A DNA stretch of 64,000 nucleotides, taken from the NCBI GenBank assembly GCA_024635475.1, contig JAGXIW010000003.1, forward strand, positions 496,001 through 560,000, written 5' to 3'. The position numbers and the translations under genes were made by a program. The notes beneath the pieces are model-generated. The model worked only from the letters and a program-made list of their open reading frames with translations. It had not been told where the DNA came from and made no database searches. Source of the DNA: a bacterium (GTDB lineage Bacteria; Patescibacteriota; Gracilibacteria; BD1-5; UBA6164). This document shows, one piece after another, positions 1 through 64,000 of this stretch. How positions within the stretch are numbered: the first letter of the stretch is position 1; each line of letters starts with the position of its first letter.

Positions 1-3000
1 ATCAGAGATTTATATGATAGAGTGTCATCTTCTTTTGAAAAAATTATAAAAGAAAATAAATGAAAAACTATTGTTGTTTGTTCTCATGGGGAACCTCTAG
101 TTCTCTTAAAAAAAATTATCAAGGATTATGACTATAAAAAAGATAAACCTAAATTTATCATACAAAACAATATAAATACTAATTTTTTGGAAACTTATGT
201 TTACTCAGAAAGTCTACAAGAAATTGATTTACACAAGCATTTTGTTGATGATATTTTAGTGAGAAGTAATAGTAATAATTTAAATGTTAAAAAAGTATTG
301 GGGATTCATTGAAAGTCATCAGATATAAAAAAAGAAACTTGGATAGAAAAACAAAAAGTTTTTGAAAAAATTTGAATGGATTTAGAATTATTTCAGTTCG
401 ATAGATCAGTAGATCCAACTTATGAATCATGGGAAAAAACTTTTAAAACTATAAGTTTTGATAAATATGATGTTGTTTATACTGATTCTTTATGATGATT
501 AATGACTGTAAAATATTTATCTAAAAATAATATCAGAGTAAAAAGACTTGTTATGACAGTCCCTTGAAAATCATTTAAAACAGAGAAATGAGAATATCTA
601 AATGTTAATAATATTTGGGATAGCTTAACAGAAAATTCATATAAAAATTTAGCAGATGAAATAATTGTTATACATGCAAAAGATGATGAGACTGTTCCTT
701 TTAGGAATTGAAAAGAGTTTGCAGAAAAACTTAATGCTAAATTTATAGAGCTTGAAACTTGATGACATAGATTAGAAAATAATTACCAATTATTAGCAAA
801 TTTAACAAAGTATTGAAATAGTATCTCTAAAAAAGTTCTAGGGATTCATGGATTTAAAAGACATCCTGAAACTTTGATTGATTTTTTAAGTCAAACTAAA
901 CTAAATCTAGAAAAAGAGTGATTTATAGTTGATACTCCTGTATTTGAAGAATGATGAGATATAAATTATAAAAATTGGGAGAAAAAATTGGATGATTTGG
1001 ATTTAAATAATTATGATACAGTATTTACTCATTCTATGTGATGAAGAGTGGTTTTAGAGTACATATTGGAAAAGAAAATAAAACTAGATAGATTAGTACT
1101 TGTTTCTTCTACAAAATATTGAAGTGGTACAAAAGAAGTATCAGACTTTTTTTCAAAAATGAAACATGATGATTTAAGTGAGATAAACAAATATGTAAAA
1201 GAAATAATCCTTTTAACTTCAAAGGATGATAAAACTACTCGTGTAGAATGAGCGAGAAGTTTGGCAAAAGAAATCAATTGAAATTTAATTGAAGTTAATT
1301 GATTTGGACATTTTAATGTAACTGAAAATAAGATAATAGAATGATTAATCAAGTTTTGAACTCCACTAAAAAGAATTCCAGAAGTTCTTGACTGTTGGTT
1401 TGAGTCAGGAAGTATGCCTTATGCTAGTAAACATTATCCTTTTGCTTTTGAAAAGGGTGATGGCTTCAAATTTCCAGCTGATTTTATCGCTGAATGACTT
1501 GATCAGACTAGAGGATGGTTTTATACTCTTATAATACTTTCAACAGCATTATTTGATTCTCCAGCTACTATGAACACCATAGTTAATGGTACAGTTTTAG
1601 CTGAAGATGGTCATAAAATGTCTAAATCTAAACAAAATTATCCAGATCCAAAACTAATTTTTGACAAATATTGAGCTGATGCTATGAGGTTTTATCTTAT
1701 GAATTCTCCTGTTGTAGAAGCCCAAGATCTTAGATTTGCTGAAGTAGGAGTTGAAGAAGTTGTTAAAAAAGTTATATTGCCACTTTGGAATACTTATAGT
1801 TTTTTCACAACTTATGCAAATATAGATAAATTTAAATCAAGTAAATCTCATATATATTATTGTAGACATGGTGAAACAGATCTCAATGTAAAAAAAGTAA
1901 TGAATGGTTGAGATGTAGATTCTTTATTGACAGAAAAATGAAAAAAACAAGCTATATTGGTTTGAAAAAACTTCAAATTATCTGGTGAAAAGATAGATGT
2001 AATTATATCTTCTCCAAAAATAAGAGCTAAAAATACTGCAGAATTGATAGCAAAAGAAATAGGATATAATTCTGAAATAATTATTGATGAAAGATTAAAT
2101 GAGCACAGAGATGGTGTATTTAAATGAATGACTCATCAAGAAATAATAATATATGCTAAAAAAGAATATAATTTAGATTTAGAATTAGGAGCTTCAGTAA
2201 AGAGATTTTTCAAAGATGGAAAATATAATAAAGTAGAAGATGTAATTGATTTTGATAATAGAGTTTTAGAAAGCTATAAAGAAATAGAAGAGAAATATAA
2301 ATGAAAAAATGTGCTTATAGTTGCTCATAGTGGAACTTTTAGACCAATAAATAGATTTATAAATGATTTAGATTTAGATAAAGCTCATTATGAATTACCT
2401 ACTATAAATAATGCGACTATATTTAAACTTCCTGAAAATAGAAAAAATATACTTGATAAATGGATTATTTCAGAATTAAATAAACTTATTTGAGATGTTT
2501 CATCTTGATTAGATTCTTATAAAATAAATGAAGCAACAAGACCAATAATGACTTTTATGGATAATCTGACAAATTGGTATATAAGGAGATCAAGAAAAAG
2601 ATTTTGGAAGCAAGAAAATGATTCTGATAAGATAGAAGCATATGAAACTCTTTATGAAGTTTTGGTAGAACTTAGTAAGATTTTGTCTCCTGTTATGCCT
2701 TTTGTTACAGAACATATTTATAGAAATTTGACAGAAAAAGAATCTGTTCACCTTACTATTTTTCCTAGTGTAAATAATTGATTTATACTTTCAAACCTAA
2801 ATTTAAGTTTTGAAAAAACTGCAAAATTGATTAATTTATGATTATCGTTTAGATCGAGAAATAAATTAAGAGTTAGACAACCTCTTTTAAGTGCTACAAT
2901 CTGAGAAAAATTAGACCAATATTATCTTGATATAATAAAAGAAGAATTAAATGTAAAAGAAATAATAATATTGGAAGATTCTTCAAAGATAGCAAAAAAA

Positions 3001-3498
3001 GTATGTCGCCCAAATGCTAAACTTATCTGACCTAAGTTTGGAAAGGATGTACAAAAAGTAATAATTGAAGCAAAAAATGGGAATTTCGAAGAGTTAGAAA
3101 ATGGAAGAATAAAAGTATGAGAATTTATTCTTGAATCATGAGAATATGAGATGGCTTATGAGAAACTTGATGAGACAATGGATATAGAGGCAGGTTTTGG
3201 TATGGTAATTGCACTTGATGCAAAACTTACCCCTGAACTTATTGAAGAGTGATATGCTCGTGATATAGTTAGACATATCCAAGAATCAAGAAAAGAAGCA
3301 AATTTTCAAGTGGATGATAGAATTGAGATAGAATTAAAAACTGAGAATTTAGAATTAGCAAATAGTATAGAAAAATTTAAAAATAATATTCAAACAGAAA
3401 CTTTATCTACAATAATTGAAAAATTAGCTGATCCTTCTTTTGAAAAGGAGATAGAATTGGAAGAATATAAGTTAAAAATAAGTTTAAAAAAAGTATAA
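1..3498 (+). CDS. ileS: Isoleucyl-tRNA synthetase with inserted phosphatase and hydrolase domains (5' truncated)
   Basis: Charges tRNA-Ile in the cytoplasm. The gene enters from the left edge; 1165 residues are visible. The IleRS core is clear: [10 protein letters not shown] (about 75-84), [17 protein letters not shown] (about 459-475), the KMSKS loop (539-543), then the anticodon-binding and C-terminal parts. The core is interrupted. Residues 1 to about 65 look like the C-terminal half of a histidine phosphatase (VVCSHGEPL). About 98-277 and 281-450 are two RBBP9-like alpha/beta hydrolases (nucleophile motifs TDSLGG and THSMGG, acid in KDDET and KDDKT, His in GGHRL and FGHF). About 616-812 is a second histidine phosphatase ([14 protein letters not shown]). 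After it the core resumes at [13 protein letters not shown]. About 15 glycines checked are TGA-coded. No intein motifs are seen. IleRS identity is firm; the role of the inserts is unknown. Confidence 0.93.
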
Positions 3499-3499
3499 T

Positions 3500-4108
3500 A
3501 TGCAAAACATTGAAAATATAATGAAATTTATTTCAGAGTGTGAGAAACTAAAATCAACATATAGATATTGAGTTACAAGTTCTGGAAGAAAGGAATCAAC
3601 AGCAGATCATAGTTGGCGACTTGCTTTAATGGTCTTATTGCTATGAAAAGAAATTTGAATTGATATAGATGTATTTCATGCTGTAAAAATTTCTTTGATT
3701 CATGATTTAGCTGAATCTATTACTTGAGATATAGATGCCTACGAGACACATAAAAATTCTGATTTGAAACTAAAAAAAGAGCAAGATGAGAAAAAAGCTA
3801 TGGAATATCTAAAAAATGTCTTGTGATGAGATATGTGAGATGAGATTTATTCATATTGGGAAGAATATGAAAATTGAGAGACTAAGGAAGCTAAATTTGT
3901 TAAAGCCTTGGATAAAATAGAGACAAATAACCAGTTTTGTGATGCTTGAATAAATGTTTTTGATGTAGTAGATTTTATCCCTGTATATGCAGATAAACAT
4001 ATAGCAAAAGTTCCTGAATTAAAAAAAGTTCTTGATATAACAAAAAGAAAGTTAAAAGAATCATATAAAAAATGGTGATTTGAGTGGAAGAAAGAGTATG
4101 ATAATTAA
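3500..4108 (+). CDS. HD-domain hydrolase, 5'-deoxynucleotidase (HDDC2/YfbR)-like
   Basis: A 202-residue cytoplasmic metal-dependent phosphohydrolase candidate. The HD signature is visible as ESTADHSWR (His and Asp), ISLIHDLAE (the HD pair) and TGDI, with a later Asp in KALDKIETN. This spacing matches the HDDC2/YfbR group, which dephosphorylates deoxynucleoside 5'-monophosphates. The ATG lies one base after the ileS stop, so the two genes are probably co-transcribed. The substrate is inferred from the family only; another HD phosphohydrolase activity is possible. Confidence 0.8.
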
Positions 4109-4203
4109 TAAAAAGAAATTAGAAAATATTTTTAAAGAAAATATTGTATTTATTTTAAAAATTATATAATGATACTCTCATTACTATTTTCAATATAAAA
4201 TTT

Positions 4204-5625
4204 ATGAAAAAAACAAAGATCATAGCAACTCTATGACCAGCTACAAATACTGAACAAAAGCTTATTGCTCTTTATGAAGCATGAATAAATATAATTAGAT
4301 TCAATTTTTCTCATGCTGATTATGAGTGAGCTAAAAAAACAGCTGATTTGATCAAAAAACTAAATTCTTCATGAAAAACAAATTTAAGTTTATTACTTGA
4401 TACAAAATGACCAGAAATAAGGACATGAGATGTTGATAATAAGATTCAATATGATATTTGAGATATATTTAAAATATATGTAGATAAAAATAAATTATCA
4501 GGAGGTAATTCTTTATTTTGTGATTATTCTTTTTTAATAGAAGATGTAGAAATAGGACAAAATATAGTTATTGATTCTGGGCTTTTAAATACTAGAGTTG
4601 TTTCTAAATCTAAAGATTATATAGAAGTAGAAGCTGAAAATGGAGCTTTGATATGATCAAGAAGACATGTAAATCTACCTTGAGTTAGATTAAAACTACC
4701 TGGAATTACCCAAAAAGATGAAAGTGATATAAATTTTTGAATTCTAAATGATTTTGATTTTATAGCAGCTTCTTTTATAAGAAATAAAGAATGAATAGAT
4801 GATATAAGAAAACTTTTTGAATTAAAAGGTAATTCACATATAAAAATTATATCAAAAATAGAAAATGCAGAAGCAATAGAAAATCTAGATAACATAATAA
4901 AATATAGTGATGGAATAATGGTAGCAAGATGAGACTTATGAGTTGAAGTTCCTGTAGAAAAATTGTCAGTTTATCAGAGAGAAATCGTAGATAAATGTAA
5001 AAATTTAGGAAAGTTTGTAATTATTGCAACTCATTTACTTGAGACAATGATTGATAACCCTTTTCCAACGAGAGCAGAAACTTCAGATGTATTTAATAGT
5101 ATATTACAACAACCAGATTGTTTGATGTTATCATGAGAAACAGCAATAGGTAAATATCCTATTGAAGCAGTTAAAATGATGGTAAAAGTTATCAAAGAGG
5201 CTGAAAAATTTCCTCCACTTATTCATAAAGATTATTTAAATGAGGGATTAAGAATTACTGATATAGAAAAGAAAATGTTGATTAGAAGTGGTATATTTAT
5301 ATGAGAAGATTTATGAGCAAAAGCTTTGATAATTTTGACTAAAACAGGTATATTAGCTCGTTTAGCATCATTTTTTAGACCTAAAATTGATGTATATGCT
5401 TTTACAAAATACGAATCAACTGTAAGATATATAAATAGTTTATTTTGAATAAATCCTTTTTATTTAGAAAAACGGAATAGTGATAATTTCTTGGATACAA
5501 TGGAAATAGCTATAAATTATCTAATTGAAAAATGAGTTTTAGTACAATGAGATAGAGTAATAGCAATAAATGATATAAAAAGAAAAGGTGAAGATACATC
5601 TGTTATGGAAATAATAAATGTTTAA
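4204..5625 (+). CDS. pyk: Pyruvate kinase
   Basis: Last step of glycolysis: phosphoenolpyruvate plus ADP gives pyruvate plus ATP. The 473-residue length is normal. Visible landmarks are the N-terminal KTKIIATLGPATN, the catalytic barrel with ISKIENAEA and DGIMVARGDLGVE, the active-site region after IATHLLETMI, and SGETAIGKYP. The C-terminal allosteric domain is present. By my count, 19 of 33 glycines are TGA and 14 are GGN, which gives a baseline for a resident gene. A possible promoter (TTGTAT, then TATAAT) lies just upstream. The gene ends before a palindromic repeat and faces hrcA. Confidence 0.96.
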
Positions 5626-5634
5626 ATAAGAAAC

Positions 5635-5725
5635 TGTCATCCTGAGTGATAACGAAGGATCCCTTTAACTTGAATAAATGAATAAAATATTGTTCAAGGG
5701 ATTCTTCACTTCGTTCAGAATGACA
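5635..5725. repeat. Palindromic repeat, TGTCATCCTGAG family, copy 1
   Basis: Imperfect inverted repeat starting TGTCATCCTGAG, with GGATCCCTT on the left arm and AAGGGATTCTTC on the right, ending CAGAATGACA. It lies between the convergent pyk and hrcA genes and could end transcription from both. Related copies are at 23754-23852 (inside trpB) and 52437-52530. Confidence 0.85.
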
Positions 5726-5744
5726 ATTTTAGTTTTAATTCCCC

Positions 5745-6440
5745 TTATATTATTCCTCTTATTGCACTTATATTAAAACTATAATTCATTTTTAGCGATC
5801 ATATAATTCATATATATCATACTTTAGAGTTAATCATTATAGGTTTCAAAATTATTGTATAATCCTTTAGATAAGGGATTATATTTTCTTCTCATATAAA
5901 TACATTTACTCAATTTGATATTGGTAATGCTTTTATAAAATTTATAAAATTGGTTTTATCCTCAAGCATTGAAATTATATTGAACATATCTTCTCATATT
6001 CTTCCGTAATTTCATTTTAAAAATTGAGAAATTCAGGCATACTGTAATAATGATTCTTCTTCTATTATCATAAAAGATAGTTCATTTGTATTTTTTGATA
6101 ATTCAGAAATAATTCTATAAATAAAGTCGTTTAGATTTTTGATTTCTAGAGTATTATTTTCACTTTTTTCTTGTAAAAAATGGTCAGGAGTATGTTGCAT
6201 TAAGTAATTTATAAATACTCTAAGTCATTTTGTGGTAGGAAGTCTTCAAGCTGAATTATAAGGTTGATAGATAAATTTATATTCTTCCAAAACTGCCATA
6301 TCATTCCTAACAGTTGCAGAACTAACTCATAAATTATACTTTTTAAGTAGTGATTTACTTCAAAGAACATTTCAAGTTTCTATATATTCTCTTACTATTA
6401 TACTAAGTATATCTATATTTCTATCAGTTAAATTAAACAT
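5745..6440 (-). CDS. hrcA: Heat-inducible transcription repressor HrcA
   Basis: DNA-binding repressor of chaperone genes in many bacteria. The 231-residue protein starts with the HrcA winged helix (LTDRNIDILSIIVREYIE, then SSATVRNDMAVLEEY and the S-A-G-R-L-P-T motif). It ends with the family pattern GVNVFIGEEN and a late VGYIGIIGS. It is about 100 residues shorter than typical HrcA (about 340) because much of the middle dimerisation domain is missing. No groEL or dnaK gene lies nearby, so its targets are elsewhere, apart from possible autoregulation through the inverted repeat just upstream. Confidence 0.88.
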
Positions 6441-6448
6441 TTGTTGAA

Positions 6449-6481
6449 ATTATAAGTAAAAATATATTATATACTTATAAT
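6449..6481. promoter_or_regulatory. Inverted repeat upstream of hrcA, candidate HrcA operator
   Basis: Perfect 10-bp arms ATTATAAGTA and TACTTATAAT with a 13-base spacer, 9 bases upstream of the hrcA start codon. HrcA binds the CIRCE element (9-bp arms, 9-base spacer). The arm sequence here is not the classical CIRCE one, so the operator role is inferred from position and symmetry. The rest of 6441-6735 shows no gene. Confidence 0.4.
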
Positions 6482-6735
6482 AGACTATCTATTTATAAAG
6501 TCAAATTTTTGTTTTTTTAATCTAAAATAAAATGTAATTTTTTTACAAATAAAAAAGGCTTAAAATACACATATTTCTCCTAAAAAAATAAACTTACTTT
6601 TCATACAAATTTCTTACAAATAGATTTTATAATATTAATTCATCTGCTTGATTTTTTGAGAAGAAATCCAAAATAATAATAAAAATTGGGTTTAGTTTTG
6701 ATGAATTAAATAAATTTAATTAATTATTTATTCTT

Positions 6736-7269
6736 ATGATAGCATTAAAGACAATAAATGATATAGACCCAACAAATGAAAATATAACATATAAATCGCA
6801 ACAATATCTTACTAGTAAATTAGATAATTTTGATTGAGATTTTTCTCAAGACATTATTAATAATATTGTCCTATGGAAGGTATGTAGATTTGTTCGATTT
6901 GAAAAACATACACTTGATTATTTAAACAAAATAGATAAAAAATCAACTATGATTGATAGAAAATTTACTTTTCAATGTTTAATGCTTTTGTTAAAAACAA
7001 AATGAATACAGATTTCAATGGCTTCAACTATTTTGAGATTCAAAAACCCGTCAGTTTACCAAATTCTTGATCAAAGAGTTTATAGATTTATTTATTGAAT
7101 GCCCCTTAATACAAATTGACTAAAAATAGAAGAAATTATTTTTTTGTATTTAGATTATTTAGATAAATTACAACTAGTTTGTCAAGAAAAAGGAGTTAAG
7201 TTTGAAGATTCAGGTAGAATATTATATGCACTAGATAAAAAATTTAATAAAAATATTAAGGTAGATTAA
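6736..7269 (+). CDS. Hypothetical protein with a helix-hairpin-helix-like segment
   Basis: A 177-residue soluble protein not assigned to a named family. The segment around residues 95-125 (ISMASTILRFKNPSVYQILD, then QRVYRFIYG) resembles the region of HhH-GPD DNA glycosylase-like proteins in which a hairpin is followed by an invariant Asp. The glycosylase activity itself cannot be shown. There is no signal peptide or membrane segment. It diverges from hrcA. Confidence 0.7.
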
Positions 7270-7342
7270 ATGATATTTTCATACAAATTTCATACAAACT
7301 ACACCTATTATAATAATTGCTTTATTATTTAATTTTTTTATT

Positions 7343-7703
7343 ATGAAAAATACAATAGTATGGTTCGAAATACCGACAACAGATTTCGATAGAGCTATAA
7401 AATTTTACAAAAGTATAGTAAATTGAGAATTTATAATTGAAAATATGGAATGAACAAAGATGGCATTTTTTCCTTATGATAGGAGAGAGTGAGTTTGATG
7501 AACATTAATCCATACTTCAAATAAGAAAAATGAGAAACAATGAATAACTGTATATTTTAGTGCTTGAGAAAGTATAGGTAAGGTAGTCTCTACAGTAGAA
7601 AAAAAATGATGATGGGATTCATGTAAGAGTTGTTTTTATTCCTAAAAAGATTAACACTAGAATTTATAGTTTTACAAAAGATATTTTTTCTATAAAATGT
7701 TAG
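7343..7703 (+). pseudogene. VOC (glyoxalase/bleomycin-resistance) family protein, frameshifted
   Basis: The first frame (7343-7645, 100 codons) begins with the VOC pattern IVWFEIPTTDFDRAIKFY, then MAFFPYDRREG. It ends abnormally after VEKKGG. A second frame (from about 7614 to TAG at 7701-7703) continues with VRVVFIPKKIN and YSFTKD, which resembles the next VOC strand (V-x-x-P-K-x-x-I). The simplest reading is a frameshift near the A8 and GATGATGGG tract around 7600-7615. A sequencing error is possible. Confidence 0.6.
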
Positions 7704-7725
7704 TTTACTAATAAATATACTTAAC

Positions 7726-8613
7726 ATGAAAAAAAAAGCATATAAAAAAGCATTATATTTTTTAAATTTGTTGATAATTTTATTAATTTCAGCATTGTTA
7801 TATATAGTAGCCGTTGAATTTGGATTGTTTAAAGATGATTCTATATCCTCAGAAAGTGAAAAAACAACACTAGAACAACAAACTAATCAAAAAGATCAAA
7901 TTAAACAAGAAGAACAAGCTAAACCAGAAGAAAGTTCTCAGGTAAATAAGCAAATACAACCAGAAAATCAAATAATACCAGAAGTAGAAAATAAAAAAAT
8001 CATAACTCCTATAACTTCAAATATAACTAACAAGGTTCCTTTTACATCTCAAGCTCCTTATTGAGAATGGTCAAATGATATTTATGAAGAGTGATGCGAG
8101 GAAGCATCTATTATAATGGCAGTTTATTGGACAAAATGAGAAGAATTAACTAAAGAAATAGCTGATACTGAGATGAAAAACATATCTAATTTTGAAAAAA
8201 AGACATTATGAACTTACTTGGATACATCTTTGCAGGATGTATGAACAGTTTTAAAAGATTATTTTTCTTTTAATAAATTTAAAATCAAAGAAAGCATAAC
8301 AAAAAATGATATTATTGATAGTCTAAATAGTGGAAATATATTACTTGTTCCAGTTTATTGAAGAGATTTAGATAACCCAAATTATAATTCTCCATGACCT
8401 ACTGAACACATGGTGGTAGTTATTTGATATAATCCTTTAGATAAAGAATTTATAACTCATGATCCATGAACAAGAAATTGAAAATGATTTAAGTACAACG
8501 AGGATGTCTTATTCAATGCTATTTGGGCATACCCAACGAGTGATAAAAAATTGGATGCTCCAAGTAATTCAAATGAAACAAGAAAAAAGAGTATGATGGA
8601 AATTTACAAATAA
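7726..8613 (+). CDS. Secreted or membrane-tethered C39-like cysteine peptidase
   Basis: A 295-residue protein. An N-terminal hydrophobic segment (about residues 14-34) exports or anchors it. Next comes a Gln/Glu-rich linker (about 40-95) and a papain-like domain starting PFTSQAPYGEW. The presumed nucleophile is in GCEEASIIMAVYW, the catalytic His in EHMVVVIGY, and the third residue in ITHDPG. This is the peptidase_C39_2 pattern. No ABC transporter is adjacent, so a bacteriocin-export role is unlikely; cell-wall or surface processing is an inference. Confidence 0.82.
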
Positions 8614-8648
8614 ATACATTTAATTAAAAAAAGATGTAAATGTATTTA
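8611..8648. terminator. Bidirectional hairpin between convergent genes
   Basis: Perfect 12-bp stem TAAATACATTTA / TAAATGTATTTA beginning at the stop codon of the peptidase gene. The minus-strand gene ends inside it (8620). Confidence 0.7.
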
Positions 8649-9678
8649 AAAATCATTTTTTTATCACATATTTTCATCCTTCTAATTTAAATTTTTGCCA
8701 AACTCATTCTCAATTTAAGAATTCTCAAGAAATTATTTTTCAATTTGGGTCTCTTTTTTTATTTCTTGTATTGTGGATTTCTTCTCAATCTATTTTAAGT
8801 GTGACTCATTGATCTTTCTCAAACCAAAAGGGTAACCAGTATCATTTCTCATTTAAAAAGGTTCAAGAAATAAGCTTTCAATTTTTTCTATTTCTTCTAC
8901 CTGTATCACAAATAGTTTCTCATTCTATTTTTAAGGATACATATTTTTCATATTTTGAAGAATACCAAAAAGGGATAATATGTCATTTAGAATTCTTATA
9001 TTTTCAATATATAATTTTTCACCTTTTATTTTTTACAGGGTATAAAATACCTTTTATTTCTTCCCATTCTATTCTCTTTAGAGTTGTATATTTTTTTTTA
9101 TTTTTATCAAACCAAAAATGAAGCCGTTCTCATTCTTGATTTAATATTTGTCAAAATATATATATTCATTCTTCATCAAAATCCATATCTATTTGATGTA
9201 ACATATGAATTTTATCATGATTTATTTTTGTTAAGGTTTTATAATTATTTCATTCTAACCAAAATGGAATCCAGAATCAATTACATGTTTTATATTTTCA
9301 ACAAATAACATTATTATTTTCACTTTCAAATAAAACTTTTATTTTATTACTATTATTGTTTATTCTAAGCTTTATTAATTTATCATAAATTTGATTTAGA
9401 AAATCATCTCAAAATTTAATTTTTAATTTTTCTATTAATTCTTTTCTTTTTTCAGTAATTACATAGTCAAGTTTTGTAAAAAGTTTTTCTATGTATTTTA
9501 ACTCTTCAAGTGAGAAATTTTCTAATGGTTTTTCAAGAAGATAAGAGTAATCTCTATCTTTTATAATATTAGATGTAGCTTTACTAACAGCAGTACTTGT
9601 TTTATCAGTTCAACTAGGTCCTTTTGATGAATCAATATTTTCTGAAATTGTATTTATACCTTGAATTTCTTTTACCAT
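8620..9678 (-). CDS. Protein with five tandem PFWFE-type repeats, function unknown
   Basis: A 352-residue protein without signal peptide or membrane segment. Residues 1-115 are polar and helical. The rest consists of five imperfect repeats of about 45 residues (about 121-163, 168-215, 218-264, 266-310, 311-342). Each follows the pattern G-K-I-I-x-G-x-[YF]-x-N-x-x-G-x-x-x-P-F-W-[FY]-E, then a strand such as KYVSLKIEGE. The layout suggests a beta-repeat similar in spirit to WG or MORN repeats, but I do not recognise the family. Most repeat glycines are TGA. It stands alone between convergent and divergent neighbours. Confidence 0.8.
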
Positions 9679-9819
9679 TACTTATAAAAATTAGATATTA
9701 TAATGTTGTTATATCAACAATTTTTATTAAATCAATTTTTTTAATTAAAATACTATTTGTTTTGATTATTTATTTGAATATGATATAATTTAAATTAAAT
9801 ATATTTATAAATTTATACT

Positions 9820-10896
9820 ATGAAAATTTGAATTGATCTAAGATTCTTACAAAAAGGTAGTTTTTATTCTTTTTTTGTTTTTTCAGTTATAAAAGAACTT
9901 GTAAATTTAAAAAAATATAGTTTAGTTTTGTATACCAATACTAAATTTGAAGAAGATTTAAGTGATTGTAGAGTAGAAATAGTAAACGAGAAAATTTGAA
10001 GTATAGGGGAAATTTTGACATTGACAAATAAATTTAAAAAAGAAAGATTTGATTTAATGATTTTTTTTAATGAATATAAGCCAGTAGCTTATAAACAAGA
10101 TTATGTTCTAATTATGCCGAGTTTACAAAAATTGTTTTTTTGACCATTTAAAACTTCTTTTTCAAAACATTATTATTTAAAATTAATAAATTCAAATTTA
10201 AAAAATGCAAAAAAAATAATTTGTTTTGACAAACAAACTTTATGAGATTTAAATGAAAGATTTAATATAGAAGAAGAAAAAATAGAAATAATAAAATGAT
10301 TTTTTCCATTTAGAGAACAATATTTAGATAAAGAAGTAAATAAAATAAGCATCAAAAATAAATATAATATGAAAAATGATTATATAATTTACGATTCTTT
10401 AGAATCAAGTATAAAAAACTTGGATAAAGTATTGTTATCTATAAAAAAAATGAGAGAACAATGAAAATGATTAAATTTATTAATATTGTGAGATGATGCC
10501 TGTAAAAATCTTGAATTTAGAAAATTAGTTTTAGATTATGAAATAAGTGACCTGATTTTTTTCATATGATCAGTTGATAACAAGGAAAAATATATTTATT
10601 ATAAACAAAGTATAGGACTTATATCTCCAAATATATATTCTACTTTTCCATTTGAATTAAATAATGCATTAATTTGTGAAACTCCTATTATTGCTAGTGA
10701 TTTAGAGTCTATAAAAGAATCAACATTGGGTGAATTGGAATATTTCAATTCATTATCAAATATGGATACTTTAAATGCCTTGAGTTCTTTTTTAAAAAAG
10801 AAAAAAAATATAAATTATAATAAGATTTTATCAGCTAATTCGCCTGAATCTTATGTGAAAAATTTACAAGAAATAATAGACAATAGATTATTTTAA
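9820..10896 (+). CDS. Glycosyltransferase, GT-B fold (family 1/4-like)
   Basis: A 358-residue cytoplasmic protein. It starts MKIGIDLRFLQKGSFY, the usual N-terminal strand and glycine loop of GT4 enzymes. The C-terminal half holds LNLLILGDDA, IFFIGSVDNKEKYIYYKQS and the nucleotide-sugar-binding region SPNIYSTFPFELNNALICE, with the family's conserved Glu followed by TPIIASD. It probably transfers a sugar from a nucleotide donor to a cell-surface glycan or lipid. No other surface-polysaccharide gene is adjacent, so the acceptor cannot be guessed. Confidence 0.85.
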
Positions 10897-10898
10897 AT

Positions 10899-11037
10899 AT
10901 ACCAAAAACAAAATTAATTTTTCTAATTTTTTCAATAAATTCAAAATCAATTACCAAGTTTTAACCTTAGTTAAAACTTGGTAAAGGGAACATTTTCATT
11001 TATTTCATAAATAGAAAAATTAATTTTGTTTCGGTAT
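10899..11037. repeat. Nested inverted repeats between convergent genes
   Basis: Outer arms of about 26 bases (10899-10925 and 11012-11037, starting ATACCAAAAACAAAATTAAT) enclose an inner perfect 13-bp hairpin (10952-10983, TACCAAGTTTTAA). The last codons of ruvX lie in the right outer arm. It probably acts as a two-way terminator, but its size and symmetry also resemble a small non-autonomous mobile element. Confidence 0.65.
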
Positions 11038-11418
11038 AGTATTTAAATAACTTTCCAATATTAAAGAAGCAGATATATCATCTACTTCTTTTTTATTGGT
11101 TTTAAAGGATTTATTTATATTTTGAGCTTCAAATGTTGTAAATCTCTCATCAATTCAGATAACTTTTTTTAGAGGAAAAATAAGTTTCAATTTTTCTATA
11201 AATTTAGTAGTCTTATTTAATTGATTGTTATCTACTCAATATAAATCATAAGGTAATCATACAATTATAGTGTCATAGCTTTTATTTTCAGAAAATATTT
11301 TTTTTAATTCTCTTACCAATTCAATTCTAGAAACTACATTTTTAGGAAAGGCAATATTATTTATCTCAATTGCAATACCAACTTTTTTTTCTCCCAAATC
11401 TATAGCTATTATGGACAT
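11020..11418 (-). CDS. ruvX: YqgF/RuvX-type nuclease (putative pre-16S rRNA nuclease / Holliday junction resolvase)
   Basis: A 132-residue RNase H-fold protein. The N-terminal strand is IIAIDLGEKKVGIAI, with the catalytic Asp. VGLPY follows, then the IDERFTTFEAQ motif with the second acidic residue, and DDISASLILESYL with the third. The YqgF family matures the 5' end of 16S rRNA and was first proposed as a junction resolvase. It stands upstream-to-downstream with rplI and nusA on the same strand (nusA first), forming a translation/transcription cluster. Confidence 0.9.
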
Positions 11419-11451
11419 AATATTTTAAAATATTAGAAAATGAAGTTATTT

Positions 11452-11895
11452 TTAAATAGCATTAATAAGGATTTTCGCCATTTCTCAAGATCAAAGTTTT
11501 ATAAAAACATCGTGTTTTCCTAGTTTTTTGATATGTCATTGATTCATTACTATCTCAGATTTAGTAAATGTTAGTTTTTCTCCTTTTTTCAATAATTCAA
11601 TTATTTCTTTTTCAGTTATACTTCAAAAAGTTTTTCAAGAAGAATCTTTATTTAAAGATATATTAAAGCTTTTTCAATTCAATTTTTCCCATATTTCATG
11701 TCTGTGTTCTACCTTTTGGATTCTGTTTTTTTCTTCTTTATTTTTTTTATTTTTTAATTCGCTTTCTTCTTTTTCTGTAAGTTTTTTTGCATAATTTTTT
11801 GGAAATAGGAAATTTCTTGCATAACTATCATTTACTTCTTTTATTTCACCAGATTTTCATACATTCACTACATGTTGTAAGAAAATTACTTTCAT
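11452..11895 (-). CDS. rplI: 50S ribosomal protein bL9
   Basis: A 147-residue ribosomal protein. The N-terminal domain is intact: MKVIFLQHVVNVGKSGE, then VNDSYARNFLFPKNYA with the family's N-F-L-x-P motif. A long Lys/Glu-rich connecting helix (about 40-75) leads to the C-terminal domain with FGSITEKEI and GHIKKLGKHDVFIKL. It binds 23S rRNA at the base of the L1 stalk. It lies between nusA and ruvX. Confidence 0.95.
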
Positions 11896-11946
11896 AAAAA
11901 TATATAGATTAAGAAATAAAGAAGAAAAAATAATAAAAATTTAAAT

Positions 11947-13011
11947 TTAAGCTTCAACTTCAATAAGATTAATTTTGTATCAAACTAATTCAGAAGCTAG
12001 GTTTATATTGACACCAGATTTTCATATAACTTTAGGTTTTTCTTCATTAGTTATGTATACATCGGCTTCTCCAGTATCTTCATTTACATTTACTTTTAAT
12101 ACCATTGCTGGAATTAAAGCTCTTTTTATTACCTCTCTTATATCATCTCAATTAGCTATAATATCTATTTTTTCTCAACTTAATTCTTCCATAACAGATT
12201 TAACCCTTATTCATTTTTGACCTATAAGAGTTCAAACTGGATCAATTTGTTCATAATTAGAACTAACTAATACTTTTGATTTCATTCAAGGAAATCTCAC
12301 AACTTTATCTATTGTAACTATACCTTCTCAGATTTCAGGAACATATATTTCAAATAAGGCTGTTATTAACTCAGGTCTTTTTCTAGATAATATAACTCTA
12401 GGGTTTCAAAGCTCTTTATTTGTAACTTCAGCAACAAGTAGATAGAATCTAGCATCAACAACATAATTATCTTTTGATACTTGTTCATTTTTTGGTAAAA
12501 TTACTTGGTTTCAATTATAATCAAATATAACTTTTCAAGACTCAACTAAATCAACTTTCATACTAACAACTTGTCCTTCTTTTCCAACAAATAAATCATA
12601 TATTTTTTCTTTTTCACTATCGGCAATTTTTTGTATAATTACTTGTCTAGCAGCTTGTGAAGCTATTCTTCAAAAAGATTCTCAATTATCTCATTCAGTA
12701 ACTTCATCAGTTACATCTATTTCGATAACATCTCATTCTTCAAAATTTGATGCATCATCTCATAATTCATCAAAGCTTATTTCCAAACTTGGATTTTCAA
12801 CTTTTTTAACAACGATTTTTTCTAAAGTTATTTCTATTGTTTTTTCTTCTAAATTTATTTTAACATTTACTTTATTATCTCTTGTTCCATAATCTTTTTT
12901 GTAAGCTGTTTTTAAAGCTGATTCTATAATTTCAACTAATTTTTCTTTAGGAATCTTTTTTTCAACTGATATAAGATTTATAGCAGCTTCTATTTTTTTA
13001 AAGTCTATCAT
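11947..13011 (-). CDS. nusA: Transcription elongation/termination factor NusA
   Basis: Modulates RNA polymerase pausing, termination and antitermination. The 354-residue protein has the NusA N-terminal domain (KKIEAAINLISVEKKIPKE, LKTAYKKDYG, then FGRIASQAARQVIIQKI), an S1 domain (about 130-200) and tandem KH domains (PVGTLIGQKGIRVKSVMEEL, then KVIGKSGVNINLASEL). Acidic C-terminal repeats are absent, as in many bacteria. A leader hairpin with a T-run lies 58 bases upstream. Confidence 0.95.
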
Positions 13012-13068
13012 AATTAATAGTATTAAGTAATAAGTATTAAAAATATATTAACATCTAATTTTTTCAAA

Positions 13069-13099
13069 CAAAAACGAGAATTTGTCAAACAAACTCTCG
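13069..13099 (-). terminator. Intrinsic-terminator-like hairpin in the nusA leader
   Basis: On the minus strand CGAGAGTTTG pairs with CAAATTCTCG (one mismatch) across a 5-base loop and is followed by TTTTTG. No minus-strand gene lies upstream before the divergent gene at 13287, so it would act in the nusA 5' leader, possibly as an attenuator. Confidence 0.45.
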
Positions 13100-13198
13100 C
13101 TTCCATCTTTGGATTATATTATATTCATTTTTTAAATAAATCAAATATAAATATTTATTAATTTAAATATAGTTATATTAATTGTAAATAGCTATTTT

Positions 13199-13226
13199 TT
13201 GCAAATTTTATAATTTTCCTTATAAT
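13199..13226 (+). promoter_or_regulatory. Sigma-70-type promoter for the coiled-coil secreted protein
   Basis: TTGCAA (13199-13204), a 16-base spacer and TATAAT (13221-13226), about 60 bases upstream of the ATG at 13287. Confidence 0.5.
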
Positions 13227-13286
13227 AATACGGTATTAAAAATAATTATTTTAGTACAAAAGTTTATATTTTAATTTTATTTTAAA

Positions 13287-14231
13287 ATGAGAAAAATTAC
13301 ATTATTAATGATTACTTTAATTATAAGTATGTCTTTGGTAAATGCTGATGAAACTACTACTTCTACTACTAATACTACTAGTACTGAAACTGGTACAACA
13401 GCTGACACTTCAACTGGTACTGAAACTGATACAACAGCTAGTACTGCAACTGGTACAGTAATTGAAGATTCAAATGAAGATGCTGAAGAAGATGTTGAAG
13501 AAAATACTGAAGATGATTCTTCTGATAATGCAGATAATTCTTTAAATAATAAAAAAGAAGAATTTAAAAAGCTTAAAGAGCAAGAAAAAATGAAAATTGA
13601 AGCGAATAGAGATAAAATGAAAGAAAATAGAGTGAATTTTAAAGCAGAAAGAGCTACAGGATCAGTTAAAAAACCTATGTTAACTGAAGAAACAAAAGCT
13701 CAAATTAAAGTTATAATGGATGCACATAAAGTTAGTGCTGATTCTATTAGAACTTCAGTTGCAAGTGGATCATTAACTAAAGAAGAAGGTCTTAAGCAAC
13801 TTGAAGAATTAAAAATGACTACTAGTGAAAGCTTAAAAGCTTTGGTTTGAAATAATGAAGATGCTATGAAAAACTTATGAGTAAAAAAAGATATGCTTGA
13901 TAAAAATATGGAAATAAGAAAAGAGAATGGTGAAATAAGAAAAGATTTTAGACAACAAAAACATGATTTAAAAGTAAAATATAAAGCAAAATTTGTAAAA
14001 GCTCTTGGAACAAAACTTGATAATTTTAGTGAAGAAAGATTAAATACAATTTTAGCTAAAATTAATGTAGCTATGGAAAAAACTTTGGCAAATAATAAAT
14101 TATCTCAAATAAATAAAGATAAAATTATAGCTCAGTTAGATGCTTTAAAGGCTATCATAAATGAAAAATTATGAGTAAGTGAAGAAGAACAAACTCCTGA
14201 AATTAATGTTGATGAATTAATTTCAGAATAA
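13287..14231 (+). CDS. Secreted coiled-coil protein with Thr-rich and acidic linker
   Basis: A 314-residue protein with a clear signal peptide (about residues 1-20, ending near VNADE). Next come a low-complexity Thr/Ser/Gly stretch (about 21-58), an acidic stretch (about 59-90) and a long charged helical region. The final 60 residues (ALGTKLDNFSEERL, then SQINKDKIIAQLDALK) match the C-terminal parts of the proteins at 18388-19254 and, more weakly, 41666-42634. It is probably an exported surface or periplasm-like protein. No enzymatic motif is seen. A strong terminator follows. Confidence 0.85.
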
Positions 14232-14247
14232 TTAATGACAAAAAAAT

Positions 14248-14286
14248 AAAAATAGAGTCTTGTTATTTTGACAAGACTCTATTTTT
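14248..14286 (+). terminator. Rho-independent terminator
   Basis: Stem AAAAATAGAGTCTTGT / ACAAGACTCTATTTTT with a 7-base loop, 17 bases after the stop of the preceding gene. Confidence 0.9.
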
Positions 14287-14353
14287 ATAAAATTTTTTTG
14301 AAAAATGAACTATTTATATATAATTTAGATACTTATAAATTAAAAAGCTTATT

Positions 14354-15646
14354 ATGAAAATTGAAAAGAAATTATTACCAAAATCTATTTTAGAACTTAT
14401 AATAGAAGAAGATGCTAAAAATATAGCTCGTGAGAGAAAGCATGTAATTGATTATCTAAAAAGTAATGCAGATATAAAATGATTTAGAAAATGAGCTGCT
14501 TCAGAAGCTATGATAATAAAAAAATATGGTGAAGAACATATAAATCATATGGTTATAGATCATGCAATAGATCATATTTATCAGGATGCTATTAGAAAAG
14601 AAAAAGTGGTTCCTATTGCTCAAGCTGAGATAGTTGAAGTAATTTCAGAATCTCCTCTAAAATTTAGAGCTCATGTAGAAATACTTCCAGATGCCATTAT
14701 ATCTCCAAATTACAAAAAAATAAAAATTAAGAAAACACTTATTCAAGTTGGTGATAAAGAAGTAGAAAATGCATTAGATGATATACAAACTAGATTAACT
14801 AGATTTGAAGAAGCAGAAGATGGATATGCTATAAAACTTTGAGATAAAATAACTATTGATACAACTTGATATGATAAAGATAATAAGGTTTTAGAAAGTA
14901 CTTCTATGCAAGATTATCCTTTGATTATAGGTTCTAAATTACTTGTTCCATGATTTGAAGAATGACTTATTTGAAAAAAAATGTGAGATGAAGTTACTTT
15001 AGATATAACTTTTCCGAAGGATTATCACAATGGATGATTTGCTTGAAAAGAAACTACTTTTAAAGTTAGTATTAAAAAAATAGAAAAATCTGTAAAACCA
15101 GAATTTACTCCTGAATTTATTAAAGAACTTAGATGAAAAGATCTTGATTTAGAGTGATTTAAAAATCTAGTTAAAGAAGAAATCAAAGAAACAAAGGATA
15201 TGAATGCTAGGGTAGAAGAAGAACACAAATTGATAGATGAACTATTAAAAGTTACTAACCTAGAAATTTGAGATAAATTACTTGAAAATCAAATTTGAAA
15301 AGTTTTTGATGAAATAAAAGAAAATTTATCAAAAGATGGTCTAAGAATGGTTGATTATTTAGAATCATTAAAATTAAGTGAAGAACAATATAAAGAAAAA
15401 AATGTAAAATCTATAGCCAAAAAAAGACTTGAGTGAGAATTGATTTTACATAAACTTTTGGAAATAGAAGATACAAAAGTATTAGATAGTGAAATGGATA
15501 AAGAAATTGAAACTATTCTTGCTAGATTTGGTTCAGAAGAAGTTGTAAATAAATTAAAAGAATTATATATTCCATGAAACAAATATTATGAAGAATTAAG
15601 ACAAAGAACTGCTTACAGAAAATTGATTGATAGTTTCTTTGAGTAA
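14354..15646 (+). CDS. tig: Trigger factor (ribosome-associated chaperone)
   Basis: Binds the ribosome exit tunnel and shields nascent chains. At 430 residues it has the normal length. The ribosome-binding loop appears as KGFRKGAASEAMIIKKYG (the family's G-F-R-x-G pattern). The FKBP-like PPIase domain covers about 155-240 (GDKITIDTTGYD, GFEEGLIGKKMGDE). Long C-terminal helices make up the chaperone cradle. Many of its glycines, including several in the PPIase domain, are TGA. A TATAAT box lies about 30 bases upstream. Confidence 0.93.
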
Positions 15647-15663
15647 TAAATAATTTGCAAATA

Positions 15664-15692
15664 TGTCATCCTCGGGCTCGACCCGGGGATCT
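15664..15692. repeat. Half of a GC-rich palindromic repeat (TGTCATCCTCGGGCT type)
   Basis: TGTCATCCTCGGGCTCGACC followed by CGGGGATCT, strikingly GC-rich compared with its surroundings. Only one arm of the usual palindrome is visible. It lies between tig and tRNA-Gln. Confidence 0.55.
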
Positions 15693-15714
15693 ATTTGTTT
15701 AATTAGATACATAT

Positions 15715-15788
15715 TCGGGATTCGCCAAGCGGTAAGGCAATGGACTCTGACTCCATCATCATAGGTTCGAATCCTATATCCCGAGCCA
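15715..15788 (+). tRNA. tRNA-Gln (anticodon CTG)
   Basis: A 74-base cloverleaf. Acceptor stem is TCGGGAT / ATCCCGA, the D arm is around GCCAAGCGGTAAGGC, the anticodon stem ATGGA / TCCAT encloses loop CTCTGAC (U33 present, anticodon CUG), and the T arm is ATAGG TTCGAAT CCTAT. The CCA end is encoded. Confidence 0.95.
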
Positions 15789-15822
15789 TAAAAAACTATA
15801 AAATTATAATTTTTATACTACA

Positions 15823-16464
15823 TTATTTAATTTCTTTATCAGTAAATACCACTAATCTATTTGGATAACTTTTTTTTACTTTATTCCATTCTCACTGGCA
15901 AGTTATTAGATTAAGATGTGATTTTTCATCTTTTGAATTAAATACATCTGAGGTACTATCACTTTGATTATATATTTTAATTTCACGAACTATAAAAGTA
16001 GTAATTATTCATTTTTCATCTTCAACATATAATTTGTCGCCCTTATTTAATTTATATAAATTATTAAATGCTGGGGATATACCATTTTTTATTCCATAGT
16101 GTCAATCAATAACTGCAACTCATTTTTCACCAGGACGAGGTCATAAATTGAACCAAGCTACATTAATAAAGTCTTTTGGAATTTCCATTATTCCTTTAGG
16201 TGTAAGACCTACATGTTCAATAATAACATTGATATTCATTTTTGGGATTTTTAAATAGACAGGAAGTCATGATTTTACTTGTTCTATAGGAACAATTTTT
16301 TGGGGAACATCAATTGATTTAATATAACTATGATTTTGATTTTTAATAGGTTGTATAATAGGATTTATATTAAAAATATCTAAAAATACAAAACAAACTA
16401 CTGAAAATAATAAAACACCCATAATACTAATAATTAACAATAAATTTTTAATTGATTTTTTCAC
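15823..16464 (-). CDS. Sortase (class E/F-like)
   Basis: A 213-residue membrane-anchored cysteine transpeptidase that joins sorting-signal proteins to the cell surface. An N-terminal hydrophobic anchor (about 8-30) is followed by the sortase barrel (LPVYLKIPKMNINVII, GIMEIPKDFINVAWF). The catalytic His is in VIDGHYGIKNG, the Cys in LNLITCQGEW, and the Arg in YPNRLVVFT. The gene directly downstream of a predicted sorting substrate (16575-18020) on the same strand, separated by a terminator, suggests a dedicated pair. Confidence 0.88.
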
Positions 16465-16495
16465 TTATATTTTTTAAAAAAAATATTAATAATAT

Positions 16496-16522
16496 AAAAA
16501 TTCCACCTTGTGTGGAATTTTT
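16496..16522 (-). terminator. Rho-independent terminator after the ice-binding-like gene
   Basis: Perfect 11-bp stem AAAAATTCCAC / GTGGAATTTTT with a 5-base loop, between the two minus-strand genes. Confidence 0.85.
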
Positions 16523-16574
16523 ATTAACTATAAACAAGGTATATATCATTTTTAAAATAAAAAATATATATATT

Positions 16575-18020
16575 TTATTTTTTATAATTTAAAACTAATG
16601 ATTTTGAAATAAATACAAATATCCCGATAAATCAAATAATTATAATTATATTCCATGGATTATTATTATTATCAGAATGAATTCATGTGTTTGGAAACCC
16701 TGGTGTAACTACTTTTTTAGCATTAATATTATCATTAACAGTAGTTTTAATTTCAGGAACTATTTGTATAATTGGTGGAGTAATTATTTGTGAAGTAACT
16801 TTAGGTTTAACAGGTGGATTTATTATAAGAGTTGTTCAAGTAGATGTAGTAGTAAGAGTTGTTCAAGTAGATGTAGTAGTAAGAATTGTTCAAGTAGACT
16901 CAACAATAGGAGCTGTTCAACATATTTTATCATAATAACTATATGAATAATCTCACTCTGGACAAGAATCAATCGTACTTCATCCACCACCACCACCACC
17001 TCAACTAATAACAGGTGTTATATAAGTATTAGTTATTGTACAAGTTTTATTATCTCCAGCTAATAAACTAACATTACCACTTGTATTACAATCTCAAGCA
17101 AAACTTTGAGTATAAGAAGTATTTGCATTTTCACTTACTATATAATTTCATGCTGATAGAGAATAAGTCGTTCCAGGAGTTCAAGTTCCTGTTGCAGGAC
17201 TTCCTATTACATCAGAACCAAGGGGATATTTTACATGTAAAGTAAAATCAGAAGCTATAGCAGTTCAATTAACTACATTTTTGATTATGTGTAAAGTAGC
17301 TGGACTAGAACTAGAACATATTGGAGCAGTTATAGTATCTGTATCAGTTGTAATTGTTCCACCATAAGCCAAAGCCTTTCATAAAAAAGTAGTATTAGCT
17401 CACATAGTAATACCAGCAGCATCAATAATAATTCAGTTAAATGTTGTATTAGCTCCAAGTGTAGTAGCTGCAGTTGGTGTCCAAAAAACATCACAATTTG
17501 AAGATCCAGATAATGTTATTACTGAACCGTCTACTGTATTAAGAGCTCAATTTATTCTAAATATATAAGTTCCAGCTCAATCTAGAGTAATTCATGTTCA
17601 TCAAATAGTAGCAGCTCATGTTATACAATATACTCAGGGAGTATAAACTCAAATTGCTCAACTATGAGTAGTGTCAGTTGCTAAATCAATTGCTCATGGG
17701 GCAAAAGTAAATGTACATACTTGATTATTAAGATCAGTCAAAGTAGTGCCTTGATCTATACCTGCTTGATTATATAAACTATCAGCCATATGTACTGAAC
17801 CAACTAGTGTAGGTGGAGTAGCTGGTGCAGTAGTATATCATATATCTCCATTTACAGTAGTAGATGTAGTGTTTGTATATGTACTAGAAAGAATTGCAAA
17901 TGTTCAAGCACTATTTAGAGCTGGACTTGTTGCAGCAAATACAGAAACTAAACTAGCTATTCCAAATATAGAGATAGTAGTTAATATTGCTATTAGGGCA
18001 GTCTTACTATAATTTTTCAT
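16575..18020 (-). CDS. Ice-binding-like (DUF3494) surface protein with a sortase signal
   Basis: A 481-residue exported protein. A signal peptide covers about 1-29. Residues about 33-235 match the DUF3494 ice-binding/adhesin family: LNSAGTFAILSSTYTNT, VNGDIGYT, GAATIGGTGITLDGAGTYIF, and NCDVFWTPTAATTLGANTTF followed by GIIID. A second beta domain follows (about 240-335), then a Gly run, Thr-rich 9-residue repeats and a Pro-rich stalk. The C-terminus is a sorting signal: PGFPNTG, a hydrophobic span and a Lys-Lys tail. This fits display on the cell surface by the adjacent sortase. Ice binding is a family property; adhesion is equally plausible. Confidence 0.85.
16828..16904 (-). repeat. Three 27-bp tandem repeats in the surface protein stalk
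   Basis: Two identical 27-base units (16828-16854, 16855-16881) and a diverged third encode the nonapeptide pattern S-T-G-T-T-L-T-T-T. They lie within the coding region, so they are a stalk repeat and not a CRISPR. Confidence 0.85.
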
Positions 18021-18336
18021 AATTTCTATTTGTTAATAATAAAATATTTGTTTAACCCATTATTAATTAACTTAAATCAAAATTATACTGATGAAAATGG
18101 CTGTATATGCCTTACAATTTTGTATACCAGAATCTTGATTTTATTTAATTACTGTGATATTTTTATTTTTAAATAACCTATTTATAACAAAGCTTTAAAA
18201 TTTAATTATAGAATAAATAAGAGAAATTGCAAAACATTATATTTAAATCTAAAAAAATCTTTTTGTTCTTTAACCTAATACTATAAATTAATATTTAATT
18301 TTCTTATTTTAAAATTTTATTTACACAGTTTATTTT
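18021..18336. other. Intergenic region upstream of the ice-binding-like gene
   Basis: AT-rich stretch with no gene that I can support on either strand. It should carry the promoter of the minus-strand surface protein, but I see no convincing -35/-10 pair. Confidence 0.5.
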
Positions 18337-18379
18337 ACCTTATCAAAAAAGAAGCCATTGACTTCTTTTTTGATAAGGT
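18337..18379 (-). terminator. Rho-independent terminator
   Basis: Perfect 18-bp stem ACCTTATCAAAAAAGAAG / CTTCTTTTTTGATAAGGT with a 7-base loop, directly after the end of the coiled-coil gene at 18388. Confidence 0.85.
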
Positions 18380-18387
18380 TTTTAAAA

Positions 18388-19254
18388 TTACTCAGCAGTA
18401 ATAGTTTCTTCTGTATCAAGACTATCTTCAAGTAACTCTTTTAGAGCAGTTAATTGAGACATAATCTTTTCTTTGTTTATTTGAGATAATTTTGTATTAG
18501 CATCAAATTTTACCATCATTGCATCGATTTTTCATAAAATCTTTTCTAATTTCTCAGGACTTTTTGCTCAAACTTTAACAAGTTTAGCTCAAAGTTGAGA
18601 ATGAAATTTTTCTTTATAAGCTAAAACTTGTTTTTTTCTATCACCTCTAAATTCTTCTCTAGCTGTTTTATTTTCTTCTCTTAATTCTTTATTTTCTTCT
18701 GCCATTTCTTTTCTAGCTTCAACCCAAGCTAATGCTTCTTCATTTGATCATACAAGTGTTTTTAATTCTTCATGATGAGCAATTACCATTTCTTCCAATT
18801 TAGTTTTTAATTCTTGTCTCAAAGTATCTTTTAATTCAACTCAAGTTGCTGATTCGATTTTACTCTCATATTCTTTTTTTAGGGCTTCAGTAGTAGTTTT
18901 AAATTCTTCTTGTAAAGCTCTGATCTTAGCTTTAGTTTGATCATTTAAATTGTTAAAAGCTCAAGAAGCAGTTCAATTTTCTTTTCTAAAACTTTGAAGG
19001 TTATTTTTTATTTCTTCCCTATTTACTTTAATTTGAAAGTTCATTTCTTCTCTATGTTCTTTTCTGTCTTCATTTTTTACTTCATTTTTAACTCTCATAA
19101 TATTGTTAGTTGAAGTTAAATTATGTAATTGTTTCATTTGATTAGGTGTCAACTTTATTTCTTTTGTGTTTTTATCTGTACTATCATTAGCAAATGTTCA
19201 TGACATTAAGATAATTAATATTGATACTAAAGATGTTTTAAATATTGTTTTCAT
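18388..19254 (-). CDS. Secreted coiled-coil protein, paralog of the 13287 gene
   Basis: A 288-residue protein with a signal peptide (about 1-22, MKTIFKTSLVSILIILMSG), then almost entirely charged helix. The C-terminal module (GAKLVKVGAKSPEKL, KLSQINKEKIMSQLTALKEL) aligns with the end of the 13287-14231 protein, including the shared LSQINK core. The two are probably paralogs of an exported structural protein. It carries no catalytic motif. It is followed by a strong terminator and preceded by the lipoprotein/kinase/regulator operon. Confidence 0.85.
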
Positions 19255-19388
19255 AAATTTTCTAAAAAATTAGGATATAAATTCATTTAATAAGTTTTTA
19301 GATTATTTATTAAATGTGAACATATTATATAATATTAGTGTATGAGAAGTGTAAGAAAATTAAAGATTTAAATTTTTAAAATATAATT

Positions 19389-19766
19389 TTAATTTAGATC
19401 TTTAAATAATATATCAATAAGTTTATCAATTTCTCAATCAGTAGTATTTTCAATTATATTTAGTTCTTCTTTAGTTAATACTCAGTATTCAGATGTTTTA
19501 TTTATAGGGGTGGTTATAGGATTTTTATTTTTTATTTTTATAGGTAATTCATTTTTTTGTACATTATTTTGAGTTCATATTCTTGTAATAGGTTCTATAT
19601 TTTGTTTATCTTTAAGAAAATTTTCAATTTGATCAATTTTTTCAGCCTCAATATCATTTTCTATTGTATTTCATAACATAATAGGTATATTTTCCTCTTC
19701 AACTTCTGTATTTTTAGAACAGGAAATTAAAATAATAAATAGTAGTAAATAAATTATTTTTTTCAT
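19389..19766 (-). CDS. Small predicted lipoprotein
   Basis: A 125-residue protein with a lipobox (LLFIILISC, Cys at residue 16), then a polar Asn/Glu/Lys-rich body with no recognised domain. It begins one base after the histidine kinase stop, so it belongs to that operon and might be a sensory or output partner; this is inference. Confidence 0.75.
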
Positions 19767-19767
19767 T

Positions 19768-20955
19768 TTATAAAAAATTAATATTAATTTTAGTAAAAGC
19801 ATTTTTTCTACTTTCTATATTTAGTTTCCAATTATTAATATCTGTCACTTTTTTAACTAAAGCTAATCATAATCAAAATCATTCTGTAGAATTATAATTT
19901 TCTCTAAAATATCTATTAAAAATATTTTGTATATTATTTTCTTTAATTCATACTCAATAATCTTTTATTTCTATGATTCAGTTATTAAAGGATATTTCTA
20001 TCTTTCATCAAATTTTTGAGTATTTTATTGCATTTGATAAAATATTTTTTATACATAGATAAAAGTGTTCTTTATTTATTTTTAAAATGAAAGATTTATT
20101 TTCGAATATTTTTTCTAAAACTATTTTTTTCTCATATAAGACTGTATTGAAGTCATCAATTATTAAATTTGATTCTTTTATTAAATCTATTTTTTCTTTT
20201 GCATACGATATGTCTGATAGATTTGCAATTCAAACTATACTATCTAAAATCTTATTCAATTTTTCGGCTGAATTTAAACTAATTTCATTTGCTTCTTTAT
20301 AATTTTTCAATTTTTTTGCAAGGCTTAGAGTTGAAATAATTTCACTTAGTGGTGTTTTCATCTCATGATTTACATTTGCTGTAAAATCTTCTAGAGAATT
20401 TAAACTTTGTTCTATAACTCTAAAATTTCTTCATACAAAAAAATCTCATATAAAATAAAAAAATATAAAGAAAGGGGATATAAATAAACTAAAAAAACTT
20501 ATGTATTTTATGTAATTTAAAAATGTATAATCATTATTCATAGATATAATTATCTTATAATTTTCATTATTTATTTCATAATTTTTAATTAAAAATTTAT
20601 AATGTCATTCGTTAAAAACTCATATCTTATCTTTATTTTTAGGTAATATCTCTATAAATGATGTAACTATATCTCAATTTTTATATATTGTACTATTCTC
20701 AAGAGTTTTTATAATAATTTTTTGTAAAGTTTTATCATCACTTTTGACTTGAGAATAATATTCTTCTTTATTTTCAAGTATGTTAATTACTCAAGTTAAT
20801 TTATTTTCCAAAGATTCTTTATACTCTATGTTATTTGAAATATAATTTATTCATACGAAAGTGGCTTGAATAAAATAAATAGATAGCATTACAAACAATG
20901 CAAAAAAGAAGCTTAATTTGTTTTTATATTTTTTTAATAGTTTTAAGTTATCCAT
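19768..20955 (-). CDS. Membrane sensor histidine kinase
   Basis: A 395-residue two-component sensor. Transmembrane segments are at about 13-35 and 150-172, flanking an extracellular sensor of about 110 residues. The H box is FTANVNHEMKTPLSEI. The ATPase domain has the N box (NILSNAIKYS), G1 (IKDYGVGIKENNI), F box (IFNRYFREN) and G2 (GFGLGLALVKK). The signal sensed is unknown. It lies downstream of its response regulator and upstream of the lipoprotein. Confidence 0.92.
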
Positions 20956-21057
20956 AAATTAGAAAAAATAGTAAAATAATACAGTGAAAGTTCATAACGA
21001 CCCAGAGAGAGCTTTTGGTTGCTTCATTTTACTTTGCAATGACATAAAATAACATTT

Positions 21058-21723
21058 CTATATTTCTTCTTTAATTAGATATCATTCTCATCTAACAGTT
21101 TTAATCAGTTTTTTTCAGAGTTTTTTTCTTAGATATCATATATATATGTCAACTGTTCTAGACGGAAAAAAATCATCATATTCTCACCAAACTTTTTCAA
21201 GTAATTCTTTTTTTGAAATAATTTTTCATTTGTAATTTAACATATATGTGAGTAATTCATATTCTAATTTACTTAGATGAATTATCTTAGAAGCAATTTT
21301 TACAATTTTTTGATTTTTATCAATTTTTAGCTTTCATATTTTTATAGTTTCATTTTTTGTCGTGAAATCTCTTCTAATAAGGGCATTTATTCTCAAGATA
21401 AGTTCTTCATAATTGAATGGTTTAGTTAGATAATCATCAGCTCAAGAGTTAAATCAAGAGATCTTATCTTTTATTTTATCTCTTGCTGTTAGTATTAAAA
21501 TAGGTATATTCATTGAAGCATTTCTGATTTTCCTAATAATATCGATTCAGTCATCTTCTCAGAGTCATAAATCCATTATAACTAAATCATATGAATCAGT
21601 TTTTAATTCTAAATTTATTCATTTTCAAGAAAATAATTGTTTTGATTTTATATTTTCAAGTTCTAAATACTTTGATATGTTATTAGAGACGATTTTATTA
21701 TCTTCAACAATTAATATTTTCAT
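21058..21723 (-). CDS. OmpR-family response regulator
   Basis: A 221-residue transcription regulator. The receiver domain has the acidic pocket (LIVEDNK), the phospho-acceptor region (LVIMDLGLGEDDG), LTARD and the conserved Lys in DDYLTKPFNYEEL. The C-terminal winged helix covers about 125-221 (ILHL-type start, SRTVDIYIGYLRKKLG, then TVRGEGYLI). It partners with the kinase at 19768-20955. A 100-base gap between them holds a degenerate repeat-like sequence. Confidence 0.93.
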
Positions 21724-21833
21724 AAGAATAAAAATTAATTTTCTAAAATAATAATATTTATTTGTATGAGTTTTGTAAGAAAAGAGTGATTTTATAATAG
21801 TAATTGTATAAAATTTGGTGAGATTGTAAAGTT

Positions 21834-22610
21834 TTATTTTTTATCATAAATGTTTTCAAAATATTTTTTTACTCAACTTGTTCAATCTTGGTTTATAATC
21901 CTGATTAATTCACTTCAAATAATTGCAAAATTTGCAATTTTACAAACCTCATTTATATCTTCTGATGTTTTTACTCAAAAACCTACTCATATTTCTATAT
22001 CTTTTAATTTTTTAAGTTTATGTATGTAATCTTCAAAATCTTTTCAAAAATTTATTTTATTTCAAGTTGTCATATTTTGACTAACAGCATAAACAAATCA
22101 ACTTGATAGTGAAAATATCTTTTTTAATCTAGATTTTTTACAAGTAGGAGAAATAACTTGAATAAGGTTTATATTATATTTTTTACATAATTTTATAAGT
22201 TCTTTTCACTCTTTTTCATCAAAAGGTATATCAGGAATTATAAGTCCAAATATTCAGATTTTCTTGGCTTTTTCAACAAATTTTTCAACTCAGTAGTTAT
22301 AAACTATATTGTAGTAAGTCATTATAAGGATTTTACAGTCGTCCTTACTTTGTCCCCCTTCGATAAGGGGGGTAGGGGGGATTTGTACTATAGACCTCTC
22401 CAAAAAATCAAAACAAGTACTCGGAGTAATTCAGTTTTCCAAAGCTACTTCATTTGCATTTGAGATTATTGGACCGTCAGCAATAGGATCAGAAAAAGGA
22501 ATTTGTATTTCTATATATTTTGAATACTTAGATAGTATTTCCAAAAGTTTTTGGCTTTCTTTTATACTAGGATAGCCACAAACTAGATGGGTCATTATTG
22601 GCTTTTGCAT
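21834..22610 (-). CDS. trpA: Tryptophan synthase alpha chain
   Basis: Cleaves indole-3-glycerol phosphate to indole, which is channelled to TrpB. The 258-residue barrel shows THLVCGYPS, EIQIPFSDPIADGPII (with the catalytic acid in the PFSDPxADGP motif), LIIPDIPFDE and the phosphate-binding VGFGVKTSEDI. Residues about 76-87 (around QIPPTPLIEGGQ) come from a C-rich/G-rich palindromic element inserted in frame. The family's loop before LIMTYYN is normally short there. It is last of the trp genes; an opposite-strand gene separates it from trpB. Confidence 0.95.
22351..22385. repeat. Palindromic element inside trpA (in frame)
   Basis: CCCCCTTCGATAAGGGG followed by GGTAGGGGGG: a GC-rich imperfect palindrome, far richer in GC than the flanks. 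Read in the trpA frame it adds about 12 residues without a stop. Confidence 0.75.
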
Positions 22611-22695
22611 AAATGGTAATATAAGAAAATAAAAATTGACATTTATAAAATAGTAGGTATATATAAAATATAAATTTTATTTAATAATTATATAT

Positions 22696-23154
22696 ATGGT
22701 AATAAAAAAATATGATGTTTCAAAACTCAGTTGAGTTCCTGAAAAAACTGTGGATGTCATGGGGGGTGATTTAACAAATGAAGCAGTTATTGAGATATTA
22801 AGTCTTTCAGTAGAAGAAATAGACTGAATGCCAGATGAAAAACATAATAATCTTATAGAATTAATAAAACAAAAACCAAGATTATGGAAACAATTAGTAT
22901 CAAAAAAATCACCTGATTTTGGATCTCCAGAGGAAAATAATTTTATAGAATTAATAAAACAAAACCCAGAATCATGGAAACAATTATTTATAGCTGTAGT
23001 TCCTGCTACTCAAGAAGAAGTTCTTGAAGCTACTTATAATTGAAGATATTGACCTTGACTTCCAGCAGCAGAACTTCCAAAAGATGATGCCCCAGTGGAA
23101 TATGGAGATTTAATACCAGACTTTTGGGCAAGAGTAGCGAAATTAAAAATATAA
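22696..23154 (+). CDS. Hypothetical protein with internal duplication, antisense within the trp cluster
   Basis: A 152-residue acidic soluble protein of unknown function. It contains two copies of a segment, NNLIELIKQKPRLWKQL and NNFIELIKQNPESWKQL, 37 residues apart. The C-terminal third is rich in Pro and Gly, with TGA-coded glycines. It runs opposite to trpB and trpA and lies exactly between them, so it probably has its own promoter. I see no catalytic motif or signal peptide. Confidence 0.75.
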
Positions 23155-23189
23155 GCACATAATTTCATATTTATAAAAAAATTATAAAA

Positions 23190-24527
23190 CTATTTTTTCT
23201 TTTCTATATACTCCCTCAAAAATCCCATAAATCAACTATCAAATTTAGGAGCCGTGATAAATAAATCCTTATCTCATCTACCAGACAGATTGCATACGAC
23301 AATCTGTTCTTTTTTTAGTTTTGGAGCAAGTTTTATAACTTCAGCAACGGCGTGAGCTGATTCAAGTGCTGGGAGAATTCACTCAGTTTGCATAAGTACT
23401 TTTATAGCATTTAGTGATTCATCATCTGTTGCATAAGTCATTTGCACTCTTTTTATATTTTCTAGATATGCAATTTGTGGACTAACTCCTGAGTAATCAA
23501 GTCAAGCAGAAATCGAGTATGTATCAAGTACTTGTCAATTATCATCTTGTATAAAGTATGATTTGTATCACTCTACGAATCATATTTTTTTGTTTGCAAA
23601 TCTGGAAGCATGTTGACCTGATTCTATTCATTTTCATCAAGCTTCAACTCAGATAAGTTTTACATTTTTATCATCTAAAAAATCATAGAAAAATCCGAGA
23701 GCATTGCTTCATCAACCTACACAAGCTACCATATAATCAGGTAGAAACCCCTTTGTCATTCTGAGTTTTTGCGAAGAATCCCTTAAACCTAGTTCTTTGC
23801 CATTTTCATGTAAAAGGGATCCTTCATTGCATTCAGGATGACAGGAATTAGAATATTCTTTCAGCTGTTTCCTAACCTCTTCTCATATAATTTTTTGAAA
23901 AAATACATTCATAGAAGGGTAAGGATTTGGTCAGCAAGCTGTTCAAAGTAAGTAATAAGTATCTTCAGAATTATTTAGTAAATCTTTCAATGCTGTGTTT
24001 ACTGCATCTCTGAGTGTTTGATTTCACTCATAAACAGGTATTACTTTCGCTCATGCAAGTTCCATATATATCACATTTGGTCTTTGTCTATCATAATCTT
24101 TTTTTCACATATAGATTATACACTCTAGTCCGAGTTTTGCACATATTGCAGCAGTTGCAAGTCCGTGTTGTCCAGCTCAAGTCTCAGCAATTATTCTTGT
24201 TTTTCACAAGTATTTTGCAACAAGAGCTTGTCATACAGAGTGATTTATCTTATGAGCTCAAGTGTGATTTACTCATTCATTTTTTAAGTAAATTTGAGCT
24301 CAACCAAGTTTTTTTGTTAGATTTTCAGCAAATATAAGAGGGGATGGTCTACCAATATAGTTTTTATGTAAGTCTTTTAGATCTCGTATAAAGTTTTTGT
24401 CTTTTTTCAATTTGAAGAATGCATCTTTTACTTCATCCATAATTGGGATGAGAAGTTCGGGGATATATCTTCACCCGAATTCTCAGAAGTGTCAGTTTTT
24501 ATTTATTATTATGTTTTTTAGGGTCAT
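23190..24527 (-). CDS. trpB: Tryptophan synthase beta chain with a repeat-derived insertion
   Basis: PLP enzyme joining indole and serine to tryptophan. The 445-residue protein shows [23 protein letters not shown], the PLP-lysine motif [25 protein letters not shown], the phosphate-binding CVGGGSNALG, and HAVAEVI near the end. Residues about 226-258 ([17 protein letters not shown], then [12 protein letters not shown]) are the translation of a palindromic repeat inserted in frame, which explains a length some 45 residues above typical. Core active-site motifs are intact, so activity is likely if the extra loop is tolerated. Confidence 0.95.
23754..23852. repeat. Palindromic repeat, TGTCATCCTGAG family, inside trpB
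   Basis: Starts TGTCATTCTGAG with AAGAATCCCTTAAA on one arm and AAGGGATCCTTC on the other, ending CAGGATGACA. Same family as 5635-5725 and 52437-52530. At 99 bases it keeps the trpB frame open. Confidence 0.88.
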
Positions 24528-24571
24528 AGAAAGATATATTATATATTAAAATAGTTTTTTTATTAAAGGAA

Positions 24572-24604
24572 CAATTTAGTTTTACTTTTGGAAGCAAAAG
24601 TAAA
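24572..24604. repeat. Short hairpin element, copy A (trpB-trpEG gap)
   Basis: CAATTTAGT followed by a perfect 10-bp hairpin TTTACTTTTG / CAAAAGTAAA with a 4-base loop. A near-identical element is found inverted at 29710-29741. It occupies the otherwise empty 150-base trpEG-trpB gap. Confidence 0.6.
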
Positions 24605-24677
24605 GAGTAATTATATTGTTTTTATCTTTTATTTTTGAAAGAAAAAGTATAAAATATTTTAAAGAGCATTTTTATAA

Positions 24678-26468
24678 TTATCAAATCAATTTTTCAATAT
24701 TTTCTTTTAGGATAATAAGTCAATTTTGTGTTAGAATACTTTCTGGGTGGAATTGGAAAGAGAAAAAGTTTTTCTGTCTTAGAGCATAAATTTCATTTGT
24801 TTTTGGATTGTTTGAGAACTTGAAATCACTAGAATCCTTTTCTTTAAATCAAGCAAAAGTATTATAAAAAGCCACTTTTTGCATTTCTCAAAATAAATTT
24901 ATTTCTATTTGTTCTCATTGGGTTGGGATTTCTTTTTTTTGTACTTTGATTTTTAGATATCTACATATAAGTTGATGTCAAAGACATATTCAAAAAAACT
25001 TTTTGTTGTTTTTGTATAGGTAATCAATTATATCTAGATTTTTTTGCATTTTTTCAGTATTTTCTAGTGGATTTCATGGACCTGGTCATATTAAAGAAAT
25101 ATCAAAATTATATAATTCACTAATTTTAACTTCATTGAATCTTTTCAGTGTAATTTTATATCAAAGTATTTTCAATATATGAGCTATCATATTTGTGAAA
25201 TCATCTTCATTGTTTATAATTAGAATTTGTTCTTTTTTTATTTCTAGATTTTCAAAATCTTGTTTAAAAAACCATGTTTTGCTTAAATTTTGGTTTCTTA
25301 TTTGTATAAGTTCTTGAACTTCATCATCCAAATAATATTTTTCCAAAAAATTTGTTTTTGTATTTGTAATTCAAAGTAAAGCATTTAAAACTCACTTTGA
25401 CTTTATTTTAATTTCTTCATATTCACTTTCTGGAACAGAATCTTTTGTTAAACTTGCTCAAACACAAAATTCTAATCATCAATCAATATTGATATCCAAA
25501 GTCCTTATCATAATACTACTATCTAGTGAGTCTTTTTTTAAATGAGAAACGGCTCATGCATAATATTTTCTATCAAAATTCTCATATTTTTTTACAATTT
25601 TAAAAGCATTTTCAATTGGACTTCCTACCACTGTACAAGCCCATATTGATTCTTTGAAAATCTCTAATTTTTTCATTTTACTTTCTCAACTGAGTAGATA
25701 TTCAGTGTGAATTAGATTAGACATTTCTTTTAAGATTGGTCATACAATTATTCATCAGCCTGTACAGATTTTACTCATCATTTTTAGTTCTTCATCAACA
25801 CACATAAAAAGCTCGTTTATTTCTTTTTGGTCTTTTAAAAATAATAAAAAATCTTTTTTGAAATCTGTATAATTATCGTATTTTGTTTTTCTAAAAGTTC
25901 CAGAGATGGGGTTCATCCTTACTATATTATTTTCTACACTTACATTTCTTTCTGGGCTTGCTCAAATGAAAAACTTATTTCAATCAAAAAATAAAAATTG
26001 TAGATAACTACCACACTCAGATAAAATGATTCTTTTGTAGATTGTAAGAGCTTTCTCTACTTCAAAATTAATTATTTTTCAAGTAATTTTTTGGGCAATA
26101 TTGAAGTTTGATCATTCTCAATTTCAGATTTCTTTGTTTACTATATTATTTACGATTTCAGTATGTTCTTTTTTTGTGAAATTTTCTATCAATTCTCAAT
26201 CTAATTTAATTTCTTTCTCTTTAAAAGTTTTTATAAACTCATCTATTGAGTATATTTTTTCTTCATTAACTATAATTGATATTATTTTTTCATTATTTTC
26301 TTTTACTTCGAATCATCTTTCCTTGGCTTGTGTGAATGGAGTTATAAAAATTTGTTCTACACTTTCATCAATTTCTGATAGTAGATTATATTTTTGCACT
26401 TTTCCAGAGAAATATCTTATGAAGTCTTCTCACTTTTTTTTGTATAGTGCGAATGGTTTATTATACAT
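24678..26468 (-). CDS. Anthranilate synthase, TrpE-TrpG fusion (PhzE-like)
   Basis: Converts chorismate and glutamine to anthranilate, the first step of tryptophan synthesis. The 596-residue protein fuses a chorismate-binding domain (about 1-390: SPERNVSVE, MNPISGTFRK, IHTEYLLSGES, YYAGAVSHL, SSIMIRTLDI) to a glutamine amidotransferase (about 410-596: IGPGPGNPLEN, catalytic Cys in FGICLGHQL, QFHPES). The motifs NPISGT, HTEYL and TPFTQAKERGFEV are closer to PhzE-type enzymes than to classic TrpE. PhzE makes aminodeoxyisochorismate, so product identity rests on the trp operon context. Confidence 0.88.
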
Positions 26469-26486
26469 AAATTTTTAAGTTAAAAA

Positions 26487-27098
26487 TTAAAAGTTTTCCA
26501 TTATTTTTACTATTCTTTTAGTTTTTCTGTTGCAGATGTTTTTGCCGTTGTCTACTCAGGAAGCTGTGTCTACTCAGGAAGCTTTTGGAACTTTTGTAAG
26601 GACTTCTGCGAGATTGAATTCATTTATTCATCAGGCAATTAAAAATGGTTTAGAGAGTTTTAAATTATTTAGAATTTCATAATCATATCATTTTCAACTT
26701 CAAGGAATACTTCAATCTATTATATATAAATCAATATTTTCATCTTCTTTTAGTGATTTTATATCTGGATATGATATGGAATGTAATATATGAAATCAGT
26801 GTTTTTTTAGGTAAGCAAAATCACAATTTCAATATATTTGCAGGGAATCCAATTCAGTATGTTTTGCAGTTTTGATTATCTCATCAAGATATGTTTTATC
26901 TAGGTTTTGCCAGACTTTGTTTTCATATTTTCAAAAAAGTCATACTCTTTTTACATTTTCTGGAGTAATAATTTCTTTTGCTAATTCTTTAGTGATTTTT
27001 CTTTTTGAAATTTCAATAAAATTAAATCATAGAAAATCGATTCAATCATAGTTTTTTAATCTATTTCTAATTCAGCAGAGTTTTAGTAATTTTTTCAT
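26487..27098 (-). CDS. trpF: Phosphoribosylanthranilate isomerase
   Basis: Third step of the tryptophan branch (Amadori rearrangement). The 203-residue barrel starts LKLCGIRN with the catalytic Cys; its Gly is TGA. It continues with DFLGFNFIEISKR, VGLFGK, the catalytic Asp region LYIIDGSIPGSGKGYDYEI and the phosphate-binding FLIAGGINEFN and GVDTASGVDNGK. An 18-base direct duplication encodes the A-S-G-V-D repeat in the last motif, but the product still fits the family. It lies 18 bases upstream of trpEG. Confidence 0.93.
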
Positions 27099-27152
27099 AA
27101 AATGAAGATTAAAAATAGATAATAAGAATTATTCTTATATTAATTTTGTTTG

Positions 27153-28007
27153 CTATTTTGAGAGAAAATCTAATACTACTTTTAAATTTATATCGACTAG
27201 GTCACTATAGGCTCATACTTTTTCTCAGGCGATTATTTGTTTTGCAAGTTCAATTTTTTTGTTTATATCTTTTTCTAAAATTTCTTCTAGGCTCACTTTT
27301 TTATATCAGAAATCCTCTGGAGTTATTTCATAATTTTTTATTTTTCAATTTTTTAGTTCATAAATTTTTGTTTTTCAAGTTAATGTAATTTCATCAAGTC
27401 AATCTTCTCACCTTATAACAAGTACATTTTTTCTTCATAAAATTTTGCAAGTTTCTATCATAAGTTCCATTTTATCTTCGAAGCTACAACCAATTATTTG
27501 ATAATCAGAATTAGCAGGAGATAGTAATGGTCAAAGTATGTTAAATATTGTTGGTTTGGCATAATTTTTTCTAGCCTCAGCAAATTCTTTCATAAAAGGA
27601 AAAAAGTTTTTTGCATATAGGAAAGCTATATTATTATTTTTATATTCATCAAGTGTTTCTTCTTTTGAATTTGGAATTTTGTATCAAAGTTTTTCAATTA
27701 GATCAAAACTTCCAAATCTACCACTACTTGCATTATTTCAATGTTTTGCAATTTTAACTCATTTTTTTGCAAGTTTTAGACAAGCTAAAGTTGAAGTATT
27801 GATTCTATCAAGTCAGCTTCAACCAGTTCAACAGATGTCTGTAGAATCAAATAAATCTATATTTATTGCTTGTTTTGATTTAAGATAAGTTACTATTTCA
27901 GCAAGTTCTTCAGGAGTTACTTTTTTTTCTGCTATATCTTGAAGCATTTTAAGTTTATCGGATTCAGAGATGTTATTTTCTAGGACTTTTTTTATAAATT
28001 TTTTCAT
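27153..28007 (-). CDS. trpD: Anthranilate phosphoribosyltransferase
   Basis: Second step: joins anthranilate to PRPP. The 284-residue protein shows the PRPP/Mg loop DICGTGGSGLDRINTST, KHGNNASSGRFGSFD, the anthranilate pocket region FPFMKEFAEARK, TIFNILGPLLSPAN, and the acidic pair in VIRGEDGLDEITLTG. It is shorter than the usual 330-345 residues, mostly through trimmed C-terminal parts. It lies 19 bases after trpC. Confidence 0.94.
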
Positions 28008-28026
28008 AGATTATTATATTAAAAAA

Positions 28027-28740
28027 TTAAATGTTTTTCATAAAATATGTTCAGATAAGAACTCAATTAAATTTGTTTTTATATTTTTTTATATCTTGTA
28101 AATTAGTAATTCAAGAAAATGCAAATAGTAGTTTGTTGGCTAGTTTATCTTTATATTTTTCTTGTAAATTAATATGAGAATTGTTATCAATTTGCATATT
28201 TCATAGATTTCTGGAATTAATTGCGATTCAAAAATCAAGGGAATCACTTAATTTTATTATTTCTTTTAGATCTTTTTCGTTATCGATTTCTACAATTGGA
28301 AATATGTTTTTTTCTTGGGTATAATTTATAAGATTTATCAAATCTTTATTTTTTAGAATTCTTTTTATTAAAAGTAATGCATCATATCAAAAATATGAAG
28401 CTCAATCAATTTGAGTCTTATCAATTACAAATTCTTTGAAAAAAATAGGTTTTTTATACCTTTCTTTAAATATTTTTCATCTATTTATATCTCAGTCAAA
28501 GTATTTTTTATCTACTAGATTTGATACTGCTTTGATTTTAGGATTATTTCAATAAAAATCAAGTATAGTATCGATATTTTTTTCTTGTGCAAGATTAGAA
28601 ATACTTGGAGATTTAATCTTTATTTCTCAAATAATATTTGCATCTTTTTTCACAAAGACTTTTTTGAATAAATCTTTGTTTGACTTAATTGATACTAGTT
28701 CTTTTTTCTTGTTTTTTACTATCTCATCTAAGATTGTCAT
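28027..28740 (-). CDS. trpC: Indole-3-glycerol phosphate synthase
   Basis: Fourth step: ring closure to indole-3-glycerol phosphate. The 237-residue barrel starts ILDEIVKNKKKEL. It then shows GEIKIKSPSISN (the family's catalytic Lys in the K-x-x-S-P-S motif), VSNLVDKKYFDG, KPIFFKEFVIDKTQI, DALLLIKRIL, FPIVEIDNEKDL (with the conserved Glu), INSRNL and AFSGITN. It is first in the trp operon, directly behind the leader attenuator. Confidence 0.94.
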
Positions 28741-28760
28741 ATAAATAAAAATTAATAAAT

Positions 28761-28856
28761 AAAAAAAGCTGTTAATTTGAATAACAGCTTTTAATTTTAA
28801 ATTTTTTGTAATTTTTAAACACAAAAAGTATAACTAAAACTGTTATTTTTAGTTAT
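28761..28856 (-). promoter_or_regulatory. trp transcription attenuator (terminator/antiterminator)
   Basis: On the minus strand: hairpin 1:2 is ATAACTAAAA / TTTTAGTTAT (28856-28830, perfect 10 bp). AATAACAG in its loop is complementary to CTGTTATT at the terminator's 5' arm (alternative 2:3 antiterminator). The terminator AAAGCTGTTA / TAACAGCTTT (28791-28765) is followed by a T-run, 24 bases before the trpC start. Tandem Trp codons of the leader peptide sit just before arm 1. This is the layout of ribosome-mediated attenuation. Confidence 0.85.
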
Positions 28857-28892
28857 TAGCCACCAAGCAGTTGTAAAATACAAGTTTTGCAT
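28815..28892 (-). CDS. trpL: trp leader peptide
   Basis: A 25-codon ORF starting MQNLYFTTAWWLITKNN and ending TAA at 28815-28817. Residues 10 and 11 are tandem tryptophans (TGG TGG, 28860-28865), an amino acid rare in this genome. The codons after WW form the first strand of the attenuator hairpin, so a ribosome stalled for want of Trp-tRNA would block it and favour the antiterminator, letting transcription reach trpCDF-EG-BA. The peptide itself probably has no further function. Confidence 0.82.
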   Translation of the reverse strand: MQNLYFTTAWWLITKNNSFSYTFCV

Positions 28893-28921
28893 AAATTTAT
28901 CGTAAAAATATATCTAAGTAA

Positions 28922-28949
28922 AATATAAGTTTTTTTCTTGTTTTGTCAA
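28922..28949 (-). promoter_or_regulatory. Promoter of the trp operon
   Basis: On the minus strand TTGACA (28949-28944), a 16-base spacer and TATATT (28927-28922), 30 bases before the leader peptide start. A consensus -35 box and a good -10. Confidence 0.7.
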
Positions 28950-29017
28950 AAATATTTTTATTATTATATTTTTTTGACTTTTAAAAAATTTTTCGTAAGA
29001 TGTTTTTGTATCACCAC

Positions 29018-29061
29018 AAAAGAGGTTCCAAAAAGTGTCAGTGCTTTAGGACACCTCTTTT
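29018..29061 (-). terminator. Branched terminator after the NYN gene
   Basis: Outer stem AAAAGAGGT / ACCTCTTTT with an inner hairpin GTGTC / GACAC; the NYN gene's last codons lie in it. Confidence 0.65.
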
Positions 29062-29570
29062 TTTACTCTTTTTTTATAATCATAATATGCTATTTTTTGT
29101 TTTATTTCTTTAAGTCATAGATTCATTCAGTATTGTTTTTTTATTTTATTATAAAGTGATGAATATTTTCTACCTGGAAATAGAATTTTTTCTAATAATC
29201 ATTTTTGTATAAGGTAATTTACAAGTTTTATGTAGTCTCAATCTCAGGTAACTAAAACTATTTTATCAAAATCTTTTTCATCAATAATTCTTTTCATTAT
29301 TTCAAAAACTACATCTACATCTACATTTCATTTCTTTTTTCATTTTAGTTCAGAAGAGTGTTCTCTAAATACCACGATAAATCATGCTTTTTGGAGCTTA
29401 CTATATAAATCTTGTTCTTCTTCTGATATAAATCATATAAAATAATAAGCTTCTTCAATTTGAAACTTGTCTTTTAGGTAGATTCTAAATTTTTTATAAT
29501 CAATTTTCCAGTTTTCAGCACTAGTTCCCAGATGTAGATTTTGTCAGTCTATGTAAGCGATATTATTCAT
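29046..29570 (-). CDS. NYN-domain (LabA/DUF88-like) putative RNase
   Basis: A 174-residue PIN-like nuclease candidate. The conserved acidic residues are in IAYIDGQNLHLG, KGNVDVDVVFEIMKR and KIVLVTGDGDYIKLVNYL, the three signature blocks of NYN proteins. The C-terminal tail is Lys-rich. NYN proteins act in RNA turnover in several systems, but the substrate here is not known. It lies upstream-adjacent to the trp leader on the same strand but has its own terminator. Confidence 0.88.
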
Positions 29571-29628
29571 GAGGGGTTTATTAGGAAATATTTTACTAAA
29601 TACTAAAAACATTTAGAAATATGGGGTC

Positions 29629-29700
29629 TTAGGGGGTGAGATTCTAGTGAGAAGTAACAGAAAGCACTAAATATTAATTCTGAAATTCGAAACCCCCTAA
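29629..29700. repeat. Inverted repeat TTAGGGGGT / ACCCCCTAA
   Basis: Nine-base G-rich/C-rich arms at 29629-29637 and 29692-29700 in the intergenic region. They resemble the C-rich element found in trpA, with a longer spacer. Confidence 0.5.
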
Positions 29701-29709
29701 ATCTTTTGC

Positions 29710-29741
29710 CTACTTTTGGATTCAAAAGTAGAACTAAATTG
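29710..29741. repeat. Short hairpin element, copy B
   Basis: CTACTTTTG / CAAAAGTAG hairpin followed by GAACTAAATTG. It is the inverted near-copy of 24572-24604. The rest of 29571-29804 holds no gene. Confidence 0.55.
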
Positions 29742-29804
29742 TTTTCTTATAAAAAATGTATTATAGATTCTAAAAACTTGTTTTAGAATGACAAGTTTGA
29801 TATT

Positions 29805-30278
29805 TTATAAATCCCCATAAACAAACTCAAAACCCAAATATTCTAAAAACTTTTCTACATCATCCATTTGAAGTACTACTGTATTATCGTTTTGAAGTGG
29901 ATGAAAACCTATCAAAACTCATTTTAGAGTCTTATCAAAGACTACTTTTATGTCTTTCTCAGTATTATTTATTAAAGCAAAAGGACTTACACTACCAGGT
30001 TTTAGTCAGATCTTTTCCATCATAAGTTCTTCTTCAAAAAAACTCATTTTTGAGTCATCAAAGATTTCTCTTATCTTGTTTGTTTCAAGTTTTTTATCTT
30101 CTCATACTATAACCATATAGAAATTTGTTCACTTTTTGTTTCTAATTAGTAAGCTTTTTACCCTTTGTCATGGCACACAGATTCATTTAGAATCATTACA
30201 AGAATGAACTGGTTGGTGTTCATAATTTGTGTAGTTTATATTTAAATCATTGAGTATTTTAAAAATTTTGTTTTTCAT
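29805..30278 (-). CDS. Prolyl-tRNA deacylase, YbaK/ProX-type trans-editing protein
   Basis: A 157-residue YbaK-fold protein that hydrolyses mischarged aminoacyl-tRNA. Family landmarks are YEHQPVHSCNDS, KSLLIRNKKGTNFYMVIV, the conserved Lys/Glu region KKLETNKIREIF, LKPGSVSPFALINN and the C-terminal LIGFHPLQNDNTV. ProX-type proteins clear Ala- or Cys-tRNA-Pro. The ProRS in this window (54518-56197) also appears to hold an internal editing insert. It begins 9 bases before the end of the asparaginase gene transcribed toward it. Confidence 0.88.
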
Positions 30279-30286
30279 GGTGATAT

Positions 30287-31378
30287 TTAAATTAATTCAT
30301 TCTCAATATTGATTTCTCAGTGTAAATCTTCTAGCATTTTTGTCTTTATTTGTTCATAAGATAAGTTTTGAGCTAACAACCATCACAATTTTGTTATCAT
30401 TGATTCCATACTCATGTCGTGAGCAGGTATTGCTAAATCATTTTCTTTTAAGTATTGTCAATTTTCATTTACTTGGAAACTTGCAACTCAGCTTGGTGCT
30501 TGAGTAGTCACGACTATAGGAATTTTCTTTTCTTTTAAGTATTCAAATGCTGGAAATAGATGAGAACTAGGGTCTCATGCTCAGAAAGCTCTAAAAACAA
30601 AAGCTTTAATTCAATTATTTTCTACTAATGATTTAAAAATATCTATTTGCATTCATGGAAATTCTGTTATTGAAGCTATATGTTTAGTATCGAAATCTTT
30701 TTTTACTGATAAAACTCTTGATTGTATTGCAAGGGGTTTTGATTTTGATAAGTAAGAAACATGTTTTTTTAGTGCAGAATCATTAAGTCTAATAAAACGA
30801 CCTATTTGTCATAAAGCTCAAGATTGAAAGGAGCTAAAAGGGTCATAATCAAAATCTGTTCATTTTTTTACTCTTGTTCAAGAGATTATTTTTGATCAAA
30901 ATACTGCTACAACTCATTTAACTTCATTATATCACCAAACAGAGATTCTTAAGGCATTTACTAGATTTGTTATTGAATCAGTTCACAAGTAACCTAAAGG
31001 AACTTGAGCTCAGGTAAATATTACAGGTTTGTTGATATTTTCAAGTGCAAAAGATAATGCAGACGAGGTATATCACATAGTATTTGTTCCGTGTAGGATT
31101 ATAAATGCATCAAATTCATCATATCTTTCTTGAATTTTTTCTATCAATATAGTCCAATTCTTTGGTTGCATATCAGAACTATCAATATTGAAAACTTCTT
31201 CTACAGTAGGATGAATTTCTATATTCCAATTCGACTTTATAATATTTGTAGAATTTTCTAATATAGACATAAAATTATTTGGATCAGATTTTATATTTTG
31301 ACTAACATCACTTTTAGCTACATTTCAAGCAATTGTTCATCAAGTAAAAATAACTAAAACATTTTTTTGTATTGCCAT
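30287..31378 (-). CDS. L-asparaginase, type I-like
   Basis: A 363-residue cytoplasmic amidohydrolase converting asparagine to aspartate and ammonia. The first catalytic Thr is in VIFTGGTIAGN (both glycines TGA-coded). The second block is FIILHGTNTMGYTSSALS with the second catalytic Thr, and FTGAQVPLGYLGTDSITNL follows. The C-terminal domain has FRAFGAGDPSS and IPIVVTTQAPSG. No signal peptide is seen, fitting type I. It could supply ammonia or aspartate; a GatD-like role is less likely because no GatE is nearby. Confidence 0.9.
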
Positions 31379-31395
31379 AGGTATATTAATATAAA

Positions 31396-32658
<1,263 letters not shown>

Positions 32659-32714
32659 AATGTTTTTAAAAGTTAATAAATTATTATTCCCAAATTATAA
32701 TTATAAAATATCAT

Positions 32715-32752
32715 TTTTCAAATTTAGTTTGGATATACATTAAATTTGAAAA
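32715..32752. promoter_or_regulatory. Inverted repeat in the serS / flavoprotein divergent region
   Basis: Perfect 12-bp arms TTTTCAAATTTA / TAAATTTGAAAA with a 14-base spacer, 51 bases before the flavoprotein ATG. It could be an operator or a structured leader; no known regulator is recognised. Confidence 0.4.
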
Positions 32753-32802
32753 TATCGATTTTTTACTTACAATAAAAGGAAATTAATCTTAAGGAATTAT
32801 TG

Positions 32803-34428
32803 ATGAAAAAATATATAAAAATAGAAGAAATTAAATTGAATCTAAATGATCCTGAAAATTTACTTCAAGAAAAAATCGTAGAAATATTAGGAATAAAAAA
32901 AGAAGATATTTTAAATTTTAAGATTGCAAAAAAGGCTATTGATTCAAGAAATAAAAGAAATATAATCTTTGTTTATTCTGTTTTAGTTAATATAAAAAAC
33001 CAAGAAAAAAATTTTCAAAATCTAGATAAATTAAGTGAACAAATAAAAATTAATCTCAAAAAACATAAAGTAAGAATTGAAGAAGAATTTATCTACGAGA
33101 TTAAAAAAATAAAAAATAAACCTAAAAATTCTCCGATAATAATAGGTTCTTGACCGGCTTGATTATTTTGTGCTTTGGTTTTGGCAGAAGCTTGAATGAA
33201 TCCTATAATAGTAGAGAGATGAAAAAAAGTAGATGAGAGAATCAAAGATGTGGAATTGTTTACTAGTACTTGATTACTCAACAACAACTCAAATATACAA
33301 TTTGGTGAATGATGAGCAGGTACTTTTTCAGATGGGAAACTCTATACTCTTATAAATGATAGGAGGAGTAAATTTATATTTGAAGAATTTGTAAAAGCCG
33401 GAGCTCCTGAGGAAATAATTTATGATGCAAAACCTCATATATGAACAGATAAACTTAGGATACTCGTAAAAAATCTGAGAAAAAAGATTATCTCTTTAGG
33501 ATGAACTTTTAGGTTTGAAACTTGTTTGACTGATATAGAAATAGTAGAAAATAAACTTAAATCTATAATTTTGAATAATAAAGAAAAACTAGAAACTTCT
33601 GATTTGATTTTGGCTATATGACATTCTGCTCGTGATACTTTAGAAATGCTTTACAATAAGTGAGTAGAAATGAAAGCAAAACCATTTGCTATGTGAGTCA
33701 GAATTGAACATGATGCAAATTTGATCAATAAATCTCAATATTGAGATAATTATAATAATAAAAAACTTTGAACAGCTAGATATAAATTAGTAACTCATAA
33801 CGAAAAAGAAAGATCAGTTTACACTTTTTGTATGTGTCCTGGTGGTTATGTAGTGCCTGCTTCAAGCGAAGAAAATAGGCTTTGTCTAAATGGGATGAGT
33901 GAGTATGCACAAGATAGTGGTATATCAAATAGTGCATTACTTGTGCCTGTTAATCCTTTAGATTTTGGATCTAATCATCCATTAGCTTGAATTGCATTTC
34001 AAAGATTTTGGGAAGAAAAAGCTTTTGTTCAAGGGGGAAGTGATTATAAAGCTCCTGCACAATTAGTTGGAGATTTCTTAGCAAAAAGACCATCAAAGCA
34101 TATATGAAAAATATCTTCAACTTATAAACCGTGAATAAAACTTACTTCACTTGATGAGTGTCTTCCAGAATTTATAACAAAAGCTCTTAGAATTGCATTA
34201 CCAGAACTTGATAAAAAAATCAGATGATTTGCAAGTAGTGATGCTATACTTACTGCTATTGAAGCAAGGAGTAGTTCAGTAGTTAGATTTGCGAGAGATG
34301 AAAATGGTGAATCAAATATAGCTTGAATTTACCCCAGCGGAGAGTGAGCTTGATATGCTGGGGGAATAACTTCTTCAGCTATTGATTGATTAAAAATTGG
34401 GGAGAGTATAGTAGGGAAGTATGTTTAA
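32803..34428 (+). CDS. FAD-dependent dehydrogenase-like protein (COG2509 type)
   Basis: A 541-residue flavoprotein. An N-terminal domain (about 1-100) precedes the dinucleotide-binding fold PIIIGSGPAGLFCALVLAEA (about 105-124). Then come IQFGEGGAGTFSDGKLYTL, LILAIGHSARDT, CMCPGGYVVPASSE and a C-terminal IYPSGEGAGYAGGITSSA. This ordered set matches the uncharacterised NAD(FAD)-utilising dehydrogenase group COG2509. The reaction is unknown. ATG at 32803 is preceded by AAGGA; a TTG one codon earlier is an alternative. Confidence 0.88.
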
Positions 34429-34486
34429 ATATATAACACATTTAATTTAAATTATAAAAAAATAATAAGTATACTTTTCTAAATAA

Positions 34487-34813
34487 ATTAACACACCACT
34501 ACATAAATGAAAAAAATATAATATTTGAATATTTACAGGTTATGTAGAATGAATTTTATTAGATGAAAACAATATAAATTCAGAAACAGAAAAAAATATT
34601 ATTTTATATACAAAAATATTGTCACCTGAATTAACTAAATATTTTCCAATTATAAAATGAATAATTTCAGAAAAATGAAGATATCTATCACATCTTTCCA
34701 TAGTTGCTCGTGAAAACAAAATTCCTGTGGTTATATCTTCAGGCATGAATAACTATAATTTATGAGATTATATTATAATTGATTGAAGTAATTGAAAAAT
34801 AATAAAAATATAA
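34487..34813 (+). CDS. Stand-alone PEP-utilising enzyme mobile (swivelling His) domain, no clear start codon
   Basis: From about 34538 the frame reads TGYVEGILLDE, then SEKGRYLSHLSIVARENKIP, VVISSGMN and IIIDGSNGKIIKI. This is the phosphohistidine swivel domain of PEP synthase/PPDK (G-G-x-x-S-H-x-A-I-V-A-R-E with the phospho-acceptor His). The open frame begins after a stop at 34484 but contains no ATG, GTG or TTG before the domain. It may start at a non-canonical codon (ATT), or be a fragment of a lost enzyme. The next gene starts 2 bases after it. Confidence 0.6.
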
Positions 34814-34815
34814 TT

Positions 34816-35934
34816 ATGAAATATATATTAGTAATACTTTTTTTCTCAATATCAATTCTAACATTTGATTTATATGTTATAAATTATCACTATTATGATA
34901 ATTATAGTTTTAATAATTTTATAAATAATAAATTAATAAAAAACAATGCTTGTTATGTTAAAAATAATAGATTATTGAATAAAGATAGTCATATTAATAT
35001 CACATTTTTATGAGATGTAATGATATGATGAAGAGTGAGAGATGCAATAAATAAAAAATGATATGAATATGTATTTTCTTGAACACAAGATTTTTTATCA
35101 AAAAAAGATTTATTAGTACTGAATCTAGAGACTTCAGTTACAGAATCTAACAAAAAAAAGAATAAAACATATACTTTTAAAGCTGATAAATATCATTTAA
35201 ATGGATTAAAATCGTTTAATAAAAAGATATATGTAAATTTAGCTAATAATCATGTGTGAGATTTTTGAGAAGAATGAATGATTGATACAATCAATAACTT
35301 AAATGAATATAATATTGATTTTTTTTGATTATGAAATAATATTAATGAGGCAAATAAAATAAAAATTATTACAATTGGAGATACAAAAATTTGATTAATT
35401 TGACAAAATTGTATTAATCCAATCTCTTTTAAGGCCTGAGAAAACAAGATCTGAACAGCTTTTTTCGATAAGGTAATATTGAAAAATGAGATAGACAAAG
35501 CAAGACTAGACAATGTAGATTTACTTATATTGAATTGACATTGTTGAATCGAATATTCAAATTCGCCTAATAAAACACAAATAGATTATTATCATTATGC
35601 TATTGATAATGGTATTGATTTGATTATTTGACACCATCCTCATTGGTATCAATGAATAGAAAAATATAAGTGAAAAATTATTTTTTACAGTTTAGGTGAT
35701 TATGTATTTGATATATTTAGATGAAGAAGAACCCAAGAAGGTATAATTGCGGATATTTTTATAAAAAATAAAAAAATAAATAAAATTAATATAGAAGCAG
35801 TTCATATATACGATTATTGAAATACAAAACTAGCAACAAGTGAACAAAAAAAAGTGATATTAGATGAGTTACAATTGTTAAGTGATAAGTTATCTGATAT
35901 TAAAACAATTAAATATTGATTTATAGATTTATAA
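34816..35934 (+). CDS. CapA-family (poly-gamma-glutamate synthesis-type) protein
   Basis: A 372-residue protein with an N-terminal membrane anchor (about 4-25) and an extracytoplasmic metallophosphoesterase-like CapA domain. Motifs are NITFLGDVMIGGRV, LLVLNLETSVT, VNLANNHVGDFGEEG, LILNGHCGIEYS, IIGHHPHWYQGIE and IFYSLGDYVFD. Members act in poly-gamma-glutamate capsule production, but no capB or capC gene is present, so the substrate is open. Starting at ATG 34816 it follows the preceding ORF by 2 bases; a TTG at 34792 would add eight residues. Confidence 0.85.
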
Positions 35935-35954
35935 TTTTCTAACAAATAAAACTT

Positions 35955-36509
35955 ATGATATACATAATCCCAACTGATACTTGTTACTGAATAGCATGTT
36001 CATTAGATGATATAACAAATTATGAGAAAATATACAAAATAAAAAAAAGAAGTTTTGCAAAACCTATAGCTATTATGGTTTTGGATTTCAATTGGTTAAA
36101 AACTAATACTACACTAAATGATAAGCAAATTGAGTTTCTAAAAAATTATAATAAACCTTTTACTGTGCTTACAAATTCAGTTCCAATATCTCTATGGTTA
36201 AATTATGAATCAGAAAACTGAGAATGATTTCAAAATAGAGATATGTACAAAAAAATCGCACTTAGAGTAGCTCATAATGATGCACAAAAGAAATTAATAA
36301 AAGAAATTTGACCTATATTTTTAACAAGTGCAAATACTTCCGGAGAAAAAGAAATTTACAAAAAAGAAGAGATAAAAGAAGCTTTTAGTTATTATCTTGA
36401 GAAAAAAATAGTAGAAATATTACCATGAGAAGTCGGGAACAATAAATCATCAGATATATTTGAATTTTCTTGAGATGGACTTTGAATTAGATATTTGAGG
36501 AAAAATTAG
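35955..36509 (+). CDS. tsaC: Sua5/YciO/YrdC family protein, threonylcarbamoyl-AMP synthase-like
   Basis: A 184-residue protein that probably makes the threonylcarbamoyl-AMP intermediate of the t6A37 tRNA modification. It starts IYIIPTDTCYGIACSLDD (the family's P-T-D-T-x-Y-G-[IL] motif). It continues with IYKIKKRSFAKPIAIMV (K-x-R-x-x-x-K-P), ALRVAHND and FLTSANTSGE (S-A-N-x-S-G). Length fits TsaC. A general YciO-like protein is the alternative. Confidence 0.9.
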
Positions 36510-36514
36510 AAAAC

Positions 36515-37639
36515 TTATTTTATAAACTTATTTTCTTTTTCTCTTTTTAAAATATATGGTTTTAAAAATACTTTGATAATTGAAATAATTGGAATTGTAA
36601 ATAAAACTCAAGTTATTCAGAAAAGGGCTCATCATATAGACATTGATATTAAAACTATGAAAGGTGAAAGTGAAAGAGTTTTTCCCATTATGTATGGTAC
36701 TAAGAAATTTCATTCTATTTGTTGGATAATTAAGTATACTACTAAAACTCCTATAAATGCATTTAATCCAGATCATAGAGATATAGACAAAGCTAAAAAC
36801 ATAGAAATAAAAGTTCACAAGAAAGGTATAAACTCCATAAATAAAGCTATTAAAGCAAGTGAAAGTATTCAACTGATATGAATTCAAAATATCTTTAAAA
36901 TAAGTAATCAAAACAAAGTTAGAAAAAACATTGCTATTCCTAATATTAATTGTCATTTTAACCATACTGTTAATATATGTATTACTTCTTTTTCATTATC
37001 AAAAACATATTCTGATAATCTTTTAGGTAACACAGCATAAAATACTTGTCTTGCATTTTTTCTTTCAAGTACTATAAAAATAGTAAATAAAAATAACAAA
37101 ACAAAGTTAAATATTCAAGACCCAACTGAAAATATAAATCAAGCTCAACTTGTTATAAAAGTCTTTAGGTTTCATCATAAAAATGTTGAAATCTGAGTTG
37201 AATTTTCTTTTATTAGAGTTAGTACTTGTTCTATATTTAAATTATTTATAAAGTTTTCAACAATTGGTGGTAATCAAAATCAATGAATTCAAGATTTATT
37301 ATATATATCAAGAAGATTATTTGCACCATCAGTAATCCAAGTTATAAGTACTAGGAATTGGTTAACTATTAGAGGAATTATCAAAAACATTATTAGTACA
37401 ACAACAAGAAGTAATCAAGCAAATATCAATATTATTCAAATCAAATCATTTATTTTCCACTTATTTAGTCTATTTAAAAGAGGTGAAAAAAGTACACTCA
37501 AAAATAATGATAATACAAGCAATACCAAGATATTTGAAATGTTATACAAAAACAAAACAAGAATTAATAATAAAATTACAGTTAAAACCTTTTTTACAAA
37601 ATAGCTATATTCTAGACTTTGTGCATCTTTTTCCTTCAT
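36515..37639 (-). CDS. AI-2E-family membrane transporter
   Basis: A 374-residue polytopic membrane protein with about seven to eight hydrophobic segments. Features of the AI-2E (UPF0118) family are the N-terminal SLFLSVLFSPLLNRLNKW, a long soluble loop, FTIFIVLERKN, and the C-terminal FMEFIPFLGTFISMF and IIQQIEGNFLVPYIMG. Family members export small solutes or ions (AI-2, Na+/H+ exchange), so the substrate is not predicted. Confidence 0.9.
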
Positions 37640-37758
37640 AATTTTTGATAGTTAGTGGTAATGAATCTATTTTACTTAAAAACCTTAAATTGCAAATTGA
37701 AAAGTTAAATATTTTGAGTAAAATATCTGAAGAAAAAGTATTTAAATTAATTTAATAT

Positions 37759-39087
37759 ATGGAAAACATAGAAATCATAGCTGATAAATTAACACAAATC
37801 TGAAAAAACTTATTTATAGTTTGATGATATGTAAGAGCTAAGATTTTGTGAATAGATTATAAATGAGATATAGATTTGACTACAGATGCAAATCCAGAGG
37901 AAATGGAAAAGGTTCTTTTTGTTGTGGCTGAAGTATGAAAAAAATATGGTACATTGGTAATAAGAGAATGAAATGAAGTTTTTGAAATAACAACTTTTAG
38001 AGAAGATATTTGAATTTTGGACAATAGAAAACCTGTAGAAGTAAAGTTTACTACGGATTTATATCTAGATGCAAAAAGAAGAGATTTTACTTTTAATTCT
38101 ATTTATTTTGATGTTCAAAATGATTTGTTTATAGATCCAGAAAATGGGATAGATGATTTTAAAAATAATATAATAAGATTTGTTTGAAATCCTACAGATA
38201 GGATAAATGAAGATGCTTTAAGGATTTTAAGATTTATAAGATTTAAAAATGCTTATAATTTGTCCTCAGCATTTGATAATTATTTTGATATATTAAAAGG
38301 CAATATAGATTTATTAAAAAATATAAGTACAGAGAGGATAAAAGATGAATTTGAGAAGATTTTATTGCTTGAAAATAATATACAAGCTTTAAAAGATCTA
38401 AAACAAATTTGATTTTTTGCTTTATTTTTTCCTGAAATTGATATCCTTGATAAAGTCTCTTGATGACCAAAATATCACCTGGAATGAGATGTGTGGACTC
38501 ATACATTGATGACTATAGGGGAGTTAAACAATATCTTTGAAAAATGATTTGATACATATGATAAAAATTGAAAAAGTATAATAAAGTATTTTGAAAATAC
38601 TGAGAAAATTATATTGTATCGGACTATGTTATTACACGATATTTGAAAATATGATACTTATGAAAAGTGTGATAATGGAAATTCACATTACTTAAATCAT
38701 GAACATATTTGAGTAGAAAAATTTAATGATATACAAAAAAGATTTATATTTACAAATAATCAAAAAGATATAATTTCTTGGTTAATAAATAATCACTTAA
38801 AAGTTTTCAAAGTGTCAGAAATGAGAATATTAAAAGCAAGGAAGATTATGATGCATAAATACTTTGAATATCTAATGGTTATCTGATTTTCAGATCATTT
38901 ATGAAGAATTCCAGCGAGTCAAGATTTGATAATCAACTTACAAGATTTTTATAAAGAGTTTTTATTAATATTAAAAGACAAAAAATTTCTTACTTGAAAA
39001 GATATTTTAGAGAAATATCCTGATTTAAAGTGATATAAAATAAAAGAAAGACTTGAAGCTATGAATGATAGGATATTGGGAGAGTAG
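37759..39087 (+). CDS. cca: CCA-adding tRNA nucleotidyltransferase with HD domain
   Basis: Adds or repairs the 3' CCA of tRNA. The 442-residue protein shows the nucleotidyltransferase motif LFIVGGYVRAKILG followed by GDIDLTT (the metal-binding D-x-D), RRDFTFNSIYFD and NPTDRINEDALRILRFIRF. An HD domain is visible at about 240-310 (GDVWTHTL, MLLHDIGK, HEHIGVE). Glycines in the first motif are TGA-coded. It converges on a tRNA gene. Confidence 0.94.
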
Positions 39088-39120
39088 GTTTTGTTGAATC
39101 CGTAAAAGACTTAAATAAAC

Positions 39121-39145
39121 AAAAAAACACCTCTAAAGGTGTTAT
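39121..39145 (-). terminator. Terminator of the tRNA-Arg gene
   Basis: On the minus strand AACACCT / AGGTGTT with a 4-base loop followed by a T-run, 15 bases past the tRNA 3' end. Confidence 0.7.
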
Positions 39146-39159
39146 TATCTCAGCGAGTA

Positions 39160-39235
39160 TGGTGCTCCCAGCAGGATTCGAACCCACGACCTCTAGGTCC
39201 GCGGCCTAGCGTTCTTCCAACTGAACTATGGGAGC
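39160..39235 (-). tRNA. tRNA-Arg (anticodon GCG) with C at position 33
   Basis: A 76-base cloverleaf. Acceptor stem is GCTCCCA / TGGGAGC, D arm GTTC AGTTGGAA GAAC, anticodon stem CTAGG / CCTAG, and T arm GTGGG TTCGAAT CCTGC (one G-T and one T-G pair), with A73 and encoded CCA. The 7-base anticodon loop is CCGCGGA, giving anticodon GCG (Arg codons CGC/CGU). Position 33 is C where U is almost universal. Confidence 0.85.
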
Positions 39236-39289
39236 AAAAAAGAAAAATCTGCTAAATTATAAATAAAAATCATCAAATAACAAATTTTT

Positions 39290-41647
39290 CTATAAATCTT
39301 TCTTGTCAATCATCGCTAAAGCTAGTTTTATATCTACATAATTTATATCTTGTCTTTCTTTATTTAATTCAGTTTTTATTTCTCATAGTTTAGTTAATTC
39401 CAATTTAGAAGTCAATAAAAACTCTTTTATAAATTTCAATCTTTTTAATTCTGAGAGTTTCATAACTTCATTTAATGGGATTTTTCAGTAACTATAAAGT
39501 CAGATTATATGTCATTCTATTGTTTGTTTTGTGAGTTCTCTTTGCTTTGTTATCTCATCAATTGAAAGTCATTTTGTGTACAATTCCAAAGTCTGAGTGT
39601 ATGTATCTATTTTTTCTACTTTTGTTATCTCTTTAAGTTTTTTTATTTTCTTTGTTTTTTCTTCTTTGGCTTTATCTAGAAATTTACTTGCTTTCATAAA
39701 TAGACTTGATTGTAAATCATCAATTTCTTCAAGTAAGATATTGTTATTGAAAATAGCCAATCTTCATCTTTCTGATAGTCATATTTTTGGGTATTGTCAG
39801 GCTGATTTGTATAGGAATCAAGAATTTATAAGTACTTCAAAAACTGATATAATTATATCTTTGTTATATTCTTCTAAAATAGCATAATCCTTGTCTAAAT
39901 CTAAATCCCATTCAGTGATTTTTTTCTCTTTACTTCAAACAAGTATAGAAGCCAATATATTACCTCAAAATCTATTATCGAATCTTTTAATAAATTCCAA
40001 AACTATAAAATATGCTGCTGTTTTTACGATTTCTTTGAAATTTCAATTAACAAGTTTTTTCTTGTCTATGCAATAATCACAAACTCCACAATTATCTCAT
40101 AGGTTTTTTATATCTTCTTCATCGCCAAAATATTCTAGTATAAATCTCTTTCTACAACCTGGTTTGAAAAGTAATTTTTTGATTTGTTCAAGTTTAAAAT
40201 AAGATTCATTTTTTAAAATATCTTGATGATCCCACAAAATAGGGATGTCTTTATGTTCTTTTTTTCATAAAGTTATAGTAATTCATCTTCATCTAAAATC
40301 TTCAGCTCATTCTTGTGCATCAAATCATCTTTTCATAACTCCATATTTTTCAAAGATTTTCACAATACTTCAGACTTTCATACCACTTTTTAATCCACTT
40401 TCTTTAGCAAGCTGATCATAAGTTCTAAGAATTTGGTGATCTTTTCATCCAAAAGCTGTGAAATCATGAAATATATAATCATAAAGTTTAAGTATATCTT
40501 CTTTCCCGGGATAAGCATTTTCTATAAAAAACTCTTGTATAATCGTGTCTTGATAAGATGCAATTACAATAGAATAACTTACTTTTCAATCTCTTCATGC
40601 TCTTCAAGCTTCTTGGTAATAGTTTTCTATACTTCCAGGCAAGTTATAATGAATTACATATCTGATATCTTTTTTATCTATTCACATACCAAAAGCATTG
40701 GTTGCGACTATCACATCATAACCTGAATCCATAAAATTATTTTGTTCTGATTCTCTATAGTTTGCTTTCATTTCTCCGGTATAAATTCAAGCATTGATTC
40801 ACTCATCTTTTAAGTGTTCATATACTTCTTTTACGGCTTTGATAGATGAACAATAGATTATTCAAAAAGGCGGAGTTTTTTTAATTATTTCAATTACTTT
40901 ATTAAGTTTATCTTCTTTTTTTGTTATTTCTCTTATGATAAAAACTAGATTTTTTCTATCAAATCATTTAGTGTACATCTTATAGTTTTTAAGCCCAAGC
41001 CTCAAAACTATATCTTCTCTTACTTTTTTTGTAGCTGTTGCCGTTAGTGCAACTGTAGGGAACCCTCACCCTAGCCCTCTCCCATAGGGCGAGGGAATAG
41101 AATCTCCTTCTTCATATTCATTTGAAAAGGGAGGTTTTTTTAAATCATCAATAAATCACTTTATCTTCATATAACTTGGTCTGAAATCATGTCACCATTG
41201 GCTTATACAATGAGCTTCATCGATAGCAATAAGGGAGATATCTACATTTTTAATCACTCTTAAAAAGTGCTCGTCGTGAAGTCTCTCTGGAGCTATGTAC
41301 AAAAACTTGATACATCTAGGTTCATCAGGTATATTTTGACTGATTTCATCTAATATAAATCTCTTGTCCACAACTGAAATACTTGAATTTATAAACTCGG
41401 TTCTGATTCCTAGTTCGTTTAATTTATCAACCTGATCTTTCATCAAGGAAATAAGAGGGGAAATGATGATAACAAGTCCAGGAAGCATAATTCCAGGGAA
41501 CTGAAAAGTCAGAGATTTACCTCATCAAGTAGGCATAAAAACAAGAGTATCATTTTTTGCGATGATACTTTCTATTATCTCGAGTTGTCATTCTCTAAAG
41601 TCTTCGAGTTTAAATTTGTCTTGGAGGATTTTTTGTAGGTTTTGCAT
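39290..41647 (-). CDS. recQ: ATP-dependent DNA helicase RecQ with a repeat-derived insertion
   Basis: A 785-residue 3'-5' helicase for recombination and fork repair. Motifs in order are FREGQLEIIES, Walker A [76 protein letters not shown] and YYQEAGRAGRDG. The zinc-binding Cys set (CRKRFI, then NCGVCDYC), an RQC region and a C-terminal helix-turn-helix (about 700-785) follow. Residues about 182-198 (around SIPSPYGRGLGGGF) are the translation of a GC-rich palindromic repeat placed between motifs II and III. Confidence 0.95.
41055..41104. repeat. GC-rich palindromic repeat inside recQ (in frame)
   Basis: GGGAACCCTCACCCTAGCCC, then TCTCCCATAGGGCGAGGG. It is much richer in GC than the flanks and adds about 16 residues to RecQ. 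Confidence 0.75.
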
Positions 41648-41665
41648 TTTGTTTTGGGGGATTAG

Positions 41666-42634
41666 TTATTCTTGTTTAAGTTTTTCTTCTATTAGTTCTT
41701 TTAATGCTTTTAGTTGTACTTTTTTATCTTCTTTTATTTTTTTAAATAATAAGCCATCTATTTGTTTTGCTAATTTTTTTAAATTTTTTTCAGATATTTT
41801 ATTAAGTTTATTTCATAATTTATTTTTTAATAAAGTTTTATATGTATTTTTCAGTTCTAATTGTTTTTCAATTATATTTTGTTTTTCTATTTTTTTCTTT
41901 TCTTCATCATCTTGCATTTTTTTATTAAATTCATCATTTTTCTTTTTGATTATGAAATCTTCATAAGATTCACAAATTTGCATTATTTTTTCATCAAATA
42001 TATTTAAATTTAATAAAGTATTATTATAAGAATCAATATCTATTATGTAGTCTTTGTATTTATCACGAATAGTTGTATCTATTTCAAGTAACTTATCATA
42101 AAAAGTATTATATGTTAATACTTGTAAAGAAGTAGTATCCATAGATGGATATTTTTGCTTTAGTTCAGTTTTTAATTTTGAGTATATAGTTCAATTATTA
42201 ATATACTCACTGTATAAAATTTCGATCTCAGTTTTCTTTCCATTAATTATATCTTTTCTGAGATCAAAATTATCTGTAAAATTATTTTTGTTATAACTCT
42301 GTATAATTTTATCTTTATATTTTTTTACAGTAGAAATAGAAATTAAAGTATTACAAAATCATCAATTTTTAATATGTTCCTCAATTTTGATAGTATGTTG
42401 TGTTATGAATTCATTAATTATACTTTCACTTCATTGATAATTTTGGTAATCTATTTTTATGTTATCAAAGTTTATACTATAATGACAATGATAGTTTCAT
42501 ATATATAAGGTTCATCAAAGATTATTATATTCTTGATGGCATCAATTTATATCAACATCTCATTGATGAGCATTTGTATTTAAAATAATACTTGAATTAA
42601 ATATAAGAAATAGTAAAATAAAATATTTGTGCAT
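41666..42634 (-). CDS. Secreted protein with an N-terminal YHYH-like His/Cys motif
   Basis: A 322-residue exported protein. The signal peptide covers about 1-22. Mature residues about 23-52 hold AHQGDVDINGCHQEYNN, then NYHCHY. This matches the small YHYH-type motif (H-x-x-G, D-x-x-G-C-H, Y-H-C-H) seen in secreted proteins and possibly binding metal. The rest is charged helix, and the end (GNKLNKISEKNLKKLAKQID, LKALKELIEEKL) resembles the C-terminal module of the 13287 and 18388 proteins. Enzymatic function unknown. Confidence 0.78.
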
Positions 42635-42678
42635 ATCTTTATAATTAATAATATAAAATTGTATATTTAAATAATAAT

Positions 42679-43098
42679 TTATTTATATAAATTAATACAT
42701 AAATCTTTAGATTTATTATAATTACTTTCTAAGTCTTCTCTAATTCAATTAACAATAGATTCAGGGACTCAGCATTCTCCATTATTTATTTGAGTTTCTG
42801 AAAATCAATAAGCTTTACAAGTTTTATTTTCTTTTTCAATTTTTAACTTTGAGTAAATATTATAGGCACTTGTAAGACAATTTTCTAATTTGTTATTTTT
42901 TTCTGAAATATTTTTATAGTTATTTATATCTAATTCAAGTTTTTCTATTTCTTTAGAAGTTTTAGATTTTTCTTTTTGCATTTCTGTAACTTGCTTTTCT
43001 AACCCACTAATTTTTTTGTCTTTTTCATCGTTCCAATCAATAGAGCAACTTGATAAAAGTAGTGATAAAGTTATTAATAAAGCAAATATTTTTTTCAT
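42679..43098 (-). CDS. Small coiled-coil lipoprotein
   Basis: A 139-residue protein with a lipobox (SLLLSSC, Cys at residue 18), a Lys/Glu coiled coil (about 25-75) and a Cys-containing C-terminal part (about 76-139, four Cys). No family recognised. Lipid anchoring outside the membrane is likely. Confidence 0.75.
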
Positions 43099-43132
43099 AT
43101 GTGAATTTTAATAAATAAATTATTTTTTAGTT

Positions 43133-43215
43133 TTGTCATTGCGAGTTTTTACGAAGCAATCTATTCATTATATTGTTTCATGTTCTCTGGATTGCTTCGT
43201 ATCTCGCAATGACAA
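43133..43215. repeat. Palindromic repeat, GTCATTGCGAG family
   Basis: Left arm TTGTCATTGCGAG with ACGAAGCAATC, right arm GGATTGCTTCGT with CTCGCAATGACAA, 32-base centre. The minus-strand KilA-N gene runs into it and takes its stop codon from it (43168-43170). Confidence 0.88.
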
Positions 43216-43992
43216 CTTTTTACCTCAATTAAACTTACTATTCACATCTAGTTTAATCAAAGACTTCATTTGAGTTATTGCAATTTTGTTTAGAGTTTCT
43301 AGTCTTTCGGATTGTTTGATTCACATTTTTATAAACTCTGCATTTAGACTTTCTAGGTTTGCTAAAATGATTAGTTGCTCTATATTTGCTTCATCTCGAA
43401 TATTTCATTTCTTAGAAGTATTGTTTTCTCTCCATTCTCTTGCTGTTGTTCCAAATAAAGCTTTGTTTAGTATATCTGCTTCATCAGAATAAACAAAATT
43501 TATTTCATTTTTAGAAAGTTCTTTTGGAATCAAGTTTTCTTTTATAGCATCAGTATGAATCTTGTAATTTACTTTTGTTAGAAATCTCTTTGCACTCCAA
43601 TCTAGAGTTTTAAATTCTTCTTGTTTTAGTCTTTGAAATTCTTTGATAAAATAAAGCCTAAATTCAACAGAAAGCCAATTTGCAAATTCAAAAGCTATAT
43701 CTTTATGAGCAAATGTTCATCAATATTTTCATGATTTTGATATTATTCAAATTGCATTTAATCAAGCTTCTTTTTTAAACACCTCGAATTCGAGGTGTTT
43801 AAAATCTGAATTATTTAAATTCTCCCATAATCATAAAAATTCAATAGTATTCCTATTTCTCATCCAATTTTGAATAATTTGTTCGCTTTTATTTCATTTA
43901 TGCTTCGCTATATCTGTTAAACTTATAAAATCATCATCTTTAAATTTTATAATTTTAATTTCAGTTCATAGAACTTTAACTTGTGGATTCAT
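43168..43992 (-). CDS. KilA-N domain protein ending in a palindromic repeat
   Basis: A 274-residue protein with an N-terminal KilA-N DNA-binding domain (about 10-115: DFISLTDIAKHKGNKSEQII, then NWMRNRNTIEFLGLWE, GGTFAHKDIAFEFANWLSVEF-type block). A helical C-terminal half follows. KilA-N proteins are common in phages and in host genomes as regulators, so mobile-element origin is possible. The last 15 residues (from KKLSLRDTKQS) and the stop are encoded by the repeat at 43133-43215. A 30-bp perfect palindrome lies inside the gene (43774-43803). Confidence 0.85.
43774..43803. repeat. 30-bp perfect palindrome within the KilA-N gene
   Basis: Arms TTTAAACACCTCGAA / TTCGAGGTGTTTAAA with no spacer, encoding part of FKHLEFEVFK. 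Confidence 0.9.
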
Positions 43993-44060
43993 AGATAAAA
44001 TTATTTTAATAATTTATATTAATTTTAATTATTGCAAATTCGCCATAATTAAGAAGAAAC

Positions 44061-44741
44061 TTATTTTCTATTTATTATTACTTCAGATATTTCCATATTT
44101 TTTGGTAGATTAATAAAAGATAATATTAGATTTGAAAGAGCTTTTGCATCTAATAAACTTCATATTTTTTTTCAAGTTAGATTACTTATTATGGTTTCTC
44201 TTCAGTTATCTCAAATATTTGAATCAGTATTTAATCATCCAGGATGAACTCAGATAACTCTACATAAAGTATTTTTTAATTCAAGTCTCCAATTTTCTAT
44301 GAGTCATCTTAATCACCATTTTGTTACACTATACATTGGCATAAACTCATTTCATTTGTATCCTATTGTGGCTCAAATGAAGATTAAATCTGAATTATTT
44401 TCTTTTATTGGTTTTGAAAGTCAAGAAAGCAATTGATTTTGTCATACTATATTTACTTTAAAAACTTCATCAGTATGATCAAAATCAGTATCATTTAGTT
44501 TTTCTATGTATCAGATTCAAGCACAACATATAATACAAGAAAAATCAGAATAATCTTTTTTTATTAGAGTTATTGTATTTTCTATACTTTCTTTATTTGT
44601 TAAATCTGTTTCAATATATGAGATTTCTATACTTGGTTTTGTTCTAGAAAGTCAAATAACATCATATCAGTTTTCTTGAAAAACTTTTGCTAATTCAAAT
44701 CCTAGTCAATTACTAGCTCAAGTTATAATGATTTTTTTCAT
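44061..44741 (-). CDS. Short-chain dehydrogenase/reductase
   Basis: A 226-residue Rossmann-fold NAD(P)-dependent oxidoreductase. The cofactor loop is IIITGASNGLGFELA. CCAGIG, the catalytic Ser region LIFIGATIG, and the Tyr-x-x-x-Lys motif in MYSVTKWGLRGL follow, then VHPGGLNTD. Several of these glycines are TGA. The substrate is not predictable. No pathway partner is adjacent. Confidence 0.92.
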
Positions 44742-44775
44742 ATGCAAATTTTAATAAATAAATTATTTGAAAATT

Positions 44776-45117
44776 CTAGCCATTCACCAAACACCTATTT
44801 TTTACAAATTCGCTTACATTGTCATATCAGTTTGCTTTTGCATTTATTTCTAGTTGCATTCTTTGTTTTGGGGTAAGTCTAAATTGGAATACTGAGGTTT
44901 TGTTTTGTGCTTGTTCGTCTTCAATTAATCAAGGGAGATCTTTTAAAAGCAAATCTAAGTCATTCTTTCAATAAGGTTGAGATATTCAAGCTCATTCACA
45001 TTTTATATATATTTCTTCTTCTTCAATAGTATCATAGATATATAAATTATATTTTTTTGTTCAAACAGGAATTATTATAATCCTTTCTGTTTCTGGTTTT
45101 ATTATTTCTTCAAACAT
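44776..45117 (-). CDS. HicB-like antitoxin
   Basis: A 113-residue protein. The N-terminal part (YNLYIYDTIEEEEIYIKCEG, then a DLPGLIEDE end) resembles the partial RNase H-like fold of HicB. The C-terminus (FQFRLTPKQRMQLEINAKA, then NVSEFVKNR) is a ribbon-helix-helix DNA-binding segment. It lies 10 bases after a HicA-like frame, the usual hicA-hicB order. HicB neutralises HicA and represses the operon. If the HicA frame is truly broken, this is an orphan antitoxin. Confidence 0.65.
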
Positions 45118-45127
45118 AATTTTGTAA

Positions 45128-45369
45128 TTAGTGATTAAAATATCTTTTATACATTTTAGATATTCTTTGTTTGTATATTGGTAGGGTATCATTTGAATGA
45201 ACTGGATAAGTATAAACCAATCATTTTTCTTTATGTGTTATTTTTCTATGACTTCATTTTCATTCATTGAAAACAAATCAAAGTTCAAAAAGTAAAATTT
45301 CAATTTCAGATAATTTTAAACTGTTAGGGTTACTTAATAGTTTTTCCTTAATTTTCTCTTTTTTGTCAT
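45128..45369 (-). pseudogene. HicA-like toxin, frameshifted
   Basis: The frame ending at 45128 encodes LSEIEILLFELGFVFNEG, then KGSHRKITHKEKG and TYPVHSNDTLPIYKQRISK. This is the HicA mRNA-interferase fold (G-F, G-S-H with the catalytic His, P-x-H). An ATG at 45369 is in a different frame and hits a stop after 11 codons. Adding one A to the A6 tract just after the ATG would join them (MTKK, EKIKEKLL...). Either a real inactivating deletion or a homopolymer error. Confidence 0.6.
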
Positions 45370-45498
45370 AAATTGTTATTTATGTATAGACATTATAATT
45401 ATTTGTAATTACAATGCAAATAAAATATTTATAAAGAATATATACTTTAATATATTTACCGTATATAATATATCTATACTTTTTTAAAAATCAAATAA

Positions 45499-45530
45499 AA
45501 AAAAGTCCACTCTTAAAAGTAAACTTTTTT
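45499..45530 (-). terminator. Terminator of the peroxiredoxin gene
   Basis: On the minus strand AAGTTTACT pairs with AGTGGACTT (two G-T pairs), followed by a T-run; it lies 18 bases past the stop. Confidence 0.65.
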
Positions 45531-45547
45531 CTATTTTAATTTTTCTA

Positions 45548-46171
45548 TTATTTATTCAAAGCTTCATAAACTTCTCAAGCTATCTTGATTGATGGAGTTA
45601 ATGTTGTGTTTCACTTTACCCATTTTGCAGGACAAGCTATCCCTGGATTTGCTCTCATATGTTGAAGAGCTTCGATTTTTCTAATTACTTCATCACTATT
45701 TCTTCCTAGTGGTCCTGAAGTAACTTCGATAACTCTAACTATTCAGTCTGGATCAATTACAAAAGTACCTCTTCCAGCGATTCCAGTTTGTTCATCAAGT
45801 ACATTATATGCATCAGCTATTTCTAAATTGTGATCAGAAAGCATCTTGTAAGGGAAATTTTGCATTAATCTCTCGTGTTTTACCCAAGCTCTGTGAGAGT
45901 AAACAGTATCAGTTGAAATAGTCAAAATCTCAACTCAAATAGTTTCAAATATATTTCTAGCATCAGCCATATCTTTTAATTCTGTAGGACATACAAAAGT
46001 AAAATCAGCAGGATAGAAAAATAAAACAACCCATTTTCAAGCCAAGCTTCATAGACTTACGATAGTTTCATCATCAACTAAAGGATCGTAAGCAGGTAAA
46101 TTAAAATCTGGAGCTTCACAGTCTATTTTCACTTCTTTTAAGTATAATTCATTTTCATTACAACAATTCAT
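45548..46171 (-). CDS. 2-Cys peroxiredoxin (AhpC/Prx1 type)
   Basis: A 207-residue thiol peroxidase that reduces hydrogen peroxide and organic peroxides. The peroxidatic Cys is in [14 protein letters not shown]. The resolving Cys is in [10 protein letters not shown] near the C-terminus, so it is a typical 2-Cys enzyme. SHRAWV and GTFVIDPDG are also family blocks. An extra N-terminal CC pair (MNCCNENE) is unusual. No AhpF or thioredoxin reductase is nearby. Confidence 0.94.
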
Positions 46172-46317
46172 ATTTAGAAAAGTTAGATAATAAAATTCTA
46201 AATGTTAGTTAATTGAATAATTTCAATTTTAACATTTCTCTAATTTTATATTTTTTTTGTTTTTAGTCAATTTTCGAGAAAAATATAAATTCTAGCTATA
46301 AAATTTATATAAAATTA

Positions 46318-46347
46318 TTGACAAATATAACAATATATTTATATTAA
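46318..46347 (+). promoter_or_regulatory. Putative promoter of the 46379 gene
   Basis: TTGACA at 46318-46323 and an AT-rich -10 (TATTAA at 46342-46347, 18-base spacer), 31 bases before the ATG. Confidence 0.4.
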
Positions 46348-46378
46348 TAATAAGCTAATTTTTTTTAATACAATTTTT

Positions 46379-47098
46379 ATGTTAAACAAACAAGAACAAT
46401 ATCCATTTTCTCCTTGAACTGTAGAATGAGAAGCTTTAAAAAAAATAAAACCAGAAGAAAGATTTGCTATACTTCAAAATACAGAAGTTTGGGATGAAGC
46501 AGAAAGAATGAATTCAAAAATTAATTTAGCATTTCTAGAAAGAGGTCCTAAAAGAATTTTAGAAAGAATAAAAAATGAAAATCATCCTAGATATGATTGA
46601 TTAGTAAATTGGCTTCAATACAGTCGTTTAAATTTAAACTGGTTTAAAGAAAATATATGAACAAATTTTGATTTAGTTTCGGATTGAATAATGCTACTTT
46701 GAGATGTATTTGAATTGGAAAATGAAACTATAGAAAGTATAGAAACTAACAAAGGAATAAATGGTGTAGTAAATGATTGAAAAGGTACAAAATTTACTTT
46801 TTATGCAGCTTTAGATTATGCTAAAAAAGTATGAAAAATAGTCCCAACTGAATGGCATAAATACAAATGGTTTCTACCTTGAAGTGAAGAAAATAAAATA
46901 AATTTTTTAATAGATGTATTATGATTACAATATAATGGGGTTTGTTATCCAAATTTCTCGGGACATTATGGCTCTGTAGGTTATTATTGTAGCTCTAAAG
47001 AGGAGATGTTATATATCTCTCCTAATACACTTAATAGTCGAGCTTACGGTTCTAAAGGTGCTATGGCATCTCTTAGGTGTATTAAGAAAAAGAACTAA
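46379..47098 (+). CDS. Protein with a C-terminal CLec/FISUMP-like domain
   Basis: A 239-residue protein without signal peptide. The N-terminal 130 residues are helical. From about residue 120 (GKGTKFTFYAALDYAKKVGK, then WFLPGSEEN) it resembles the formylglycine/C-type-lectin-like or FISUMP fold, ending in GYYCSSKEE and ASLRCIKK. By my count, glycines up to residue about 185 are 10 TGA and 4 GGN. The last six (from 46939) are all GGN, and codon choice there differs from the rest. Such C-terminal domains are typical diversity-generating-retroelement targets, but no reverse transcriptase or template repeat is in this window. Confidence 0.75.
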
Positions 47099-47125
47099 TT
47101 ATTCGATTCTTTATACTTTATATTA

Positions 47126-47175
47126 CAAAAAAATCTTTTTAATAAACAAAAAACTTATTAAAAAGATTTTTTTTT
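47126..47175 (+). terminator. Rho-independent terminator
   Basis: Long A/T-rich stem AAAAAAATCTTTTTAATAA / TTATTAAAAAGATTTTTTT after the preceding gene. Confidence 0.8.
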
Positions 47176-47297
47176 GCATAATTCATTTTGAAACAGTGCA
47201 AAAGTAAAATAAAATTTGAAAAATTTATATTTTTTATATAATCATATAATCATACTTTTAATTGGGTATAAAATTTGTTTATTTTTATTATAAAATT

Positions 47298-49070
47298 ATG
47301 TTAAGAACAATTACATGTAACGAATTAACTTTAGAAAATATATGACAAGAAGTAATTCTTTGTTGATGGGTAAGCAATAGAAGAGATCATGGGGGAATTA
47401 TCTTTATAGATTTAAGAGATAGATATGGATTGACTCAAATAGTTTTTGATCCAGAAGATGATAAACAAGCATGGCTTGAAGCAAGTGATTTTAGAAGTGA
47501 ATATGTTGTTCAAGTAATTTGAAATGTTAGACCTAGACCAGAATGACAAAGTAATAAAAATCTAAAAACTTGAGAAATTGAAGTAATTATCTATAAAACT
47601 AGATTATTATCAAGTTCAAAAACTCCACCATTTGAATTAGACGATTTTGGAGGATTAGCAAATGAAGAAGTAAGATATAAGCATAGATATATAGATTTAA
47701 GAAGAAAAAAAGTACTTGATAATGTTAAATTTAGATCTAAATTTCTAAATTTTACTAGAAATTGGTTTGTAGATAATGATTTTTTAGAAGTTCAAACACC
47801 TATTTTTACAGTTTCAAGTCCAGAATGAGCAAGAGATTTTTTAGTTCCATCAAGACTTAATCCTGGTAAATTTTATGCACTTCCTCAAGCTCCACAACAA
47901 TACAAACAATTACTTATGGTAGGTTGAATCGATAAGTATTTTCAAGTTGCTCCTTGTTTTAGAGATGAAGATCCTAGAGCTGATAGACATGCTTGTGAAT
48001 TTTATCAAATTGATTGTGAAATGAGTTTTGTTGAACAGGATGATATTTTTAAAGTAGTTGAAAGTTATATCAGAGATGTAGTTAAATGAGTAAGTAATAA
48101 AGAAATTCCAGAAAGTTTTTACACTATGAGTTATGACGAAGCTATGGATAATTATGGTAGTGATAAACCGGATTTGAGATTTGGAATGAAATTTGTTGAT
48201 TTAACAGATATATTTGCAAATAGTAGTTTTTCAGTATTTAAAAATATATATGATACATCTTGAGTTATAAAAGCAATTAAATTGGAATGAAAATCAATGA
48301 GTAGAAAAGATATAGATGATTTGACACAAATTGCTATAAAAGCCTGAGCAAAATGACTTGCATACATAATTTATGATGCAGTAGAATGACCAAGATCACC
48401 AATTTTAAAATTTTTTAGTGAAGAAGAAATAAAAGAAATGGAGGCAAGACTTGAGCCAAAAACTTGAGATATAATTTTTTTCTCAGCAAATGAATTTAAA
48501 AGAGCAGTTTCAGTACTTAATATTGTTAGACTTGCTTTAAGAGATAAATTTGAATTAGCAGATAAAAATAAACTTTCTTTTGCTTGGATTGTAGATTTTC
48601 CTATGTTTCAACAAGATCCTGTAACTGGAAAACTTGATTTTGAACATAATCCTTTTTCTATGCCTCATGGTTGAGTTGAAGCATTTGAGAGATTGGATTT
48701 ATTAAATATAAAAGCTATTCAATATGATTTATCTTGTAATTGATATGAAATACTTTCAGGGTCTATAAGAAATCATGATATAGAAAGTTTGGTAAAAGCT
48801 TTTTCTCTAGTTTGAAGAGATAAACAAGAAGTAATAGACAAATTTGGTGCTATGTACGAAGCATTTCAATACTGAGTACCTCCTCATGGAGGATTTGCTA
48901 TAGGAATGGATAGATTTATGATGATATTAATTGATGAGGACAATATAAGGGAAGTTTATGCATTTCCTAAATCATGAAGATGACAAGATGTTATGATGAA
49001 TACTCCTTCTACAATAGATCAAACACAACTTGATGAATTACATATAGAAATAAAACCAATAGAACTTTAA
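47298..49070 (+). CDS. aspS: Aspartyl-tRNA synthetase
   Basis: Charges tRNA-Asp. The 590-residue bacterial-type enzyme has the OB anticodon-binding domain ([20 protein letters not shown]), motif 1 (FLEVQTPIF), the flipping loop [20 protein letters not shown], motif 2 ([15 protein letters not shown]), the bacterial GAD insert (about 285-400) and motif 3 ([14 protein letters not shown]). Length is normal. The gene is followed 21 bases later by corA. Confidence 0.96.
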
Positions 49071-49091
49071 TTAATTATTAAGTTTTTTTTC

Positions 49092-50006
49092 ATGCTTAGA
49101 CAAATAAATATAAAAGATATTTTATGGGTAGATGGGGTTAATGTTACTAAATCTGAATTACTCTCAGTTGTTAGACATTATGATTTTCATGAACTTGATA
49201 TAGAAGCCTGTTTAGAAGAAAATCAAAGAGCCAGAATAGATTACTATGATGATTATATGTTTATAACTCTTCATTTTCCTAAGTACAACACAAAAAGTCA
49301 GATTTATGAATTAAATGAGTTTAATATATTTTTATGAAAAAATTATATACTTACTTTTAGGAATTATCCTTGAAATCATATAGATAATATATTTGAACAA
49401 TACAAAAAATTGGATATAGATGAAGATAATAAAATGAAAATATCTTCTTGATATGTGCTTTATGAGATTATTCAATCTATGCTTGAAAAAGTATTTAGAG
49501 TTGCAGAGAGGATTACTATGGATGTAAAAGTCATAGAAAGAAATGTTTTTTCTTGAGCTTCATCTTCTCTAGTAAAAGATATAATGATCAAAAAAAGAAA
49601 TATAATGATGCTAAAGAATATGTTTAAACCTCAAATCACTGTATTAAATCAGTTGGAGTTTAATATGAATAAATTATTTGCATGAAAGATAGAAGAATAT
49701 TTCGAAGATTTAGAAGACAAATTAAGCCAAATAGTTAATGAAATAATTTTACTTGATGAGTATATTTGATCTATAGAAGTCTCATATAAGACTATAATTG
49801 ATATAAGAACAAACTCAGTTATTAAAATTCTTACAGTTGTTTCAACTTATACATTTCCGATGATGTTAATAACGAGTTTTTATGGAATGAATGTAAAAAC
49901 ACCACTTCAAGATAATTCAATGTTTGTTCTTTCTGCAATATTTTGAAGTACTTTATTTGTTATACTTACTTTATATTGGTACTTTAGAGAAGCTAATAAA
50001 AAATAA
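49092..50006 (+). CDS. corA: CorA-family Mg2+/divalent cation transporter
   Basis: A 304-residue membrane channel. The large N-terminal cytoplasmic domain (about 1-235) ends in a long helix. Two transmembrane helices follow at about 240-262 and 275-297, with the signature YGMNVKTP (G-M-N) between them. The pentameric channel carries Mg2+ or Co2+/Ni2+. It is probably co-transcribed with aspS; a strong terminator follows. Confidence 0.93.
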
Positions 50007-50007
50007 C

Positions 50008-50039
50008 AAAAAGACCAATCTTGTAAGATTGGTCTTTTT
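50008..50039. terminator. Rho-independent terminator (both strands)
   Basis: Stem AAAAAGACCAATCTT / AGATTGGTCTTTTT with a very short loop, between corA and a convergent gene. Confidence 0.9.
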
Positions 50040-50051
50040 GTTATTTTTTAA

Positions 50052-50525
50052 TTAATTATAAGCTATTACAGAATCACTTGTTATTTTTGTTTCTCATCAT
50101 TTAGGTACTACTTTATTTTTCTCGTCAGATTTATCTCAATCATCATTTGGTATTATGTCAAAAGGTGGGATATATCATCCAGGTTTTTTTGCATCTTCTT
50201 GATTACTATCACTTAAAGCTTTTGCATTATTTTCGTCAGTATCTTGTGAAGAAATATAAGATGGAGTATTTTCCTCATCCCCAGGCTTTAATATATCTTC
50301 TCTAAGTAATTTATTTAGTGCTTCTCTTGTTTCTTCTATAATTCATTGTTCATTATTTTCAGGAGGTGTATTATTTCAATCAACATTTTGTATTTTTTTA
50401 TCTAATTCTTTTTTTACATCTTTAAACCTACCTTGAGTAAAAATAAACATCTCTTTAATTTCACTTAAAAAAGATTTAGAATCTTTAGGTTCATTTCATT
50501 TATTATTTGTTTCTGGTCCTGACAT
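50052..50525 (-). CDS. Hypothetical acidic protein
   Basis: A 157-residue Asn/Asp/Glu/Lys-rich soluble protein. The only ordered-looking part is a short helix (SFLSEIKEMFIFTQGRFKDV, residues about 18-37); the rest looks disordered, with a PGGYIPPFD motif near residue 115. No family recognised. The frame is confirmed by TGA-coded Gly in Gly-Gly pairs. Confidence 0.65.
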
Positions 50526-50621
50526 AATTTTATATTAAAAAATAAATTATATAGTTATATTAACATATATAATTTATTTATGCAATAAAATTATGTTTTA
50601 AAAAAAAATTATAGATAGTTA

Positions 50622-50855
50622 TTATCTACCTCTTGAAGCACCTCTTCAAACTCTCATTTTATTACTAAAATTATTTCACATTCATCATCTAAATTGATTT
50701 CCCTTTGGAAAAGTAGCTCCAAATTTAGGAATAGGTGATTTTTGGGGAATAACTTTTGGTTTTTCTATTACTTCCTCATTTATTTCTTTAATCTCATCTT
50801 CATTCTGTTCATCTAATTCGATATTTTCATCGTTATTAGGGATAATATCTGTCAT
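50622..50855 (-). CDS. Small hypothetical protein, acidic N-term and Arg/Gly-rich C-term
   Basis: A 77-residue protein. The first half is Glu/Asp/Asn-rich. The second half ends in a basic Gly/Arg tail (QFRGGMGNNFSNKMRVGRG, then ASRGR), a composition seen in RNA-binding tails. No domain recognised. It follows the same strand as the preceding hypothetical gene; real status is moderately likely because the tail's glycines are mostly TGA in frame. Confidence 0.5.
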
Positions 50856-51012
50856 ATATATTTTATTATTTTATAAATATTTTAATTTGTAAATATTATT
50901 GTATTCAAATATTTTTTTTTGCAAATATAATAAGTACATTAAAAATTTTAAAATTGCATTTCTAAATAAATACATATAATTTGGGAAATATTTATTTTAT
51001 TATATTTTACAA

Positions 51013-52389
51013 GTGTTAGCAAAAGTTACGATAATATGAAGACCAAATGTGTGAAAATCAAGTTTTTTCAATATGTATACAGGACATAAGATAGCTATAG
51101 TTGCGGATGAGCCAGGAACTACTAGAGATATTTCAGAGTTTGAGTTTAGAGATGATGATAACAATTTAACTTATATATTGTCAGATTCTGGATGACTTGA
51201 TTTTTCTAGTACAAACGAAGAAATAGCAAAAGATATAATTGATAGAACAGCAAGAACTATTGAAGAAAGTGATTTACTTATATGGCTTTTGGAATATGAC
51301 AGATTTACTGAACTTGATGAGAGAATTTTAAAATTACTTAAAAGTAAAACAGCAAAAGAAGTTATTTTGGTTGCAAATAAAGCAGATAATGAGAAAAAAG
51401 TAATGGAATCTTATAGTTTAGCTTGAACTTGATGATATAAAGAATTTTTCCCAGTTTCAGTTTCTCATAATAGATGAATTCGGGAAGTAAAAAAATATGT
51501 TGCAGATTTTTTAACAGAAAAATGACTTAATTATATAGAAGAAGAAGTAGATGATAGTTATATAAAACTTGCAATTATATGAAGACCAAATGTAGGGAAA
51601 TCAAGTATAATCAATGCTCTTGTATGAAAAGATAGAGTAATGGTTAAAGATATGGCTTGAACTACAAGAGATAGTATAGATACAAAGTTTACTTATAATG
51701 AACAAAATTTTATACTGATAGATACAGCTTGAATAAGAAGACTTAGTAAAGTTTGAACTAGAAATATAGAAAACTGGTCAATTATGAGAACAGAAAGAGC
51801 TATAACTAGAGCAGATATAGTTGTTGTTGTTGTTGATGCTTTTGAATGAGTTGTTTGACAAGATCTGTCTATAGTAAGTAGAAGTTTAGAGGAAAATAAG
51901 TGACTTGTAATAGTATTAAATAAATGGGATAAAGTATTAGCGAAGCCTTGAATAGATAAAGATAAGATTATGGATAAATATCTGGCATACTTAAAAGAAA
52001 AAATGGATTTCCTACCTTGGGTATCTACTATATTTACTTCAGCGACTGAAAAAAAGAGAGTTAATGAGATTTTGGATAGTGCAATTTGAATAGATAAAGA
52101 AAGAAAAAAGAGAGTAAAAACGGCTATTTTTAATGAATTTTTAGGACAGGTAGTATTAAAACATGCACCTAGCGGGAATAAAAAATCTCATAATCCAAAG
52201 ATTTATTATGGTAGTCAGGTTGATACTAATCCTCCAAAATTTGTAGTCACGGTAAATAATCCTGATCATTTTCACTTCTCATACAAGAGGTACTTAGAAA
52301 ATCGTATAAGAGATACTTTCTGATTTTTTGGAACTCCTATTGTTTTAGAATTAAAATGAAGAGGGAAAAATATTGATAAAAGAAAATAA
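51013..52389 (+). CDS. der: GTPase Der (EngA), ribosome biogenesis
   Basis: A 458-residue double GTPase needed for 50S assembly. Two G domains each show IIGRPNVGKSS (the Gly residues mostly TGA), with GTTRDISEFEF and SDSGGLD in the first, and GTTRDSID, DTAGIRR and VLNKWDK in the second. The C-terminal KH-like domain (about 355-458) has FVVTVNNPDHFHFSYKRYLE. The start is taken as GTG at 51013 because no ATG precedes the first G1 motif. Confidence 0.95.
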
Positions 52390-52424
52390 TAAAAAAATGA
52401 AATGATTTATCATTTCATTTTTTT
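52390..52424 (+). terminator. Rho-independent terminator
   Basis: Stem AAAAAAATGAAATGA / TCATTTCATTTTTTT immediately after the der stop. Confidence 0.88.
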
Positions 52425-52436
52425 ATTATTTTACTT

Positions 52437-52530
52437 TGTCATCCTGAGAGTAACGAAGGATCCCTTTAAAATCTTAATATACTAAAAACAATGTTTAAGG
52501 GATTCTTCGGTAAAAAACCTCAGAATGACA
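52437..52530. repeat. Palindromic repeat, TGTCATCCTGAG family, copy 3
   Basis: TGTCATCCTGAGAGTAACGA, GGATCCCTTTAAA, then TTTAAGGGATTCTTC and CTCAGAATGACA. Intergenic between convergent der and an ABC ATPase gene. Confidence 0.88.
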
Positions 52531-52555
52531 CTGTTCATTTTTTTGTTTAATTTTA

Positions 52556-53266
52556 TTACTCAACCTTTTCTATATGATGAATAAAATAATCCTCTAGATT
52601 TTCATCTATGTCTTTTACTTTCTTTGATTCAACTATAATTTTTCATTTATGAATTATACTGATTTTATTACACATACTTTCAGCATCTGCAAGTATATGA
52701 GTGTTAAAAAAAATTGTCGTTCATTCTTCTTTTAATTCTAAAAGTAAGTCTTTTATCATTTTTCTACCTATTGGATCAAGTCAACTCATAGGTTCATCTA
52801 AAAATAAAAGTTTAGGGTCATTGATTATTGATTGAGCAAGTCATATTCTTTGAAGCATTCATTTACTATAATCACTTAACCTTTTATTTCAGGCACTTTT
52901 TAAGCCTACTTTTTTAAGCAGGTTGTCTATTTTATTTTCTAGTTTTTTAGAATCTATATCAAAAAATTTACCATTAAATCTTAGAAATTCTGCTCAAGTT
53001 AGATGTTTATAAAGATAAGTATTTTCTGGCATAAATCAGATTTTTTCTTTTGATTTTATAGATAATCATTCTTCTCAAAATATTTTAATTTCTCATTCTT
53101 CTGGCTCTATAAGCCCTAAAACACATTTCATTGCTGTTGTCTTTCAAGCTCCATTTGGTCATAAAAATCCATATATATCTCATTTTTCAACATCAAAACT
53201 AACTTCAGATAAGATTTTATTTCAATTTAGATATTTTGTTACATTTTTAAGTTCAAGTATTTTCAT
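52556..53266 (-). CDS. ABC transporter ATP-binding protein
   Basis: A 236-residue ATPase of the ABC-2/CcmA type. Walker A is FLGPNGAGKTTAM, the signature is LSDYSKGMLQRIGLAQS (S-K-G variant of L-S-G-G-Q), Walker B is LLFLDEPMSGLDP, and the H-loop is FNTHIL. The C-terminal tail is short. No permease gene is adjacent, so its membrane partner is elsewhere or missing, and the substrate is unknown. Confidence 0.92.
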
Positions 53267-53467
53267 AGAGATGCAAAAGTTAAGAATTAATATTTATTAA
53301 TCTTAAAGACTAAAAATTTAGTAAAAATATTTTATATAAAAATTTATTTAAAACAAGTTTGATTTTATAAAAAAAATAATATAATTGACGAGTATCAAGA
53401 CTGCAACTATTAAATTTGAAAACTATTCAATGCTAATAATTTATATTTATTTACTTACTATTTATTT

Positions 53468-54013
53468 ATGTTAGAAAAAGCTCGTGAATGAATTAAAAAA
53501 GCTATAACTCATCTAGAAACTGAGTTTTCTAAGTTACAACTTGGAAGAGCAAATCCAGCAATGGTTGAATGAATTCTAGTTGATCAATATTGAAGTTTAG
53601 GACCTATTAAAAATGCTGCATCTTTGACTTTACTTGATTCTCAAACCATTTCTATACAACCATGGGATAGAACTCTTATTCATAAGATTGCAAAAGCGAT
53701 TACAGAAGAAAATTTATGATTAAATCCTCAAACTAATGCAGATGGTATAATGATAAAAGTACCACCATTGACAGAAGAAAGGAGAAGAGAAGCTGTAAAA
53801 ATAGCTAGAAATATGTTGGAAGAAGCAAAAGTATGAATTAGAAATGCAAGAGCTGATTCTCATAAGTTTATATCTCAAGCTGAAGAATCAAAAGAAATAA
53901 GTGAAGATATAGCAAAGGATTATGAAAGAGATTTACAAAAACTAGTAGATGATGCAAATAAACAAGTTGAGGAATTATTTAAAAAGAAAGAAGTTGATAT
54001 AATGAAAATTTAA
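53468..54013 (+). CDS. frr: Ribosome recycling factor
   Basis: Splits post-termination ribosomes together with EF-G. The 181-residue protein shows the N-terminal helix, LQLGRANPAMVEGILVDQYG (R-A-x-P in the family's [GR]-R-A-[NS]-P), SISIQPWDRT, LGLNPQTNADGIMIKVPPLTEER (split here: LNPQTNADG, KVPPLTEERRRE) and the long three-helix bundle. Length is normal. In a UGA-sense lineage it works only after TAA and TAG termination. Confidence 0.96.
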
Positions 54014-54052
54014 AAAAAAGACATTTCCAGAATTCGGGAAATGTCTTTTTTT
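54014..54052 (+). terminator. Rho-independent terminator
   Basis: Stem AAAAAAGACATTTCC / GGAAATGTCTTTTTTT directly after the frr stop. Confidence 0.9.
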
Positions 54053-54068
54053 AATAATACTAAGATAT

Positions 54069-54509
54069 TTAAGGGCGATTTGTAAGTCCTTTTAATAAAT
54101 TAGAACATTTTTTTCAAATATTACTTATCAAATTAGGTAATCTATTTTTTTCTTCGTAAAGTTCTTTATAGAATTGATGAATTAATAAAAAACTAGAAGG
54201 AGCTGAATTTGGAGTTTCATTAGAAGTATATATTTGATTTGATAAATACTCTATCATTCAACTAATATCGTAATCTTTATTAGTAATTTTTTTAAGTTCT
54301 GTTTGTATTCATCATGATATAACTCTATTTAAGAATGGTACTATACACTCTGATTGTAAAGTTTGTAATTCCTTATCATTTAAAAAGTATCAGTAATTTT
54401 TTTTTCTTTCTACATAAAATTTTATAGGATTAGTTCACAATTTACTAACTAATTGTTCTAGACTTAATCCATTTGATTGTTCTTTAGTATTTCAAGTATT
54501 TAGAGTCAT
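54069..54509 (-). CDS. Hypothetical protein downstream of proS
   Basis: A 146-residue soluble protein of unknown function. It appears helical, with VSKLGTNPIKFYVERKKN near the N-terminus and SSFLLIHQFYKELYEEK near residue 105. There is no signal peptide. It starts 8 bases after proS on the same strand, so the two are probably co-transcribed. Confidence 0.7.
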
Positions 54510-54517
54510 AAATAATT

Positions 54518-56197
54518 TTAAAAATTAAATATAACTAATTCATTTTCTTTGCTTCATCTTTTTTTTATCTCATATCATCATTTCTCAAGAGTTTTAGGAG
54601 AAATTATAATGATATTTGGTACTCAAATAAGCTCAGCATCACTCATTTTTTGACCAAATCAAACATTTATTCTATCGTCAATTATGATATCATCTGAATT
54701 AGTATTTAATATATTAGATAGATTAATTCATTTGTCAATATTTTCTTCTCAAATAATTACGAAATAATGTGTAAATGGAGAAACTTGTTCTGGCCATGCA
54801 ATTCAAATCTCATCTAAAAAGTATTCAGCAATAACTCACATAAGTCTAGAAACTCATATTCCATAACATCACATTAAAGGTATTTTAGTTGTATTATTTT
54901 CATCTAAAAAAGTTACATTAAATGCACTACTAAATTTTGTTTCTAATGGAAATATATTACCAACTTCAGATGCTTTAAAAACTTCATAAACTTCTCAAGT
55001 TTTTGGATTTCTATCTCACTCTTTAGCTTCTTTAAAATCATAAAATTTCTCAGGAATAGGTAAGTCTCTACCAAAATTTACATTGATACTATGATATCAA
55101 GTTTTATTTGTTCATGTTTCAAAATTTGTTAGTCATTTTGCTGAATCATCTATGAATAGTTCTGTATTATCAGGAAGATTATATATTCAAGCATATCATA
55201 TTTCTGCTCAAGTTTTTTGCATAACTATTTCAGGAGTAGCTAGTACAATATTTTTTGCTCAAAGTATTTTTTGTAGTTTTAAAGTGTTGATATCATAATC
55301 TCATCTAACAGAAGCAACTATAAATCTATCATCAGCAATAAACATCATAGTTTTTGTCGATTTTTCTGCAGGAACTCAAAATGCTTTTGTAAGAGCATTA
55401 ACTCATATAATTCAAATTGCTTCTATATCTTGTCTTTCTAGTAATTTATCATCACTTATATTTGGATTAGGTATAATACAAGGAGTTACTTCTTTATTGA
55501 AGCATTCTTTTGATTTTGGGTCAAGAAAAATCACATCTTCTCATATATCGAGTTTAATTTGAAATTCATGAGAATATTTTTCTGTAAAAGTTCATCAATC
55601 AGCTTGAGTTATATAAATGTCTTTTTCTAGTCAAAGCCTTGTAAAAACATTCATATATATTTCTTTCATTCATTCATAATATTGTACAAATTCTTCATTA
55701 TCAGCATGAAAACTATAAGCATCTTTCATAATAAATTCTCTTCATCTTAAAAGTCATGACTTGGCTCTTTTTTCATTTCTGAATTTATTTTGAATTTGAT
55801 AGACACAAACTGGAAGGTCTTTATAGGATTTTATAAATTCTCATAATAAAGGAGTTATGATTTCTTCATGAGTTGAATTAAGTGCATATTCTTTATTATT
55901 TGCTGCAGGTACATGAAACATCACATCTATACTATTCCATCTACCAGTTTTTTCCCAAACTTCACGAGGAGATAACGATGGCATAAGAGTTTCAAAAGCT
56001 CAATAATTATTCATTTCTTCTCTTACTATTTGCTCAATTTTTTTTAACACTTTTAATCATAGTGTTGTGTAAGTATAAACTCAAGCCATAGTTTGTCTTA
56101 TGAATCAAGCTTGTAACAGCACACTTGTTGATTTATTGTCAGATACTTTTTGACTTGTTTTTTGAGTTTTAAAAGGAAATTTACTTAAAAAAAGCAT
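54518..56197 (-). CDS. proS: Prolyl-tRNA synthetase, bacterial type
   Basis: Charges tRNA-Pro. The 559-residue class II enzyme shows LLQAGFIRQTMAGVYTYTTL, motif 1 region TLMPSLSPREVW, the T-H-E-E loop in LNSTHEEIITPL, motif 2 FRNEKRAKSGLLRGREFIMK and motif 3 region CYGIGVSRLMGVIAE. An internal segment (about 225-385, with KAFGVPAEKSTKTMMF) fits the YbaK-like editing insert. The anticodon-binding end is present (DDIIIDDRINVGFGQKMSDA). Most glycines are TGA. Confidence 0.94.
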
Positions 56198-56334
56198 AGA
56201 AAATAATATTAAATAATAAATACTTGTATTTTATGAAGTTTAAGGGATTTGTAAAATAAAAAATTTAAAAAATTTTTAATATATGAAAAAATACATATAA
56301 TGAAGTAAACTTTATTTTTTTAAATTAAAAAAAT

Positions 56335-58470
56335 ATGAAAATAAAGACAATAAAAATACTTTTTATATCACTAGTTTTAATCATAAATTTTTTTGTTATT
56401 TTAGGTGTAGAAATAACAAAAGCTTATACTCCACCAATAGGGATTCCAGATCCTGATTTTGGTATTAATGAATCACATACGATGTATGTTGGTCAAAAAT
56501 TTGATTTTGATGGTGATTCAATTTTGGAAGAATGAGAAGAATATAAAGATGCTGGCAATGGACCATATACTCATTATATTAATAAAAATCATCCTTTAGC
56601 TACTGATAAGAATAATATATTTTGAACGGCTGATCTCCCTCGTCTAAGTATTCCTGTAACTCTTTCGGCTGGTAGTGTTGTGGAAATTCATGGTTTTCTT
56701 TATACTACAATAATGGCTGGTAAGTCACAATATATAATAGATGCAAGCGGTACCGTTGATAAGCCAATATTTTTTAGAGGTATTGGTTGAGTTGATAATC
56801 CAACTTTTGGGTCAGAAATAAATACTCGTGGTCAGTATATAATTTTTGAGAATTTAAATATGAAATATGTAGGTTTTTCTTTTCCTTATCGACAAAATGG
56901 TATCTATTATGATGTTCATCATACATCTGTGAGAAATTGTAATCTTTTTGGAGAGGGGATAAATAAAGGATCAGCTTCTGTTATATCTGTAAGAAGTAAT
57001 TTTGAACATCCAGTTAATAATATTGTTATATATAACAATGAAATTAGTAAATTTTGAAAATATGATGCTTTAGTAGAAAATGATTACCATGGTGCTGGTG
57101 TGGGTGCCAATGTGACTAATTTTCGGTTGTTGAATAATAATATTCATCATTTGGGAGGTGATTCTATTCAAGTGAATTATTATGCAGATTCACCTAATGT
57201 AATACCTAACCATATTTATATTGGTAAAAATGATATGCATAGTAATTATGAAAATGCTGTAGATTTGAAAGGTTGTCGAGATGTGATTATCTCACAAAAT
57301 AAAATGCATGATTTTGCTTATGCTCCGACAGTTTCTCATTATGATACAAAGGATCATACGGAGCGAGCATGGTTTCTCTATAATGAGATATATAATGTTA
57401 CAACAAGTAATGCTAATAGTGTAACAGGTGGATCTGACGAAATATATTTTATTGGTAATATCATTCATAATATCCAGAGTGCATCATGAACATCACTTGC
57501 ATTTAGTTCATGGAGTAGTAAAAGATTATATATTTTAAATAATACTGTTTTTAATAGTGATGGTGGAATAAATTTTTTTGGTACGGATATCTTAGCACGA
57601 GCAACAATAATAAATAATATTTTTACAAATCTAAATACCGAAAAGTATGTTTCTTTGACTAATACTGCTTATGCAGAAAAGGCATTAATTTACAATAATA
57701 TTTTTTATTACTCTTCTTGAGTACCAAATATCTACGGAAATCAACATGAAAGTTTAACTATTAACCCATTGTTAGTAGATGAATATAATAATAATGCACA
57801 TTTACAATTTAAAAGTCCAGCTATCAATGCAGGTGAAGGTGTATTGATAAATCAGATTTATGCTACCTTTGAAGATCTTTATCCAGGACAGAGTATTCGT
57901 TATGATTTTGATTGAAACCCTAGACCAATAAATGGTCCGCGGACAATATGAGCATACGAATATATAGATGATTATATTCCACCAATTATAACAAATCCTC
58001 GACAATCAACAGCGGCACAATCATCACCATCATCAATATCATTAGCACCAACACAATCGTCAACATCAGCAAAATCATCACCATCATCAATATCATTAAC
58101 ACCAGCACGAACATCAACTCCAATACCTTCAATAAAACAACTACAAACAAATAATAATGTAACAGAATCAGTAAATAATATCAAAACAACAAATAATTCT
58201 GGTACTATAAATAACGAAATGTTAAAAACAAAAAATTATGTAAAACAATTAATTATATCAAAATGAAGATTAAATAAAACAAATGAGTGAAAAATGTATA
58301 TAAATGCAATAGATTTATTTGTAAATAAACAAAATAAAGAAGAATTATTAATATTACTTAAAAAAATTTGATTATTAAGAGATAAGCTAGATTTAAAAAC
58401 AACACTTAAATATGCTAATGTGCTTGATTATTTAGAAGCAAGTATTTGAATTAAATTAAAACAAATATAA
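56335..58470 (+). CDS. Secreted right-handed beta-helix protein, paralog 1
   Basis: A 711-residue exported protein. The signal peptide covers about 1-30 (FFVILGVEITKA end). Then PPIGIPDPD and a body of parallel beta-helix type repeats (NNIVIYNNEIS, LLNNNIHHLGGDSIQVN, IYIGKNDMHSN, VIISQNKMHDF, RLYILNNTVFNS, ATIINNIFTN). The body ends in DFDGNPRPINGPRTIGAYEY, followed by a Ser/Pro/Thr linker and a helical C-terminal domain (about 620-711). It resembles polysaccharide-binding or -degrading beta-helix proteins, but no catalytic triad can be claimed. By my count, glycine codons are 39 GGN and 12 TGA, the reverse of resident genes. Confidence 0.88.
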
Positions 58471-58519
58471 ATATAAATATAATAAATATTATAAATTTTA
58501 TTTTTTTAATTAAAAAAAT

Positions 58520-60847
58520 ATGAAAACAAAGATAATAAGAATACTTTTTATATCACTAATTTTAATTATAAATTTTTTTGTTATTTTAGGTGTAGAAATA
58601 ACAAAAGCTTATACTCCACCAATAGGAATCCCAGATCCTTGAATGTGGTGAAATACTCATCCGATTGATTCAGTTGCACCTAGCACAGAAATTAAATGTC
58701 CAACATGGCCTAGTAGTCAAACGGATAACTGTTATTACATAGATAATACTAATCCTAATAGTACTGATAAAGATAATCCTTATGGTTATCCAAATAAACC
58801 GAGAGCTACAATTCCAGCTGGTACTTATGTAGCTGGATCATACATAGAAGTACATTGAGGACCTTATATAACATCGGCAACAAGGACTATGAATGGAACG
58901 GCTGAAAATCCAATATGGTTTCGTGGAACTTCAAGTCAAGCTAAACCAATTTTTAAAGCCAAGCAATCTTTTACTAATAGTTCCTATTTATTTATTGAAA
59001 ATTTAGAGTTTAGTGATATTACAGGCGGGAGTATTGTGTTTTTTGGTATGAATACACATCATGTCATACTTAGAAATTCTTACTTTCATGATATGACTTA
59101 TCCTGGAGGTTCTACATCAGTTATTGGGGCTACACCTACTCAGAGTGGTAGTATGCATGATATGATATTTTATAATAACAATTTTCATATTATTGGTGAT
59201 TGGAAAGCCCTTGAGGATGATGATTACCATTGTATTGCTCCTGGTTTATGGGGCCGTACCCCACCGACAACTATTTATAATTTTTGGGTTTTGAATAATA
59301 CAGCTGATCAAGTATCAGGAAACCTGGTTCAATTTAATGGTGATCAACGAGATGCAGGTAGATGAGATTCTGAAGTTCCAATAAGATTGATTACAAATAC
59401 TAATATGCAAAATTCACATCATCATTATGTGGGAAAAAATATAATGCATCATAGTAGGCAAAGTATTTCATCACAGAAATTTTCTACAGATGTGATTGTG
59501 TCTCAGAATTATGGCCATGATAATTATAGTCATTCTTCTGATGGGGCTTCTGGAGAAGTGTATCAGGAAGGAGCTAATTATGTATGGTTTCTTTTTAATA
59601 GATTTCATAATCAAGATTGGGGGATTAGACAATCAAATACAAATTTTGATACCCCAAATGGAGATGCTCTTACTGGAATTCCATCAGAAGAAATGGCTAA
59701 TTTGCATATGTATGCGATTTGAAATTCAATAGAATATACTCATAATACGAAGTGAAATAATTATAAGGGTACTTCTCCTAGAAATCATGCTTTTAAAATT
59801 ATGCAGGCTTTTTGTTCAGAAAAAGGTCATTATACAAGGTATGTTATAGATAACACAATTTATAATACTGGTGGAGGTTTTAATTTTACTAATTACAAAT
59901 CTCGTACTGAATTAAGCGGGAATGTAATTGCCGGAGTACAAGGTTTTGATCTTCATGGTGACCCTGAATATCATGGTAGTATCTTTAGATATTCATTATC
60001 TGATCCAAGTGAAGAAATTATGGACTATTCATTTTTTCAACCTAGAGCTGATGATGGAACAGTTCGTTTTAGATGGTTCACTGCAGATGATGTTGCTATT
60101 TCTCCTACATCATTACAGGATTTACAATCAGCCACTGATCAATGCAAAAATTGTTGGTCTGGTAATCCACTTTTTGTTGATGCTAATAATTATAATCTTC
60201 ATCCACAAGAAAATTCACCTCTCATTGGAAAAGGTATCCGTCATGCAGTTTATGATGAGTTTAAATCTAGATATGGTATAAGTATAGACTACGATTTTGA
60301 TTGAAATCCTAGACCAAAAAATGCTACTCGGACATTAGGAGCCTTTGAGTATACAAGTAATTATATATTACCTATTTTTACACCTGCTCAACCAGAACCA
60401 GTAGTAAGAAATACAATAGTACCAATTATAACAATACCATCGACACCAGCACCATCAATATCATTAACACCAACACGATCATCAACATCATCAACACAAT
60501 CACATTCATTAACACTTCAACAAACAAATAAAAATGTAACAGAATCAGTAAATAATATCAAAACAACAAGTAATACTGGTACTATAAATAACGAAATGTT
60601 AAATACAAAAAATTATGTAAAACAATTAATTATATCAAAATGAAGATTAAATAAAACAAATGAATGAAAAATGTATATAAATGCAATAGATTTATTTGTA
60701 AATAGACAAAATAAAGAAGAATTATTAATATTACTTAAAAAAATTTGATTATTAAGAAATAATCTAGATTTAAAAACATCAATTAAATATGCTAATGTGC
60801 TTGATTATTTAGAAGGAAGTATTTGAATTAAATTTAAAAAAATATAA
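58520..60847 (+). CDS. Secreted right-handed beta-helix protein, paralog 2
   Basis: A 775-residue exported protein. The first 40 residues (signal peptide to PPIGIPDP) and the last 100 (NNEMLNTKNYVKQLIISKG to the end) are nearly identical to paralog 1, while the beta-helix body differs. Body motifs include NPIWFRGTSSQ, YLFIENLEFSDITGGSI, VILRNSYFHDMTY, DMIFYNNNFHIIG, FWVLNNTADQVSGN and DFDGNPRPKNATRTLGAFEY. The body uses mostly GGN for glycine; the shared C-terminal domain uses TGA. It starts 49 bases after paralog 1, with the same upstream sequence. Confidence 0.88.
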
Positions 60848-60850
60848 ATA

Positions 60851-62440
60851 TTATCTAAAAAGTGTTTTAACGGCTTGAAATAAAACTTTTGGATTGCGAT
60901 ATCATTTATAAATTGGAGTTACTTTTTTATCTAGATTTAGAAGTTTATAAACGGCAATTTGAGCTGACCTTATAGAATATTCAACTGTAAAAACTATATC
61001 CTCAGGTATCTCACAAAATTGCCCTAAGAAAGCAAAATTTAGAGAAGTTTTTGGTACAACTTGAGGTCTATCTGTAGATTTTTTTGGTAACATATGACTT
61101 GTAACATAAGGAGAAAAACAAGGAATACAAACTGAAGTTTTTATAATTTCTTTAAGATGACCTTCTAATCACAAATGATAAATTAATTCTGTAAGTATTT
61201 CTTCTCAATTACATTCTGACATTTTCTTTTTTATATAATTTCATTCTTTATCAGCATATAATCCATATCACCATGCTATAGTTGTGTCTTTGTCTTGATC
61301 TTTAAAATATGGTTTTAGATAAAATCATATAGACATAAACCAGTTTGAATCTATTATAGTTGATCAACCAAAAGTTGTAACTTCTTTATTTACATATTTT
61401 TTAATTAATTCTTTAATTAGAGGATTTTTAAAAGTTATAGTATATGATATCCAACTTGTTTTATTAATTTGAGAATTAAAGTTCCAGGGATTTCAAAACT
61501 CAGGATTTTTTTCTGCTATATTTTCCCATAAAGTCCAAGCTACTGATTTTTTTTCTAAGTTTTGAACTGGGGCTTCTTTCATTGAACCGAGAGTAGTATT
61601 AGATACCATGGATCCAATACTTATAAATACATAATCATTTTTGCTAACTTTTATTTCATGTTCAGTGTCAGTATTATTTTTTTTATAAAATATTTTACTA
61701 ACTTTTTTCTTATCTAGAGACTTCATTATATTTAAATTTGTTATTTTTGTATTTGTTTCAAAAATCACTCATTCTTTTTCTAGCCAATCGATAATTGGTA
61801 ATATCATAGATTCATATTGGTTTAAGGGTGTTATTTGAAGAGGTTCTAGAGTGTCAAAATATTGACTTGAATGAATTGATCTAAGTATATATCTCTTACA
61901 TTCTACCAGACTATGCCATGGTTCAAATGCAAAAACAGTACAAAATTCATACCAAAAATTTGATTTAAAAAAATCTAGAGAAAAATAATCTTCTATCTTT
62001 TTATTATCAAGTTTTGATTCTGGAGTTACAAGTAAAGTAAAAAGTTTAAGTCTGTCACTTTTAGTTAATTTAAAATGCTTAGCATCTACTACTTCTTTGT
62101 TTTTTATAAGTCTAGACTCAAAATAGATATCATTTTTATTATTAAATTTTGTATAATTATCTTTTAGGTTTTTATGATGTTTATTAAGTACAGGAATTCT
62201 TTTCATAAAGTTCATAGTACAAGTGTATGCAGTTTCCTCGAAAACTCTTATTCATCTCATTACATAACCATCTTTTTTTTCATAATCTTTAGCATCAAGT
62301 GCTCATCAAAATCTTTTGGCTTTATCATAAATAGTTATTTGTTTTCCATTTATAATTCAATCTTGTATAAGATAAACTGCAGTAGCAAGTCCTGCTATTC
62401 CTCAACCAATTATGTAAAATTTAGATTTTGCACTAATCAT
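60851..62440 (-). CDS. ohyA: Oleate hydratase (MCRA) family flavoprotein
   Basis: A 529-residue protein; family members add water to unsaturated fatty acids using FAD. The FAD loop is YIIGGGIAGLATAVYL. Then come YVMRGIRVFEE, FCTVFAFEPWHSLVECKRY, ITPLNQYESMILPII, WLEKEGVIFETNT, FISIGSMVSN, LWENIAEKNPEFGNPW and WGYGLYADKEGNYIKKKMSE. Near the N-terminus most homologs have G-G-R-E-M; here it reads G-I-R-V-F, so the presumed catalytic Glu may be shifted or missing. It is about 60-100 residues shorter than usual. It starts 1 base after the upstream gene's stop. Confidence 0.88.
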
Positions 62441-62441
62441 A

Positions 62442-63923
62442 TTAAATTGTTTTATTTATGTAGTAATCAACTGGTGCATAATCATCAGTTAATATAGGTA
62501 AATCAGAGATTATTTCTTTTTCCCATAAATGGTCTAAATAACTATTTAAAGTCGAGTCAGAACTAAAAAAATCAGGGGTTTTATCTGATTTTAAAGCAAC
62601 CAAGATTATATTTTGTACTTCTTTTCAATCATTTTCTTTTCTTACTGGAAATATGTATACTTGAGGAAATATACTTTTATATGTCTTATATTCAGCTTGC
62701 AAAAATTGTCAAGCTTCTCATTCTATTGCTGAGATTATATTAAGTATAACGACTCAATCTTTATTTAATATATCGTATTTTTTTTGTATTGCTTCTTTTG
62801 TAGTTAATTGATAGGGGATAGAATAATGTGAACTAAATGCATCTCAAAAAATCACATCATATTTTTTATTAGTTTTATTTAGGTAGACTCTTCAATCTTC
62901 ATGATAAATTTGTAAGTTTTTATTATCAGTTAGTTTAAAATAATTTTTTGCTAATTCAGTCATTTTAGGATCTATTTCCACTACATCTATTTTTGAATTA
63001 GGATAATTTAATAAAAAACTTTTTGGAAAAGAATATCAAGCTCATCATAACATTAATGTATTTTTAAAATCAGGAAAAAAATGTTTTGCTAGATTATAAT
63101 ATTTTGTGTATTCATAAACTAGTTCACTATTATCTAAAAACATAGCAGAACTATGTTCGTTATTTATAAGTAAATTCCTAGTTTTTAATTTAGTATCTTT
63201 TTGTATACTATCGTAAATCCAGACTCTACTATAAGCAGTATCTGTATCTATAAAACCTTTTTGTTTATTTATTTCTTTAAGTTCTTTTGAACCTAAATAT
63301 ATAATTAATATAATAAATAGAAATACAAATCTTGAAATTAAATATTTTTTATTATATACAAAAATCGATAATAAAAGTAAAGTTATGGATAATATAATAA
63401 GTAAAGTATTTGTTCAGAAAAAAGGAATAAGAAAAAAACCTGATAAAAAAGTTCATATGATACTTCAAGCTGTTGAAATAGCATATAAATTTCATATCGT
63501 TGTTCATGAATTACTTAAATTTTCTATTTTTAATTTTGCGACATAAGGTGATACCATTCACAATAATAAACTAGTTGGTAAAAATAAAAGCAGAGAAGCT
63601 ATAATAGATCATATTTTAATATCATCTATTGTGGTTGTTATAAAAATCAAAAGTATATTTTTGATAATTATTGTTAATAATATAAAAATAGCTCATAAAA
63701 AAATAATTTTAGATAGAAATTCTAAGTTAGCTTTTTTATCAGCAATTTTTCAACCTAGATAATATCAAAAACTAAGACTTCATAAAATTATTCCAATTAA
63801 ACTAGTCCATACAAAAATAGATGTTCCTAGATAAGGTCATAAGATTCTTGCTCCAATAAGTTCAAATATCATTATGACAGCTCAACAAACAAAAACGGTA
63901 ATTTCAAGTAAATATTTTTTCAT
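62442..63923 (-). CDS. Membrane protein with a spermidine-synthase-like domain
   Basis: A 493-residue protein. About seven hydrophobic segments (residues 5-215: FELIGARILGPYLGTSIFVW, LGSLSFGYYLGGKIADKK and others) precede a cytoplasmic class I methyltransferase-like spermidine synthase domain (TLMLGGAGYSFPKSFL, IDVVEIDPKMTELAKNYF, NLQIYHEDGRVYLN, YDVIFGDAFSS). This fused architecture is widespread in uncultured bacteria. Polyamine synthesis is not certain because the substrate-binding residues are not assessed. It is probably co-transcribed with the oleate-hydratase-like gene. Confidence 0.88.
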
Positions 63924-63938
63924 ATTAGGTATATTAAT

Positions 63939-64000
63939 TTATATTTCTCCATCCACTTCTTGATTTAATCTATCAAAGAAATCCACCATAAAATTATGTC
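63939..64000 (-). CDS. C-terminal end of an unidentified gene (runs off the window)
   Basis: The minus-strand frame reads HNFMVDFFDRLNQEVDGEI then TAA (63941-63939), with no stop up to the edge. Too short to identify; it may be a gene end or begin at the ATG at 63989 (16 codons). It lies 15 bases upstream of the spermidine-synthase-like gene. Confidence 0.35.
   Translation of the reverse strand, partial: HNFMVDFFDRLNQEVDGEI

Follow-up and report, generated by a model that had tools for sequence, protein, structure and literature searches.

In Gram-positive bacteria, dedicated sortase-substrate pairs are known; in pairs of the SrtB-IsdC type, a sortase is encoded beside its own exported substrate, which carries a signal different from the housekeeping one. 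PEP-CTERM is an exosortase system of Gram-negative bacteria. How members of the Candidate Phyla Radiation (CPR), tiny and for the most part uncultured bacteria, hold on to hosts and surfaces is an open question, and for most of their surface proteins no route of attachment has been predicted. Fibrillar adhesin-like proteins combine an adhesive domain, a stalk and a sortase motif, and PF11999 (DUF3494) is listed among the adhesive domains in a survey whose accessible text mentions neither CPR nor a paired sortase (PMC8286594). An architecture joining DUF3494 to a PEP-CTERM sorting motif, PF11999-PF07589, appears in the accessible part of another study (PMC9957290).

We analyzed a window of 64,000 nucleotides (contig JAGXIW010000003.1, positions 496,001 to 560,000) from a gracilibacterial genome of 1.35 Mb in eight contigs that reads TGA as glycine. 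The genes of the putative substrate P0001 and the sortase P0002 (Table 1) are open at these coordinates solely under code 25 (TGA = Gly); P0001 contains 28 TGA codons read as glycine, and P0002 starts with GTG and contains 6. The standard code (table 11) was rejected, as it leaves no ORF of 90 or more amino acids at the locus. A preliminary description, made from the DNA letters, had reported an exported DUF3494-type protein ending in PGFPNTG, a hydrophobic span and KK, with a sortase as the next gene on the strand and its His, Cys and Arg in place. All of this was confirmed, and the coordinates and gene description were right in the details checked. Its proposal of a dedicated surface-display pair now has strong genomic support from co-occurrence, adjacency, the signal, fusions and a separate second sortase. 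Its further suggestion, that the ice-binding fold may help the cell adhere to a host, is neither backed nor contradicted by the present data. As judged from these sequence data, the pair very probably forms a two-gene surface-display module with a private sortase.

Table 1. Features of the substrate-sortase locus, in window coordinates
Feature	Positions	Strand	Basis or detail
P0001, exported DUF3494 protein, putative substrate	16575..18020	-	Code 25 ORF, 481 aa; PF11999 3.4e-23
Signal peptide, ~residues 1-29 of P0001 (...VSVFA/ATSP)	17934..18020	-	Read from sequence by eye
DUF3494 beta-solenoid domain, residues 46-231 of P0001	17328..17885	-	Pfam; model pLDDT 94.7; Z 31.1 to 7bwy, rmsd 1.3 over 194
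CnaB/pilin-like Ig domain, ~residues 238-336 of P0001	17013..17309	-	Structure comparison of model
FPNTG pentapeptide, residues 442-446 of P0001	16683..16697	-	DNA pattern search of genome, hit at contig positions 512684-512697; read by eye
Remainder of P0001 sorting signal: hydrophobic span and KK end	16578..16682	-	Sequence
Intergenic hairpin of 13 bp with a T-rich tail	16494..16524	-	Terminator-like site scan
P0002, sortase	15823..16464	-	213 aa; PF04203 3e-21; N-terminal hydrophobic stretch, LITC motif with Cys189, His122, Arg203
tRNA-Gln adjoining the module, possible insertion site	15715..15788	+	Context

The two genes are separated by 110 bases, and the terminator-like hairpin that parts them is a counterpoint to reading them as a pair. 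Three terminator-like sites were found between 15600 and 18450, against a mean of 0.6 in shuffled sequence. The intergenic hairpin is a possible attenuator, which would yield more substrate than enzyme. Across 85 pairs, the gap from the substrate stop to the start of the sortase open frame was at most 30 bases in 49, a measure that runs to the start of the open frame, with sortase start codons perhaps lying further in.

P0001 consists of the DUF3494 domain, an Ig domain, a Gly-rich stretch and a repeat-rich linker, followed by the sorting signal. PF11999 matches it with 82.8 bits against a curated cut-off of 28.7. The preliminary description had left to structure prediction whether the DUF3494 domain folds at all; in the AlphaFold2 model of residues 29-345 it does, with a mean pLDDT of 94.7. 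A helix (residues 53-70) lies among the strands, as expected of a beta-solenoid with a long helix alongside, and the domain superposes on solved antifreeze proteins with Z values of 27-31. The family profile, run against the PDB at E ≤ 0.01, retrieved 25 sequences, all of them ice-binding, antifreeze or DUF3494 entries. The second domain (model residues 210-308) has no Pfam match. Its best comparison was with the GBS52 pilin 3phs (98 residues aligned, rmsd 3.6), at a Z of 8.9 that is tied with other adhesins and little above the tool's "middling" level.

Given this fold, the pair might display a true ice-binding protein, the anchored domain attaching to ice or limiting its regrowth as happens in cold-adapted bacteria. 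Ice-binding sites are typically hydrophobic surfaces with spaced hydroxyls on the B-face, and the FfIBP repeat is T-A/G-X-T/N, according to the accessible text of one study (PMC7277481); that of the adhesin survey singles out PF11999 as binding ice, not cells (PMC8286594). On three B-face strands, Thr fills outward position 4 in 27, 25 and 25 of 30 aligned sequences; on a fourth strand this position is Thr in 17 and Asn in 4. Small residues predominate at the two outward positions that precede it. The first position, in contrast, is mostly Ala, Gly or Ser as read from the alignment, and the leading Thr of the FfIBP repeat is Ala or Gly in P0001; thus the repeat is half kept. One relative (L106) comes from palsa by its record title, whereas a number of others are titled as lake or aquifer genomes, including the RIF, GW and CG series, which we take to be from Colorado aquifers above freezing. 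On balance, we consider true ice binding unlikely.

The sortase assignment of P0002 is firm in Pfam, with 75.9 bits for PF04203 against a curated cut-off of 26.6. An alignment of 28 linked sortases, P0002 included, shows no variation at His122, Cys189 and Arg203, and the same columns are invariant in a 47-sequence alignment. The best NCBIfam model is that of class F (NF033748), yet its 98.5 bits lie below the cut-off of 166, so that P0002 falls short of formal class F membership; all 28 linked sortases match this model. The sortase beta-barrel was seen in the model (pLDDT 84.4) of a fused homologue, L141, which is 51% identical to P0002 and gave a VIA Z of 17.3 to 3re9 over 128 residues.

P0001 ends in PGFPNTG-IHSDNNNNP-WNIIIIIGFIGIFVFI-SKSLVLNYKK, that is, in an [LF]PxTG motif, a hydrophobic span and a basic C-terminal tail of the LPXTG type. 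Its tail was unmatched by the Gram_pos_anchor model PF00746 in Pfam, and the locus was absent from a genome search with this model at E ≤ 10. That search hit two other places, both LPQTGPE proteins, with 12.5 and 9 bits against a cut-off of 20, and at the same E value it also gave matches in 13 of 14 control genomes. PF00746 was therefore rejected as a finder of other substrates, its two matches being below cut-off even though they fell on real tails, and was replaced by a DNA pattern that allows just L or F in first place and may miss other signals.

The signal recurs in the substrates that adjoin related sortases, with a consensus of [LF]P[NDK][TA]G[FIVL]xP. A regular expression finds the motif in 81 of the 86 substrates that adjoin a sortase; the match in L145 is spurious. 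The first residue is L in 61, F in 17, M in 2 and I in 1 (L145), the third is N in 50, and the fourth is T in 70, A in 10 (one of them L145) and S in 1. The residue after the motif's G is mostly F, I, V or L, and P stands three residues past the G in 52. By a simple hydropathy cut, a hydrophobic tail is present in 69 of the 81, all 69 with K or R in the last eight residues, and is absent in 12, i.e., in eleven genuine substrates besides L145. Thus, classical membrane retention cannot hold for all of them. One of the eleven, G113, is the only other PF11999 carrier in the family of the source genome.

At four loci (L079, L141, L149 and L179), PF11999 and the sortase share one ORF, for L141 also by Pfam. 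The motif between the fused parts is LPNTA in L079, LPKTG in L141 and WPKTG in L149, and none was seen between PF11999 and the sortase of L179; a hydrophobic span was not evident between motif and enzyme. Because each of the four fusions has its own contig and the linkers differ, assembly error is unlikely. Docking of the LPKTG motif of L141 into the active site could not be read from the model, in which this segment has a pLDDT of ~46-56. Other joined domains were SLH in the DUF3494 relatives L086 and L100, PG_binding_1 in L150 and, just under cut-off, in L106, and, among linked sortases, SLH in L098 (5746-6852) and PG_binding_1, just under cut-off, in L139 (41-880). As far as such matches can tell, the wall is the common theme of the domains joined to DUF3494 or to linked sortases. 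More speculatively, the fused forms might be self-installing adhesins, in which the enzyme would cut its own chain, in cis or on a neighbor, leave the adhesin on the wall and be spent; on this view, the two-gene form seen here would represent the ancestral, catalytic state of a cassette that passes between lineages and serves, throughout CPR, to attach cells to hosts or neighbors. If they work, these one-chain fusions could serve as single-use sortases.

The fusions, like the eleven adjacent substrates, lack a membrane tail, which would also suit an enzyme that is a protease or polymerase rather than a wall anchor, releasing the protein or stringing copies into a fiber. The Ig domain is pilin-like, some loci bear signal-carrying PF11999 genes in tandem, and the top Foldseek matches of a fused homologue are class C pilin sortases. 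However, classes C, E and A score alike by VIA, with Z values of 16-17, and the nearest sequence model is that of class F; we regard this reading as improbable.

The case for a private sortase draws on genomic pairing. A search profile built from eight PF11999-linked sortases gave matches of at least 170 bits in 29 of 353 genomes of the class (source genome included), 27 of which carry PF11999 (Fisher test, 1.8e-30, with relatedness of the genomes ignored). At this threshold there were 31 matches, 28 of them beside PF11999; two of the other three stand at contig ends, and the third is a short ORF that starts like PF11999 and ends like a sortase. Conversely, in 29 of 45 PF11999 rows (44 examined plus P0001) a P0002-like sortase either follows on the strand of the PF11999 gene or is fused to it, and these rows represent 28 genes, one being split over two rows. 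No sortase was found downstream in the remaining 16 rows. Two of these have SLH ends (L086 and L100), one has a signal in a stretch that stops at a contig end (L073), one has an MPVTG signal with no sortase in the stretch (L092), and the other twelve showed no sorting signal in their last 62 residues.

The same pattern held across the phylum. In 379 evenly drawn genomes, source genome included, the sortase lineage occurs at 180 bits or more in 28, and all 28 carry PF11999 (table 28/10/0/341; Fisher test, 2.5e-34, again blind to relatedness); 10 of the 38 PF11999 genomes have no sortase at this score. PF11999 lies upstream, on the same strand and within 4 kb, at 27 of 30 sortase loci, and at 22 of 25 outside the class of the source genome. 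At the three unadjacent loci, PF11999 is on another contig (G515), the sortase is the second one of its genome (G520), or the locus is near a contig start (G659:C7). Among lower-scoring sortase matches, 2 of 26 adjoin PF11999, both cut by contig ends. Because the profile came from PF11999-linked sortases and the bit thresholds were chosen after the gap was seen, the claim is limited to this sortase lineage. For it, class and phylum data both show the exclusive genomic pairing expected of a dedicated pair.

Named genomes contained 174 relatives; among the best 80, an ORF resembling PF11999 (own HMM, E ≤ 1e-4) is present at the locus in 71. Nearly all of the 80 are titled as CPR lineages or plain "bacterium," L179 being titled Actinomycetes on a 4.3-kb contig, and at least nine duplicate genomes of the class. 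At least six of the nine loci without PF11999 are cut by a contig end: L112, L167 and L178 begin at one and L139 nearly so, an upstream signal-bearing ORF is cut by the contig start in L123 and L160, and the first of three such ORFs is cut in L122. Contig ends do not explain L133 and L157, which are true exceptions. The combined distinct set comprised 136 sortases, of which 86 (window included) are adjacent to PF11999, 4 are fused and 46 are neither; with the linked model, these 46 split into 23 below and 23 above 120 bits. The pairing is a conserved module that recurs across CPR, and it is probably a widespread surface-display device there.

The source genome encodes two sortases and one PF11999 protein. 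Its [LF]PxTG-like DNA matches number 24, and 4 of them combine, by eye, a C-terminal motif, a hydrophobic span and a basic tail: FPNTG in P0001, and LPQTGPE, LPQTGPE and LPKTGPG in three other exported proteins. Sorting signals are thus more than chance in this genome. By eye, the second sortase lies near pilus-type ATPase, PBP1A-like and LytR-like genes. A FastTree tree, for which the program warns of long branches, divides into two sides, both subtended by branches with a support of 100, one holding the linked lineage and the other the second sortase of the source genome. For 23 high-scoring rows in the tree no neighboring PF11999 was flagged, some of these rows being truncated at contig ends, and one low-scoring, long-branch row, the second sortase of L115, falls on the linked side. 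In a sister group of sortases, L202-L205 (G195, G165, G161), which score 134-175 bits with the linked model, PF11999 was not flagged nearby; one of them adjoins a short protein ending in RLPNTGGGGMAQ. Four congeners have one sortase match each and zero PF11999. That one general sortase serves all signals, adjacency being inherited gene order only, is quite improbable: the difference between FPNTG and LPQTG is small, and in other bacteria housekeeping sortases accept signal changes of this kind, but the P0002 type is patchy (37 of 353 class genomes at E ≤ 1e-20, against some sortase in 333) and tracks PF11999 (28 of 28), fusion ORFs link the PF11999 substrate to a P0002-type enzyme, and P0002 stands apart from the second sortase in the tree.

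In the mechanism that we propose for the private pair, P0001 would be exported by Sec, as its signal peptide suggests, and its C-terminal hydrophobic span and basic tail would keep it in the membrane. The class F-like P0002 would cleave FPNT/G through its Cys and transfer P0001 to a cell-wall amine, probably that of a peptidoglycan precursor, so that the antifreeze-type beta-solenoid would be displayed on the Ig stalk and linker. P0001 would thereby become covalently attached to the wall. P0002 would be private to P0001, and the LPxTGP proteins would presumably be served by the second sortase, the two acting orthogonally. As a counterpoint, MurJ scored 22.9 bits in the source genome against a cut-off of 27.4, so the genome does not clearly show a wall-precursor pathway. 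Of the functions considered for the predicted pair, wall display has the best support, and adhesion appears to be its likeliest purpose. As to use, we lean toward an adhesin for cells, polymers or surfaces; some other or structural use is a weaker possibility, and contact with ice is doubtful.

Neither P0001 nor P0002 had a match when phage carriage was considered. In G082, trigger factor and tRNA-Gln lie together, followed by other genes, and another contig carries the gene of the exported coiled-coil protein along with the lipoprotein-like and two-component genes, so the module of the window sits between two blocks kept in the genus. Insertion at tRNA-Gln was considered, but no empty site was seen. 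Two exported coiled-coil proteins, 37% identical, flank the module at 13287-14231 (+) and 18388-19254 (-). In two congeners the latter gene lies with genes for a response regulator and a histidine kinase, and the lipoprotein-like gene is matched in one; these coiled-coil and two-component genes are possibly an envelope-stress set.

Other parts of the window also deserve mention. The window start truncates a class I tRNA synthetase gene (22-3498, +), which by eye is of the isoleucyl type; it has a serine-hydrolase match (PF06821) in two stretches before the end of the synthetase core and a histidine-phosphatase match (PF00300, 6e-35) between the PF06821 match and the anticodon-binding domain. 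Genes of the trpA, trpB, fused trpE-G, trpF, trpD and trpC types (Pfam) occupy 21834-28824 (-), a tryptophan-synthesis set that small genomes of the CPR type do not usually have. At 56335-60847 (+), two exported paralogues (711 and 775 amino acids) look like parallel beta-helices with a common C-terminal region and had no Pfam match over cut-off.

With regard to known systems, a sortase with a private substrate is a known kind of arrangement; a search of the open-licence PMC literature turned up no account of the DUF3494 partner, of its spread through the phylum or of the fusions, and the accessible texts yielded no description of a DUF3494-sortase pair. The locus differs from pairs of the SrtB-IsdC type in that its substrate is a DUF3494 protein, its host belongs to the CPR and fusions occur at four loci. 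EfcIBP (6eio), AnpIBP (7bwx) and FfIBP (4nu2) share the fold of the P0001 DUF3494 domain, in which the B-face repeat is only half kept, and to our knowledge these solved proteins are not sortase-linked. DUF3494 proteins with PEP-CTERM likewise end in a sorting tag but depend on an exosortase rather than a sortase. P0001 resembles fibrillar adhesin-like proteins in layout, whereas the survey of those proteins, in its accessible text, treats PF11999 as an ice binder (PMC8286594). The pair described here gives the DUF3494 domains of CPR genomes a likely context, wall display, and is a concrete, widespread combination of enzyme and substrate whose readable signal makes it open to in vitro tests.

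Class F sortases offer the closest comparison. We examined 17 plasmid records with class F or similar sortases, in 13 of which the annotated upstream gene was translated; of the others, L235 has an integrase gene upstream, L227 has no annotated gene, and two Rhodococcus records are unannotated. By eye, 12 of the 13 upstream proteins end in a hydrophobic span and a basic tail, L232 being the exception, and the partners include CHRD, DUF4397, VWA, DUF4331 and others. One-to-one pairing thus looks common for class F by its gene neighborhoods, with varied partners elsewhere, whereas in CPR the partner of the P0002 lineage is almost always PF11999. The Rhodococcus plasmids NZ_CP046573 (one of the 13) and NZ_CP110470 encode a PF11999 protein with a C-terminal HPETG beside a sortase, Pfam having been run on NZ_CP046573 only; in a third, NZ_CP113952, the PF11999 part and the HPETG tail are in different frames. 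One Rhodococcus record annotates both genes without comment on the pair. The Rhodococcus version differs from the CPR one in its signal, HPETGAGG, and in its sortase, which is 31-32% identical to P0002, and its substrate was too distant to be detected by tblastn with P0001. These plasmids nevertheless provide cultured stand-ins for the CPR pair.

Follow-up and report, generated by a model that had tools for sequence, protein, structure and literature searches.

The trp leader of Escherichia coli carries its Trp codons at positions 10 and 11 (PMC1183508). Its transcript contains four segments with three alternative pairings, the terminator lies before the structural genes, and a ribosome that stalls at the Trp codons causes antitermination. 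Classical attenuators of this type are known in proteobacteria and Actinobacteria; those of Corynebacterium and Streptomyces combine a leader with two or three UGG codons, a U-tract terminator and a conserved triple complementarity built from GC-rich segments around a gGCC-rGCy-GGCC core (PMC1262725). In other bacteria, trp operons are also known to be controlled by TRAP, a trans-acting RNA binder, or by the T-box, which binds tRNA.

Our analysis concerns a 64-kb stretch of DNA (the window) from a gracilibacterial genome (G000), in which the same arrangement is found upstream of trpC: adjacent Trp codons 10 and 11, four segments with three alternative pairings, and a terminator ahead of the structural genes. 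The element differs from E. coli trpL in that the leader has 25 residues (14 in E. coli), the helices are AU-rich, the host uses genetic code 25, the leader has no Shine-Dalgarno sequence, trpC is the first gene, and hairpin 1:2 is weak, so that little super-attenuation is expected. In place of the GC-rich actinobacterial core, the window has an AU-rich CUGUUAUU/AAUAACAG core (compare PMC1262725). The gammaproteobacterial Rfam family Trp_leader does not match the window leader at its gathering score, nor at E<=5 over a 451-nt stretch. The initial annotation proposed attenuation logic of the E. coli type, a reading that gains support from the mutually exclusive pairings 1:2, 2:3 and 3:4, from folding, and from conservation in a second species. 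We regard it as highly probable that the element is a classical ribosome-mediated transcription attenuator by which trpCDF(EG)BA follows the availability of charged tRNA-Trp.

Organization of the leader and the trp operon

The coordinates of all features are compiled in Table 1. The promoter, the 25-codon ORF with its TGG TGG codons and the 10-bp hairpin proposed initially all lie where they had been placed on the minus strand. The stretch recognized as complementary to the 5' arm of the terminator (AATAACAG, 28847-28840) proves to be part of a longer antiterminator complementarity of 12 bp, including one G-U pair, between AATAACAGTTTT (28847-28836) and AAAGCTGTTATT (28791-28780). The terminator pairing 3:4 comprises 11 bp, and the two are mutually exclusive, as both use segment 3. 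The terminator and its T-run were likewise found at the proposed distance from trpC, whose ATG at 28740 follows the end of the hairpin by 24 nt and the T-run by 20. Transcription is predicted to start near 28915.

Table 1. Coordinates of the leader, the trp operon and compared loci (positions refer to the window unless a locus is named).
Feature	Position	Strand	Details and basis
Sigma-70-type promoter, TTGACA-16-TATATT	28922..28949	-	TTGACA 28949-28944, spacer 16 nt, TATATT 28927-28922; from sequence; hexamers and spacing kept in G003
Leader peptide ORF, MQNLYFTTAWWLITKNNSFSYTFCV	28815..28892	-	25 sense codons + TAA; from sequence; G003 likewise has WW at 10 and 11
Trp control codons TGG TGG	28860..28865	-	Adjacent, codons 10 and 11; from sequence
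Segment 1, 5' arm of hairpin 1:2, AUAACUAAAA	28847..28856	-	Sequence and folding
Hairpin 1:2, 10 bp		-	Arms 28856-28847 and 28839-28830
Segment 2	28830..28847	-	Partner of segment 3: AAUAACAGUUUU (28847-28836); partner of segment 1: UUUUAGUUAU (28839-28830)
Small AU hairpin in the 2:3 loop of the antiterminator fold	28803..28827	-	Folding and sequence
Segment 3, AAAGCUGUUAUU	28780..28791	-	Common to antiterminator and terminator; sequence and folding
Intrinsic terminator, AAAAGCUGUUA / UAACAGCUUUU	28761..28792	-	Arms 28792-28782 / 28774-28764; U-run 28767-28761; -11.6 kcal/mol
trpC, indole-3-glycerol phosphate synthase	28027..28740	-	First structural gene; Pfam IGPS 1.3e-40
trpD, anthranilate phosphoribosyltransferase	27153..28007	-	TIGR01245 256.7 bits, above cut-off
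trpF, phosphoribosylanthranilate isomerase	26487..27098	-	Pfam PRAI 1.2e-19
trpEG fusion, anthranilate synthase	24678..26468	-	Pfam Chorismate_bind + GATase
trpB	23190..24527	-	TIGR00263 557.5 bits, above cut-off
trpA	21834..22610	-	TIGR00262 187.4 bits, above cut-off
G012 leader MIKNYSNISWGKKGWWFI	L008 12059-12115	+	Before second trpEG gene; promoter upstream; terminator present
G030 tandem WW leaders MTHKNNHISWWIVDISHRKISIFSA and MFQLNYKIWWHTPPWCNSQNYYF	L141 7953-7650	-	Terminator each; directly before trpBA
TrpR-family gene; palindrome ACTTTAATTAGATAAAGT twice at the promoter	L118 7550-7923		G000 contig C7

Profile matches from Pfam and TIGRFAM identify a complete operon, trpC-D-F-EG-B-A, after the leader, and a chorismate synthase gene is located elsewhere in the genome. 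Between trpB and trpA, the operon is broken by a 152-aa ORF on the opposite strand (22696-23154, plus), which has no match in Pfam or NCBIfam.

The genome has a size of 1.35 Mb and uses TGA as a sense codon. When TGA is translated as glycine (code 25), the products are ordinary enzymes, whose genes contain as many as 36 TGA codons each, and conserved glycine motifs of the GSGPAG type fall at TGA codons, where a code-4 translation would display W. The lineage is thus UGA-recoded, as first annotated. The accompanying remark that TGA does not end the leader is correct as well (TAA in the window, TAG in G003), if a minor point; the window leader ORF is free of TGA codons. Both the code and the relatives suggest a placement in Gracilibacteria/Absconditabacteria.

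Like 51 of the 52 longer ORFs in the window, the trp leader ORF lacks a Shine-Dalgarno sequence. Shine-Dalgarno-like motifs thus precede one of 52 long ORFs (about 4% at random positions), and translation in this genome seems to start mostly without them.

Ribosome position and RNA folding

According to the proposed mechanism, RNA polymerase would start near 28915 and a ribosome would trail it along the leader ORF of 25 codons. Under a shortage of charged tRNA-Trp, this ribosome should stall at codons 10-11 and cover segment 1, leaving segment 2 free to pair with the emerging segment 3; with segment 3 held in 2:3, no terminator would form and the operon would be transcribed. When Trp is plentiful, the ribosome would advance onto segment 2, so that 3:4 could form and transcription would stop at the U-run.

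We folded the RNA 3' of the ribosome with the ribosome set at every leader codon, for G000 and for its congener G003; the resulting probabilities are equilibrium values that leave transcription kinetics aside. In G000, hairpin 1:2 has a probability of 0.82 with codon 9 (A) in the A site and of 0.19 with W10; the corresponding values for G003 are 0.97 and 0.73. When the A site reaches W11, the probability of 1:2 is zero in either species. For a ribosome with one of the two Trp codons in its A site, 2:3 attains a mean probability of 0.80 (G000) and 0.90 (G003) after segment 3 has emerged. From codon 15 onward, segment 2 lies under the ribosome and the probability of 2:3 is 0.00. The two alternative states suggested at the outset are therefore recovered, with a stall on W10 or W11 giving 2:3 and an advanced ribosome giving the terminator. 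The computed folds thus fit the placement of the control codons: segment 2 is left open by a ribosome stalled there and hidden by one that has moved on.

The full-length transcript favors 1:2 together with 3:4. Because the finished transcript prefers the terminator, the antiterminator must win kinetically. Helix energies amount to -5.4 (G000) and -5.9 kcal/mol (G003) for 1:2, compared to -14.6 and -14.0 kcal/mol for 2:3; all leader helices are AU-rich. In the absence of a ribosome and before segment 4 is made, 2:3 dominates (0.80 in G000, 0.58 in G003). Since 1:2 is weak relative to 2:3, strong super-attenuation is not expected when the leader goes untranslated, and the model predicts that termination relies on a moving ribosome more than it does in E. 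coli. The leader stop of the window genome lies well beyond segment 2, where a terminating ribosome would not cover this segment.

The 175-nt leader folds with a z-score of -2.16. A scanner looked for short ORFs that start with ATG, contain neighboring TGG codons, are followed within 160 nt by a terminator, and are accompanied by a complementarity of 8 bp or more to the terminator arm. In the 64-kb window, the full set occurs once, at the trpC leader. In 100 dinucleotide shuffles of the window, read on both strands, 82 short WW ORFs appeared, none with a terminator and none with the full set. A similar scan over the surroundings of the class's trp loci (1.76 Mb of strand sequence) returned matches upstream of trp operons and two elsewhere (L078, L116).

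Conservation in the genus and the family

Among the four other species of the genus, trpC is present in one, G003. It is preceded there by TTGACA-16-TATATT, a 19-codon leader (MKTITFTSTWWTTTKNNSF) whose codons 10 and 11 encode Trp, and a terminator. Segments 1-3 are kept, and the antiterminator pair AATAACAGTTTT + AAAGCTGTTATT is unchanged. Segment 2 is identical to that of the window except for one inserted U; this extra T places the leader stop, TAG, inside segment 2. An AU-rich inner helix is found inside the 2:3 loop of G003 too, but in another register. The flanks and the gap to trpC have diverged, and about 250 nt absent from the window lie between terminator and trpC. The operon of G003 is located near the same neighbors as in the window, i.e. 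serS, an asparaginase gene and a YbaK-like gene (named by resemblance to the window's own), but the gene immediately upstream of the leader differs. The exact element is known from these two sequences (G000 and G003), whose nearly identical stems offer scant variation in paired columns.

The initial annotation had looked to relatives for WW leaders upstream of trpC and regarded trp operons lacking both the ORF and the pairing as evidence to the contrary. Within the genus, G003 retains both. More distant members of the family, G011, G012 and G014, carry a trpR-like gene in this place instead, directly before trpC.

Within the family, G012 and G030 also have comparable Trp leaders, with terminators, upstream of trp genes (Table 1). 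In G012, a TrpR-like palindrome (TGTATTACTTAAATAATACA) is placed between promoter and leader, and the WW codons themselves are able to pair with the terminator arm; hence, a productive stall would be expected at the first, separate Trp codon. The leader of G012 contains an in-frame TGA as its first glycine codon, located after the initial Trp codon and ahead of WW. This leader is a more informative case than the choice of stop codon.

Alternative explanations

Trp-dependent control could instead be exerted by a repressor of the TrpR family, with the leader as a relic or for fine tuning only. We consider this unlikely, although trpR-like genes stand directly before trpC in the three relatives named above, the window genome has a TrpR-family gene on another contig (C7:15626), and TTTACTTAGATATA, beside the trp promoter, resembles an operator-like palindrome before trpR-trpC in G011. 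The window trp operon is without an adjacent trpR. Because the C7 paralogue is shared with G001 and G002, both devoid of trpC and trpB, and has 18-bp palindromes of its own, it is probably not dedicated to trp, though it may act jointly with the leader. Within three mismatches, these palindromes have no match at the trp promoter, and sites with fewer than three mismatches to ACTTTAATTAGATAAAGT occur in the G000 genome only as the two copies at the C7 gene. A 14-mer pattern joining the C7 sites and the trp promoter was built from those very sites, and a reversed control gave an equal count. Moreover, no TrpR was detected in G003, which does have the attenuator. The operator-like stretch at the trp promoter is thus a weak hint of a possible TrpR site.

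It is even less probable that the hairpin is a plain terminator between the upstream NYN-domain gene and trpC, with an accidental WW ORF. Terminators between genes are frequent, and AT-rich DNA readily produces short ORFs; five short ones with WW occur in the window alone. However, with a promoter downstream of the NYN gene and upstream of the terminator, the latter becomes part of the trp transcript; G003 retains WW and segments 2 and 3 despite its different gene upstream, and none of the 100 shuffles combined a WW ORF with a terminator.

Control by TRAP or a T-box rather than by a translating ribosome, known as both are for trp operons, has a negligible probability, as neither accounts for the conserved WW ORF, TRAP (PF02081) has no match in the window genome (the Bacillus subtilis control was positive), and no T-box matches the window at gathering score or the 451-nt leader stretch at E<=5. 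No other Rfam family matches the leader at gathering score; with loose filters, its only match was an sRNA at chance level (E = 1.7).

Trp leaders across the class

With ribosome-mediated attenuation as the preferred reading of the window leader, the distribution of comparable leaders in the class is of interest. Out of 44 loci with a located trpE, some of which end at contig ends, Trp-rich leaders with a terminator precede trpE in 16 genomes from ten other families (L053, L057, L059, L061, L062, L065, L079, L082, L085, L088, L099, L105, L108, L110, L111 and L112). In L088, the Trp codons are spaced (W-S-W-H-W) and not adjacent; the leader of L099 requires a TTG start, and the terminator of L057 is weaker. 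A TrpC search of genome contigs gave a single match, a distant Bacteroidetes locus, which was left out of the comparison. In a search of eleven class loci against Rfam, none matched a leader family.

The leaders of the class (e.g. L053, L061, L062, L105, L110, G012 and G030) resemble that of the window in their WW or WWW codons, their length of 13-25 residues and a terminator just before a trp gene. They differ in that most precede trpE, often directly after trpR, and that the standard code applies outside the window's family; they have no evident sequence homology to the window leader.

In nine loci (L050, L053, L057, L059, L061, L062, L079, L082 and L105), the leader start overlaps the trpR stop: the ORF begins on or just within the stop codon, often as ATGA. 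The leader of L050 has one Trp codon only. The overlap suggests that leader translation is coupled to that of trpR in these loci. In L094 (G236), a TrpR-like ORF ends 70 nt before trpE with the C-terminus ...AWWQPSTIWQMWS, followed by a terminator; the end of the repressor gene itself may serve as leader peptide.

Taken together, these loci suggest a broader reading, to which we assign an about even chance. Ribosome-mediated trp attenuation would be general, and so far undescribed, in the class, which we infer to be Gracilibacteria sensu lato. Many leaders would start on the trpR stop, with their translation coupled to the repressor's, and the family that reads UGA as glycine would have kept or re-made the device before various trp genes, namely trpC, a second trpEG and trpBA, with a tandem leader pair and a leader readable to WW only with UGA as glycine among them. 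A search for literature on attenuation or trp regulation in Gracilibacteria, Absconditabacteria, Peregrinibacteria and the candidate phyla radiation, confined to open-access sources and thus no proof of absence, returned nothing relevant.

Implications

The device upstream of trpC is of a familiar kind; of greater interest is the broader pattern across the class. A full trp operon, a chorismate synthase gene and Trp-sensing attenuation imply that the organism makes its own tryptophan and meters it by charged tRNA, in contrast to the usual picture of candidate-phyla bacteria as stripped-down dependants. The leaders of the class form a natural series for following how an attenuator originates, how it moves between genes, and how it replaces or joins TrpR; they also bear on the behavior of a sensor built on a leader peptide when the genetic code is altered.
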